Of a DNA stretch of 50,236 bases, positions 1-50,236 are shown piece after piece; the first letter of the stretch is position 1; each line of letters opens with the position of its first letter. The notes beneath the pieces were generated by a model, which saw only the letters and a program-made list of their open reading frames with translations, did not search any database and was not told the DNA's origin. Source of the DNA: Deltaproteobacteria bacterium (lineage in GTDB: Bacteria > Myxococcota_A > Polyangia > HGW-17); contig JAFGWM010000076.1 in assembly GCA_016937155.1 (NCBI GenBank), positions 1 through 50,236 on the forward strand, in the 5' to 3' direction. Made by a program: the position numbers and the translations under genes.

Positions 1-27
1 AAGGCAAACGGAACTAATTTTTCAAAA

Positions 28-86
28 CGCAACCCTGGGAGGGAGGAAAAATATGGGAAATGGTGAAACCTAACCCGGGTGGGTGG
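28..86 (-). repeat. Inverted copy of the C-rich repeat at left window end
   Basis: Read on the minus strand, 70-86 gives CCACCCACCCGGGTTAG, matching 15 of 17 bases of 50167-50183 at the other window end. A second diverged box, CCTCCCTCCCAGGGTT, follows 41 bp on (31-46), with pyrimidine-rich sequence between. The first box contains the stop codon and last codons of pgi. Confidence 0.7.
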
Positions 87-1716
87 TGTTATAGAAGTTG
101 AGGAGGCCGTTTGTTGAGGAGTCGTGGGTAGTAACAGTGTTTGAGGAATTCATGTCTTTTAGAATTTCCTTTGCCAGAACTTTTCCAAGTTCAACTCCCC
201 ACTGATCGAATGAATTTATGTTCCAGATAATTCCTTGAACAAATATTTTGTGTTCATACATGGCAATAAGCATTCCAAGAGTAAATGGATCCAGTCTGCG
301 GAATAGAAAAGAAGATGTGGGAATATTTCCTGGAAATGTTTTTGCTTTACTAAGCTTACGTCTAGTTTCCCCGTGATAACCCAATTCAGTTAATTCCTTA
401 ACTGCTTCTTCAGTAGTTTTCCCTCTCATTAAAGCTTCTGTCTGAGCAAAAAAATTAGATAACAATAGAGAATGATGAGCCCCAGTATTATTGTGTGAAA
501 AAACAGGGGCCAGAAAATCACATGGGATCATTCTTGTTCCCTGATGAATCAGTTGATAAAAAGCATGCTGTCCATTTGTTCCTGGCTCACCCCAAATCAC
601 TGGTCCTGTATCACAATCAACATCAAAGCCATCTTTATTTACTGATTTTCCGTTACTTTCCATATCACCCTGCTGAAAATAAGCTGGGAAACGATCCATC
701 GTCTGATCATATGGTAAAATTGCGTGAGTGGATGATTTGAAAAAATTGTTATACCAGATCCCAAGTAGAGCCATTATAACAGGAATATTTTTTCTGAACT
801 CAGTGTTTCTAAAATGTAAATCCATTGAATGAGCTCCTTTAAGGAGTTCATAAAAATTTTCCATTCCAACTGCAAGAGCAATACTCAGCCCGATTGCGCT
901 CCAAAGTGAATATCTCCCCCCTACCCAGTCCCAGAATTCAAACATATTATCTGGATTTATACCAAATTCCTGAACCTTTTCAGTGTTTGTGGACATTGCA
1001 ATAAAATGGCTGGACACATACTCCAACTTAGAAGCTTGATTCAGAAACCAGTCCCTAGCAGTATGTGCATTTGCCATAGTTTCCTGTGTTGTAAAAGTTT
1101 TTGATGCAATGAGAAAAAGAGTGGTATCAGGTTGCAGATTTTTCAGAGTATTTATTATATGTGTTCCATCAACATTAGACACAAAATGAAATTGTATGTC
1201 TTCGGTAACATACGGAGCGAGAGCATGAACAACCATCTTCGGGCCTAAGTCACTGCCTCCTATTCCAATATTAACCACATCAGTTATTTTTTTACCAGTA
1301 TACCCTCTCCAAGCGCCACTTCTGACCATTTGAGTAAATTTTTCCATCTTACCCAGAACTCTGTAAATATCATCCATGATGTTTTTGCCATCAACAATGA
1401 TTCTCTTATCAGATCTGTTTCTTAAAGCAGTATGAAGAACACTTCTGTCTTCTGTATTATTAATCTTTTCCCCGAGGAACATTTTTTCTATGTTTTCAGC
1501 CAGTTTTGCTTCAGTGGCAAGTTCGACCAGTAATTTTACAGTTTCATCGTTGATTCGATGTTTTGAAAAATCGAAGAGCATATCATTAATGATGATACTG
1601 TATTTTTTAAATCTATCAGGATCACTTTCAAACATATCTCTCATATGTATGGGTGAAATCTTATTATAGTGGTTCTCTAATAATTTCCATGAGTTCAACT
1701 CTGTTGGTTTAGTCAT
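70..1716 (-). CDS. pgi: Glucose-6-phosphate isomerase
   Basis: Cytosolic enzyme interconverting glucose-6-phosphate and fructose-6-phosphate in glycolysis and gluconeogenesis. The 548-residue length matches the long bacterial and eukaryotic-type PGI family. Visible signatures are GIGGSDLGP for phosphosugar binding, [13 protein letters not shown] (PGI signature 1), [11 protein letters not shown] with the catalytic-glutamate region, [14 protein letters not shown] with the catalytic histidine, and QWGVELGK near the C-terminus with the catalytic lysine. The ATG is preceded by AGGAG at good spacing and overlaps the end of msrA by 8 bp, so the two are probably co-transcribed. Oddity: the last codons (Thr-Thr-His-Pro-Gly-stop) are formed by the C-rich repeat found at both window ends, so the natural C-terminus may have been altered by that repeat. 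The functional call is secure. Confidence 0.97.
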
Positions 1717-2218
1717 TTATTGCTCCTGAATTATTTACATTAAAACGTTTAACTTCAATATGACAGTATGGAGTTTTCCCTGTTTTTGTATAATAGTTTT
1801 GGTGATAATTTTCTCCACTCCAGAATTTTCCCCCATTGGATAATTCAGTTGCGACATCATATCCGTTGGCCTCAAGCTCAAAAATAAGATTATCCAGAGT
1901 ATTTTTTTCAGTTTCTGTCTCGTAGAATACAGCACTCCTGTACTGGGATCCGATATCAGGTCCCTGTCTGTCAATCTGAGTAGGATCATGTATTTCGAAA
2001 AATCTTCTGGCCAGAGTCTCATAGTCAGTCAAATTTTCATTGTATGTAATCTTTACAGTTTCAGCATGTCCAGTTTGTCCTGAACACACCTCCTCATAGG
2101 TAGGATTTTCCACATTTCCTCCCATGTAACCACTTTCTACACTTAAAACTCCTGGTATACGAAACATATGATATTCAACACCCCAGAAACATCCTCCAGC
2201 AAAATATGCATTTTTCAT
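1709..2218 (-). CDS. msrA: Peptide methionine-S-sulfoxide reductase A
   Basis: Repairs oxidised proteins by reducing the S-epimer of methionine sulfoxide, recycled by thioredoxin. The family motif GCFWG is near the N-terminus with catalytic Cys10. It is followed by [12 protein letters not shown], the [19 protein letters not shown] block and [19 protein letters not shown], all typical of MsrA. Length (169 aa) is normal for a stand-alone MsrA without MsrB. The start is supported by GGGAGA upstream. It is the first gene of an apparent msrA-pgi unit. It is a common oxygen-defence gene even in anaerobes. Confidence 0.97.
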
Positions 2219-2261
2219 TTTATCTCCCGGTTTATGCCAGATAACGGCCTCATTCTGGAAA

Positions 2262-2289
2262 AGTATAAAAAAAAATATTACGATAGCAA
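2262..2289 (-). promoter_or_regulatory. Candidate promoter of msrA-pgi
   Basis: On the minus strand a -35-like TTGCTA (2284-2289) and a -10-like TATACT (2262-2267) are 16 bp apart, about 45 bp upstream of the msrA start. Most of the spacer is a run of T. This is a sequence match only, in an AT-rich background. Confidence 0.35.
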
Positions 2290-2358
2290 ATACTTAAAAT
2301 AAAATTTACTGCAATGTAGACATCTATCCCCCTAAATTCTTCTGTAAAGCACTAATAA

Positions 2359-3597
2359 TTAGAAAATCGCAGCATGAGACTGATTTCGAGTATCAACAGT
2401 CCTTGTGGATATACAATCCCACACAGGACATACATGTTTACACAGAGTACAGCCAACACATCTTGTTTCATCCACCGAAGCTTTTCTCAGACGAGTATCG
2501 AAAACAATTGCCTGATTCGCTCCATCCTGACATGAAATATAACACTGACCACAGCCTATACACTTTTCTGAATCAATTACACTGACAACCTGATGCCTGG
2601 TATCAAAATTACTTGGGTCAATCAGTTTCGTAGCGGCGCTACCCTTTATTTCACTCAGTGAATTGATTCCATGATCGATCATGTAATCAGAGAGCCCTTC
2701 AATCATGTCTTCAACAATTCTGTATCCATAGCGCATTATCGCTGTTGTAACCTGAATAGTATCCCCTCCTAAAAGAATATACTGTAGAGCATCAACCCAT
2801 GTTTCAATTCCGCCTATTGCGCTGATCGGAAGGGCAAGATCCTTACTATTATACAGTTCAGATACAAATCTTAAACCAATAGGTTTTGCAGCAGGTCCAC
2901 TGAATCCTGTAATTCCTGACTGATGATTGATCGTGGGCATAGGTACCTTCTGGTCGATATCAATATCAGTTATTGCTCTTATGGTATTTATAGCAGCAAT
3001 AGCATCTGCTCCACCACGTTTAGCCGCCAGTGCTACTGGAATCATATCTGTTATATTTGGAGTCATTTTAGCCATTACAGGGATGCTACAGTGTTTTTTT
3101 ACAACACCTGTGAAATGTTCAACCAGATTGTAGTCCTGTCCAATTCTATGTCCAGCATCTTTTCTGGCCATCTGTGGACATGAAAAATTTAATTCAAGCA
3201 TATCCGCTCCGGCATCTTCTGAGCGTTTTGCTAAAATTTCCCAATCTGAATCCGAAAATCCCATAATAGATGAAATTAGAACTCTGGATGGATATTTCCT
3301 TTTTAGTTCTTTAATATCCATAATATTGTCGTCAAGAGTACGATCTGTAATCTGTTCAGCATTCTGAAGGCCAACAAATCTTTTATCATTGTAATGATAG
3401 GCATTTAGCCTTGGGGAAGGCATTACAATTTTGAAGGAGGTATCAACATTCAGAGTTTTATATACTATTCCTCCCCATCCTGCATCAAAAGCTCTTGAAC
3501 ACATCTCGGCGTGATTACCCACTGGACTGGACGAGAGGCAAAATGGATTTTCGAAATTAACACCACAAAAATTAACAGATAAATCAGCCTTTTTCAT
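2359..3597 (-). CDS. preA: NAD-dependent dihydropyrimidine dehydrogenase, PreA-type subunit
   Basis: Catalytic subunit of the PreTA complex, which reduces uracil or thymine to the 5,6-dihydro form (or the reverse) with FMN. Residues 1-320 form a dihydroorotate-dehydrogenase-type TIM barrel: NPFCLSSSPVG at the start, ELNFSCPQM in the active-site region, and AIGGIETWVDALQYILLGG for phosphate binding of FMN. Residues about 340-400 carry two ferredoxin motifs, CIGCGQC...C and CVGCTLCKHVC, each able to hold a 4Fe-4S cluster. The gene starts inside the last codons of preT (ATGA overlap of 4 bp), so the subunits are translationally coupled. PreA-like proteins also occur in other redox pairs, so the substrate is inferred. 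Confidence 0.9.
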   Translation of the reverse strand: MKKADLSVNFCGVNFENPFCLSSSPVGNHAEMCSRAFDAGWGGIVYKTLNVDTSFKIVMPSPRLNAYHYNDKRFVGLQNAEQITDRTLDDNIMDIKELKRKYPSRVLISSIMGFSDSDWEILAKRSEDAGADMLELNFSCPQMARKDAGHRIGQDYNLVEHFTGVVKKHCSIPVMAKMTPNITDMIPVALAAKRGGADAIAAINTIRAITDIDIDQKVPMPTINHQSGITGFSGPAAKPIGLRFVSELYNSKDLALPISAIGGIETWVDALQYILLGGDTIQVTTAIMRYGYRIVEDMIEGLSDYMIDHGINSLSEIKGSAATKLIDPSNFDTRHQVVSVIDSEKCIGCGQCYISCQDGANQAIVFDTRLRKASVDETRCVGCTLCKHVCPVWDCISTRTVDTRNQSHAAIF

Positions 3598-4934
3598 ATT
3601 TCACCTCTAGCAAGAAATTTATCAATATGCTCCGCAAGTTTTTTGCCCTCTCCAACAGCTCTCACCACAGTTGCACCTCCATTGACCACATCACCAACAG
3701 CAAATGTACAGCCAGAACTGGCCCACATTTTTTCATCACCTTCAGCAACGAAGCAGGATTTTGGCCCCAATTTCAATTCACTAAACAGATTATAATAGTC
3801 GGGTTTTGTTCCGATTGCCTGCACTACATAGTCAACAGGAATTGAAAAATCGGTTCCTTCAACTTCAGTAGCGTTAGAAGGATTGAAATTTTCCGGTTCC
3901 TTCCAGGCAATTTCCATTCCTCTAAGCAGCGATACTTTGCCATCCTTCATATCAATGGACTTAATCATGGAGGATGATTTGAAAATAACATTCATTCTCT
4001 GTGCAAGCCGAATTTCTTCTTTGTCAGCAGGTAAATCATCACCCTCTTCAAGAGAAATCATATATACTTTTGCAGCACCCAGAGCTTTCGCACTTACACA
4101 GCAGTCAACAGCAACGGAACCACCACCTACTACTGCAATTCTCTTGTTTGCCACAGAAGTTTTCATTTCGGAATTGCTAAATTTGATTTTTTTAAGCCAC
4201 GTCATGTAGTCAGTTACATTCTCAGCGTCCTGAAAAACATTCAAGCCAAATGCTTTATTAAGACCTGTTGCTACTACCAGTGCGTCAAATTCACTTTTCA
4301 GTTTATCTACTTCTTCCAGAGTGTTGATGTGCTGGTTAGTGTGAATTATAACCCCCAGATCACGAAGTTTGCCAATATCCTGGGCAATTTCATCTGCAGG
4401 CAATCTGAATTCAGGAATATTCCAAGCGGGTACTCCCCCTGCCATTTTTTCTTTCTCAAATATTTCAATTGAGTGTCCCTTTTTTGCAAGTTCATATGCA
4501 GTAGATAACCCAGCCGGACCAGCACCTATCACAGCTACTTTTTTTCCGGACCCTGATGATGATTCCAGTTTTTCAAGGTTGTTCTGTCTCCCATATTCAA
4601 TAGCAAATTTCTGAAGGGCACTTATGTTAATTGGTGCTTCCAGTTTCATTGCGCTGCAGTTCATTTCGCAAAGCTTATCTGTTGGACATATATGTGCACA
4701 AGTGGATCCGAGAATATTATTATTTCTTATAGTTCGGGCAGCTCCCTTAATATTTTTAAATTTTATCTGCCTGATAAATTTACCGGGATCGGTACCAGCC
4801 GGACACCCTTTGGAACAGGGTGCATCCTCGCAAAGAAGGCACCTCTCAGCTTCACAGACTGCGTCTCGCAAGGACATTGAAGGGTGCATAGACTTAAAGT
4901 CACATATACTTTCTTTATCAATAATTCTGATCAT
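3594..4934 (-). CDS. preT: NAD-dependent dihydropyrimidine dehydrogenase, PreT-type subunit
   Basis: Electron-input partner of PreA: a glutamate-synthase-small-subunit-like flavoprotein passing electrons between NAD(H), FAD and Fe-S clusters. The N-terminal domain has a Cys-rich Fe-S block (CLLCEDAPCSKGCPAG, then CAHICPTDKLCEMNC). It is followed by an FAD Rossmann motif (VIGAGPAGLSTAYELAKKGH) and an NAD(P) Rossmann motif (VVGGGSVAVDCC), ending with a GDVVNGGATVVRAVGEGK FAD-closing segment. I chose the ATG at 4934 (446 aa). A longer frame begins at 4982, but its first 16 residues are not family-like and a GGAAAGG ribosome site sits just before 4934. A 167-bp gap separates it from the methylaspartate operon upstream, so it may have its own promoter. 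Confidence 0.88.
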   Translation of the reverse strand: MIRIIDKESICDFKSMHPSMSLRDAVCEAERCLLCEDAPCSKGCPAGTDPGKFIRQIKFKNIKGAARTIRNNNILGSTCAHICPTDKLCEMNCSAMKLEAPINISALQKFAIEYGRQNNLEKLESSSGSGKKVAVIGAGPAGLSTAYELAKKGHSIEIFEKEKMAGGVPAWNIPEFRLPADEIAQDIGKLRDLGVIIHTNQHINTLEEVDKLKSEFDALVVATGLNKAFGLNVFQDAENVTDYMTWLKKIKFSNSEMKTSVANKRIAVVGGGSVAVDCCVSAKALGAAKVYMISLEEGDDLPADKEEIRLAQRMNVIFKSSSMIKSIDMKDGKVSLLRGMEIAWKEPENFNPSNATEVEGTDFSIPVDYVVQAIGTKPDYYNLFSELKLGPKSCFVAEGDEKMWASSGCTFAVGDVVNGGATVVRAVGEGKKLAEHIDKFLARGEI

Positions 4935-5101
4935 GAGCAAAATTACCTTTCCTTTTATTTTGGATTGAGAAAAGTAACACAATTATTCATTTTAAGAAAA
5001 CTATAATATAAAAATTTTTTAAATAATTTTCTTTTTTTAAGTTGAAAATGTTTATATGGATGGTTTTAGACAGGAATTTATAAAAACATAGTAGTGTGTT
5101 A

Positions 5102-6676
5102 TCAATAGAGCGAATTTCCTTTATTATCAGAAACAACAAACGAAATTAGATTCCTGATAACAATCTTGCGAACTGCTTCCATTCCAAGTTCAGGATATGC
5201 AATAACTTCACTGGATACAATATTTTCTTTAGCGATTAGAGCGGCTGCACCACCAATTGTACCAAGGTAAAAAGAATTGTATCTGCTGCAGAGTTCAGAA
5301 ATATTTTCAGACCTGTTTCCTTTGGCAAGCATTATTCTTGAGCATCCGTGAGCCATAAAGCGCTCCACATATGGATCCATCCTTTGTGCTGTTGTAGGGC
5401 CGAAACTTCCTTCAATTTCAGTATCAGGTTTTTTTGCAGGACCCGCATAATATACAGGATACTGTCTAAACCAGTCGGGTAACTGCCCTGTTTGTTCCAG
5501 TTCTTCAGCTAGTCTTGCATGAGCAATATCTCTTGCTACGACCACAGTACCGGATAATAAAACCATTTTCCCAGGCGCGAGATTATCAAGGCATGAAATT
5601 GCGTTTTCAATTCCTTCATCAAAATTGACTGACGGTATCTGTTTTCCTGATTCCAGTAAATACTTAGTGATAAATTCAGACGGATTCTTTACTACATTTT
5701 CAAGATACACACCATCTGGAGATATCTTACCTGAAAGTACTCTATGGGCACTGCAACTGACGCCAATAGATACGGGACATGAACCGGCATGCCTTGGCAA
5801 TCTGATTACCCGAGCATCCATAACCAGATGTCTGCCTCCAAACTGTGCGCCCAAAGCAGTTTCTCTAGCTATCTGGATTACTCTTTTTTCCCAGAGTTTA
5901 TCCCTGTATCCATAAAGTCCAGATTCAGTCATGCCATCAAAAATATCAGATGACGAAAGTTTTAAAACCTTCAGGTTTTCTTCAGGGGAAGTACCTCCTA
6001 TTACAACACTCAGATGATATGGGGGACAGGCTGCGACACCAATTTTTTTAATGTTTTCAGTTAAAAAAGAAGTCAGTGCTTTATCATTCAGTAACGCTTT
6101 TGACATCTGAAAGAGAGATGTTTTATTTGAACTGCCCCCACCTTTTGCATAAAAAATAAATTCAAATTCATTGCCGCCTACAAGGCTTATATCAATTTGT
6201 GCGGGAAGATTATTGCCGCTATTTCTTTCGGAAAACATATCTGAAGGAATCATCTGAGAATATCTGAGATTTTCAGTTTCCCAGATATTTTCTGCAGCCT
6301 CTTCGATTTCTTTAATATCATTACCTGAAGTTAATACATTACTTCCCCGAAAAGCAAATACCGTTGCAGTCCCTGTGTCCTGACACAAAGGTAAAACACC
6401 GTTGGATGAAATCAAGGCATTTTTCAATAGAGCATTTACTACCAGTAAATCATTTTCCGAAGATTCAGGATCCATCAGGATTTTTATCCATCCTTCAAAT
6501 TGTGATTTTTTCAGATAAAAAGAAATATCCCTGAAGGCTTCCTGACTCAGTTTCTGAATTACTCCGTCTTCAATTTTGAGAAATTGTTTTCCATCAATTT
6601 CGATTTCAGTCACCCCATATTCTGAAATCAGGCGATAATCTCTTTTCCTTGATGTGTATCCATTCAGAATTGACAT
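5102..6676 (-). CDS. Class I fumarase-type hydro-lyase, probable mesaconase
   Basis: Fe-S dependent hydro-lyase of the FumA family, with the alpha (about residues 15-300) and beta (about 320-510) domains in one 524-aa chain. Cysteines in LPLCQDTGT (Cys98), GVAACPPYHLS (Cys217) and HAGSCPVSIGVSC (Cys300/308) sit where the family binds its 4Fe-4S cluster. The C-terminal half has EGSFGPTTAQRMDPYVERF and LAKGN, as in FumA. Class I fumarases are known to act on mesaconate as well as fumarate. As the last gene of the glutamate mutase/methylaspartase operon, its likely job is hydrating mesaconate to citramalate. The hydro-lyase family is clear; the substrate is inferred from context, and a dual fumarase role remains possible. 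The clostridial mesaconase is two-subunit, while this one is fused. Confidence 0.85.
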   Translation of the reverse strand: MSILNGYTSRKRDYRLISEYGVTEIEIDGKQFLKIEDGVIQKLSQEAFRDISFYLKKSQFEGWIKILMDPESSENDLLVVNALLKNALISSNGVLPLCQDTGTATVFAFRGSNVLTSGNDIKEIEEAAENIWETENLRYSQMIPSDMFSERNSGNNLPAQIDISLVGGNEFEFIFYAKGGGSSNKTSLFQMSKALLNDKALTSFLTENIKKIGVAACPPYHLSVVIGGTSPEENLKVLKLSSSDIFDGMTESGLYGYRDKLWEKRVIQIARETALGAQFGGRHLVMDARVIRLPRHAGSCPVSIGVSCSAHRVLSGKISPDGVYLENVVKNPSEFITKYLLESGKQIPSVNFDEGIENAISCLDNLAPGKMVLLSGTVVVARDIAHARLAEELEQTGQLPDWFRQYPVYYAGPAKKPDTEIEGSFGPTTAQRMDPYVERFMAHGCSRIMLAKGNRSENISELCSRYNSFYLGTIGGAAALIAKENIVSSEVIAYPELGMEAVRKIVIRNLISFVVSDNKGNSLY

Positions 6677-6679
6677 TGT

Positions 6680-7624
6680 TTACTCCTGTATATAGGAAAT
6701 ATCCTCAAGTCCTGCAACTTCACGATGACCTACCATTCCCACCAACAGCCATTCTCTGCTAAGTGGTTCATATAGAAAATCTTTTTTAAGATGAAAATTT
6801 TCTATTTTACCGGTTGATTTAACATGGGTTCTGGTTCCCGTACAAAAAATATTCCAGTCCCCTATTGTTATCTGATTTTCCCCAGCATGATTTATTGGAA
6901 AGTCGCTTTCAATAACATCCAGCACCTTTTTTTCCAGTTCATCCAGATCAATTTCAGGTTTGGAGCTCAATTTTATTACGAATCCATGCTTTACATCACT
7001 GTGAAGCATTCTCCGGTTGATTCCGTAATCCTTTGCCAGAATATAACTTATAATATCCTCTGCACTATGTGACATAAGCCTGAATCGTATTGTCTTATCT
7101 ACCACTTTTTTTATTTCCATTGGATTGGGACCAAAAACACCTGGCCTTACCACAAGAACCTCTTCTCCAATTCCGAACAGAATGTGAGCATTAAACCCTA
7201 ACGCATCATATAAAAGATCAAAATGTTCCACAACCACTCGCCGACCGTGCATAACAGCCTTTTTTACGGAATCTGCAACCTCATGTAACTGATTAAAAGC
7301 AAGTTCATATCTTGCATCGAGATGAAAAGTATGTCCTGCAAAAAAATCATCAGGTTCAAAATCGTATAGAGGAGTTGGTCTCAGATTAACACCATCGTCA
7401 TCATTTGTGAGCTCCAGGCCTGGGAAAAGGCCTTTTATAAGTGTTGACTTTCCACTTCCTTCAGAGCCAAGTATTCCGATGAGCAGGTCTGAAGGAAAAA
7501 GATATCTGGAAGAAAGTTCGCCTGCGAGCATGTAAAGACGCTGTCGTCCCCTAGGAGCGTAATAAGCGCTGAAGATAAGAGTTTCAAAATTCTGTGAATT
7601 GAAACTATATGGAGCTATTGGCAT
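6680..7624 (-). CDS. P-loop NTPase of methylaspartate operons, tRNA-SAD-like middle region
   Basis: A 314-aa soluble protein of unknown function. Residues about 45-65 contain an unmistakable Walker A loop, GSEGSGKSTLIKGLF. Later RRVVVEHFDLLYDAL could supply the Walker B strand. In the middle, HSAEDIISYIL and HSDVKHGF place histidines in a pattern that resembles the second additional domain of threonyl/alanyl-tRNA synthetases. From memory, proteins annotated that way occur beside glutamate mutase genes in clostridia and fusobacteria. It lies 3 bp upstream of the fumarase-like gene and 20 bp downstream of the DUF4387 gene, so it is firmly part of the operon. It could be a metallochaperone or activating NTPase for an operon enzyme, or a kinase of a small molecule. 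No role is established. Confidence 0.6.
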   Translation of the reverse strand: MPIAPYSFNSQNFETLIFSAYYAPRGRQRLYMLAGELSSRYLFPSDLLIGILGSEGSGKSTLIKGLFPGLELTNDDDGVNLRPTPLYDFEPDDFFAGHTFHLDARYELAFNQLHEVADSVKKAVMHGRRVVVEHFDLLYDALGFNAHILFGIGEEVLVVRPGVFGPNPMEIKKVVDKTIRFRLMSHSAEDIISYILAKDYGINRRMLHSDVKHGFVIKLSSKPEIDLDELEKKVLDVIESDFPINHAGENQITIGDWNIFCTGTRTHVKSTGKIENFHLKKDFLYEPLSREWLLVGMVGHREVAGLEDISYIQE

Positions 7625-7644
7625 TAGAATTCCCTTTTCAGTGT

Positions 7645-7968
7645 CTATTCTGAGTAATCAAAAGTAATACCTAAAAGTGGTGCATGCTGCTGAGCACCAT
7701 AGATATCTGTTTCTCCTGCAGCACCTGAACTGATACGTCTGACCATTGTGGCTTTTACAGCATTAGCGGGTTCAAACCAAATGATGCCAAGGATATCTGA
7801 TTCATTGACTCCGTAAAGGCTGCTGATTACTTTTGTATTTATAATATTATTGTTTTTGAAATATTTATACCAGTACTCAGATTTGAAAATAATATCCAGC
7901 GTTAATTCAAAAGGTCCGGCATTCTTGGATCTTATTACCCGTGCTGTTTCTGTTATATTCATTTGCAT
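7645..7968 (-). CDS. DUF4387 domain protein
   Basis: Small (107 aa) cytosolic protein. The block ARVIRSKNAGPFELTLDIIF near the N-terminus and the C-terminal DIYGAQQHAPLLGITF are typical of DUF4387. In other bacteria this domain is found next to, or fused behind, AtuA-family (DUF1446) proteins, and here it begins immediately after the AtuA-family gene. The two products probably form a complex. A start three codons in (MNIT, 7962) is nearly equivalent; I kept the first ATG because GGGG lies 7 bases before it. Biochemical function is unknown. The conserved Asn/His/Glu residues could form part of an active site shared with AtuA. Confidence 0.75.
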   Translation of the reverse strand: MQMNITETARVIRSKNAGPFELTLDIIFKSEYWYKYFKNNNIINTKVISSLYGVNESDILGIIWFEPANAVKATMVRRISSGAAGETDIYGAQQHAPLLGITFDYSE

Positions 7969-7969
7969 A

Positions 7970-9343
7970 TTATTTCCCCACTGTTTTAATAATGACCTGA
8001 AATTCAGGTTCTATTTCCATTAAGTGATATATTGAAAATTCGTATACTTCACCCATTCTGATATCTGATGGACTAAAAGGAAAAGCGAGATTCCCGGCAG
8101 TTGATATTCTATTTTCATAACCAAAATGAAGAAGTGTGGAGCGGGTAACGCTGCATAGGGTATCTGCTTTCTTCTGAGTGTCTCCGATAGCCTCAATGAC
8201 CACTGCAAGCTCGTGGGATCTCATTTCTTCAGGTGGGAGAGGTTCCAAAGGACCCATAACACCGTTTTTGCCGTAAACATGAAAATATATATCTCCGTTA
8301 TCTATTTTTCCCATGTTTTCCACTGCCTGCTTTACTTCCTCCAGAATCGTATCGATTGCGGAGATCATCAGTGGATCCCTAATACCCGCAATGGATATGC
8401 TGCGATAGCCCACAACTCTTGCTCCTTCAAGCTTTACTGTATTCGTTTTCTCCGGAATAAATTTAGTTCCCTTTACCATCACGGAATTTTCAGTGATTTG
8501 AGTAAAACTACAATCAGTAAGATCCAGCTCTCCACCAGGTCCTGGAAGATGGTAAGGATCGGTTTTCTCATACAGGGTGTGGGCAGCAGTTGATTCACAT
8601 GTGAACTTACGGGAGGGATTCAGTGGCTCCAAAATAAATGAATCGTTCCTGAGTCTTCCAAGAGCACAATCTGCTCCACTTCCCGGGGTAGAAGCGATAG
8701 CAGCACATTCAAGAATTTTTCCCATATGAAGTGATAATCCGACATCATATCCCTTGGAAACAGGAAGAGCAGCAAATACTGCTGGATCATACGATCTTCC
8801 TGCCAGAACAACATCGCAGCCCTGATTCAATGCTTCAATAAACGGCTTCATTCCCATCTGAGCAACTATTCCGGTTGACTGTTCAATCAGGTCTTGAGTG
8901 AGTTCTTTTACACCTTTTAAGGGGCGTATTTTATTGCTTTTTAATGCTGTTGATACTGTTTCCTTTGAGATATCTGACGGAATAACTGCCATTTTGAAAG
9001 AAATCTCATCCTCAGCAGCTATTTCATTAATTATTTCTTCACACCATTTTAAATGAGGAAGACTACCACTGCCGCCAGCTGTCCCGATTACTACCGGTAC
9101 TGAATTTTCAAGACCAGCGTTAATCATAATTCGAAGATCTCTTTTTACGAATTCTCTGTCGGTAAAAGAATGTCCTGATCCCAGGTAATATGGTCCGGGA
9201 TCAGTTGAACCGGCATCCACTGCAATAAGATTTGGTTTTTCATCTATACCTCTTTTAAAAGATTCGATGGGAAATCCATAACCCAGAATTGCAGTCGGAG
9301 AGAGAACAACAAATTCATCATATTTGGTAATTTCCGGTGTCAT
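7970..9343 (-). CDS. AtuA-family (DUF1446) acyclic terpene utilisation-like protein
   Basis: 457-aa protein of the AtuA/DUF1446 family, named after a Pseudomonas gene needed for citronellol/geranol catabolism but lacking a defined reaction. Family features seen are an N-terminal VVLSPTAILGYGFP, VDAGSTDPGPYYLGSG, GTAGGSGSLPHLKW, VLAGRSYDPAVFAALP and a C-terminal region with VFGKN/GPLEP-like segments. I chose the ATG at 9343: GGAG lies six bases upstream and it begins one base after the mal stop. The ATG at 9355 lacks a ribosome site and would overlap mal. Placement between mal and the fumarase-like gene suggests a role in mesaconate or citramalate handling rather than terpene breakdown. That is inference from gene order. 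Confidence 0.78.
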   Translation of the reverse strand: MTPEITKYDEFVVLSPTAILGYGFPIESFKRGIDEKPNLIAVDAGSTDPGPYYLGSGHSFTDREFVKRDLRIMINAGLENSVPVVIGTAGGSGSLPHLKWCEEIINEIAAEDEISFKMAVIPSDISKETVSTALKSNKIRPLKGVKELTQDLIEQSTGIVAQMGMKPFIEALNQGCDVVLAGRSYDPAVFAALPVSKGYDVGLSLHMGKILECAAIASTPGSGADCALGRLRNDSFILEPLNPSRKFTCESTAAHTLYEKTDPYHLPGPGGELDLTDCSFTQITENSVMVKGTKFIPEKTNTVKLEGARVVGYRSISIAGIRDPLMISAIDTILEEVKQAVENMGKIDNGDIYFHVYGKNGVMGPLEPLPPEEMRSHELAVVIEAIGDTQKKADTLCSVTRSTLLHFGYENRISTAGNLAFPFSPSDIRMGEVYEFSIYHLMEIEPEFQVIIKTVGK

Positions 9344-9344
9344 C

Positions 9345-10592
9345 TTATACTCCATGCCTGTATTTTAAAACACTGATAAGTCGTTCCATTTCGTTTTTTA
9401 CAATTGTGAAGCCCTCATCAAACCCCATTCCCGGTTTAGCGAGAAGCCTGTCTGCTCTCGCAGCAACGGCAAGGTGTACACTCATTCTTGCACTCACATC
9501 GGTTTCGTTACAACTGCCCCCCTGATAAGCTTCGACGCCGTTTTTGTGACAATAAATAATACTTTCCACCACATTTTGGATTCCCCCAAGATCCGGTGTC
9601 TTTATTTGAACCATATCGCAAGCACCGGCATCCACGAAATCTATAACATCTTCATATGTGTTGCACCATTCATCAGCTACAATTTTTACTCTGCTTCCGT
9701 TATTTTTCAGGCCATTTACGATCTCACTCAACGCCTGAATTGTCCCTTTTTTTTCCTCAAGGTCACATGGCCCTTCAATGTAGAGAGGAAGTCCACCTGC
9801 AGCCTCCTCGAGAGAGGAAATATATTCTATAATTTTATGCATGTTACCATCAAAAGCCAGTCCAATGGTCCCGTACACATCAAGATGGAGCGCAGGTTTA
9901 TATTCGCTTCTAATCCTGAGAGTTTTCACTCTGGCTGCCAGCCATTTAATATATTCTCTAAGTTTTTCACCATCCCTGCCAAGTTTAGAATCAATATTAT
10001 TAATAAGACCATGAGGTAAAACATCAACGTTTTTTAAAATCATCTTATCGACATTTTCATATCGTGAATCTCCGGTCTGACCAAATATATCAACAGGTTT
10101 AGCAATTACCGGCAGACCGTACTCATTACAAATAACCTCAGTTGCTGTGATATGTGAAGATTTCGCCCTTGCATCAAGGAGTGCTTGAGACAGACCGTAC
10201 CTTAATGCAGTATGCAAACGTTTTCCGTCTATTTCCAGATACATAAATTTTTCAGTCATTTCCCTGAAAGAGGATAATTCAAGCCCTTCAAGCATGGGCC
10301 GCACATGAGTCTTTAAAAAAGGAATATAATTTGCACTGAGAAACAGGGGATCACGCCCACCCGCTCCACTGTACTGAACAGCCGCACATTCACCGGTTGC
10401 AGTCTGTCCATCTTCCAGGATAAGTTGAATACCAACAGATTGTCCGGCCTCTCTTATCCTTGTGAACCCAGGTGTTACAGATTCTCCCACATATACAAAA
10501 CCATCCTGTGACGCTCCTTGTTTAATGGCCCTCTGGTCATCAAAGAAAAATGAGCTGATACCCGGAGAAAACAATGCTTTTATAATTTTCAT
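9345..10592 (-). CDS. mal: Methylaspartate ammonia-lyase (3-methylaspartase)
   Basis: Enolase-superfamily enzyme that removes ammonia from (2S,3S)-3-methylaspartate to give mesaconate, using Mg2+. The 415-aa length is almost identical to the clostridial enzyme (413 aa). Recognisable elements are KPVDIFGQTGDSRY, DVLPHGLINN (catalytic His region), the metal-ligand strand ends LHLDVYGTIG, LYIEGPCDLE and KIVADEWCNTYEDV, and QIKTPDLGG with the catalytic lysine. The ATG overlaps the glmE stop (ATGA) and is preceded by GGGAGG. It is the second step of the operon pathway. Confidence 0.95.
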   Translation of the reverse strand: MKIIKALFSPGISSFFFDDQRAIKQGASQDGFVYVGESVTPGFTRIREAGQSVGIQLILEDGQTATGECAAVQYSGAGGRDPLFLSANYIPFLKTHVRPMLEGLELSSFREMTEKFMYLEIDGKRLHTALRYGLSQALLDARAKSSHITATEVICNEYGLPVIAKPVDIFGQTGDSRYENVDKMILKNVDVLPHGLINNIDSKLGRDGEKLREYIKWLAARVKTLRIRSEYKPALHLDVYGTIGLAFDGNMHKIIEYISSLEEAAGGLPLYIEGPCDLEEKKGTIQALSEIVNGLKNNGSRVKIVADEWCNTYEDVIDFVDAGACDMVQIKTPDLGGIQNVVESIIYCHKNGVEAYQGGSCNETDVSARMSVHLAVAARADRLLAKPGMGFDEGFTIVKNEMERLISVLKYRHGV

Positions 10593-12034
10593 CTTGGCCT
10601 CCCAACCAGTTTACCTTTGCTGATTGCATAAATATCGTCTGTAACCATCTGAAAACAGACATTTCTCCCCTCAGAGTGAGCCCTCAACTCAAGTTTTGCT
10701 CTGTGTAATTCCTTGATTTCTTCAGAAACGTGTGTATTTCCCCAGTTATAAACACGAATAAATCCTTCATTGTCCCGCATGGGTAATAATTTACCATAGT
10801 TACACACAGCCGGAGCAAATGGCACATCAATTACTCCAAACTTGAAAGCAGGCACTATACCATCATCAATATCCCCTGCTCCAAGCTCAAGCACCCTGTT
10901 CATAACTGAGTTAACTTCTGATTTAATTAAATCAATTTCCCTTCTATAGGTGGGACCTACAGGAAGTTTTTGCTCATAAAGCATACTTATTGCCTGTCTG
11001 GAAGCTAAAAGACCCTGTGCATTAGCTTCTCTTGTAGGTATCCCCATGGCTTCATGTGGAGTTTTAACTATTATCTTATCCGCTCCTGCTAAACGACCGA
11101 CAGTTGCTCCCCATGTAATTACAGAGAATGCTTTTGCTTCATTTTCAGGAAACCCACCCATCCATTGATGAAAAACAGTAGTCAGATGATAATCTGTAAA
11201 CCCTTCACTTTGGAAATATTCATCAGCCAGCTCTCTGAGAGCTATAATTGCACTGACATCCTGAACGAGATTTCCACCCTGCCCATATCCCAGTGTAATG
11301 GATTTTACCCCCTGTCTTAAAGCAAGTATTCCTTCGATTATTCCAATTACAATTGATATAAATGGCGGCACCAGAGTTCCGGTGAGAGGTCCGAATGGTT
11401 CACGATTAATTGATACTCCATTATCTTCGTAATAACCCACAAGACGGTCCACATATTTCCAGTATTCAATAGATTTTTCCAGTGGAACCTTTTTTGCGTA
11501 GGGAATGTTATAACTTATTCCTCCCCCTTCAAATGATGTAAAGCCTGATGCAAGGCTAATTTCAGCCAGAAGTCGCGCATCCGGAGTTCCATGCCTGACC
11601 TGTACAGGTTTTTTTAAACTTTCAATTACTCTTCTGCATCCGGCAATACCGTGATTCACTGCCGGGAAACCGTTTAAAAGTGAAGTTCCGGCAGAATATG
11701 ATTTTTCGATCCCTGACTGTGCTTCATTATACCGGTTCTGTCGTGTATACGCATCAATTGTGGTTGGCAGAAGGTCAGCGCCACCTTCATTCTCAAGATA
11801 TTTCAGAAGAGAAATATGCTCATCAATGAGTGCAACTCCAGCTCTCGGCTGAATAAGAGTATCCCCTCTCCTGGAGGCTGCCTTCATGGTTGATGCGAAA
11901 TTTCTACTATCATCAAGAGATTTCTGATAAGCAAGACCTTCCTCAAGAATGACATCTTTTCCCGTTGACCAGGCTTTTAGCACATCTGATCTTTCCATCA
12001 TGAACTCATCAAAATTTTGTTTTGTATTCTTCAA
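10589..12034 (-). CDS. glmE: Glutamate mutase epsilon subunit (methylaspartate mutase E)
   Basis: Large catalytic subunit of adenosylcobalamin-dependent glutamate mutase, which rearranges L-glutamate to (2S,3S)-3-methylaspartate. Its 481 aa compare with 483 in Clostridium cochlearium. Segments such as VRHGTPDARLLAEI, FEGGGISYNIPYAKKVPLE, YGQGGNLVQDVSAI, TTVFHQWMGGFPENEAKAF and KTPHEAMGIPTREANAQGL are family signatures. The start codon is TTG, supported by AGGAG eight bases upstream and by the N-terminal alignment (FDEFMMERSDVLKAWSTGKDV) with known GlmE. It follows glmL by 17 bp. A B12 supply is required for activity, and no cobalamin synthesis gene is in the window. Confidence 0.96.
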   Translation of the reverse strand: MKNTKQNFDEFMMERSDVLKAWSTGKDVILEEGLAYQKSLDDSRNFASTMKAASRRGDTLIQPRAGVALIDEHISLLKYLENEGGADLLPTTIDAYTRQNRYNEAQSGIEKSYSAGTSLLNGFPAVNHGIAGCRRVIESLKKPVQVRHGTPDARLLAEISLASGFTSFEGGGISYNIPYAKKVPLEKSIEYWKYVDRLVGYYEDNGVSINREPFGPLTGTLVPPFISIVIGIIEGILALRQGVKSITLGYGQGGNLVQDVSAIIALRELADEYFQSEGFTDYHLTTVFHQWMGGFPENEAKAFSVITWGATVGRLAGADKIIVKTPHEAMGIPTREANAQGLLASRQAISMLYEQKLPVGPTYRREIDLIKSEVNSVMNRVLELGAGDIDDGIVPAFKFGVIDVPFAPAVCNYGKLLPMRDNEGFIRVYNWGNTHVSEEIKELHRAKLELRAHSEGRNVCFQMVTDDIYAISKGKLVGRPR

Positions 12035-12051
12035 AATTATTTCTCCTGTAA

Positions 12052-13407
12052 TTATCCACTCAGGGACTCAACTGCAAAAGCTGCTGCTGCCTCTGGAAAA
12101 TCTTCTGCAAAATTCCCGATAAGAGGCCATAAATATTTATCGTCAAAATAAATATCAGGTGATTGTGGAATCAGTTTTTCCTTAGAATCCACTATTAATG
12201 GCAGACCCGGAAAACTGGAACTGTAGATACTGAAATCAGAAAACTGAGACAAATATCCTCCTGTCAGTACTAACTTTTTTAATTTTTTAAGGTTTCTTCC
12301 TTTTTGAACGGAAATTTCCCCTTCTGTAGTCCACACTTTCTCAATTTCACCACAGTGTCTGAGCATAGAATTCCTTATACAGATTCTTGCCAGTTCACGA
12401 TCCATGTACTTTTCTTCCTTCGATTGACTGATTTTAGAAAAATCCTGAGAAATTTGTTTTACCCAGTTCTGAATTCCGGTGTTATCTGTCTCAGGATTCT
12501 GGTCCATATTTTCAATAGTATTCTTAGAACTTACCCTCATGCCAAGATCACCCTCGACAGTTCGCTTAATGAGTGGCTCCGGTAAACCTCTGAAAACAAT
12601 ACCTGAAGTATAATCTTCAGTTGAGCTTGAATAGACATCAGTGGTGGCGCCACCAAGATCAACTGCACCAAAAAAGCCCCAGTTTTCATTGAAGCGTGTA
12701 ATTGAATCCACAAGATTCATCATTGACACAGGGGTAGGAACTGGATCACACCCAAGAATTTCCCTGACTTTTCCGAGACCTTTCCCCTCTACGATTTCGG
12801 ATAAAAAAACCTTTCGGATAATATCAGATGCTTTTTCACCTTGAAAAGAACCCAGAGAGGGCATTATATTTTCAGTAACAACCACTCGATTTTTAAAAAT
12901 TTTTGATATAATTTCCTGTATGTGGCTGTTCCCGGCATAAACTACTGTACCGGGAAATCTGGATTCTTGTACTGTAGTTGCCGCTCTGATTATTTTTTCT
13001 TCATGTCCACCATCTGTCCCTCCGGTGATTAATATAATATCCGGGTGTTTGCTCAGTATTTCATTCATACCTGACTGAGTTAAACCATTAGCGTGTACAC
13101 TTATTAGTTTTCCTCCACTTGACCAGGCTGCAAGTTTACCAGCATAAAGACTTAAATCCTGTACAAGACCAATTACGCTGATTCCAAGTCCACCCTTTGC
13201 ACTTGATGAAAAACGCACCATATCCGGTGTTTTTGAAGTCAGGCGGGATTTTATTTCAAAAACACCTTCAGAGAGGTTTTCCTGCGTAGTGGGAATTGCG
13301 TCTCTGGAGACCAGTTTCATAACTCCATTTTCCATACTAAATAGAGCCCCTTTAGTCCAGGTGGAGCCGATATCAATACTTAGAAGGTACATCAATTTCG
13401 TTTTCAC
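12052..13407 (-). CDS. glmL: Glutamate mutase accessory protein GlmL/MutL
   Basis: Member of the ASKHA ATPase family (MutL/GlmL) always found between the S and E subunit genes of glutamate mutase; it is thought to protect or reactivate the B12 holoenzyme. The N-terminus [18 protein letters not shown] is the phosphate-1 loop; [13 protein letters not shown] and [15 protein letters not shown] are the second nucleotide loops; [13 protein letters not shown] lies near the C-terminus. The frame opens with GTG overlapping the glmS stop (GTGA). An ATG five codons later (13392) is the alternative start. Family membership is certain; its exact biochemical role is not firmly established. Confidence 0.92.
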
Positions 13408-13817
13408 CCCAGTTTCAGATCCTCAATCAGTAAATTATTTACAACTTCAAGATCAGTATCAGGTGAAAATACCCTGTCGTACCCCATTTTTAGAAATTTG
13501 GTTTCAACACTTTTAAATGGCGTCTTCCCAACCACGAGATTCCCCCCAACATAAAGAAGAATGTCATCAAGTCCGCGCTCAATACATTTATCCCGTAACC
13601 CCTCACAGTCTATTTCTCCATGGCCGTAGAGAGACGATACCATAATAACGCCGGCACCGGTTTCCTGAGCGGCATCAATAAACTCCTCCTGACTTACCAT
13701 TACACCAAGATTGTGTACTTTATATCCTTTTTCAGTGAAAAAATAATCCAGGATCCTGTTTCCCACACTGTGACAATCGAATCCTATTACACCTAGAACA
13801 ATTTGTTTTCTATCCAT
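13404..13817 (-). CDS. glmS: Glutamate mutase sigma subunit (B12-binding)
   Basis: Small cobalamin-binding subunit of glutamate mutase. The base-off/His-on B12 motif DxHxxG is visible as Asp14-Cys-His16-Ser-Val-Gly19, and the rest ([38 protein letters not shown]) matches the Rossmann-like B12-binding fold. Length (137 aa) is exactly in the family range. It lies three bases after gntR, with AAAGG about ten bases before the ATG, so regulator and enzyme subunit share a transcript. Confidence 0.97.
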
Positions 13818-13820
13818 ATT

Positions 13821-14816
13821 TTAAAGACCTTTCAAAGATTCCTGAATCAGGTTATCAAGAGCCTTTTCCAGCAATACCATGGAGCCCCCATCAATCTGGT
13901 ACTCAAATCTTATAACTGAACCTCCTCTTTGTCTGAAATTATTGATATCCTTTAACTGGGTGACACTCAATCCAAGAGCAGAAATAACAGGAAGAACAAG
14001 AACGTCATATCCTGTATTTATCTTCTGATTAAAATTTTTATCCTCTTTTTCCAGCCGCTCCATGTGAATATTCGGATAAAACTTTTTCACCCAGAATTTT
14101 ACTATTTCAAAGAATTTCTGACTTATACAGATAACTCCCAGTCTTGTTTTAACGGATAGTTTTCCAATCTGAAAAATTGTTTCTGGGGAAGGCATAACTC
14201 CAATCTGCAGTATTTTCTCTGAATATTCCGGAGCTATCATGCTTACTTCATCAAAATGGTTTGATGTTGTGATAATTAGCTCATAATTGGCAAGGACCTT
14301 ATCAGGCGATTGTTTCAGATCCTCCAGCAGAATACTTCTAAAATTAACATGGGATAATGTTCCCAGTTGCTGGAGATATACCTCAAGGGCTTCGGGGTTG
14401 CAGTCGACTGCCAACACTGAAAGTTTTGATAAAATGATCTGTCTGTTTTCAAGTTCTGACATGAAAAGAGCACCGGATTCTCGGTGAGAAAAATTTAATT
14501 TTTCAAGTGAATAAATAAGGCTACGAATCATATCCATTGCAGTTTCTAAACGGTCTCCTGAACTGCCAGTTTTATAATCAGTTACAAAAGTTCCTTTACC
14601 TTTGACAGCTTTTAGAATTCCTCTTGATACCAGATTTGACAGGGCTTTTTTTACTGTCCCCCTTGCTATTCCTGACAAGGACGATATTTCTCTTTCAGAA
14701 GGAAGTTTGTCACCGGTATCGAAAAGTCCTTCACGGATTTTGGATTCCACCAGATGTTCAAGTTGTAAAAATAAGGGTACAGTGGATTCAGCATCAATGG
14801 TCCACGCGTGGTACAT
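13821..14816 (-). CDS. GntR-family regulator of the methylaspartate operon
   Basis: 331-aa transcription factor. Residues about 8-75 form a GntR winged helix: PLFLQLEHLVESKI, GDKLPSEREISSLSG, GTVKKALSNLVSRGIL, VKGKGTFV. The remaining 250 residues form an alpha/beta ligand-binding-like domain that I could not assign to a known effector class. It is the first gene of the glutamate mutase operon and is preceded by palindromic sites matching the GT.TA.AC pattern known for HutC-type GntR proteins, so autoregulation and control of the whole operon are likely. The effector could be glutamate, methylaspartate or mesaconate; that is inference. Confidence 0.88.
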   Translation of the reverse strand: MYHAWTIDAESTVPLFLQLEHLVESKIREGLFDTGDKLPSEREISSLSGIARGTVKKALSNLVSRGILKAVKGKGTFVTDYKTGSSGDRLETAMDMIRSLIYSLEKLNFSHRESGALFMSELENRQIILSKLSVLAVDCNPEALEVYLQQLGTLSHVNFRSILLEDLKQSPDKVLANYELIITTSNHFDEVSMIAPEYSEKILQIGVMPSPETIFQIGKLSVKTRLGVICISQKFFEIVKFWVKKFYPNIHMERLEKEDKNFNQKINTGYDVLVLPVISALGLSVTQLKDINNFRQRGGSVIRFEYQIDGGSMVLLEKALDNLIQESLKGL

Positions 14817-14819
14817 AAT

Positions 14820-14869
14820 GGTATATCTCCAGACACACAGGTATATACCAATGAATTTTTGGAAGTCAA
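14820..14869 (-). promoter_or_regulatory. Promoter and operators of the gntR-glmS operon
   Basis: On the minus strand a -35 TTGACT (14864-14869) and a -10-like TATATA (14842-14847) are 16 bp apart. The -10 lies inside the perfect palindrome GGTATATACC (14840-14849). A second, imperfect copy (14820-14830) lies between the GGAG ribosome site and the start codon, 20 bp (two helical turns) away. The core GTATATAC fits the HutC-type GntR operator pattern. A bound regulator would block RNA polymerase directly. Confidence 0.6.
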
Positions 14870-14872
14870 CGA

Positions 14873-14890
14873 TTTTAATAATTATTAAAA
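14873..14890. promoter_or_regulatory. 18-bp AT palindrome upstream of the gntR promoter
   Basis: A perfect 18-bp palindrome, TTTTAATAATTATTAAAA, ends three bases upstream of the -35 box of the gntR promoter. It could act as an UP-like element for RNA polymerase or as a binding site for another regulator. Pure A/T palindromes can also arise by chance in such DNA. Confidence 0.35.
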
Positions 14891-15034
14891 AATATTTTTT
14901 TGAATTGAAAACAAATCAATTTGTATTGAGGTCTCTGAATTCCATAACAAGTGGAATCCAGTTTTATCACTTTAAAATCACTCCCCTAAATGGAATTGAA
15001 GAAAGAAAATTAAATAAAGATCATACTATTACCA
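14891..15034. other. Gene-free AT-rich stretch
   Basis: Between the gntR control region and the decayed frame that starts near 15035 I see no reading frame with a ribosome site, no tRNA and no clear hairpin followed by T residues. Together with the remnant downstream it makes an 835-bp stretch without an intact gene (14817-15651), unusual in this densely packed window. Confidence 0.5.
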
Positions 15035-15545
15035 ATGATTCTAATATTTTCCATTAGTTTTGGATACAGCAGACACTCTCCCGTTATTAAATACAAAATC
15101 TCACCTTCTCACTACAAAAATGTGGAACCTTCATTTCTTGTAAGAGCCATTGAATCTAAATCTGAATCTGAATCTGAGATGAAAACAGCCATTCGCGCTT
15201 ATAAAAAGGAATTTAATCTAAAAGCAATCAGAAAACTGGATTATGACCTAGGTGAATCCTGGAAAAAACACCTGAAATTCAGATTAAAAGAGCTGCTTTT
15301 ATGAGTACACATAAAAACCTGGCTATTGATGCTGATAATCCGAAATCAATTGAAAAAGCAAAAAGAGCTCCTGGTTGCTACTCTGTACGAAAAATATCGG
15401 AATCTTCTTCTTGAGCATCACCACCTGATATTAAGACTCTATCATTGGAAATAGCTATCTTATCAGGCTGCTTACTATGAGGAAATCGTTCTGGCCATGC
15501 ATAAATCTGCCACCTCTACGAAACCATCTGTTGAAAGTAAATAGT
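15035..15545 (+). pseudogene. Decayed coding sequence, unrecognised
   Basis: Three coding-like blocks follow each other in switching frames. Block one is MKTAIRAYKKEFNLKAIRKL up to a TGA at 15302. Block two begins at an overlapping ATG (STHKNLAIDADNPKSIEKAK). Block three, in the first frame again from about 15362, reads KELLVATLYEKYRNLLLEHH. It continues past an in-frame TAG with LSYQAAYYEEIVLAMHKS and stops near 15540. The helical, charged character continues across the breaks, which suggests one gene of about 150-170 codons damaged by frameshifts and a nonsense change. I do not recognise the family, and it may be a mobile-element relic. It could also be chance open sequence. Confidence 0.3.
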
Positions 15546-15651
15546 CACAATATGCTATAGCTCTGGAACAAATTCCCTTCTGAACAGTATAAAATTCATT
15601 CTTTTTAATCAATAATTGTGTGTTACAATGCAAGTCCGGAGTGATCTGAGA

Positions 15652-16392
15652 ATGTCTAGTAATATATCCTTGGAGTTTTCCAGAGAAGCCAATAATTTCG
15701 GAATGATTGCAGAAATTCTTGGACTTTCAGTTCATTCCTTTAACAGGCATTCAAATTCCACTCTTAAAAAAGTTCTCAGTGATCTTCCATGCTGTATATG
15801 CGGGTACAACGAAGAAGGTGTACTTACTTATATTGGCTCAAGCCATGATATGATAAAAACTGTTCTTGAAAATCTCGATAACAATTTTCACTGTATTACT
15901 TCATATATTGTTCTGGGAGTTCAAAATCCTGAATTACTTTCAAAAGTTCTTCTTACCATATATGCCAGAGCTTATCAGAAATTTCCTGATTTAAATTCAG
16001 ACATGAGCTATCAGCAACTTGCTGATAATCTTCCCGAAGATGATTTTACCGTATTTGCTGCAAAACTATTGTTCTGTTTTATAAGACCACCTGATATTCA
16101 ATCATTTCAGGTTAATTTTTCGAGATACACTGTATTCGGGCTTGATGAGCTGTTTAATCTCAGTGTTGAAAACTCAAGAACAATAGAAGTAGAGACAATT
16201 CATCACATTGATGTTGATGATCCCAAATGGGAGGAAACTGTAAAAGCCTTCGAAACCAGCTATAATCAAAGGAAAACCAGAATCAGTAAAAGTCAGCATC
16301 TTTCGCAGGAGATGAAAATCGTGTATCTGGAGGAACTGGAGAGCGAATACTCCCATTTTTTTGAAAAGACCAACCCTGATTTTGAAAAATGA
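15652..16392 (+). CDS. Hypothetical protein
   Basis: A 246-residue soluble protein with no signal peptide or membrane segment, not recognised. I chose the ATG at 15652 because GGAG lies ten bases before it; an in-frame ATG further upstream (15616) lacks one. The N-terminal half carries CCICGYNEEGVLTYIGSSHD, a Cys pair next to a GxLxYIGSS-type strand faintly like a GIY-YIG or PAS core. The C-terminal 60 residues are highly charged and helical. It is one of the few plus-strand genes, facing hslO with only 4 bp between stop codons. Codon use looks like its neighbours. Confidence 0.6.
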   Translation: MSSNISLEFSREANNFGMIAEILGLSVHSFNRHSNSTLKKVLSDLPCCICGYNEEGVLTYIGSSHDMIKTVLENLDNNFHCITSYIVLGVQNPELLSKVLLTIYARAYQKFPDLNSDMSYQQLADNLPEDDFTVFAAKLLFCFIRPPDIQSFQVNFSRYTVFGLDELFNLSVENSRTIEVETIHHIDVDDPKWEETVKAFETSYNQRKTRISKSQHLSQEMKIVYLEELESEYSHFFEKTNPDFEK

Positions 16393-16396
16393 TTTT

Positions 16397-17317
16397 TTAA
16401 AGGTTTGCTTGTAACTTATCCCTGCTTATGGAGTATCTTGTGTTGCAACTGTGACACCTTATTTCCAGTGGAAATGGGCCGTTTTCCTTGATATCTTTTC
16501 TGTCATCAGGAGGTAACATTGTAAGATAAGTCAGCATCTGTTTTTCTGAACATCGACAGAAGAACTCTACCCGTTTGGACTCCAGAATTTTCGGTCCATA
16601 CTCAGCGAATTCCTTTAGGACTAATTCGTCTGCTCCGAATCCCTGAGAAAATAGTTTTCCGGGTGACTCCATTTTCAGTAATGTATTTTCAAGATTTTCA
16701 ATTGAACTTTCTGATGCTCCGGGAAGTGCCTGAAGGAAAATTCCACCAGCTCCTGTTATATCACCTGCTCTGTCATAATGGATACTAAGTTGAAACGCAG
16801 ATGGTGTTTGTTCAGATTCATTAAAATAATTTGCAAGGTCTTCAGCTATAGACCGATACTTAAGTGGTACCTGGCCCTCATATGGCTGTTTTGCATTTTC
16901 CAGATACTTAATTATTGATATGTACCCGCTCCCTAAATATTCACTTATGTCTAAATTCTCAAGTACACCATTTACAGGGATTGACTGATTCTTCAGATAA
17001 CCTCTTATTTCTCCATAAGAATTGGAATCAACAACGATACCCCCGACAGGTCCATCGCAGGATATTTTGAGTGTAAGTCTGTCATTGCCCTTAACCTGAG
17101 ATGAAAGAAGTGCCGCTGCTGTATATGACTGACCGAGAATATAGGATTCAAGTATACCCAACTCAAAATTATCCCGCATCTCATTTACCATCAGTGTTGA
17201 CTGAACTATGGCTCCCCTTATACTGCCTTTTTCAAGAATAAAGTTGAATAATTTATCCTTTGCCCTTTTTTCAAGTAATTCTTTAGGTGTATATTTTTGA
17301 TAGGATTGTTTTTCCAT
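16397..17317 (-). CDS. hslO: Redox-regulated chaperone Hsp33
   Basis: Cytosolic holdase chaperone switched on by oxidation. The C-terminal redox switch is complete: Cys254-x-Cys256 and Cys288-x-x-Cys291 would bind Zn2+ and form disulfides under oxidative stress. The N-terminal domain shows LKISCDGPVGGIVVDSNSYGEIRGYL and AGGIFLQALPGASE, typical of HslO. Start at 17317 (306 aa): GGAGG stands just upstream, while the longer frame to 17338 has no ribosome site. With msrA it suggests that this probably anaerobic cell meets oxygen at times. Confidence 0.95.
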   Translation of the reverse strand: MEKQSYQKYTPKELLEKRAKDKLFNFILEKGSIRGAIVQSTLMVNEMRDNFELGILESYILGQSYTAAALLSSQVKGNDRLTLKISCDGPVGGIVVDSNSYGEIRGYLKNQSIPVNGVLENLDISEYLGSGYISIIKYLENAKQPYEGQVPLKYRSIAEDLANYFNESEQTPSAFQLSIHYDRAGDITGAGGIFLQALPGASESSIENLENTLLKMESPGKLFSQGFGADELVLKEFAEYGPKILESKRVEFFCRCSEKQMLTYLTMLPPDDRKDIKENGPFPLEIRCHSCNTRYSISRDKLQANL

Positions 17318-17416
17318 ATTTTCCTCCAAAGCCCGCAAGTCAGAAGATGATAAACTACATCTTCAGTTCAAAGTCAATCCACCCTGATAATTTTAATGGT
17401 TGAGTATAGAGAGTTT

Positions 17417-19144
17417 TCAATCAGCAGTAAAACTGACATTCAGAGTGTATGAGCCGCTCTGTTCCACACCGGAAGAATTAACCCAGGAGTCTGCAACAAT
17501 AAGATATCTTCCAGGTGCTACATCAAATGTGAAGTCAGTATGTCCTCTGGTTAGACATGCATCAGGATCGTCCATAACCAGAAGATGAATATCAATATCA
17601 GCCCCATCAGGACAATCAACAGAAACACTTAAAGTACCATAGCTTGAAATTTTAACTTCATAAACATACTCCGGTCCACTTTCATTGGCAGTTGAACAGC
17701 CATAAACATCAAAATATGAATGAGATGATAGTCCAGTGCTTGCACTGTGAGAGAATGGAAGCGAATTAATTTTCCAAGGGCAATCATGACTGCCATCGGG
17801 AGTACAGGATAATCCCCAGACTTCGCGAGCTATATCTCTTGAGTCAATCAGATAATAATGAACAAGGTTTCCACTTCCAGTCCATGCATTGTTTATAAAT
17901 TCAGTCCAGTTGGCCATGCCGGGAATAACCTGACATCCTGCGCTCCAGGCACCGACTCTTGCTGTTCCCAGTGGTGCGCTTACACTTCCCATATGAATAT
18001 TATGGCCACTTCCGGTTCTTATATAATCAGCTCCGCCTCCACTGATCCATCCATTTCGATCGTTGTCCCAGTGTCCATTGGCGTTAGAATCATCTGCTGT
18101 GTTATAAACCCATCCCCAGTTGTATTCGAAAATGGTAAGAGCATTGTACTCTCTGTGAACACCATTCTGATATCTGTATTTTCTGTTTGGAAGAAGACTG
18201 CTGGTGGATCCGCTTGCATAATTATTGTCACCGGTATCGGTGTTTATGGGGAACTCTCTGACGTGCTTTGTTCCAGTAGAGTCAATCCACATCAATACAA
18301 TCGTATCATTAAAATAGTCGGGATTATTCTTGTGCCATGAGAAGGTGCCGGGATACGCTCCCCTGATACCTACAACATTTCTGAAATTTGCTGTTACCGT
18401 CATTTGTACACCAAGAGTTTCCTCAACAATTTCACGGTAAAGATCGAATGCTTCAGATTCTGTAAGCATTTCAGCTCCCACCGGCGTTTCATAACATCTT
18501 TCTCCTGACCAGGCTGAACCCCTGGAAAAAAGTGGCATATTGTCAGAATATCCCGGCATTACAATCCAGCGGGGTTCTTCACTTTCAGTGAGTTTTTTGT
18601 AATAAAAATCCGGAAGGGGTTCCGGGTAAATTATGGAGCCATCTCCTGAAGGGATTTTAGAAAAATCCCAAATATCAGACTGAATAATTCCAAGTTTTTC
18701 TTCAGGTATTACATTTTTATAAATTCCACTGACCGCAGCAGGGAAGTCAGTATTATAAGTGAAATTACATGATAAAACTTCAGGGGTTTCACAGTAATGC
18801 TGACTGGTACAAAGTTGATCTCCTGTACAATCCTGGGAATCATAACATCGCCCGGGAGAAAGAACACACTCTGTAACTCCGCAATACTCCCATGATTCAC
18901 AATCCTGAGGATCACAGGTTTCTGAAGTTGTATTATTAGTGCTGGTGTTATTGGTGCCAGTGGTATTATTTGTCGCGACATTGTTAGTGTTGTCGATATT
19001 AGTTGTATTCACTGTATTGCTGTTGTTGTTTGTACTGACATTATTGGTACCAGTGACGTTATTATCATCATTGTTTGATCCGGTTTCAGGTGAACAGCCA
19101 AGGAAAAATATCGAAGTAAACAGGAAAAAACTGAAATTTTTCAT
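17417..19144 (-). CDS. Lipoprotein with L,D-transpeptidase-like motif and PPC-like C-terminal domain
   Basis: Exported lipoprotein: signal peptide MKNFSFFLFTSIFFLGC with lipobox Cys17, then about 65 residues of Asn/Thr-rich linker and a small Cys-rich segment (CDPQDCESWEYCG...). The central domain has NIHMGS and VGAWSAGCQVIPG (Cys404), resembling the HG...SxGC catalytic motif of YkuD-type L,D-transpeptidases or related peptidoglycan-acting folds. The C-terminal about 120 residues (DIDIHLLVMDD...GRYLIVADSWV) form a PPC-like beta domain also present in the lipoprotein at 27326-28750. Start at 19144 is supported by GGAGG; the frame extends to 19177 without a signal. Enzymatic function is inferred from a short motif only. 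Confidence 0.6.
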   Translation of the reverse strand: MKNFSFFLFTSIFFLGCSPETGSNNDDNNVTGTNNVSTNNNSNTVNTTNIDNTNNVATNNTTGTNNTSTNNTTSETCDPQDCESWEYCGVTECVLSPGRCYDSQDCTGDQLCTSQHYCETPEVLSCNFTYNTDFPAAVSGIYKNVIPEEKLGIIQSDIWDFSKIPSGDGSIIYPEPLPDFYYKKLTESEEPRWIVMPGYSDNMPLFSRGSAWSGERCYETPVGAEMLTESEAFDLYREIVEETLGVQMTVTANFRNVVGIRGAYPGTFSWHKNNPDYFNDTIVLMWIDSTGTKHVREFPINTDTGDNNYASGSTSSLLPNRKYRYQNGVHREYNALTIFEYNWGWVYNTADDSNANGHWDNDRNGWISGGGADYIRTGSGHNIHMGSVSAPLGTARVGAWSAGCQVIPGMANWTEFINNAWTGSGNLVHYYLIDSRDIAREVWGLSCTPDGSHDCPWKINSLPFSHSASTGLSSHSYFDVYGCSTANESGPEYVYEVKISSYGTLSVSVDCPDGADIDIHLLVMDDPDACLTRGHTDFTFDVAPGRYLIVADSWVNSSGVEQSGSYTLNVSFTAD

Positions 19145-19287
19145 TTGAAACCTCCAGTGGAATAATAATACAGGCACAAAGCACCCGAGAATCGTTAATA
19201 TATGCTAAAACAGGAAAAAACATATCCGTAATCTGACCCCTCACCTTAGTTTCAGAGCGACAATCAGGAATTTTCTTTGCCCTTACT

Positions 19288-19332
19288 TTTAAATCCGATT
19301 AATCTAAAATGGTTTAAATCCGATTAATCTAA
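19288..19332. repeat. Perfect 20-bp direct repeat upstream of the hybrid kinase
   Basis: The 20-bp sequence beginning TTTAAATCCG and ending ATTAATCTAA occurs at 19288-19307 and again at 19313-19332, separated by five bases. Each copy contains the palindrome GATTAATC. The repeat ends 28 bp before the kinase start codon, so it may be a pair of regulator sites or a recent tandem duplication. Confidence 0.65.
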
Positions 19333-19359
19333 TGTGATGTAAATTTGAGGAGATTATAT

Positions 19360-22350
19360 ATGGCAATATCTCATGTCACCAATACGGATATTCATAAGAT
19401 ACTTATTGAAAACACACACGATGTAATCTGGACAATGACTCTCGATTCCGAGATAACTTTTGTTAATAATGCCATAAAACTTTTCGGTTATTCTCCTGAT
19501 GAATATATTGGGACCTACCTGTATCAGCATGTTTCCACTGAAAATTTAAAAATTCTCATGGAAATTCTTCAACGGAGAATATCTTCTCCCCCTTCTGAGC
19601 AGAGTGAACTTATAGAAACTTTTTTAAATCATCGTGATGGTCATGCTGTTCCAGTGGAAATACATGCATGGATAAACTTTGATGAATCTGGAAATCCTAT
19701 TCAAATACAAGGATTAACCCGAGATCTTACCGAGAAAACCAGGGTTCTAAACTATATAAAAGAGTCCGAAGAAAAATATCGTATTTTATTTGAAAATACC
19801 CCTACTGGTATTTTTAAAACATCATCTGATGGCAGACCCCTAATAATTAATCCAGCAATGGCCAGAATGCTTGGATTCGAGTCCGTTCAGGAGACTCTGG
19901 ATAATTACCACAGTCTTTCCGCAGATTATTATGTTAAACCGGAACTCAGAATTGATTTTCTTAAAAAACTAAAGAAAAATGGTAGTGTGAACAGTTTTGA
20001 ATATGAAGCATATACAGCAGATAAGAAAACTATCTGGCTATCGATGAATGCCTGGATTTCAGAACATCTTCCCGATGGCTCATTCACAATTGAAGGCTTC
20101 TGCACAGATATTACACAATTTAGAAAGTCAGCTAAAGGGCTCAAACTCAGTCTTAACAGGTTCAAGGATATGGCTGAAATGCTTCCGGTAGCTATCTGTG
20201 AAACTGATAGTGAAGGATTTATTACTTTTGCGAATTCCAAGGCAGGAGAACTGTTCGGATATGATACAGAATCAAATCTTGGAAGATTTACTGTATGGCA
20301 GTTAATAGCACCGGAGGATCTGGAAAAAGCGGTGGATGGGTTCAATGTCGTACTGAAAAGTGGACAGAACTTTGTTGGAAGTGCTGAATATATTGGCATC
20401 AGAAGTGATGGGAGCCGCTTTCCCATGATACTCCACAGCGCTCCCCTTTACAATGATGACAACGTTGTAGGATTACGTTCCGCTATCACGGATATCTCTC
20501 AGCAGAAAACTATTGAACAGAATCTCAGACGGATTGAATGGATGATATCCGGCAAACAGGAGAAATCCACTGATGAACTGCCAACCAGAGAATTATTTGT
20601 TTTTGACGATTCAATGATGAGTTCCCCTTCAAAAGGAATTCTAACTGAAATGGTTGGAGTGAAGGCAATAGAAAGTATTGCTGGTGAATTTAATGTTCTG
20701 CTGGGGAGCTGTGTTTCCGTATATGAGAAAAATGGTGACAGAGCATTCAGTAATGCTTCTTCATCATGGTGTCACCTGTTGAACAGGACCTCGTATAAAA
20801 ACTGTTTTGCCAAGAATCAGATCCTGGCCGATGGTAAAATGTGTCTATGCATGGAAAGCGAATGGCTCTATGCCAATAAACTGAGTATTGAACAGGGAAT
20901 TCCAATGGATATCGACTGTAGCGGAGGAATTAGGATTCATTCTGTTCCTATTCATGTGGATGGAGAATTTGCAGGCTCCATCAGTTTTGGGTATGGAGAT
21001 CCTCCATCTGATACCGAGACCCTGAAAAAGCTAAGTATCACATATGGGATAACACCTGATATTCTTTTGGATCATGCAAAATCGTACGGTTCCAGACCAC
21101 CATTTATCATTGAAATGGCCAAGAGGAGACTTGAATCTGCGGCAAAACTGATCGGAACAATGGCGGAGGCAAAACTGGCAGAGAAACGCAGATTAGCTGC
21201 GGAAGAAAAACTGCTTCAGGCTCAGAAACTGGAATCAATAGGAAGACTGGCTGGAGGAGTTTCTCATGATTTCAATAACATGCTGAATGTTATTCTGGGT
21301 AATGCAGAGCTTCTTTATGACTCACTGCCATCAGATAGCCCATGGAGGGAAGATGCCATGGAAATTATTGATGCTGCGAAACGAAGTTCTGAATTAACAA
21401 GGCAACTGCTTGCCTTTGCACGTAAGCAAAATATTACACCTAAAAAACTGGATCTGAATGATACCATATCTGGAACCCTGAAAATGCTGGGAAGACTTGT
21501 TCATGAAACAATAGAGTTAATCTGGAAACCAGGTAAATCATTACCTCCTGTCCTGATGGATCCTTCTCAGATGGATCAGATTCTTGCAAATCTGGTGGTC
21601 AATGCCAGGGATGCAATTTCGAATTCAGGGAGCATTACAATTGAAACATCCAGAGGTATGTTGCCTGAAAATATTGTTGGGGATACATCGGGTGTTCAAA
21701 GAAATATTTTTGCATCATTAAAAATATCGGATACTGGAGTGGGAATGGATTCAGAGGTAATCCAGAATATTTTTGAACCATTTTTTACCACTAAGGATAA
21801 GGGACGTGGAACCGGGTTGGGTTTGGCGACTGTATATGGAATAGTTAGACAAAACAAAGGTTTTATTCATGTAGACTCTGAACCTGGAAAAGGAACATCA
21901 TTTACGATTTTTTTTCCTGGTATGGATTATGAAATAAATGAATCCAATGAAAATTCATTCACTGGAGAACTTCCAAAGGGTACCGAAAAGATTCTTCTGG
22001 TAGAGGATGAAACTGCACTTTTAAAACATACTAAAAGAGTACTTGAGAATCAGGGATATAGCGTACTTTTTGCATCCACACCAGGGGAAGCGATAGAAAT
22101 AGCCAACAAAAACCATATGGATTTAGACATGCTGCTTACTGATGTAATACTACCTGATATGAGCGGAAAAGAACTCTATTCCATATTAATTGAAAAGAAA
22201 AAAAACCTCAGGTGTCTGTTCATTTCAGGTTATAGTGGGGAAATAATTTCTGTGAAAGGAATACTCGAAAAGGACATAAATTTTTTACAAAAGCCCTTTA
22301 CCACTAAAGCACTTTTAAAAAAGATAAGAAGTATTTTTGATGAAAAATAA
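19360..22350 (+). CDS. Hybrid sensor histidine kinase (PAS-PAS-PAS-PocR-HisKA-HATPase-REC)
   Basis: A 996-aa cytosolic signalling protein without membrane segments. Three PAS domains (about residues 5-125, 130-255, 265-385) are followed by a PocR-type sensory domain (about 415-600). That domain has SIAGEFNVLLGSCVSVYEKN and a Cys-rich core (CHLLN, CFAKNQI, MCLCMESEWL, DIDCSGG). The kinase core has phospho-acceptor His636 in GGVSHDFNNMLNVILGN. The ATPase boxes are NLVVNARDA, DTGVGMD, FEPFFTTK and GTGLGLATVYG. A C-terminal receiver carries Asp928 in LLTDVILPDMSG and the LQKPFT lysine. Start at ATG 19360, preceded by GAGGAG; a TTG at 19345 is not used. PocR domains are thought to bind small hydrocarbon-derived ligands. 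No partner regulator is adjacent. Confidence 0.9.
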   Translation: MAISHVTNTDIHKILIENTHDVIWTMTLDSEITFVNNAIKLFGYSPDEYIGTYLYQHVSTENLKILMEILQRRISSPPSEQSELIETFLNHRDGHAVPVEIHAWINFDESGNPIQIQGLTRDLTEKTRVLNYIKESEEKYRILFENTPTGIFKTSSDGRPLIINPAMARMLGFESVQETLDNYHSLSADYYVKPELRIDFLKKLKKNGSVNSFEYEAYTADKKTIWLSMNAWISEHLPDGSFTIEGFCTDITQFRKSAKGLKLSLNRFKDMAEMLPVAICETDSEGFITFANSKAGELFGYDTESNLGRFTVWQLIAPEDLEKAVDGFNVVLKSGQNFVGSAEYIGIRSDGSRFPMILHSAPLYNDDNVVGLRSAITDISQQKTIEQNLRRIEWMISGKQEKSTDELPTRELFVFDDSMMSSPSKGILTEMVGVKAIESIAGEFNVLLGSCVSVYEKNGDRAFSNASSSWCHLLNRTSYKNCFAKNQILADGKMCLCMESEWLYANKLSIEQGIPMDIDCSGGIRIHSVPIHVDGEFAGSISFGYGDPPSDTETLKKLSITYGITPDILLDHAKSYGSRPPFIIEMAKRRLESAAKLIGTMAEAKLAEKRRLAAEEKLLQAQKLESIGRLAGGVSHDFNNMLNVILGNAELLYDSLPSDSPWREDAMEIIDAAKRSSELTRQLLAFARKQNITPKKLDLNDTISGTLKMLGRLVHETIELIWKPGKSLPPVLMDPSQMDQILANLVVNARDAISNSGSITIETSRGMLPENIVGDTSGVQRNIFASLKISDTGVGMDSEVIQNIFEPFFTTKDKGRGTGLGLATVYGIVRQNKGFIHVDSEPGKGTSFTIFFPGMDYEINESNENSFTGELPKGTEKILLVEDETALLKHTKRVLENQGYSVLFASTPGEAIEIANKNHMDLDMLLTDVILPDMSGKELYSILIEKKKNLRCLFISGYSGEIISVKGILEKDINFLQKPFTTKALLKKIRSIFDEK

Positions 22351-22351
22351 T

Positions 22352-24052
22352 TTATTTTTCTCTTTCAAAAGGCCATGCCATTATGCCGCCCTCAAGAACT
22401 TTAACATTTGTATATCCGGCACTTTGAAGTATGAGAGCAGCTTCATATCCTCGGAGTGAGATTTTACAGAAGCAGATAATTTCTCTGTTTTTATCCTCAG
22501 GAAGTTCAATGAGCCGCTTTCTTAACTGACCCAGTGGAATAAGCACCTCTCCTATTCCAAGCCTCATAGTTTCGTACTCATCCGGTCCTCTAGCATCAAG
22601 AATAAATGGATTTCCGATATTTTTGCATTTCATTTCTCTCAGTCTTCTGGCCGTAATCCCTCTAAGCATTCCTTTTAATTTATTTTCCATTATGTGTGAT
22701 GATGCAATGAAATGATCTATCGCCAGAGAAAAGGGTGGCGCATATGGAAGATCCAGATCCTTGAGATCACAAACAGTAAGATTTCCTCTGATGGCTATTG
22801 CTGCCTGAGCCAGCTGTTTGGATACATCCCCTGGGCCAGCGCACTGATACCCTATGAGCCTGCCAGTACTTTTTTCTACAATCATTTTGGATACAAGAAG
22901 CTTTCCTGACATAAACCCAGGCTTGTCTGGACTTGCATTAACAACCGTTTCATATTCGAACCCGGATTTCTCTGCGCATCTTTCATTCAAACCAGTGCTT
23001 CCTGCGGCAAAATCAAAAATTTTACAGATTCCAGTCTGTATAGTTCCTGAATATTTTTCTACATTCCCTTTAACCATATTAGTCGCAGCAATTCTACCCT
23101 GTAGATTAGCTAAATCCCCCATCGGGCTGTATGACTGTGTTTCAGTTATTCTGTGTTTGATTTCCACGCAGTCGCCTGCGGCATATATATCTTTTACACT
23201 GGTTTCCATATACTCATCAACAATAATACCACCAAATTCGCCTATTGAAATTCCAGCGTTTTTTGCCAGTCCTGATTCCGGCTTAACACCTGTTGCTATT
23301 ACAGCCAGCTCACATGGAATTTCTGTTCCGCTCTTTAACTTTACAGCAGTTAACTTACCGTTTTCACCAATAAATCTGTCAAGTCCGGTTTCTGTATAAA
23401 CATTAACACCTTTTGATTTAAGGTGATTTTCAACCAGTTTTGCAATTTCCCAGTCCAAAAATGGTAGAATCTGATCCATTAACTCCACTATCGTGATCTC
23501 TATCCCAGCGAGTTCAAGTGCCTCGGCAGTTTCAATACCAATCAGGCCTCCACCAATCACAACAGCTTTTTTTACCCTGTTATCATCTTTAATTTTTTTA
23601 AGGTAATCAGCATCCTTTATTGACTGCAGAGTTGTAATTCCATCGAGATCGGTTCCCTGTACAGGAGGAATCCTGGGAGTACTTCCCGTGGAAATAAGCA
23701 GCTTGTCATATGAAACTGATGAGACTTCATCAGTTTTATTATTCCTGTAGTGAACCTGTTTATTTTCAGTATCAATACTGATAACTTCACAGCTTGTCAG
23801 TGCATTTATTCCCTTTGCATTCATAAAAAATGACGGATCCCGGACAACTCCGGTGGGAGTGCATAAGAGCATTTTTCGCTCATCAAATACCCCGCCCACA
23901 TAATATGGATATCCACAACTGGCCATAGATAAATCAGGGCCTTTTTCAAGAATAGTCACTTCCGATTCTTCACTTAATCTTCTTGCTCTAGCCGCAGTTT
24001 TTGGGCCTGCAGCACTACCACCGATGACAACTATTTTTTGTTGAATATTCAT
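22352..24052 (-). CDS. CoA-disulfide reductase-like FAD oxidoreductase fused to rhodanese
   Basis: 566-aa pyridine nucleotide-disulfide oxidoreductase of the single-cysteine family. The FAD motif is VVIGGSAAGPKTAARARRL. Active-site Cys46 lies in SCGYPYYVGG, as in CoA disulfide reductase and NADH oxidase/peroxidase. The NAD motif is VVIGGGLIGIETAEALELAG, and the second FAD motif DIYAAGDCVE. Residues about 465-566 form a rhodanese domain with CFCKISLRGYEAA (Cys527/Cys529 at the active loop). Such CoADR-rhodanese fusions act on CoA-persulfide, polysulfide or CoA disulfide in anaerobes. Start supported by AAAGG. It converges on the kinase gene with one base between stop codons. Exact substrate is uncertain. 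Confidence 0.88.
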   Translation of the reverse strand: MNIQQKIVVIGGSAAGPKTAARARRLSEESEVTILEKGPDLSMASCGYPYYVGGVFDERKMLLCTPTGVVRDPSFFMNAKGINALTSCEVISIDTENKQVHYRNNKTDEVSSVSYDKLLISTGSTPRIPPVQGTDLDGITTLQSIKDADYLKKIKDDNRVKKAVVIGGGLIGIETAEALELAGIEITIVELMDQILPFLDWEIAKLVENHLKSKGVNVYTETGLDRFIGENGKLTAVKLKSGTEIPCELAVIATGVKPESGLAKNAGISIGEFGGIIVDEYMETSVKDIYAAGDCVEIKHRITETQSYSPMGDLANLQGRIAATNMVKGNVEKYSGTIQTGICKIFDFAAGSTGLNERCAEKSGFEYETVVNASPDKPGFMSGKLLVSKMIVEKSTGRLIGYQCAGPGDVSKQLAQAAIAIRGNLTVCDLKDLDLPYAPPFSLAIDHFIASSHIMENKLKGMLRGITARRLREMKCKNIGNPFILDARGPDEYETMRLGIGEVLIPLGQLRKRLIELPEDKNREIICFCKISLRGYEAALILQSAGYTNVKVLEGGIMAWPFEREK

Positions 24053-24100
24053 ATTGTTACCTTTCTATTAAAAACGAATTCAAAGACAGCATATGCCCTT

Positions 24101-24137
24101 AATAACATATCCTGTTATTTTGTTAACAATTAATTGT
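24101..24137. promoter_or_regulatory. Two inverted repeats in the divergent intergenic region
   Basis: Between the divergent CoADR-rhodanese and LRR-lipoprotein genes lie AATAACA-5 nt-TGTTATT (24101-24119) and the 12-bp perfect palindrome ACAATTAATTGT (24126-24137). Both are about 50-85 bp upstream of the oxidoreductase start, where operators usually sit. No regulator gene is adjacent. I see no other feature in the 277-bp gap. Confidence 0.4.
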
Positions 24138-24329
24138 GAATTTTTTAAACTTTCCACTAATTTCAACTACTGTCTGAAAACAATTATAAATTTGAGTAAT
24201 GAGGCGAGAAAATTCTCAAAGCAGCTGTATAAGCATTTTTTTTCAACATGCTGGTTATATTTTTGAATATTTCAAGTACTATTACATCTACTGTCAAGTT
24301 GAATAAAACTGAGAGCCAAGGAGTGTTCC

Positions 24330-25799
24330 ATGAGATTGTTTCCAGTAGTTTTAATTGGTATATATACAACATCCTGTTTTTTTACGAAAACCAGTAACTC
24401 AGAAAGAGAAAAATATATTGAGTATCAGCTCTCTCTGGCTAGAGAGAGAGCAAAAAAGCAGAAAGAGGATCAGAAAAGACTGCAGCAGCAGAAAATACAG
24501 CAGGATCAGCAGAAAAAAATTCAGTTTGAAAATCAGTACAGAAATCATCTTGCACAGAAAGCGGCAGGAGTGCTCTCATCATCAAGAAATGCATTTGGTG
24601 ATACCGATCTCTATTTTCTCAGTTGGAACTACAGTTATTCTCAACTTAATCTGAGTAATACCGCAGTCACGGATGAAGGACTTGTTTATCTCAGAGGAAT
24701 TAAATCCCTCCAGACTCTCTATCTAAATTCTACTGCTGTAACGGATAAGGGGTTGAAACATGTGGGGAGTATGAATAACCTTAGGGTACTGTACCTTGAT
24801 GGAACAAATATAACCGATAATGGCCTTAAACATCTTAAAAACTTAAGATCCCTGTATCAGATTTATATTACCAACACAAAGATCAGGGGTATAGGATTAA
24901 GATATCTGAAAAACTTGTCGATATCTACTCTTAATCTACATGGGAAATATTTTGATGATTCAGCTCTTAAAGGAGTTTCTGAATTAAAAAAACTATTCTA
25001 TCTTAGTATCGTAGGTACTTCAATAACTGGGGAAGGCCTTAAATATCTAAAAAATGCTTTAACCCTTTCGACTATTCATCTTGCAAAACTGTCAGTAAAA
25101 GAGGAATACCTCAGATATTTTCCTGATATACCATCTTTAAAAACGATATCCTTTGATGAATCCATTCCCCCCTCTATTTTTAAATATATAGCTCAACTTA
25201 AAATTACCTCTTTCAGTTTTCCTCCAGCTGGAGTTCAACCTGATGACAAAATTCTGGGGATGCTTGCTGCATCAAAAACAATAAATACTCTCTACATTAT
25301 TGGTGACAAGTACACCGACAAAGGATTGTCCTACATTTTTAGAATGAAAAATCTCAGAAAAGTAATTATCTCAGGGAAAATGCCAGGTCAAAGGGCTTTA
25401 CATTTTCTGTGGAAAAGTAAGCTTGAGAAAGTATATCTAAGTAAAAACGCTCCAATATCAGGATATGCATCCAATTCAACTATAAAGAGTTTTACTGCAC
25501 TAAAAGTTGCTGTAACTCCATCAGTTATTGGAACACTTAAAGGTTTAAAAAAACTTGAACATCTTAATCTTGGTATAAAGGGTCTTGACATAAAACTGAT
25601 CTCACATTTTTCAAAATTAAAACATCTTAAATCCCTTAGTATAACCTGTCTGGATCCAAAGTATGTAAAGGACGATGAAGTAAATATGTTCAGAAGCAAG
25701 TTATCTGAAGTTCTTTATAATACCCGCATATATTTGAACTGTTACAAGAGCAGATACAGGAGATATCCAATCGACAGAGCGCCATCCAAAGCAAAGTAA
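24330..25799 (+). CDS. Leucine-rich-repeat lipoprotein with coiled-coil stalk
   Basis: 489-aa probable lipoprotein: short signal MRLFPVVLIGIYTTSC with lipobox Cys16. A Gln/Lys-rich coiled coil follows (about residues 25-75, ...RLQQQKIQQDQQKKIQ...). After that come leucine-rich repeats of about 24 residues of the VTDEGLVYLRGIKSLQTLYL / VTDKGLKHVG / ITDNGLKHLK type, continuing in degenerate form to about residue 450. The C-terminus is basic. Start supported by AAGGAG six bases before the ATG. LRRs of this kind are protein-binding scaffolds; the ligand is unknown. It is transcribed against the general minus-strand direction and converges on the broken serine hydrolase gene with ten bases between stops. 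Confidence 0.8.
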   Translation: MRLFPVVLIGIYTTSCFFTKTSNSEREKYIEYQLSLARERAKKQKEDQKRLQQQKIQQDQQKKIQFENQYRNHLAQKAAGVLSSSRNAFGDTDLYFLSWNYSYSQLNLSNTAVTDEGLVYLRGIKSLQTLYLNSTAVTDKGLKHVGSMNNLRVLYLDGTNITDNGLKHLKNLRSLYQIYITNTKIRGIGLRYLKNLSISTLNLHGKYFDDSALKGVSELKKLFYLSIVGTSITGEGLKYLKNALTLSTIHLAKLSVKEEYLRYFPDIPSLKTISFDESIPPSIFKYIAQLKITSFSFPPAGVQPDDKILGMLAASKTINTLYIIGDKYTDKGLSYIFRMKNLRKVIISGKMPGQRALHFLWKSKLEKVYLSKNAPISGYASNSTIKSFTALKVAVTPSVIGTLKGLKKLEHLNLGIKGLDIKLISHFSKLKHLKSLSITCLDPKYVKDDEVNMFRSKLSEVLYNTRIYLNCYKSRYRRYPIDRAPSKAK

Positions 25800-25809
25800 A
25801 AAAAATAAT

Positions 25810-27315
25810 TTACTCTGGAATAATCATATTCATTGTTCTTATACCTGAAATGTTACCTGAATTATAAGCTACCACAACAAGCTGCCTTGTCCCTCCAAAG
25901 TCGAAATTATGTTCGATTCTAAAAATATCCGAAGTGGAGTAATCAGAACCCAAAAACCATCTGTCAACATAAAGGTCCACTCTATCCGCTCCCGGGGCAC
26001 TGATTGTGAAATTAACCTGAGGAAGAACTGCTGCATCACACTGAACAATAATTTCAATGCCACTATCAGGGGAAAGCATAACACCGGCATCCTCAGAATT
26101 TTTAACGGCCAGAATTCCTTTCTGAATAAGATTTCCAAGATCCGCATCCGTAGTGGTATTATATGGCAAACTGGCTGCAACAAACCATCGTTCACCACTT
26201 GAAGGATCAACGACCAGACCATGCTCAAGACGATCATCACCGCTGACCTGTCCAAGTTTGTTATAAATCAGCACATCAGTGCCAAAAAGTTCCTACATTT
26301 CGGGTGTAATCTTATCAGGAGAAACAAGAAGGGCATCCATCAGTAAAGCATGATCATGGCTGGACAGATTCCACGAATCAGGAAAATCCAATTCATCCAT
26401 CACCACTCTTCTTAAAATATCAGTCATTTCAGATAAGGTAATACAATTGGCATCTTCAGGACAAACTGAATATATCTGACTTGATGATCGTGATGGAATT
26501 ATTCCAGATAATGTGCCCTCGCTATAAGTAATTTCAGGTGAATGCCTGAGGTCAGATTCAGGAAAAGGATGAGTATAGCGCCTTTGGAGAATCATATCAG
26601 GGTAGCCTGCATCTTCAGTCAGATACTGGTCGTTGACTTCAGTAAATCCTGCAATCAGCATTAGTCTATTGTAGGAAACATTATCACTGTTTATAATAGC
26701 TGTTTCGTAGAGATTTCTCAATGTGCCAGAGTAATTTCCGTCATCATCAGAAAAAGATAAAACAGCATCCCCTGTAAGCCCATATTCAGCAACTTTTTTC
26801 AATGCAAATACTGATGCTGCAAGTTTTACTGTGGATGCTGGCCAGAAATTTCCATAGCTGTACGTAAAACCCGTACCACCCATAGAAAACCACTTAATTC
26901 CCGTAATGGAATTAAATTCAACAACTTTTCCTATCAGAAGGTAGGCTCCCTGTGGAGGTAACCAGGATATTTCGTTAAAATATTCTGTAATGAGAGTACG
27001 GTCAGTGGAATTAACCATCTTTTCATAATATGTACCTGATTCAAGTCCATCATCCCTCAGAATATCGGGATCTGAGTCACCAGAATCTAATGAATCAGGT
27101 TGTGCATCCTGTACATCAACTCCAGTATCACCTGAATCAGAACCGGCATCTTCAATGGAATCCGAAATATCCCCATCGGAAATATCCGAATCAGAGTAAG
27201 TGGAATCTGCATCAACTGAAGAATCCGATTCAATCTTTGGGATATCAAGAGTTTTTGGTGAACAGCCAAAGATAAAAAATAAAGAAAATACAATTAAACA
27301 AAGTAAATTTTTCAT
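25810..27315 (-). pseudogene. Beta-lactamase-like serine hydrolase lipoprotein interrupted by in-frame TAG
   Basis: The frame is continuous from ATG 27315 to 25810 except for one TAG codon (26293-26295, codon 341) between ...KITPEM and ELFGTDVLIYNKLG.... The protein has a lipobox (FIFGC, Cys18), an Asp/Ser-rich linker (about residues 25-90) and a class A beta-lactamase-like fold. The SxxK motif is Ser161-Thr-Val-Lys164 (PASTVKL) and the SDN motif is Ser210-Asp-Asn212. The third motif, Lys353-Leu-Gly355, lies after the stop. A small Ig-like domain ends the chain. Truncation at 340 residues would remove the third active-site motif, so a nonsense-mutated gene is the simplest view. Readthrough or a sequencing error are alternatives. 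Such enzymes may be peptidoglycan hydrolases rather than true beta-lactamases. Confidence 0.75.
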
Positions 27316-27325
27316 AATTAGTTCT

Positions 27326-28750
27326 CTAAATACAATCGGGGTCATCATCCTCACACTGAGTGATTACGATAAAATAGGGCCCCGAATGTTCTATCCCTGA
27401 GGATACATATGTGTCAGCAACAATATAATAGATTCCAGGATTGAATGTCCCGGAAATTATTTTGTCATTTCTTAAAATACAAAAATTATTAACTGGTTCA
27501 TCTTCAAGAAGGTGAATATCACTATCACTATCTCCAGTACTGAAAAGCATAATTCTCAGCGAAGCAGGCTGCTCCAGTGTCAACATATAGTAGATTTCAT
27601 TACCACTTTCGTCCTGCCCATTGTCACAACTGCTATATGAATCAATCAGTTTAGAGCCATTTAACGAGGTATCATCGTTGTGAGAAAATGGCAATTGATC
27701 TATTATATAGGGGTCCTCTGCAATACCACTTCCAGTGTAAATACTGGAAAAATTATCAACAGCATCAGTCCCCAGGATCATGTTTTTATAAATATATGAA
27801 AGCAGTTCTAACGTATAAAGATTCCGGTTGTTATAATTGTACTGCAATCCCGATGAGTTAAAGATACATGGTTCTATTTTGCCATTATAGTAAACATTTC
27901 CATGAATTCCATCACTCACTAGCCCGAAATCATCCAGACTGTTTGAAAGATAATACAGGTTTAAAAAGGGAAGTTGATATTTTTCAGATATGGCTCTTGT
28001 AACCTCATTATACACATAAGCCCACCTTGAAGCTGAAATGTTATCATTCCGGGGATTTAATCCTGTAATAAGTGGAACTACTCCTTTTTCAATGCTGTGT
28101 TCCAGCAGTGCAATGAAGTTTTTTACGAATGGCCACATCGCACTTTCATAAGTTGTCCCCATATTCATGTCATTTGTACCATAATTTATTATTGCAAACC
28201 GCGGATTGATAGCGGATATTTCAGAATCGTATGGTGACGGTTCACCTGTCATTGCCCACAGTGCGGTCCGTCCCGATTCCGCACTTAGAGTAATTCTGTC
28301 AAAAGGAGTGGTTCCGGATATCTGAACATTCCGATAGTATTCCAGTGTGCCATATAGATCAGTATTATTGTCTAGATCAAGTTGATAAGTTGTAGCGCTC
28401 ACATCTGCAAAACAGTGCAACAGATTTGTACTTACAGTTCCACTGGCTCCCGCTTTCATAAAAACACTCTGGTCCGAGGTCGGATTATTCAAAATGATAG
28501 AATTTATATTTTTTTTAACATATGAAGTAAAGGGAGATAGAGCTCTATTTGTGGGATATCTTGTGGGTAATTCAGTTCCTGTATCCACTGTATCTCCAGT
28601 GTGGTCTGTAATACTATCATCAATAATATCAGAGAGATTATACGAATCACCAGCATCTGATGTGTCATTACTGTCATTAATAATGTTTATTTGTGTATTG
28701 TTACATGAAAGCAATATAATCAGCAATGCTACAGAAAGAATGATTCTCAT
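27326..28750 (-). CDS. SGNH/GDSL-like hydrolase lipoprotein with PPC-like C-terminal domain
   Basis: 474-aa lipoprotein (lipobox LLSC, Cys16) with an Asp/Ser-rich linker to about residue 60. The catalytic-like region has GASGTVSTNL, a possible nucleophile block, and YGTND (191-194), the usual SGNH block III. It also has SDGIHGN, equivalent to the DxxH block V. This suggests an esterase or acetylhydrolase acting on envelope glycans. The last about 120 residues (LPFSHNDDTSLNG, DSDIHLLEDE, GIYYIVADTYVSSG) match the end of the lipoprotein at 17417-19144. It ends ten bases before the start of the broken serine hydrolase gene, so the two were likely co-transcribed. Confidence 0.72.
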   Translation of the reverse strand: MRIILSVALLIILLSCNNTQINIINDSNDTSDAGDSYNLSDIIDDSITDHTGDTVDTGTELPTRYPTNRALSPFTSYVKKNINSIILNNPTSDQSVFMKAGASGTVSTNLLHCFADVSATTYQLDLDNNTDLYGTLEYYRNVQISGTTPFDRITLSAESGRTALWAMTGEPSPYDSEISAINPRFAIINYGTNDMNMGTTYESAMWPFVKNFIALLEHSIEKGVVPLITGLNPRNDNISASRWAYVYNEVTRAISEKYQLPFLNLYYLSNSLDDFGLVSDGIHGNVYYNGKIEPCIFNSSGLQYNYNNRNLYTLELLSYIYKNMILGTDAVDNFSSIYTGSGIAEDPYIIDQLPFSHNDDTSLNGSKLIDSYSSCDNGQDESGNEIYYMLTLEQPASLRIMLFSTGDSDSDIHLLEDEPVNNFCILRNDKIISGTFNPGIYYIVADTYVSSGIEHSGPYFIVITQCEDDDPDCI

Positions 28751-28811
28751 CAGAGAGCCTTCCAGTGGTAAAATTAATTCAAGTCTTTTTATAGTGGGAT
28801 TACGGGAAATA

Positions 28812-29384
28812 TCAAGTCCTGTTATGTTTTATAAGAAATCGCCTGCCGTGATTTTTTAGATTCCAGTTTGATACTATCTCCCAGTTCTGTTTTTCATCAA
28901 GTTGATCCTCACTGGCTAAAAACCAAAGATTTTCGGCATTATCTGACATTAAATCAAGCCATTCATTTTTAGCCATAAGAGCCCTGCAGACTGCATTATC
29001 CCAGGATGTATCCATAGATTTTTCCATTCTTTCATTTCTAATCTGCAGAGTTGTCCCAGTGATATTTTTGATATGATTTAAGAATGCAAATTTTCTGTCA
29101 ATTACTTCAAAAAGTGTGAATTTGTGTTCAGGAAGAAGAATTGCTGCACATAGCCCTGGAAAGCCACCTCCACTTCCCACATCCACCCATGTTCCTGATA
29201 TATCAACAATCGATTTTGCAAAGTATGCACTGTCAATAAAATGGTAGTCGATTTCCTTTTCACGCCTTGAAACGAGGTTCACCCGCCTGTTCCATCTTAC
29301 AAGCTCTGAGCGGTAAATCTCAAGTTTTTCGATTTGTTCTGGGGAAAATTCACTAACTGGAAAATAATTAGAGAGAGGGATCAA
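28812..29384 (-). CDS. rsmG: 16S rRNA (guanine527-N7)-methyltransferase
   Basis: Methylates G527 in the 530 loop of 16S rRNA using S-adenosylmethionine. The 190-aa sequence shows the RsmG features RWNRRVNLVSRREKEIDYHFIDS, the SAM-binding WVDVGSGGGFPGLCAAI, and VCRALMAKNEWL. The only plausible start in frame is a TTG at 29384, just after the rpsA stop, without a clear ribosome site, so translation may be coupled to rpsA. It is slightly shorter than the usual 205-215 aa. Confidence 0.9.
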   Translation of the reverse strand: MIPLSNYFPVSEFSPEQIEKLEIYRSELVRWNRRVNLVSRREKEIDYHFIDSAYFAKSIVDISGTWVDVGSGGGFPGLCAAILLPEHKFTLFEVIDRKFAFLNHIKNITGTTLQIRNERMEKSMDTSWDNAVCRALMAKNEWLDLMSDNAENLWFLASEDQLDEKQNWEIVSNWNLKNHGRRFLIKHNRT

Positions 29385-29399
29385 AGCAGGAAATAGTGA

Positions 29400-31115
29400 C
29401 TACTCGTCACCCTTTTTCAGAGCGTCCTGCAGTTTCTGACCAAATACATCGCCAAGTGTTGATTTTGGTCCAGCAGCGCCACCCTGCATATTAGAGAGCT
29501 GCTCAACTCTGCGTGCAGCTTTAATTGAAAGACTGATACGTCTTTCTTCAGGATCGAGACCAATAACTGCCACATCAACTTCATCGCCAGGATTAAGAAC
29601 TTCTTTTGGATCTTCAATATGATCTTCACTTATCTCACTGATATGAACCAGACCATCAACGCCCTCTTCCAGTTCAATGAAAGCACCGAAATCAAGAACC
29701 TTAAGAATGTGACCCTTTACAACTGTTCCAACTGCATACTGTGAAGGGATTCTGCTCCAAGGATCGGCTACAAGCTGTTTAATTCCAAGACTGATTTTGG
29801 GTTTTTCCTGTTCGATATCAATGTTGAGAACAACAACATCCACATCATCACCCTTGGTGAATAGTTCAGATGGATGACGAACTTTCTGCGTCCAACTGAG
29901 GTCACTGATATGAACCAAACCATCAATTCCTTCTTCAATTTCAATAAAGATACCGAAATCGGCAATATTTCTAACTTTACCTGATACACGGCATCCAACT
30001 GGATATTTTTCTCTGAGTACATCGTAAGGATTTGGTTCAAGCTGTTTCATACCAAGACTGATTCTTGCGTTCTCAGTATCTATGTCAAGAACGGCAGCTT
30101 CAACTATATCGCCTTTTTCAACCATCTGACTCGGGTGCTTGACATGTTTTGTCCAGCTCATCTCACTTACATGAATGAGTCCTTCGATACCTTCTTCAAG
30201 CTCAACAAAAGCGCCGTAATCTTTTAGGCTAACCACCTTACCACGAACAACTGTCCCTGGTTTGTATCTTTCCTGGGCACTAATCCATGGATCCTCAGTA
30301 ATCTGTTTGATACCGAGTGATACTTTTTCGCTGTCCGGATCATATTTTAAGATTTTCACATTGATTTTGTCATTAACGCGAATGAGTTCTTTAGGATTTG
30401 TAACTCTGCCCCATGACATATCAGTAATATGGAGAAGACCATCTACACCGCCCAGATCGATGAAAGCACCATAATCGGTAACATTTTTAACTGTTCCTTC
30501 AACGACTTCACCTTCCTTGAGAATGGAGAGGGTATTGGCTTTCTGCTCATCCCTCTCCTTTTCAAGAATGGCCCGTCTGCTGAGAACTATGTTCCCGCGT
30601 TTCTTATTAAATTTAATGATCTTGAATCTGTATGTTTTGCCTACAAACTGATCAAGATTCTGAACCGGACGAAGGTCAACCTGACTTCCCGGTAAAAATG
30701 CTTTCACACCACCACGGATAAGAACGCTGAGTCCGCCTTTAACTTTCTGCTTAACAACACCCTCAATTTCGCTTTCCTTGTCGAGAGCACTGGAAATTTC
30801 ATCCCAGACTTTCATCTTGTCAGCTTTTTCTTTTGAGAGCTGCACCATATCGTCACGGCTCTGAAGTTCCTCAACGAAAACTTCAATTTCATCGCCAACT
30901 TTGTAATTGAAAGAACCATCAACTTCTTCAAATTCAGAGAGGGATATTTCACCTTCTGATTTATAGCCGATGTCAACGATTACTTTCTCTTCTTTTTTTC
31001 TGATTTCGATAATTTTACCGTTGATCAACTGACCCTGTGAAATCTGTCGATCGGACTGTTCAAGCATCTGCTCGAAAGATAGTGCGCTGTCGTTACTTTT
31101 TGAATTTTGTGTCAT
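29400..31115 (-). CDS. rpsA: 30S ribosomal protein S1
   Basis: 571-aa RNA-binding ribosomal protein with six S1 domains (roughly residues 30-100, 115-185, 200-270, 290-360, 375-445, 460-535), which docks mRNA on the 30S subunit. The last four domains show the strong repeat G(x)VxxLxDYGAFVELEEGIEGLIHVSEMSW and its variants. Length and domain count fit the classic proteobacterial S1. It ends with TAG. A good promoter lies upstream and rsmG follows 15 bp downstream. Confidence 0.97.
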   Translation of the reverse strand: MTQNSKSNDSALSFEQMLEQSDRQISQGQLINGKIIEIRKKEEKVIVDIGYKSEGEISLSEFEEVDGSFNYKVGDEIEVFVEELQSRDDMVQLSKEKADKMKVWDEISSALDKESEIEGVVKQKVKGGLSVLIRGGVKAFLPGSQVDLRPVQNLDQFVGKTYRFKIIKFNKKRGNIVLSRRAILEKERDEQKANTLSILKEGEVVEGTVKNVTDYGAFIDLGGVDGLLHITDMSWGRVTNPKELIRVNDKINVKILKYDPDSEKVSLGIKQITEDPWISAQERYKPGTVVRGKVVSLKDYGAFVELEEGIEGLIHVSEMSWTKHVKHPSQMVEKGDIVEAAVLDIDTENARISLGMKQLEPNPYDVLREKYPVGCRVSGKVRNIADFGIFIEIEEGIDGLVHISDLSWTQKVRHPSELFTKGDDVDVVVLNIDIEQEKPKISLGIKQLVADPWSRIPSQYAVGTVVKGHILKVLDFGAFIELEEGVDGLVHISEISEDHIEDPKEVLNPGDEVDVAVIGLDPEERRISLSIKAARRVEQLSNMQGGAAGPKSTLGDVFGQKLQDALKKGDE

Positions 31116-31175
31116 TTCTCCATTGAACCTCTTGATTAGATTCTCCCTTTGTCCTTAAACTCCGGAAGTAGGCGA

Positions 31176-31204
31176 GAAATACTACCTATCGATAGAGTTG
31201 TCAA
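31176..31204 (-). promoter_or_regulatory. Candidate promoter of rpsA
   Basis: On the minus strand a consensus -35 TTGACA (31199-31204) is followed after 17 bp by TATTTC (31176-31181), about 60 bp upstream of the rpsA start codon. Perfect -35 and ideal spacing make this the most convincing housekeeping promoter in the window. Confidence 0.6.
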
Positions 31205-31270
31205 CAAGCTATTCAGATTTTTTTCAGGAAATTTAAAAATTTGTGATTTTTTCTGTACTGACTAATAAGA

Positions 31271-32239
31271 TTAGTCCCCCAGGACATATGCAAAAATAAG
31301 AGGCGCCACAATACTGGCATCAGATTGGATATTGTACTTTGGGGCATCTGCTGCAAGCTTGAACCACGTGATTTTTTCATTCGGTACAGCGCCGCTGTAT
31401 CCGCCGTATGATGTTGTGGCATCTGTAATCTGAGCGAAATAACCCCAGAGTTTTGCATCTTTAATCTCAAGGTCCTGCACAATCAGTGGAACCGCACAGA
31501 TTGCAAAATCACCTGCTATACCCCCACCAATCTGAAAGAATCCAATTGAAGATGTTTTTTGTGTTTCAAGATACCATTCAACAAGATGCTGCATCTGCTC
31601 AGTGCCGGTTCTGATAACATTATGGTGAGGAACTTCTCCTGTGATAACCATTGCCGCAAATATATTGCCGAGAGTTGAATCTTCGTATCCAGGCACAAAC
31701 ACGGGAATGTTCATTTCACAGGCTGCAAGAAGCCAACTGTTTTCCGGTGGAATCTGGTAATGCTGTTCAAACACACCGGATCTTATCAACTGATACATAT
31801 ATTCATAGGGAAAATAACTTTTCCCTTCATCTGCAGCCTTATTCCAAAGTTTTACCATTTCTTCCTGAAGAATTCGAAAAACATTTTCAGGAATAGCAGT
31901 ATCAGTAACACGATTATAACCTTCATCACGGATTGCCAGTTCCTGTTGAGGAGATAAACAGTAATACTCCGGCAATGGTTTGTAATTGTTATGTTCAACC
32001 AGATTGAAGATATCCTCTTCAAGATTAGCTGCTGTACAGCTTATTCCATGAACTTTCCCTTCACGTATCATTCTCGCAAGAATAATACCCAGTTCACCGG
32101 TACTCATAGCACCGGCCAGAGTCATGAACATTTTTCCACCATTATCAAGATGATTACAGTATCCCTTTGCAGCACTAAGGGCTTCTCTTGCATTATAGTG
32201 TTTAAAATGTTTTTCTAAAAATTCACTGACTTTTCCCAT
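31271..32239 (-). CDS. Deoxyhypusine synthase-family protein
   Basis: 322-aa NAD-dependent aminobutyl-transfer-type enzyme. Family elements are GGKMFMTLAGAMSTGELG, HGISCTAANLEEDIF, SSIGFFQIGGGIAGDFAIC and GAVPNEKITWFKLA; the last carries the lysine equivalent to the catalytic Lys of deoxyhypusine synthase. Bacteria lack eIF5A, and bacterial relatives act in polyamine chemistry such as homospermidine formation, so the substrate here is probably a polyamine. It is 11 bp downstream of ahcY with AAAGGAG before the ATG, so it sits in the same operon. Confidence 0.85.
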   Translation of the reverse strand: MGKVSEFLEKHFKHYNAREALSAAKGYCNHLDNGGKMFMTLAGAMSTGELGIILARMIREGKVHGISCTAANLEEDIFNLVEHNNYKPLPEYYCLSPQQELAIRDEGYNRVTDTAIPENVFRILQEEMVKLWNKAADEGKSYFPYEYMYQLIRSGVFEQHYQIPPENSWLLAACEMNIPVFVPGYEDSTLGNIFAAMVITGEVPHHNVIRTGTEQMQHLVEWYLETQKTSSIGFFQIGGGIAGDFAICAVPLIVQDLEIKDAKLWGYFAQITDATTSYGGYSGAVPNEKITWFKLAADAPKYNIQSDASIVAPLIFAYVLGD

Positions 32240-32250
32240 TATAACTCCTT

Positions 32251-33675
32251 TTAATACCTGTACATTTCAGGTTTAAATGGTCCATCCACGCTGACTCCGA
32301 TATAGTCAGCCTGAACTTCGGAAAGCTTTGTAAGTTTTACGCCCAGTTTATTGAGATGCAACTTTGCAACTTCCTCATCAAGTTTTTTGGACAATGTATA
32401 AACTTTCTTTTCAAAATCGTTTTTAGCAAGCTCGATCTGGGCCAGACACTGATTTGAAAATGAAGTACTCATAACAAAACTTGGATGTCCGGTGGCACAT
32501 CCGAGATTAACAAGACGACCTTCAGCCAGTACAATAATACTGTTTCCGCTACCCATTAACCATTGATCCACCTGTGGTTTTACAGGTATTCGAGTACAAA
32601 CACCACCGTTTTCAAGGTAAGTCATTTCAATTTCACTGTCAAAATGGCCGATGTTGCATAATATTGCTCCATCTTTCATTCTTTCCATGTGCTCACCCCG
32701 AATCACATGATAATTTCCAGTGGCGGTGACAAAAATATCAGCCTGTTCAACAACATCTTCCACTGTTTTAACTTCATATCCTTCCATTGCAGCCTGAAGG
32801 GCACAAATTGGATCTATTTCGGTAACTATAACTCTGGCACCAAAGCCACGCATTGACTGTGCACAACCCTTACCAACATCACCATAACCGCACACTACGA
32901 CCGTTTTGCCGGCAACCATTATGTCTGTTGCTCGTTTTATTCCATCAGCAAGACTTTCACGACAACCATATAGATTATCAAATTTAGATTTGGTAACACT
33001 ATCGTTAACATTAATTGCCGGAAACAGTAATTCTCCCGTCTCCATCATTTTGTACAGACGATGAACTCCGGTTGTGGTTTCTTCAGAGACTCCCCTCAAG
33101 GCTGAAGCCATCAGAGTCCATTTATCAGAGGAATTCTTCAGGCCTTTTGCAATACGATCCATTACAATTCCAAATTCTTTGTTATCAGGAACAATATCTA
33201 AAATAGTCGGATCTTTCTCAGCTTTTACGCCCTGATGAATCAGAAGGGTTGCATCACCCCCATCATCCACTATTAAATCTGGACCTGTTCCATCTGGCCA
33301 GGTAAGCGCCATTTCAGTACACCACCAGTATTCCTCAAGGGTTTCGCCCTTCCATGCATAAACATTTGCAAGTCCGAGTTTAACCACGGCGCTGGCAGCA
33401 TGATCCTGTGTGGAAAAAATATTGCAACTGGCCCAGCGAATATCAGCTCCAAGTACGTGAAGCGTTTCGATGAGCATGGCAGTTTGAATAGTCATATGGA
33501 GACTTCCCATAACTTTCAGACCTTTAAGAGGTTTCTCCTTGCCATATTTCTCTCTTATTGCCATTAAGCCCGGCATTTCATTTCTGGAAAGTTCCATCTC
33601 CTTAATACCCCAATCAGCCAGATCCATATCGGCCACTTTGTAGTCAAGGTCTTTATCAATTGGTCTGTATTCCAT
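32251..33675 (-). CDS. ahcY: Adenosylhomocysteinase
   Basis: Reversible NAD-dependent hydrolysis of S-adenosylhomocysteine to adenosine and homocysteine, clearing the product of methyltransferases. The 474-aa sequence has [16 protein letters not shown], the NAD-binding [41 protein letters not shown], and the invariant end KPEMYRY. The strong ribosome site GGAGAAGG lies before the ATG. It is first gene of the ahcY/deoxyhypusine-synthase-like pair, linking methyl cycle and polyamine metabolism. Confidence 0.97.
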
Positions 33676-33748
33676 ATTCCTTCTCCATAATCGTTAATAG
33701 GATTTATTTTGCTCAGTATCCGGCTTCAGCTGCCAAAACTTTCGAGGG

Positions 33749-33777
33749 ACACTAAACCAGATTTTCATTTAAATCAA
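33749..33777 (-). promoter_or_regulatory. Candidate promoter of ahcY
   Basis: On the minus strand TTGATT (33772-33777) and TAGTGT (33749-33754) are 17 bp apart, about 75 bp before the ahcY start. The leader does not show a pattern I can match to an SAH or SAM riboswitch. Confidence 0.3.
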
Positions 33778-33792
33778 TTGTGAAGAATTACT

Positions 33793-35067
33793 CTATTCAT
33801 CACCGCAGGTAACAGTATAGGATGAGCAGTCAGGCTGTGAAGTACTGGGGGAATCCAGTTCAATTTTCAGGTAAAAAGTCAGTGAATCACCATTTCCCGG
33901 GCCTATGGGTTCAAGATCAATTGTCTGTGTCTGCCCGGGGTACACAGTCACGCAGTAATCACTATTCCAGGATGATTCAGATGTACTTGTTCCTGCACAC
34001 ATTTTGAGACGATTTCCTGAAGACGGCACACTCAAAGTGGCATATGGATATGACAGGCATGTGATACCCCATGGGTTTTCATAGTCAAATTTGAAATAAT
34101 CCGCACTTCCATAACCGTTTTCATCCACAGGTATCTTCACGTTTGATTTTGAAATACTGAAATCGCAGTCATCACCGCCACCGAGCAAAAGTGCAGAACT
34201 TGTTGTTGTACCGCTTTCAGTATCATCCTCGCATTCACATCCTGTCGAATTTTCTCCATCAGTATCAAAATATCCATCCTCACATGTCAGTACACACTGA
34301 GCATTGAGACACTCAACATCGCTGCCTTCAATATCACCACCACTGCATGGTGTGTCACACTGCTCACAATGCTCGGGAGTTCCGATGAGGCCCTCATCTA
34401 TTGAACCATTACAGTTATTATCAACCCCGTCACATACTTCTTCTGATGGAACCAGAGCACTACAGTCGGACCAGCCTGCATCACCAAGGCACTGTTTCAC
34501 TCCACTACAGCTTCCGTATGTATTTTCATTTGTGCAGCTTACAGTCAGACCTACACTCCCAGCGGTACAGTCACAGCCTCCTGTCTGTGGAACGCAAACA
34601 TTTCCGGAATAACCGGCAATGGATGTTTTAGGAAGACAGATATAGCCCTCGTTACATTTTCCACCAATACTACAGTCACTTAGACATACCCCTGAATCAC
34701 CCACAGTCACACATCTGTCTGAATACTGTCCGCAGTGAGAATCTATTTCGCAATCAGTGCACTGAAAACCACTTTCATCAGGAAAACACAAGGAAAGTGA
34801 AACATCATCCCTTGAACTCTGCCGGCATGTAAAATCAGCAGGACAGTTTTGAGTGGTGCATTCATCTGTACAGTGCAGTGAAAAATCTGCAGCCCAAAGT
34901 ATACAGTGCATACTGTTGCAGTCCTCATCTCTGGTACAGGAATCACCGAATTCACCATTTGATGTATTGTTGGTTGAGTTATTGGTGCTATTATTTGTAC
35001 TGCTTGTAGAGCCGCCGGCACACCCCACAAGAATGAACGATCCAATCAAAAAACGTCTCAATTTCAT
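33793..35067 (-). CDS. MopE-like Cys-rich lipoprotein (downstream copy)
   Basis: 424-aa exported lipoprotein: signal with lipobox LVGC, then an Asn/Ser/Thr linker (SSTNNSTNNSTNNTS). A long Cys-rich region carries paired-Cys modules (DSCTRDEDCNSMHC..., DCEIDSHCGQYSDRC...). It includes the calcium-binding-like motif CDGVDNNCNGSIDEG, found in the MopE/surface proteins of Myxococcota and related bacteria. The final about 120 residues form a beta domain of the PPC type. Function is likely cell-surface structure or adhesion; no enzyme motif is visible. It starts one base after its paralogue's stop, so the two form an operon. Confidence 0.75.
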   Translation of the reverse strand: MKLRRFLIGSFILVGCAGGSTSSTNNSTNNSTNNTSNGEFGDSCTRDEDCNSMHCILWAADFSLHCTDECTTQNCPADFTCRQSSRDDVSLSLCFPDESGFQCTDCEIDSHCGQYSDRCVTVGDSGVCLSDCSIGGKCNEGYICLPKTSIAGYSGNVCVPQTGGCDCTAGSVGLTVSCTNENTYGSCSGVKQCLGDAGWSDCSALVPSEEVCDGVDNNCNGSIDEGLIGTPEHCEQCDTPCSGGDIEGSDVECLNAQCVLTCEDGYFDTDGENSTGCECEDDTESGTTTSSALLLGGGDDCDFSISKSNVKIPVDENGYGSADYFKFDYENPWGITCLSYPYATLSVPSSGNRLKMCAGTSTSESSWNSDYCVTVYPGQTQTIDLEPIGPGNGDSLTFYLKIELDSPSTSQPDCSSYTVTCGDE

Positions 35068-35068
35068 G

Positions 35069-36280
35069 TCAGTCGTCCTTTATGGTTAATTGATATGCCA
35101 TACAGTTCGGCTCACCTTCATTGGTAAGAGATACTCTCACGTAATAGACACCATCGCTGTCGTATGGTCTTATTGTCAAAGAATTCCCTGCAGTGATGTT
35201 CTGACAGTTCCAGGTAGATTCATCAGTTTTATTGGCACCACTTACACATAGGGTGTGTGATGGGGAAGGACTGTAAACTCTTAATTCAACCTGAAGATTT
35301 TCCTGACAATTCCATACATTATTATAATTAAACTTAAAATAGTCAGCATGTGCTGTATTTTCATAGTCAGCAGGAATTTTAGCTGTTGTAAACTGCTGTG
35401 TAAAATCACAATCACTGTATGCGCCTAAAGAGATGGCTGCTTCTCCTGATACAGCGCCCTGGGTATCATCAGCACATTCACACCCATCCTGAGAATTAGA
35501 GTTGGCATCATAATAATTTGAATAACAGGCCACACCACAACTTCCATCAATGCATACAGCTTCTGTACCGGCTAATCCACTACCCTGACATACATCATAA
35601 CACATTGAGCAATGATCTGCTGTTCCCAACAGACCCTCGTCTATTTCACCATCGCAGTTGTTGTCCTCGCCATCACATGTTTCAGGGCCTGGAATCTGAC
35701 CAACACAATTACTCCATCCAAGTTCACCATGACATTCAATCACTCCTGAACAGCTTCCATAATCATTGGAATTAGAGCATGAACGCTGCACTCCCTCCCG
35801 GAAAATATTGCATGTACAGTCATTTGTATCAGGAATGCAAAGCTGTTCTCCATCAGTCTGTGGAACACATGAGAATCCATCAGGACAATCATCCATGGAA
35901 CAATCCATCAGACAATAATTCCCGGTACCAACCGTTCTGCAAACGCCTCCGATTGATTCACACTGTGAATCATTTGAGCATGAATGACAAACCGCATCCT
36001 CATTAATTTCTCTGCACAGGCCCATTGGCGGGTCAGTTTCTTCAGGAGCACAGTAAAATCCATCTGCACAATCATCAGCATCGTAACAATACCGAGTGCA
36101 CCCCGTACCGCCATTCATATCAATACATCTCCCGGATTCACACTGACTTGAAGCAGCACAGGGAACTGCAAAATCGCTTACTACGCCATAATTAAAATCA
36201 CTGGATGAACTCCCGCCATCAGGACATCCCTGAAGAAAAAGAATAGTAAATGCTACTGGAAGAAATTTTAATCTGTTCAT
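35069..36280 (-). CDS. MopE-like Cys-rich lipoprotein (upstream copy)
   Basis: 403-aa paralogue of the next gene. Signal peptide MNRLKFLPVAFTILFLQGC with lipobox, then Cys-rich modules (CAASSQCESGRC, CYDADDCADGFYC, CSNDSQCESIGGVC). It has the motif CDGEDNNCDGEIDEG and GLLGTADHCSMCYDVC, then a C-terminal beta domain. Order of modules is the same as in the downstream copy, so the pair arose by tandem duplication and has diverged strongly. Start at 36280 is fixed by GAGGAG seven bases upstream and by the signal peptide; the longer frame to 36301 is not needed. Confidence 0.75.
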   Translation of the reverse strand: MNRLKFLPVAFTILFLQGCPDGGSSSSDFNYGVVSDFAVPCAASSQCESGRCIDMNGGTGCTRYCYDADDCADGFYCAPEETDPPMGLCREINEDAVCHSCSNDSQCESIGGVCRTVGTGNYCLMDCSMDDCPDGFSCVPQTDGEQLCIPDTNDCTCNIFREGVQRSCSNSNDYGSCSGVIECHGELGWSNCVGQIPGPETCDGEDNNCDGEIDEGLLGTADHCSMCYDVCQGSGLAGTEAVCIDGSCGVACYSNYYDANSNSQDGCECADDTQGAVSGEAAISLGAYSDCDFTQQFTTAKIPADYENTAHADYFKFNYNNVWNCQENLQVELRVYSPSPSHTLCVSGANKTDESTWNCQNITAGNSLTIRPYDSDGVYYVRVSLTNEGEPNCMAYQLTIKDD

Positions 36281-36432
36281 GATCTCCTCACCACTTATCA
36301 TTTATACCAGAAAATGCAGAACATGCACATTACAATTATAAATTCATGAAAATGATGCAATGCTGCAAGTGCGTCATAATAATTGATTAAATTATGATTC
36401 CCAGCGCTCTCTACAATGAAACTGTTTCAAAT

Positions 36433-37086
36433 TCAACTTTTTTTATTAACTGCAACCTTCAACCTTGCCGGAGTACCAAAAGCGGTGACATTTGACGGTA
36501 TATGACTCAACACAGTACTGCCAGCCCCGATTATTGTATTTTCCCCTATTTTTATTTCCTGAATAACGGTTGCCCCTGCTCCAATGAATGTTAATTTTCC
36601 ACAGGTCACGCCTCCGCATAAAGTGGTGTGCGGAGCAACATGTGTAAAATCACCAAGTTCACAGTCATGATCAACCACTGCCCCAGAGTTAATTATAACA
36701 CCTTCTCCCAGTGTGGTTCCAGGTCCTACTACAGCACCGGCACAGATACAGCATCCCCTCCCCAGGTGGACTCCAGGGCTTACAATAGATTCAGGATGCA
36801 CGACACTTATTATGGGTATGGAATGTTCAAGAAATAATTCAGTCAGTTCTTTTCTGAGTTTATTGTCTCCAATTGCTATAACTGCAGCGTCAAAAGGATA
36901 AGGCTTTTTTCCCAGTAGCTTATGGGTTCCAAAATAAGGTCTTCCATTATGCATGCTGCCGCTGCGGCTTTCATCCTTATCCATGAATCCTGCTACTGGA
37001 ATCTGTTTTATAGCAAGAATTTCATATACAACTTTAGAATGGCCACCGGTTCCATAGATCACAACGCTGGGATTATCACGTGACAT
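36433..37086 (-). CDS. NeuD-family sugar O-acyltransferase
   Basis: 217-aa acyltransferase of the NeuD/PglD type. An N-terminal Rossmann-like part binds the sugar nucleotide (VIYGTGGHSKVVYEILA, VIAIGDNKLRKEL). It is followed by left-handed beta-helix hexapeptides (SPGVHLGRGCCICAGAVVGPG..., NSGAVVDHDCELGDFTHVAPH) with the catalytic His in VDHDCELGDF. Relatives acetylate sialic acid or bacillosamine-type sugars on surface glycans. It follows the Ser/Thr kinase gene by 66 bp and has no nucleotide-sugar genes beside it, so the substrate is unknown. Confidence 0.88.
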   Translation of the reverse strand: MSRDNPSVVIYGTGGHSKVVYEILAIKQIPVAGFMDKDESRSGSMHNGRPYFGTHKLLGKKPYPFDAAVIAIGDNKLRKELTELFLEHSIPIISVVHPESIVSPGVHLGRGCCICAGAVVGPGTTLGEGVIINSGAVVDHDCELGDFTHVAPHTTLCGGVTCGKLTFIGAGATVIQEIKIGENTIIGAGSTVLSHIPSNVTAFGTPARLKVAVNKKS

Positions 37087-37152
37087 TACAATCTCCTGTA
37101 TTTAAGGGATGATAATCCTGGGATGTTTTCCGGTCAACAAGAACAGTCTCTT

Positions 37153-38700
37153 TTATTTCTTTTTAGGAACCGTGGTTCGTCCAGATTTGGTGCTGGTTAC
37201 AGCCTTTTTGGTATTGAGTGGTACTTTATTTGAGGGAGGTTTGTGAATGTCAGTGGATGTTTTTTCAATGTAACTGGTTTTTCTCCAGTTTAACTCAATA
37301 TCCACTGAACCATCCAGTTGAAAAGTCTGGGTTTGAGGGTCATATCCTGCCTTATATGCTCTGAGCAGTACTTTTACACCTCTGGGTGCTCTTACTGAAA
37401 ACGGGGTTTTTTGTTTTGTTGCTAAAGCTTTACCATCGACGAGTATATCAACTTCTACTCCGGCAGAAGTACTGGTAACTGATATCTCGTATGTTCTGGT
37501 CGAATTTTTCTTCATTGAATGTACAGTCTGGATTTCCACAACAGTTTCTTTTTTTGTTTCCTGAACCTCAATTTGTGGCTGTCTATTGAGAAATGAGACA
37601 ACTCTTTTCCAGATAACCCAGCCTAACACTCCAGCTCCCGCAACCATCAGAACCATGAAAAACAGAAAAAGTTTTCCCTCCCTGTCTTTTGGAGCCTGAT
37701 AAGTGGTAGGCTGTTTGTCTACCCCTGACATTCCTTTACGTATTCTTGAAAGTTCATCGTCAATATTTTCGACTTTATCAATACTGACCATCTCAGCTAT
37801 GAGATCCGGACTTACAAGAGCAGCGGCTTCTTTTAAATCATCAAAAAGCTCCGTAACACTGTTTTGTCTCTCATTTGGATTTTTTTCCAGCGTTCTGTTT
37901 ACAACTTCACATACCTTAAGAGGTAAGCCTCGTGTAACCTTCTCAAGCTTCAAGGGTGGTTCACTTACCTGCTTAAAAAGTAACTCTCGGGGTGTTTTTG
38001 CGTTCAGGGGAAATTTATCAGAAAGCATTTTAAAAAGAATTACGCCAAGAGAATAAATGTCACTGCATGCACCAATCTCTTCAACACTTCCACTTGCCTG
38101 TTCAGGACTCATGTAAAGGGGTGTCCCCATTACCATTCCCTTGCTTGTGGCATATTTACTTTTTATTGTGCCTCCCATTAATTTTGCAATACCAAAATCA
38201 AGTATTTTAACATCAAATCGGCCATCTGATTCTTCAACAATAATATTATCCGGCTTCAAATCTCTGTGAATTATTCCATGATCGTGTGCAGCCTGAAGTC
38301 CATTTGCTATACCCTTAAGTATTTTAAGGGTTTCCCTGATAGAAAGAGGTGCTCTTTTTTTAATGATTTCTGCAAGTTCAACACCGTGGAGTAATTCCAT
38401 AGTGAAGTATGCCCGTCCATCTTTCAATTCCCCGAAATCATATATCTGTATAATATTCGGATGATTAATCAGATTTACAGCTCTAGCCTCAGCATTGAAT
38501 CTTTTCAGCATTTCTTCATCGGCACTGAAAGCGGGATCCAGTACTTTGATTGCAACTTCCCTTTCTATACTGGGGTGTTTTCCAAGATAAACATCACCGA
38601 AGGCACCACTTCCAATAAGTGAATGAATCCTGTAGTTACCAACAAACTCACCAATCAGGCCATCTTCAGGTTCTGTTTCCTGGCGTTTTTTTTGTGACAT
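37153..38700 (-). CDS. Transmembrane Ser/Thr protein kinase with PEGA-like C-terminal region
   Basis: 515-aa Hanks-type kinase. The glycine loop is IGSGAFGDVYLG (29-40), ATP lysine Lys52, the catalytic loop HRDLKPDN (145-152), DFG (168-170), and an activation segment ending in TPLYMSPEQ. A single membrane helix is at about 344-364. The outer part (about 375-480) has EISVTSTSAGVEVDILVDGK and VLLRAYKAGYDPQTQTFQLDG, a PEGA-like beta domain, then a Lys/Thr-rich tail. This inside-out layout is common in Myxococcota. The start at 38700 has AGG five bases upstream and overlaps the ygiQ-like gene by 35 bp; the longer frame to 38757 is not needed. Confidence 0.88.
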   Translation of the reverse strand: MSQKKRQETEPEDGLIGEFVGNYRIHSLIGSGAFGDVYLGKHPSIEREVAIKVLDPAFSADEEMLKRFNAEARAVNLINHPNIIQIYDFGELKDGRAYFTMELLHGVELAEIIKKRAPLSIRETLKILKGIANGLQAAHDHGIIHRDLKPDNIIVEESDGRFDVKILDFGIAKLMGGTIKSKYATSKGMVMGTPLYMSPEQASGSVEEIGACSDIYSLGVILFKMLSDKFPLNAKTPRELLFKQVSEPPLKLEKVTRGLPLKVCEVVNRTLEKNPNERQNSVTELFDDLKEAAALVSPDLIAEMVSIDKVENIDDELSRIRKGMSGVDKQPTTYQAPKDREGKLFLFFMVLMVAGAGVLGWVIWKRVVSFLNRQPQIEVQETKKETVVEIQTVHSMKKNSTRTYEISVTSTSAGVEVDILVDGKALATKQKTPFSVRAPRGVKVLLRAYKAGYDPQTQTFQLDGSVDIELNWRKTSYIEKTSTDIHKPPSNKVPLNTKKAVTSTKSGRTTVPKKK

Positions 38701-40468
38701 CTTTACCTGTTTTCTTTCCTCGCCTGACTGCCTTTGCAGAATTGCGTGGGGGAACAAGGGTATACCGTTGTTTCAATTTCCCTGCCGGTGTTCGTTCAAC
38801 AAACAACTTTTCTCCCGTAAACGGATGCACCCCGGTATAAAACATAACCGAAGAAACCGTGGATGGCAGAGGAATAAAATCCTGAGCCTGTTCTACCATA
38901 AGTTTTTCTTTCTTCAAAAACCTCGATGCATTAATCATAAAAGAAAATGTACAACCAGGGTGAGAAGACATCACATATGGCACAAGAAACTGATTATTTT
39001 TTCTGTACTTACGAAACTTTTTGAGAAAGGAGAGGAAGACATGATTTTGCGGCTTATTCATAAGCCTTAATACATCATCTTCTGTGTGTTCAGGAGCAAT
39101 CTTTAAAAGCCCACCAACATGTTCTTCAAGAAGTTGACTTATATAAGTATCATCATCAATGCACAGATCAAAGCGAATTCCACTTGCGATAAATACTCTC
39201 TTCACTCCTGGAACATTGCTGACTGCAGTATACAAGTCAAGAAGTTGAGAGTGATCCTTGTCTAAAAACTTGCATGGTTTAGGCATAAGGCAGCCTTTTC
39301 TGGAGCAGCCCTTCATTTTACCATCATTTTTACAACCCATTTTATACATATTTGCACTAGGGCCCCCAAGATCCGTAATTACTCCCTTGAATTCCGGAAT
39401 TTTCGTAAGTATTTCTACTTCCCTTATTATTGAATTCTTACTTCTGGACTGAATAATTCCTCCCTGATTTACATATATGCTGCAGAAATGACACCCACCG
39501 AAACAACCACGGTGAATTGTAATACTCCATCTCACAGTTTCAAGGGCGGGAACTTTCTGCTGATAATCGATATGTTGAGTTCTGGAAAAGGGAAGACTAT
39601 ATATTTCATCAAGCATATCAGTATCAATTGGAGCCGCAGGTGGATTTATTCTGACCCAGCGACTCAGATGTTTCTGCCAGAGAATGCGCCCTGTCCACGG
39701 ATTCTGGTTTTTATAAAAAACATTAAAGGCCCTGACGAATTCCTCTTTATCTGAAACACATCTTTCCAGGGGCGGCAGTTCGATTCCCGATTCATTTATT
39801 TGATCAAAAACAGCAGTACCCGGTATTTCCTTGAAACTGTTATCTGTTATGACTGATTTTCTTGAGCCATGATGTCTTTCAACTACTTTAAGCAGTTCCT
39901 TTAACTGAGTTTCAGCATTACCATAAATAAGCATGTCGACTTTTGAATCAGCTAGGATGCTTCCTTTGATAGAATCTGACCAGTAGTCATAATGAGAAAT
40001 AAGCCTTCCTGAGACTTCAATACCGCCTGCAATAACAAGTATGTTTTTCCATATCTGACGACATAAACCTGCATATACTATTGTTGCTCGGTTTGGTCTT
40101 GCACCGTGTTTTCCCCCTGGTGTATACGGGTCATCATGACGTAATTTTATTGTAGCAGTGTAATGGTGCAGCATTGAATCAAGATTTCCCGCTGTAACAG
40201 CAGCAAACAGGGCAGGCCTTCCCAGATGCGCTAAACTGGACGAATTTTTCCAGTCAGGCTGGGAAATAATACCAACCCGGTATCCAAGATGTTCAATCCA
40301 TCGTCCAATAATTGCTGCGCCAAAGGAAGGATGATCCACATAGGCATCACCAGTGATAATGATCACATCCAGATATGATTTAGACGGGTCAAAATCTTTT
40401 ATGGAAGAGAGATAACCCCTAGCGACCAGATCCTCAGTGGATACTGGCAGAAAATCGCTTCTGTTCAT
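38666..40468 (-). CDS. YgiQ-family radical SAM protein
   Basis: 600-aa radical SAM enzyme. The N-terminal domain (SYLDVIIITGDAYVDHPSFGAAIIGRWIE-type block, about 25-75) is the B12-binding-like YgiQ N-terminus. The cluster motif is CFGGCHFC in the middle. DLGGPSANMYKMGC follows, then C-terminal SSHPGCTF and VMFYTGVHPFTGEK, all family signatures. YgiQ reactions are unknown. The basic tail (PRNSAKAVRRGKKTGKDVTKK) overlaps the start of the kinase gene. Start at ATG 40468 is backed by AAGGGA; the methyltransferase gene upstream ends 15 bases into this gene. Confidence 0.9.
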   Translation of the reverse strand: MNRSDFLPVSTEDLVARGYLSSIKDFDPSKSYLDVIIITGDAYVDHPSFGAAIIGRWIEHLGYRVGIISQPDWKNSSSLAHLGRPALFAAVTAGNLDSMLHHYTATIKLRHDDPYTPGGKHGARPNRATIVYAGLCRQIWKNILVIAGGIEVSGRLISHYDYWSDSIKGSILADSKVDMLIYGNAETQLKELLKVVERHHGSRKSVITDNSFKEIPGTAVFDQINESGIELPPLERCVSDKEEFVRAFNVFYKNQNPWTGRILWQKHLSRWVRINPPAAPIDTDMLDEIYSLPFSRTQHIDYQQKVPALETVRWSITIHRGCFGGCHFCSIYVNQGGIIQSRSKNSIIREVEILTKIPEFKGVITDLGGPSANMYKMGCKNDGKMKGCSRKGCLMPKPCKFLDKDHSQLLDLYTAVSNVPGVKRVFIASGIRFDLCIDDDTYISQLLEEHVGGLLKIAPEHTEDDVLRLMNKPQNHVFLSFLKKFRKYRKNNQFLVPYVMSSHPGCTFSFMINASRFLKKEKLMVEQAQDFIPLPSTVSSVMFYTGVHPFTGEKLFVERTPAGKLKQRYTLVPPRNSAKAVRRGKKTGKDVTKKTPGNRT

Positions 40469-40482
40469 TTTTCCCTTATTTG

Positions 40483-41583
40483 TTAACACTCTGAAGTTTT
40501 AGTCAGTACAAGCACAATACCTGGACTGTGAGGACCTAAAAAAACATCCGGGGTAATAAAACTTCCGGATACAGAATTAACCTGAAAACCGCAATCTCTT
40601 ACAATATCATTTAATTCACCTGTGGTGTAGGCTCTCACAAGAATTTTATGATTTCTCTGTCTTCCATTATAGAAAGCAGTATTTCTTTTTATTGAAACAC
40701 AGCCGTTTTCCTGAAGGAAATAGCTCTCATCCATAACCATACATCCATTTCCTTCCCACCATATTCTGGATGGAAGCACACTGACTGCAAAATCTCGGTT
40801 CACTGCCTGAATAACGGCTTTCCCTCCAGTTTTAAGATGTCTGTTCATTAATCTAATAATTTCAAGGTTTTCAGAATCACTGAAATAACCAAAGCTTCCG
40901 CCTATAAGGTAGACACCGTCAAACTGCTCTTTAGTATGAAAGTCTCTCATATCCTTTTTCAGAAAATTAACATTTACACCCAGTTCCTTTGCAACCTGAG
41001 ATGCCTGAAGCAAAAATGGGACACTTGTATCAATTCCCGTGATTTCTGCACCAGTGGAAGATAGTGCAATTGCATGCCGTCCGTCTCCACAACCTATATC
41101 CAGTATTGATTTGCCATCCTCCAAAGGAAGATTGTTTTTCAGGAAATCGACCTCAATCTCAGTAAGTTTTCTCGAAGGAGGACGAAGTGTCATCAGATAT
41201 TCATCATCAAAAAAGTTATCACTCCAACTGGCTTCTTTTTTCACAGGAGTTGGTGGTGGTTTTTTCTCCTGTGTGGCGGCAACGGGGGTTGGCGGGGGTT
41301 TAGGCGCTTCGTCATCCACCTGAATTACCATCTCACCGATATCCTCCACATCATCATCATCTGCATGAGACGTTTCTTCAATAATAACGTCATCATCAAC
41401 TATTGATATTTCATCTGAAACTTCCGAGGAATTAATATATCCGGCATTTATTGAAAGTTCGGGGATACTGACATTCATTCCAGTGAGTCCAAGCATGGAG
41501 ATATAAGCATGGACCTCATCATCAGTTTCAAGCTCTACACCAATATTTTCAAGTTCTTCCCTGGTAAACAGAATTCTTTCCAT
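40483..41583 (-). CDS. Class I SAM-dependent methyltransferase with long acidic/proline-rich N-terminus
   Basis: 366-aa protein. The first about 145 residues are low complexity: a short helical start, a strongly acidic Val/Ile/Asp region (EISIVDDDVIIEETSHADDD...) and two PPPTPV repeats. The catalytic domain follows, with the SAM loop ILDIGCGDGRHAIAL, GIDTSVPFLLQA, DGVYLIGGSFGYFSD and a C-terminal FITPDVFLG-like segment. Substrate unknown. It sits between psd and the ygiQ-like gene, all on one strand. ATG 41583 was preferred over the frame opening at 41613 because of a G-rich site (GGGCGGG) just before it. Confidence 0.8.
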   Translation of the reverse strand: MERILFTREELENIGVELETDDEVHAYISMLGLTGMNVSIPELSINAGYINSSEVSDEISIVDDDVIIEETSHADDDDVEDIGEMVIQVDDEAPKPPPTPVAATQEKKPPPTPVKKEASWSDNFFDDEYLMTLRPPSRKLTEIEVDFLKNNLPLEDGKSILDIGCGDGRHAIALSSTGAEITGIDTSVPFLLQASQVAKELGVNVNFLKKDMRDFHTKEQFDGVYLIGGSFGYFSDSENLEIIRLMNRHLKTGGKAVIQAVNRDFAVSVLPSRIWWEGNGCMVMDESYFLQENGCVSIKRNTAFYNGRQRNHKILVRAYTTGELNDIVRDCGFQVNSVSGSFITPDVFLGPHSPGIVLVLTKTSEC

Positions 41584-41649
41584 ATTTCCCGCCCTTTTGC
41601 CGTATCTTACCACCTGTATTAAGAAAATGAAAAGAAAAATTATATGGAA

Positions 41650-42510
41650 TCAGTGTAATATACCAATTTGTCTACCCATTGTCAGGGGCATACCTGTTTC
41701 AAGTGCAGGTAATAATTCTCCCATATCTTTTTCAAGAACGACCACAACCGTTGAACCAAGATGGAAGATACCCAGTTCATCACCCCTCTTTTTTTCAACT
41801 TTTGAGAAATGCTCTTTATCAAAAATCTTCCAGTCGGGATGAGTTCCTTCCACCAGAGGAAGATAACTTAAGGACATATTGCCAACCCCCATGGCTGCAA
41901 TCATCACAACTGCAGCTTTCCTTCCGGTAGGAGCTTCACACACAGTAACTATCCTTTCGTTTATGCAGTAGAGATTCTGTACATTCAACGTTGAAAATTC
42001 ACCAACCGGAAAGCACTGTCCGTCTATGTGGCGGAACGATATAACAGTCCCATCCAGAGGAAAGTGAACCCTGTGATAGTCATGAGGACTCAGATATACA
42101 GTAAAATATTTACCATAATTCAATTCCTTTCCAAGAATCCGGTCTCCTAAAAGCTCCGAAAGGGTATAATTTATACCTTTGGCCTGAATTAAGGTATCCT
42201 CCTGGACAGTACCAAAAGAGGCAAGGTGTCCATCTGAAGGGGAAACAATGCTACCAGGAGCCATATCAACAGTTCTTGCTCCCGCTTTGAGTCTGCGGGT
42301 AAACAGAGCATCAAGAGTAGGATAGTTTTCAATATCCAGTTCAGCTTCATCCCTCATTAAGGATACTGCATGAGAAAACACTCTGTTCTGAAGCCTGGAA
42401 ACCATGGAAGGAAACCTGATAGCGGCCCATTTGCCAACGGCGGAACTGAATGCTTTTTTAGGAAATAATTCAAGTGCTTTTAATTTGATTTCATCTACTG
42501 AATGCTTCAT
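41650..42510 (-). CDS. psd: Phosphatidylserine decarboxylase proenzyme
   Basis: 286-aa pyruvoyl enzyme making phosphatidylethanolamine. The self-cleavage site LGST in FHLGSTVVVVLEKD, near residue 255, would yield the pyruvoyl group, and the His/Asp site is seen in PHDYHRVHFPLDG. Also present are RRLKAGARTV, PSDGHLASFG and KGINYTLSELLG. Length suits the long (Gram-negative, membrane-associated) class. AAGGGG precedes the ATG. It is the first gene of the minus-strand cluster down to the NeuD-like gene and divergent from the UbiA-family gene. Confidence 0.96.
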   Translation of the reverse strand: MKHSVDEIKLKALELFPKKAFSSAVGKWAAIRFPSMVSRLQNRVFSHAVSLMRDEAELDIENYPTLDALFTRRLKAGARTVDMAPGSIVSPSDGHLASFGTVQEDTLIQAKGINYTLSELLGDRILGKELNYGKYFTVYLSPHDYHRVHFPLDGTVISFRHIDGQCFPVGEFSTLNVQNLYCINERIVTVCEAPTGRKAAVVMIAAMGVGNMSLSYLPLVEGTHPDWKIFDKEHFSKVEKKRGDELGIFHLGSTVVVVLEKDMGELLPALETGMPLTMGRQIGILH

Positions 42511-42633
42511 TTTTCACCCCTTCAGAGTAGTCAATCTAACACTCAAACAGGAATAATCAATACCCCGTCTATCCTGATAATGTTGAGTATGCCTGTACAA
42601 TCGACATTAATATGTTACATTATTCAGCTGATA

Positions 42634-43518
42634 ATGATGTTATTTTCTATTTATCCTTATATTTCACTTCTAAGACCTTCCCAGTGGGTTAAAAACCTAC
42701 TGGTGTTTTCCCCTATGGTTTTTGCAGGTGCTGCAACTGAAATTAACAGTATTCTATACTCATCAGTCGCTTTTTTTCTGTTCTGCCTGAATAGTGGCAG
42801 TGTGTATATATTAAATGATTATAATGACATCCAGAGAGATAGAATTCATCCCACAAAAAGATTACGACCACTTGCTTCAGGAGAAATATCGAAATCTGCC
42901 TCACTTGTTTTTCTCGTTGTAATTCTTTCACTTATGCTAACTGGCGCCTCATTGCTTTCAGTTAATTTTCTTCTGACAACGCTTGGGTATTTCTCGTTAA
43001 ATATACTTTATACATTCAGACTCAAACATGTTCCCTGGCTTGATATTATTAGTATTTCCACTGGGTTTATCCTTCGGATTCTTGCAGGAGCTGTTGCTGT
43101 GGGAGTTTCACTTTCAATGTGGTTGATTGTGAATACTTTTTTCCTGGCTGCATTACTTGGATTTGGCAAAAGATATCATGAACTTCTAGTTTTGGGAAGC
43201 CAGGCCAGTGAAACACGCCCCGTACTTGCATTTTATAAATTGAAGACATTAAGAGATGTGTTGAGATCACTTCCAGTTATTATTTCATTAAGTTTTCTGG
43301 GCTGGTGCTTTGCCCCTGACAGATTGAGTGGAGCTGATCCACTTCTTCTGGCACTTACAACTCCAGTGATCACTTTTGCACTGTACAGATTTTATCTGAT
43401 ATGCTCCAGCACTGAATCGAAATCAAGTCCAACTGAAAACATGCTTAAGGATATACCACTTATAATTGCCAGTGTAATCTGGAGTTCATCAATAATCTTG
43501 ATTTTTTATTTTATATAG
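42634..43518 (+). CDS. UbiA-family prenyltransferase, decaprenyl-phosphate phosphoribosyltransferase-like
   Basis: Integral membrane protein of about 294 aa with roughly eight or nine hydrophobic segments. SLLRPSQWVKNLLVFSPMVFAG and NDYNDIQRDRIHPTKRLRPLASG are hallmarks of the branch that joins 5-phosphoribosyl diphosphate to a polyprenyl phosphate (DPPR synthase-like), rather than of quinone biosynthesis. The frame is open from 42502, but that would overlap the divergent psd start. I chose the ATG pair at 42634/42637, though the ribosome site is weak. It converges on dgt with an 8-bp overlap of the ends. No epimerase partners (DprE1/E2-like) are nearby. Confidence 0.8.
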   Translation: MMLFSIYPYISLLRPSQWVKNLLVFSPMVFAGAATEINSILYSSVAFFLFCLNSGSVYILNDYNDIQRDRIHPTKRLRPLASGEISKSASLVFLVVILSLMLTGASLLSVNFLLTTLGYFSLNILYTFRLKHVPWLDIISISTGFILRILAGAVAVGVSLSMWLIVNTFFLAALLGFGKRYHELLVLGSQASETRPVLAFYKLKTLRDVLRSLPVIISLSFLGWCFAPDRLSGADPLLLALTTPVITFALYRFYLICSSTESKSSPTENMLKDIPLIIASVIWSSSIILIFYFI

Positions 43519-44542
43519 TTTTTGTGTCGTCACTGAACCAGGATCTTGGAACATTAATATCTTTCCACACTCTTATAGCATATCGGTCAGTCATTCCCGC
43601 AAGATAGTCAACAACAGCCTGCTCTTCTGATATATTCCGATTGAGTAAAAATGGATTTTCTATGTAATAAAACCATAAGTCACTCAAAAGTCGCTGGGCC
43701 TTTTCAAATTCGGTTCTTAACTGGGGCTTCATGTAACAGGAATCATATAAGAAATCTCTCATTAAACTCAGTGCTTCATGCATGTCATCAGACATTGATA
43801 TATCACCACCATTGTCAATATCGCTTGAATTAATGACATCAAGAACAAGACTGCTAATTCTGGTGCGATGAGAATCTCCCAGTTTTTTAATAATTTTTAA
43901 GGGAAGCTCGTCATTGGCAATTACTCCGGCTCGCATACCATCTTCAAGATCATGATTTACGTATGCAATTATATCCGCAAGACGAACCACCTGACCCTCA
44001 AGAGTTGAGGGTAGTACAGACTGACGATCTGTAAGTATAGGGCCCTTACCTTTAGAATGTTTTAGTATTCCGTTTTTCACATCCTCAGTAAGATTAAGTC
44101 CTTTGCCATTATTTTCAACAACTTCCACAACTCTAAGGCTTTGTATGCTATGATGGAAACCTTTTGAACATAATTTAGCAAGGATGCCTTCCCCACTATG
44201 GCCAAAGGGAGTATGACCAAGATCGTGCCCTAGCGATATTGCCTCACATAAATCCTCATTCAACTTCAGAGCAACACATATGGTTCTTGCAATCTGGCTT
44301 ACCTCGAGGGTATGAGTAAGCCTGTTTCGATAATGATCACCATCAGGATTCAGAAAAACCTGAGTTTTTCTTCCCAGTCGCCTGAATGCTTTTGAGTGAA
44401 TTATCCTGTCCCTGTCTCTCTGAAAAGCAGTTCTGACAGAACACTGCTCCTCTTTAACAGCTCTTTGAGCATCTGCGCTTTTTGCAGCTCTCGGATGAAG
44501 GTTTTTTAGTTCATACTCTTCAGTCAGAAGCCTTATAGTCAT
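43511..44542 (-). CDS. dgt: Deoxyguanosinetriphosphate triphosphohydrolase-like protein
   Basis: 343-aa HD-domain dNTPase that cleaves dNTPs to the nucleoside and triphosphate. The HD metal site is visible as HTLEVSQIARTI and LGHDLGHTPFGHSGE. RDRDRIIHSKAFRRLGRKTQVF at the N-terminus and ADIIAYVNHDLEDGMRAG are family blocks. The start overlaps the rnr stop (ATGA), so it is translationally coupled as last gene of the PilZ-propeller-rnr-dgt operon. Confidence 0.94.
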   Translation of the reverse strand: MTIRLLTEEYELKNLHPRAAKSADAQRAVKEEQCSVRTAFQRDRDRIIHSKAFRRLGRKTQVFLNPDGDHYRNRLTHTLEVSQIARTICVALKLNEDLCEAISLGHDLGHTPFGHSGEGILAKLCSKGFHHSIQSLRVVEVVENNGKGLNLTEDVKNGILKHSKGKGPILTDRQSVLPSTLEGQVVRLADIIAYVNHDLEDGMRAGVIANDELPLKIIKKLGDSHRTRISSLVLDVINSSDIDNGGDISMSDDMHEALSLMRDFLYDSCYMKPQLRTEFEKAQRLLSDLWFYYIENPFLLNRNISEEQAVVDYLAGMTDRYAIRVWKDINVPRSWFSDDTKTI

Positions 44543-47007
44543 CTTCTTTTTCCACGGTTTGAAGATGATCTGCCTGATCCTCCCCTGCCCTTTGTGGTAC
44601 CATGATGGTTCCCTGAAGATGATTTTTGATGGTCTGAGGAATTTCTATGATTACGTCTGTTTCCTGCATTTCCCTGCCTTTTTGAGCCTTCGCTACGGGA
44701 AACATCATGGCTGTCAAAATTTCTGGATTTATCTGTGCTGCGTCCTCTGCTTACTGGATTTTTACCGGATTTCTCGACCTTTTTTATTTCCTTCATAAAA
44801 AAGTCTACCTTTATATCTCTTTCAGGTAGAAGAGCAGTTATCCCTTCCGGCATTTCAAAGGAGATTTGTCCCTGTGCTATGTCACATTTCGCTACCATTA
44901 TTTTGACTTTGTCACCAGGCAATACAACTGTATTTTCTTTCATTCCTTTTGCTATACCAAGTTCCTGTATAAATTCCCAGATTTCATCATCAAGCCAGTC
45001 ATATCTTGTAAGTCCTTCAATAAATGGGTGTTCAATGGTGGAAAAGATACCAAAAGTGGTAATTCCGGATACAACGGCTTCATAGACATCCCCTATATGG
45101 GGTCTCATAAACCAGGCTCGGTATATATCAGTGACTTTTCGCTCCAGTTCCACTGCTTTTCGCTCTGCAGCTGTGGTAAAAAAGCTGACTCTGGATGCTT
45201 CCTCTGGTGACTGTAGCCCGTGATTTACTTCATTTCCAATTACTTTTCCTTTTGCAAACCAGTATGCCTTTAAGGCTCTATGTACAGCAAGATCAGGATA
45301 ACGCCTGATTGGGGATGTAAAATGAAGATATGTTTCACTTGCAAGAGCAAAATGACCTACATTTTTCTCACTGTATACTGCCTGTTTCATGCTTCGCAAA
45401 AGGTTATAAAATAATGGTCTGGGTGATTCATGACTCATAATCAGTTTTATTATTTCTGACATATCATCAGTATGAATATCACTTGCCTTAATCCCCATCA
45501 ATGTTGCAAAAACCTTAAAATGCCCCATTTTTTCTTCATCAGGCACCTCATGAATTCTCCATGGTACATTTAACTTTTCTTTAGTAACAAAATCACCCAC
45601 AGCTTCATTTGCAGCAAGCATTGCCTCTTCAACAACATTATACGCAGCTTTAAGATGCGGGTCAGGTCTTAAATTTAGAACATCTCTTACTCTTAAAGGA
45701 TCATCTTCATCAAGAATGACTTTTGCTTCAGGAATATCCAGCTCAAGAGCACCATTTTCCAGTCTTCTTTTATGTAAAATACCAGCAAGTTCATAAAGAA
45801 GCATAATCTGTTCTTTAGCTTGTATCTGTGGGAGCACTTCACCTGTTTCCCAATTCTCAGGATCAGTTTTTATGACAAGGGCAACATCCTCATAACAGAG
45901 TCTTGCATGACTTTTCATTACCGCCGGGAATATTTCATATTCCAGTCTCTTTCCTTTTTCAGAAAAAATAATTTTTGCCACCATACAAAGTCTTTCAACA
46001 TCAGGCTTCAGGCTGCATATTCCACTTGAAAGACTAGAATGAAGCATCGGAATGGATCTGTCAGGAATATAAATACTTAATCCTCTTTTTCTTGCTTCAA
46101 CATCAACCGGGGTTTCAGGAACTACATAATGGGAAACATCTGCAATGGCAACATGAAGAGTGTATTTACCCCCTGCTTTTTCAACATGAACTGCATCATC
46201 AAAATCTCTTGCATCCTTGGGATCGATTGTCATGAGAGGAAGTGAACGCAAATCAACTCTACCTGCTTTATCAGATACACTCACCTCTGCTGGAACACAC
46301 TTCACATAATCCTCAATTTCTTCATTCCACTTATCTAAAATACCACTGAGAATTACAGTTTTTTCCACCTCAGTTGTCAGAATTCCTGGTTCACCAATAA
46401 TTCTGTCAATTGATACCCACATGGGATCAGTTCGACTTTCGGGATAAACATCTATCTGTGCAAGAACAACTTTATCATTTGCATTTCTTGCTGGTTTTCC
46501 TTTGATCATTACTTTGTGGTTTATACGTGGGTCATCAGGCTCAAGGTAAAATGATTTACCTTTTTTCTTCAGTATTCCTGCGAGTTTCTCCCTGCCACGC
46601 CGGGTTATTTCATCCACACGTCCCTCAGGGCCTCTGTTTCCTGGCCATCTGGAAACAAAGACAGTATCACCGTCCAGAGCTGGTCCAATATTTTCAGGAG
46701 AGACATAAATATCCTCAAGATTTTCTCCTGCTCTGACAAAACCACTTCCACCCGCAGTAATTCTAATTTCACCCTCCACCGTACCGAAACTTTTTCTCAC
46801 ACTCTCATTTTTCAATGAATAGCGTCCTCCCCCTGTCTTGATAAAAATCCCCTCCTCAGTCAGTTCATCAGCCAGTTCCCTGATAAGAGTTCTGTCCTTT
46901 CTCGTTGATTCAGTACCCTTTAAAAAATCGGTAAGTGTAGCCTTCCCGTTTTCAGTGCATATCAGTGTGATTATATTTTTCAGTTCGGTTCGTTCTTTGT
47001 CGTTCAT
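44539..47007 (-). CDS. rnr: Ribonuclease R
   Basis: 822-aa processive 3'-5' exoribonuclease of the RNase II superfamily. Order: an N-terminal winged-helix region (about 1-65), cold-shock domains (about 70-240) and the RNB domain with DPKDARDFDDAVHVEK holding the catalytic aspartates. RGLSIYIPDRSIPMLH and HFTSPIRRYPDLAVHRAL follow, then an S1 domain (about 640-730). A Ser/Gly/Lys/Arg-rich tail (about 740-822) probably binds RNA. The ATG overlaps the stop of the beta-propeller gene by 4 bp. Confidence 0.95.
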   Translation of the reverse strand: MNDKERTELKNIITLICTENGKATLTDFLKGTESTRKDRTLIRELADELTEEGIFIKTGGGRYSLKNESVRKSFGTVEGEIRITAGGSGFVRAGENLEDIYVSPENIGPALDGDTVFVSRWPGNRGPEGRVDEITRRGREKLAGILKKKGKSFYLEPDDPRINHKVMIKGKPARNANDKVVLAQIDVYPESRTDPMWVSIDRIIGEPGILTTEVEKTVILSGILDKWNEEIEDYVKCVPAEVSVSDKAGRVDLRSLPLMTIDPKDARDFDDAVHVEKAGGKYTLHVAIADVSHYVVPETPVDVEARKRGLSIYIPDRSIPMLHSSLSSGICSLKPDVERLCMVAKIIFSEKGKRLEYEIFPAVMKSHARLCYEDVALVIKTDPENWETGEVLPQIQAKEQIMLLYELAGILHKRRLENGALELDIPEAKVILDEDDPLRVRDVLNLRPDPHLKAAYNVVEEAMLAANEAVGDFVTKEKLNVPWRIHEVPDEEKMGHFKVFATLMGIKASDIHTDDMSEIIKLIMSHESPRPLFYNLLRSMKQAVYSEKNVGHFALASETYLHFTSPIRRYPDLAVHRALKAYWFAKGKVIGNEVNHGLQSPEEASRVSFFTTAAERKAVELERKVTDIYRAWFMRPHIGDVYEAVVSGITTFGIFSTIEHPFIEGLTRYDWLDDEIWEFIQELGIAKGMKENTVVLPGDKVKIMVAKCDIAQGQISFEMPEGITALLPERDIKVDFFMKEIKKVEKSGKNPVSRGRSTDKSRNFDSHDVSRSEGSKRQGNAGNRRNHRNSSDHQKSSSGNHHGTTKGRGGSGRSSSNRGKRR

Positions 47008-48278
47008 TTTTCACCAGAATCTGCATAAAGCAGTGTTCCCTTCCATGTTCCGAGAATTATCCCGTTATCCATGATTGAAACTGTTGTATCCGGAATATCC
47101 TTTAAACGTATATTCCATTTTAAATTACCACTGGAGTTGAGATGAAAAATATTTCTGTTCTCACAACCAAAGATGGTTTCTCCAGTGTCGTTCACTGAAA
47201 TGCCGGCCAGTACTCTTCCACCGGCATTGTATCTCCATTTAATGTTTCCCTTCAAATCAATTGCATAAATATATCCGTCATTTCCACCCCAGTATATTGT
47301 ATCCTCAGAAAATGCGCCACTATGACGAAAATCATCACTTCCGATAAATTTCCAGACCAGTTTGCCCGTTTCCCTGTTCAGAGCATGAATTGCGTTGTCA
47401 TCACACCCTGTTATTACAAGACAACCAGCAAGAAGAGGTCGGGAATCACACTGTCCCCTCACTGAATACCTGAAACGTTCTTTTCCAGAAGATGAGATAC
47501 TGATTATTTCACCACCGAGAGTCGCAAAAAATAAATTACCTTCGTTATCGGCTGTTATACCGCCTCTGACATGACTCTTTACCTTAAACAGAAAAATAAC
47601 CTTTCCTTCTGGTGATACAGATGCAACACCTGCACCGCCAACAATAACATTTCCTGTAGAATCGAGAAACAGCGAGCCATCAATATCACATCTGACTTTT
47701 TCAGGATCTGCTCCTTTTGCTGGTGAGCATTCCCAGATTCGTATTTTCCACAACAGCTTGCCTGAATCTACTGAAATAGCGTAAAGATGGTCATCATCGC
47801 TTCCTGAATACAAAGTTTTCCCATCTCTGGATAGTATTGGATCTCCCCAGATTTTATCCCCGGTTTTATATTTCCAGTTGGTTTTAAAATTACCATCTAT
47901 TAAAGAAACGCTGTTAATATTTCCGGTGTGGTCCCCGAAGAAAATTTTATTTCCATTAATTAGAGGAGTTGATGTAATCCTACTGAATTTTCCCATTTTA
48001 ATAAAATTTGAGGGTTTTTTGTTTAAATTGAATTTCTGTCGATTCCAGTATTTCTTTTTCCCATTTAAAATTCGACCTGCAACAAGATCCAGTGAACAGT
48101 TATAGTTCTTTTTCATAGGTTTAGGTGGTTTAGAACTTATAGTTTTATCTTCCTTATTTTGTATTTTACATGGTGGACAGGAAGTACCTTTTGGTGCAGG
48201 ACAGGCAGTTACCTTGGTATTCTGACATGATACGAAAAACAGAAACAGCAATAAAAAAGATGCATTAGAAATTCTCAT
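47004..48278 (-). CDS. PQQ-type beta-propeller lipoprotein
   Basis: 424-aa lipoprotein (signal MRISNASFLLLFLFFVSC with lipobox). After a Cys/Pro-rich spacer (CPAPKGTSCPPCK) come seven or so PQQ-like blades: SRDGKTLYSGSDDDHLYAIS, TGKLVWKFIG, SEDTIYWGGNDGYIYAIDLKG, TGETIFGCENRNIFHLNSSG. Structurally similar to BamB and quinoprotein-dehydrogenase propellers, but catalytic residues for PQQ chemistry are not evident, so a scaffolding or sensing role is likely. The chosen start fits the signal peptide; the frame extends to 48368 without one. Sandwiched between the PilZ gene and rnr. Confidence 0.8.
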   Translation of the reverse strand: MRISNASFLLLFLFFVSCQNTKVTACPAPKGTSCPPCKIQNKEDKTISSKPPKPMKKNYNCSLDLVAGRILNGKKKYWNRQKFNLNKKPSNFIKMGKFSRITSTPLINGNKIFFGDHTGNINSVSLIDGNFKTNWKYKTGDKIWGDPILSRDGKTLYSGSDDDHLYAISVDSGKLLWKIRIWECSPAKGADPEKVRCDIDGSLFLDSTGNVIVGGAGVASVSPEGKVIFLFKVKSHVRGGITADNEGNLFFATLGGEIISISSSGKERFRYSVRGQCDSRPLLAGCLVITGCDDNAIHALNRETGKLVWKFIGSDDFRHSGAFSEDTIYWGGNDGYIYAIDLKGNIKWRYNAGGRVLAGISVNDTGETIFGCENRNIFHLNSSGNLKWNIRLKDIPDTTVSIMDNGIILGTWKGTLLYADSGEK

Positions 48279-48339
48279 CACTCCCCTTATACTCCTGAAT
48301 TGTATTTTTGTATAAGAAAATAACCGGGTTGTATATTTA

Positions 48340-49911
48340 TCAGTTGTACGAAACCCTGATATATCCATCAGATGATTTTACTCTGACTTTTGCTGGCTTA
48401 CGGAAGGTGTATAAAATAAATCTCTCCCCATTTTTCTTCTTTATAACTTTTACTTTTCTTAAAATTTTCCTGTCAGGAGAGTGAATTCCTTTTAAAAGTT
48501 CTGACTTCGCAGTTGTATCAATTACTATTCCTGGAGGTGATGCCAGAAAATAATGAGAAATTCTTCCTGCGCTGCCACCTAGCGGAATACTGATTTGCTT
48601 TATTTTCCCATTCAATTTGGCAGAGAGTGCTCTTACCGAATTTTCTTTTTTTAGCAAAGTTGGCGATTTATTTTCGGAAGTTTTTACCTCCGGTTCAGAA
48701 ATGGTTTTAACTGTTGGGTTATGAACAACCTTTACCGGATAAGGTGTTCCCTTTTCGTATGGGATTGCCATATTTCCATTTATCATCCCCGCAAGTTCAG
48801 AATCGTTTGGCTCTGAAGCTACTTTGCCGGATGAACCGGATGACCACGCTCCATAACCAAAAAATATGATTCCAGCTATTAACACAATTCCTGTGGCCAG
48901 TTTTGTCAGTGGCCATGGACTTTTTACACCGGCTATTGGAAATGTATCATTTCTTACCATTGGAGCCGGAAACCGCATTTCAGAACTTAACTCAGGAATT
49001 GTATTTCCGGATTCTCTGTATTTACGGTTAAAATCCTCTATTTTATTTTTTTCAATTGCCGGCTCGAAATTACAAACTGGATTCTTTTCAGAGGATTCAG
49101 GTTGTAAATCAGGGTTAATGGAACTACTGACACCATCTGTTGGAGGAGGCGGAACGTAATCAGTTGTTGAAGTTGAAGACATTTCTTCGCTTTCAAAAAT
49201 CCCCTCTTCCTCCTCATGCCAGCACTGAAGAGGTTGAGTTGAACGTCGGACAATTTCTTCACCCCAGCTTTCCAGAGAAAATTCTATGCCCATTTTCACA
49301 GATGGTATTCCACCAACATTTTCAGGTTCAAATTTCAGCCAACTGATTCGTCCTTCCTCCATTTGCCCGTTAGGCCCATCGCAGATTATTTTCTGCCCCG
49401 TTTTGAGAAAAGGAAGAGCAACCGTCAGATGCATCCCCGCAGCATTATGAGAAATGAGATTGCCCGAGAGATGCTGGGTTTCTGGAATCTGAATATTTAC
49501 TTTTGGCGGTGAAAATCGCATAGCATCATCAGGCAAAGAGTTGAACGTACTGTAATGTCTGGCATATTCATTATGCATCGTTATAATACGTCTTATTCTT
49601 TCCAGATATTCATCCTTTATATCTATGAATTTTAATCCCATACCCGGAGTTGGCATACTACCCTCAGGACCGGGTCTGGACCAGATTACTCTGGCTCTAA
49701 CCACTATTTCCTCTGGAGCATCTCCCGGATCAAACCTGACAAGTATCTCGGTTCCTGTATCCAAAGGATAGGAGGTTTGAACAAAAATTCCCCCTTCACC
49801 CAAATCGAGCATTGAAAGAATCTGATGAGGTGAATCATCAGAACTTTGACATTCGACAGCACCAAGCACTGGAATTCTCTGATTGTGGTCTTCACTGGTA
49901 ACAATAACCAT
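48340..49911 (-). CDS. PilZ-PilZ-TM-AMIN fusion protein
   Basis: 523-aa membrane protein. Residues about 5-112 and 130-225 are two PilZ-type domains. The first has LDLGEGGIFVQT at the usual DxSxxG place, with Gly instead of Ser, and only one Arg of the RxxxR motif. The second lacks the motif, so c-di-GMP binding is doubtful. A Pro/Ser-rich acidic linker leads to one membrane helix at about 338-356. The outer region ends in an AMIN-like domain (about 435-523: ISIPLGGSAGRISHYFLASP, GIVIDTTAKSELLKG), which in other proteins binds peptidoglycan or places secretin/amidase complexes. Start 49911 chosen for AGGAG nine bases upstream. First gene of its operon. Confidence 0.8.
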   Translation of the reverse strand: MVIVTSEDHNQRIPVLGAVECQSSDDSPHQILSMLDLGEGGIFVQTSYPLDTGTEILVRFDPGDAPEEIVVRARVIWSRPGPEGSMPTPGMGLKFIDIKDEYLERIRRIITMHNEYARHYSTFNSLPDDAMRFSPPKVNIQIPETQHLSGNLISHNAAGMHLTVALPFLKTGQKIICDGPNGQMEEGRISWLKFEPENVGGIPSVKMGIEFSLESWGEEIVRRSTQPLQCWHEEEEGIFESEEMSSTSTTDYVPPPPTDGVSSSINPDLQPESSEKNPVCNFEPAIEKNKIEDFNRKYRESGNTIPELSSEMRFPAPMVRNDTFPIAGVKSPWPLTKLATGIVLIAGIIFFGYGAWSSGSSGKVASEPNDSELAGMINGNMAIPYEKGTPYPVKVVHNPTVKTISEPEVKTSENKSPTLLKKENSVRALSAKLNGKIKQISIPLGGSAGRISHYFLASPPGIVIDTTAKSELLKGIHSPDRKILRKVKVIKKKNGERFILYTFRKPAKVRVKSSDGYIRVSYN

Positions 49912-50120
49912 GATCAATATCTCCTGGTTTTTGCTAACACAGTTTTTATTGTTTCTCAAAAAGTTGAACTTTTTAGGGTTCTTTCCGAAAGTGGATGTGG
50001 CTCACACGGCCGAGATGAATCTGACCTTCTTAAATAATCCTGATACCCAAGCTATACCTTTCCGAGTGTTTGATATGTGGGCTGGCCTAATATTCTGAAT
50101 TTTAATAATCCTATTCCTAT
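49912..50120. other. Upstream region of the PilZ operon
   Basis: A gap holding no gene I can support. It contains a 17-nt palindrome (49958-49974: AAAAAGTT-G-AACTTTTT) overlapping a possible -35 (TTGAGA on the minus strand, 49954-49959). A weak -10 (TAGCAA, 49931-49936) lies 17 bp further on, close to the start codon. The palindrome may be the operator of the PilZ-propeller-rnr-dgt operon. Confidence 0.35.
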
Positions 50121-50236
50121 TCACCCACCCTTGGTTAGTTTTTCCCTCTTTTTCCCTCCTCTCTTTCAACCCACCCAGGTTAGTTTTTTTCACCTCTTTC
50201 CTCCTCTCTTCTTACACGCCCAGGTTAGTTTTTCCC
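50121..50236 (+). repeat. 45-bp tandem repeat at right window end
   Basis: The motif GGTTAGTTTTT begins at 50133, 50178 and 50223, exactly 45 bp apart. Each is preceded by a C-rich box (CACCCACCC, AACCCACCC, ACACGCCCA) and followed by a pyrimidine run (CCCTC...CTCCTCTCTT). Copies one and two are complete and diverged; copy three is cut by the window end. All repeats are strongly pyrimidine-rich on the plus strand and contain no open frame. Confidence 0.8.

Follow-up and report, generated by a model that had tools for sequence, protein, structure and literature searches.

A short C-rich repeat at both edges of a bacterial contig is probably the terminal inverted repeat of a Y1 transposase family

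Why does a stretch of bacterial DNA begin and end with what appears to be the same short C-rich repeat? This question is raised by the window analyzed here, 50,236 nt that represent the whole of contig 40 in a genome of 85 contigs (4.11 Mb, 95% complete). A first-pass annotation of the window had described a repeat with a period of 45 bp at the right edge and an inverted C-rich box at the left edge. It had proposed a dispersed family at which assembly stopped on both sides or, alternatively, a replicon-end or recombination element. We arrive at the following account, to which we assign a probability of about 0.8 as a whole: a core of ~15 nt, consisting of a C-rich box and GGTTA[A/G]TTTTT, is the terminal inverted repeat (TIR) of a family of Y1 transposases, and both edges of the window are such ends.

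At the right edge the exact 45-bp recurrence was confirmed: GGTTAGTTTTT is found at 50133, 50178 and 50223, and at least three copies of it occurred in none of 100 dinucleotide shuffles (shuffle mean 0.01). Tandem Repeats Finder reports the same region (50123-50236, period 45, 2.5 copies, score 135) as the top array of the window. The array runs into the contig end; three units are what the contig contains, and sister arrays have up to 14 units. It is located ~0.2 kb upstream of the start of a gene for a PilZ-domain protein. An Rfam scan of the window gave nothing at the gathering threshold. At the left edge ACCCACCCGGGTTAG lies inverted at 70-84 with 0 mismatches. The statement of the first-pass annotation that both edges carry the same repeat applies to the ~15-nt core, but not to the subfamily, which is type D on the left and type A on the right. 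The left-edge core is single and not part of an array. Since it continues into a sequence (GGTTAGGTTTCACC...) unlike that of the right-hand unit, it belongs to another subfamily with only the ~15-nt core in common. The ~69-nt interior of this type D end is shared with contig ends 50R, 53L, 65L and 69L.

Table 1. Position and strand of the repeat features and neighboring genes in the window.
Feature	Coordinates	Strand
Type A array, three 45-bp units (ACCCACCC[A/TT]GGTTAGTTTTT + pyrimidine-rich spacer), cut by the contig end	50123..50236	+
Core of unit 1 (GGTTAGTTTTT)	50133..50143	+
Core of unit 2 (GGTTAGTTTTT)	50178..50188	+
Core of unit 3 (GGTTAGTTTTT)	50223..50233	+
Type D element end: core at 70-84 (minus), then ~69 nt of element interior	1..84	-
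PilZ-domain protein gene (PF07238)	48343..49911	-
Phosphoglucose isomerase gene pgi (PF00342)	70..1716	-

The repeat is not unique to these two spots: when the whole assembly was searched, as the first-pass annotation had suggested, the core AGGTTAGTTTTT was present in 85 exact copies in the 4.11-Mb genome compared to 4 for its reversed control. Allowing at most one mismatch, CCCAGGTTAGTTTTT was found 131 times in the window genome, while among the 39 genomes compared two others had 1 and 2 copies and 36 had none. We then considered both ends of the 85 contigs, leaving out the masked contig 38 (two of 170 ends). An outward-facing core was located within the last 330 nt of 54 of the 168 readable ends, some of which are probably chance or degenerate matches (e.g. 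9R, 23R, 85R), and an inward-facing core in 8 of 168. In a control stretch 1000–1330 nt inside the contigs the outward core was present in 2 and the inward core in 4 of 164 cases. The difference between 54/168 and 2/164 indicates that the repeat stopped assembly, in line with the dispersed family originally proposed. At both edges of the window identical end copies elsewhere in the genome would have halted the assembler, which would explain the breaks of this assembly at core sites.

Some contig ends in the window genome (G000) share other kinds of sequence. The ends C8L/C83R (L079, L218), C75L/C84R and C76L/C78R have ~36-nt repeats in common (e.g. GTTTCAACTCCGTGCCGGTGGCACGGTCATTTAGGGC) with unlike spacers, and these look like CRISPR arrays that also break the assembly. 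The end sequence shared by C27R/C28L and by C5L/C6L resembles, by eye, other transposase genes, so that ordinary insertion sequences look to be a further source of breaks. The pairs C18L/C81L and C74L/C52R each end in an identical array unit and are probably contig neighbors across an array.

The position of the repeat at contig ends could also be produced by an assembly artefact or adapter-like low complexity. We regard the chance of this as negligible, given that the core and arrays with other spacers are found in the independently assembled genomes G190, G144, G264, G039 and G020 as well as inside contigs. The replicon-end alternative, i.e. telomere-like repeats of the GGTTAG type, agrees with the outward direction of the cores. 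However, tens of contig ends (54 of 168) carry the core, several classes of ends continue past the array into shared element sequence, and some arrays are flanked by unique DNA on both sides, as at L072, which has a gene region to either side. We therefore consider it very improbable. A comparison with phages gave weak matches only, located in the gene flank of L072.

Sorting the element ends by eye resulted in 16 ends of type A, 15 of type B, 5 each of types C and D, and 2 of type E. The right end of the window is type A and the left end type D. At every classed end with a core found at the junction, the core faces the element; 79R, without a core match in its last 700 nt, was placed in class B by its interior sequence. 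Seven of the 16 type A ends continue from the array into a shared interior and nine are cut inside the array, with 2 to 14 units visible. Going by the near-equal counts only, A and B on the one hand and C and D on the other are suggested to be opposite (left and right) ends of elements from two families. No whole element is present in the fragmented assembly of the window genome, where the copies are cut by contig ends.

To which gene does the core belong? A survey of 377 Myxococcota genomes with CCCRGGTTRRTTTTT gave matches in 13: 109 in the window genome, 26 in G190, 11 in G001, 5 each in G039 and G144, 3 in G264, 2 in G020 and a single one in six others. The reversed control occurred 10 times in total among the matches listed and 0 times in the window genome. 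In G264 and G144 the core closely precedes a gene whose product begins with MSAPRQI[L/I]PGSTY. Whole transposase genes between inward-facing cores were found at L265 and L266 (G144), L260 (G190), and L297 and L299 (G001); at L292 and L298 the pattern used detected an inward core on one side only. The transposase scores below the cut-off against both NCBIfam REP_Tyr_transpos (59.7 bits, cut-off 80) and Pfam Y1_Tnp (21.3 bits, cut-off 23), and it matches the sequence of the solved TnpArep structure (PDB 4er8), an E. coli protein, with an E-value of 0.0038 over residues 7–139.

The family is common, being found in 163 of the 377 Myxococcota genomes. The 27 aligned members are 289–318 aa in length. 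All 27 have FPxG[TS] close to the C-terminus; a strict [ST]NHxH (HUH) motif is present in 19 of them and Y..NP in 24. Both HUH and Y could be located in 17 members, and there they are 58–65 aa apart. We also searched genomes that encode related transposases for the cognate motif TCCCAGGTTCGATT (at most one mismatch), which occurs 4 to 11 times in G391, G164, G211 and G058 and once in G389; none was found in G206 or G028. Within the family, copy number of the end repeat is most extreme in the window genome, which has a core of its own. Judging from the sequences, we assign the core as the putative terminal inverted repeat of a TIRYT/TIRtron-like family encoding a Y1 (HUH) transposase of ~300 aa. 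The first-pass annotation was partly right in naming a recombination element, since the core probably forms the ends of a transposase-encoding element.

The window genome itself was searched for the transposase. No member was detected with PF01797, and a protein search returned 4 family members; the best among the matches listed (C7) shows 32% identity and has no inverted cores close around it. We built a family profile from 27 of 35 proteins, after removal of 8 duplicate, truncated or uncertain-start proteins, and compared it to 4930 contig-end peptides. The best match was the type B end 13L, DHDVYFPPGTNQMYETHGVRISQ, which aligns to profile positions 276–298 of 300 with an E-value of 0.013, a weak match because only ~23 residues are visible. 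The second was 82L, of no known class (E 0.1), and the third again a type B end, 55R (E 0.25). The distance from the stop codon to the core is 203–212 nt in five B ends; it is 204 nt at 13L, and 55R has a second core at 173 nt. In six fuller elements the closest core in range follows the stop codon at 197, 196, 207, 216, 204 and 225 nt, with extra cores at 183 nt beside the one at 204 nt and, for L260, also at 98 and 254 nt. As sequence, strand and distance of the B ends agree with the fuller elements, we read type B ends as the 3’ ends of the elements.

The two edges of the window differ in kind: the right edge is an array-bearing type A end, and the left edge a type D end of a second subfamily, inserted at the 3’ terminus of pgi. 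In the window the last codons of pgi and its stop codon (THPG*, with TAG from GGTTAG) are supplied by the type D insertion, and the protein ends with NFYNTTHPG*, compared to DFYKQHKR* in G001 and NHFKQLRK* in G003. G001 belongs to the same genus as the window genome and its pgi lacks the insertion, so the empty site is seen at that gene. When synteny around pgi was used to look for the C-end partner of the window's D end, the neighbors of pgi in G001 had no match at the contig ends of the window genome.

The core is also found in tandem arrays with differing spacers. In the window genome these have units of 55 bp (C18L/C81L), 47 bp (C53R), 34 bp (C16L) and ~19 bp (C74L/C52R), and arrays at internal sites on C13, C43 and C60 have units of 44–46 bp. 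Array units are pyrimidine-rich and mostly 44–47 bp, also 34–36 bp, in length. Successive spacers within a locus have a median identity of 0.58, compared to 0.35 between loci (35 pairs; 18 loci, of which five lie in other genomes; 1238 between-locus comparisons). Nineteen of the 35 within-locus pairs lie above the 95th percentile of the between-locus comparisons and 16 do not. The higher likeness within loci indicates that the core is common while the spacer is largely local.

Several arrays of the window genome are unusual in other respects. The type B ends C33L and C73L have tandem units of ~112–117 bp that extend into the element interior, and look as if copying ended at varying distances. 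At C22L and C50L (L090, L113) a core-like AAAAAATTAACCTGGGAGA is in frame within a repetitive open frame (EKINLGE), so the core may here be part of coding tandem repeats. C42R (L184) contains a dense array of CTCCCGGGTTATTTTTT and CTCCCTGCTTTG units in which all three minus frames are open.

Direct repeats (at least 13 nt, spacing 14–75 nt) were counted near the family genes at 28 loci, 10 duplicate, truncated or uncertain-start loci having been removed and three G001 loci added. They were present in 7 of 27 windows 0–200 nt upstream (5’) and in 8 of 25 windows 150–350 nt downstream (3’) of the genes. Altogether 15 of 52 terminal windows contained such repeats compared to 5 of 234 other 200-nt windows, the latter including those 0–200 nt downstream, which overlap the terminal downstream windows by 50 nt. 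Growth of tandem copies at the element ends is thus characteristic of the family.

By analogy with TnpAREP, the transposase would nick single-stranded DNA at the core and move the element. Where the nick is followed by copying or by strand exchange, as may happen at some ends, the core and adjacent DNA might be left in tandem, and repeated rounds would lead to direct arrays with a common core and locus-specific spacers. That the transposase drives the duplications is inferred, and ordinary slippage could do so. In this alternative the element ends contribute the core, and the tandem copies arise by replication slippage at a pyrimidine-rich site with a T-run, without participation of the transposase. 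The pyrimidine-rich units, the small length steps (mostly 44–47, also 34–36 bp) and L266, where the 3’ flank is duplicated without the whole core, are in agreement with such passive minisatellites, to which we give somewhat less than an even chance. Slippage is harder to reconcile with duplications at the termini of one transposase family in unrelated genomes, GC-rich ones included (15/52 vs 5/234 windows), and with loci that share the core but not the spacer. Extending the transposase-driven mechanism, the enzyme might be a dedicated minisatellite generator that re-nicks its own terminal repeat and copies the core together with ~15–40 nt of neighboring DNA in tandem, a tentative idea that we think rather unlikely. 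If it were true, a locus-specific array would grow wherever the core lands, in intergenic regions and possibly within coding sequences.

A Y1 transposase between inverted repeats calls to mind REP/BIME systems in the strict sense, i.e. a RAYT with GTAG-tagged hairpin repeats. The protein resembles REP_Tyr_transpos, and the repeats are clustered and dispersed about 100-fold. However, no 5’ GT[AG]G tag was present in the cores examined, the arrays are head-to-tail, and the element itself seems to be multicopy in the window genome (16 A and 15 B ends). A hairpin is likewise no general feature. Of 38 loci, 6 have AACC-N6-GGTT upstream and 5 have it downstream, compared to 2 and 1 for the next best spacing; the three loci from G001 are closely related, and some matches lie away from the termini. 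Of ten hand-picked ends three folded better than shuffles at the core (z below -2). With these caveats and the mixed folding, a REP hairpin was rejected as a general feature, and we judge REP/BIME sensu stricto to be an improbable explanation.

Other candidates were dropped as well. For IS21 (IstB) as owner of the ends there were three matches to PF01695, one of them short (at C70) and the other two within longer frames, and none was shown beside a core end. An insertion sequence with simple TIRs and a short target duplication was rejected: the DNA outside the core is varied, though often C-rich, and no duplication could be defined with the ends unpaired. Retroelement-like tail repeats and a spliceosomal-like GT...AG appearance, both considered by eye, were abandoned once the transposase with inverted cores had been found.

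Among known systems, IS200/IS605 would have Y1/HUH chemistry in common with the family. Its TnpA is about 150 aa and, unlike the family described here, lacks the long C-terminal domain. Known IS200/IS605 members have no terminal inverted repeats according to the available text of Nunvar et al. 2010 (PMC2817692). As far as that text describes REP/RAYT and BIMEs (REPtrons), they resemble our elements in having a transposase gene between two inverted short dispersed repeats that are clustered nearby. They differ in that our family is without the GTAG/GTGG tag or a general hairpin, and its repeats are direct rather than alternating. With TnpAY1 subclasses 2.1 and 2.3, in the accessible parts of Quentin et al. 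2018 (PMC6006769), the family shares the NH[YF]H and WE motifs, a C-terminal extension and the absence of REPs. The HUH-Y spacing of 58–65 aa fits most TnpAY1 subclasses including 2.1, in contrast to ~110 in 2.3, and the proteins are longer (289–318 aa) than those of 2.1 (median 238). Those parts report no REP-like repeats for either subclass but do mention TIRs in some 2.1 members; our family, in contrast to both, has dispersed end repeats.

In published descriptions, non-REP Y1 transposases mostly come without their own dispersed repeats. The family described here is common in Myxococcota, and its terminal repeats do spread and amplify. This offers a testable origin for bacterial tandem-repeat families with a common core and differing spacers. 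In the openly accessible literature covered, none of the papers listed was found to connect such transposases with Myxococcota or with minisatellites sharing a core, and the term “Myxococc” is absent from the text of PMC3733652. The closest known system is the TIRtrons/TIRYT, as far as the accessible part of that paper describes them (Di Nocera et al. 2013, PMC3733652): Y1 transposases flanked by inverted repeats, where some end repeats are dispersed families with dimers and clusters. The same part states that REP clusters may form tandem reiterations that take in flanking DNA of varying length, and that GGGGWSAS is common to many TIRs while other TIRs are unrelated, so that the motif is not obligatory. 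Compared to this description, our elements likewise have a Y1/HUH transposase gene flanked by inverted repeats that are unrelated to GTAG REPs, dispersed and clustered. They are distinguished by the core [C-rich]GGTTA[A/G]TTTTT, compared to GGGGWSAS in the TIRs that share one motif, which is absent from the cores examined, by a protein of ~300 aa, and by large head-to-tail arrays with locus-specific spacers. The kind of element is known, while its member in the window genome and the tandem arrays of that member look new.
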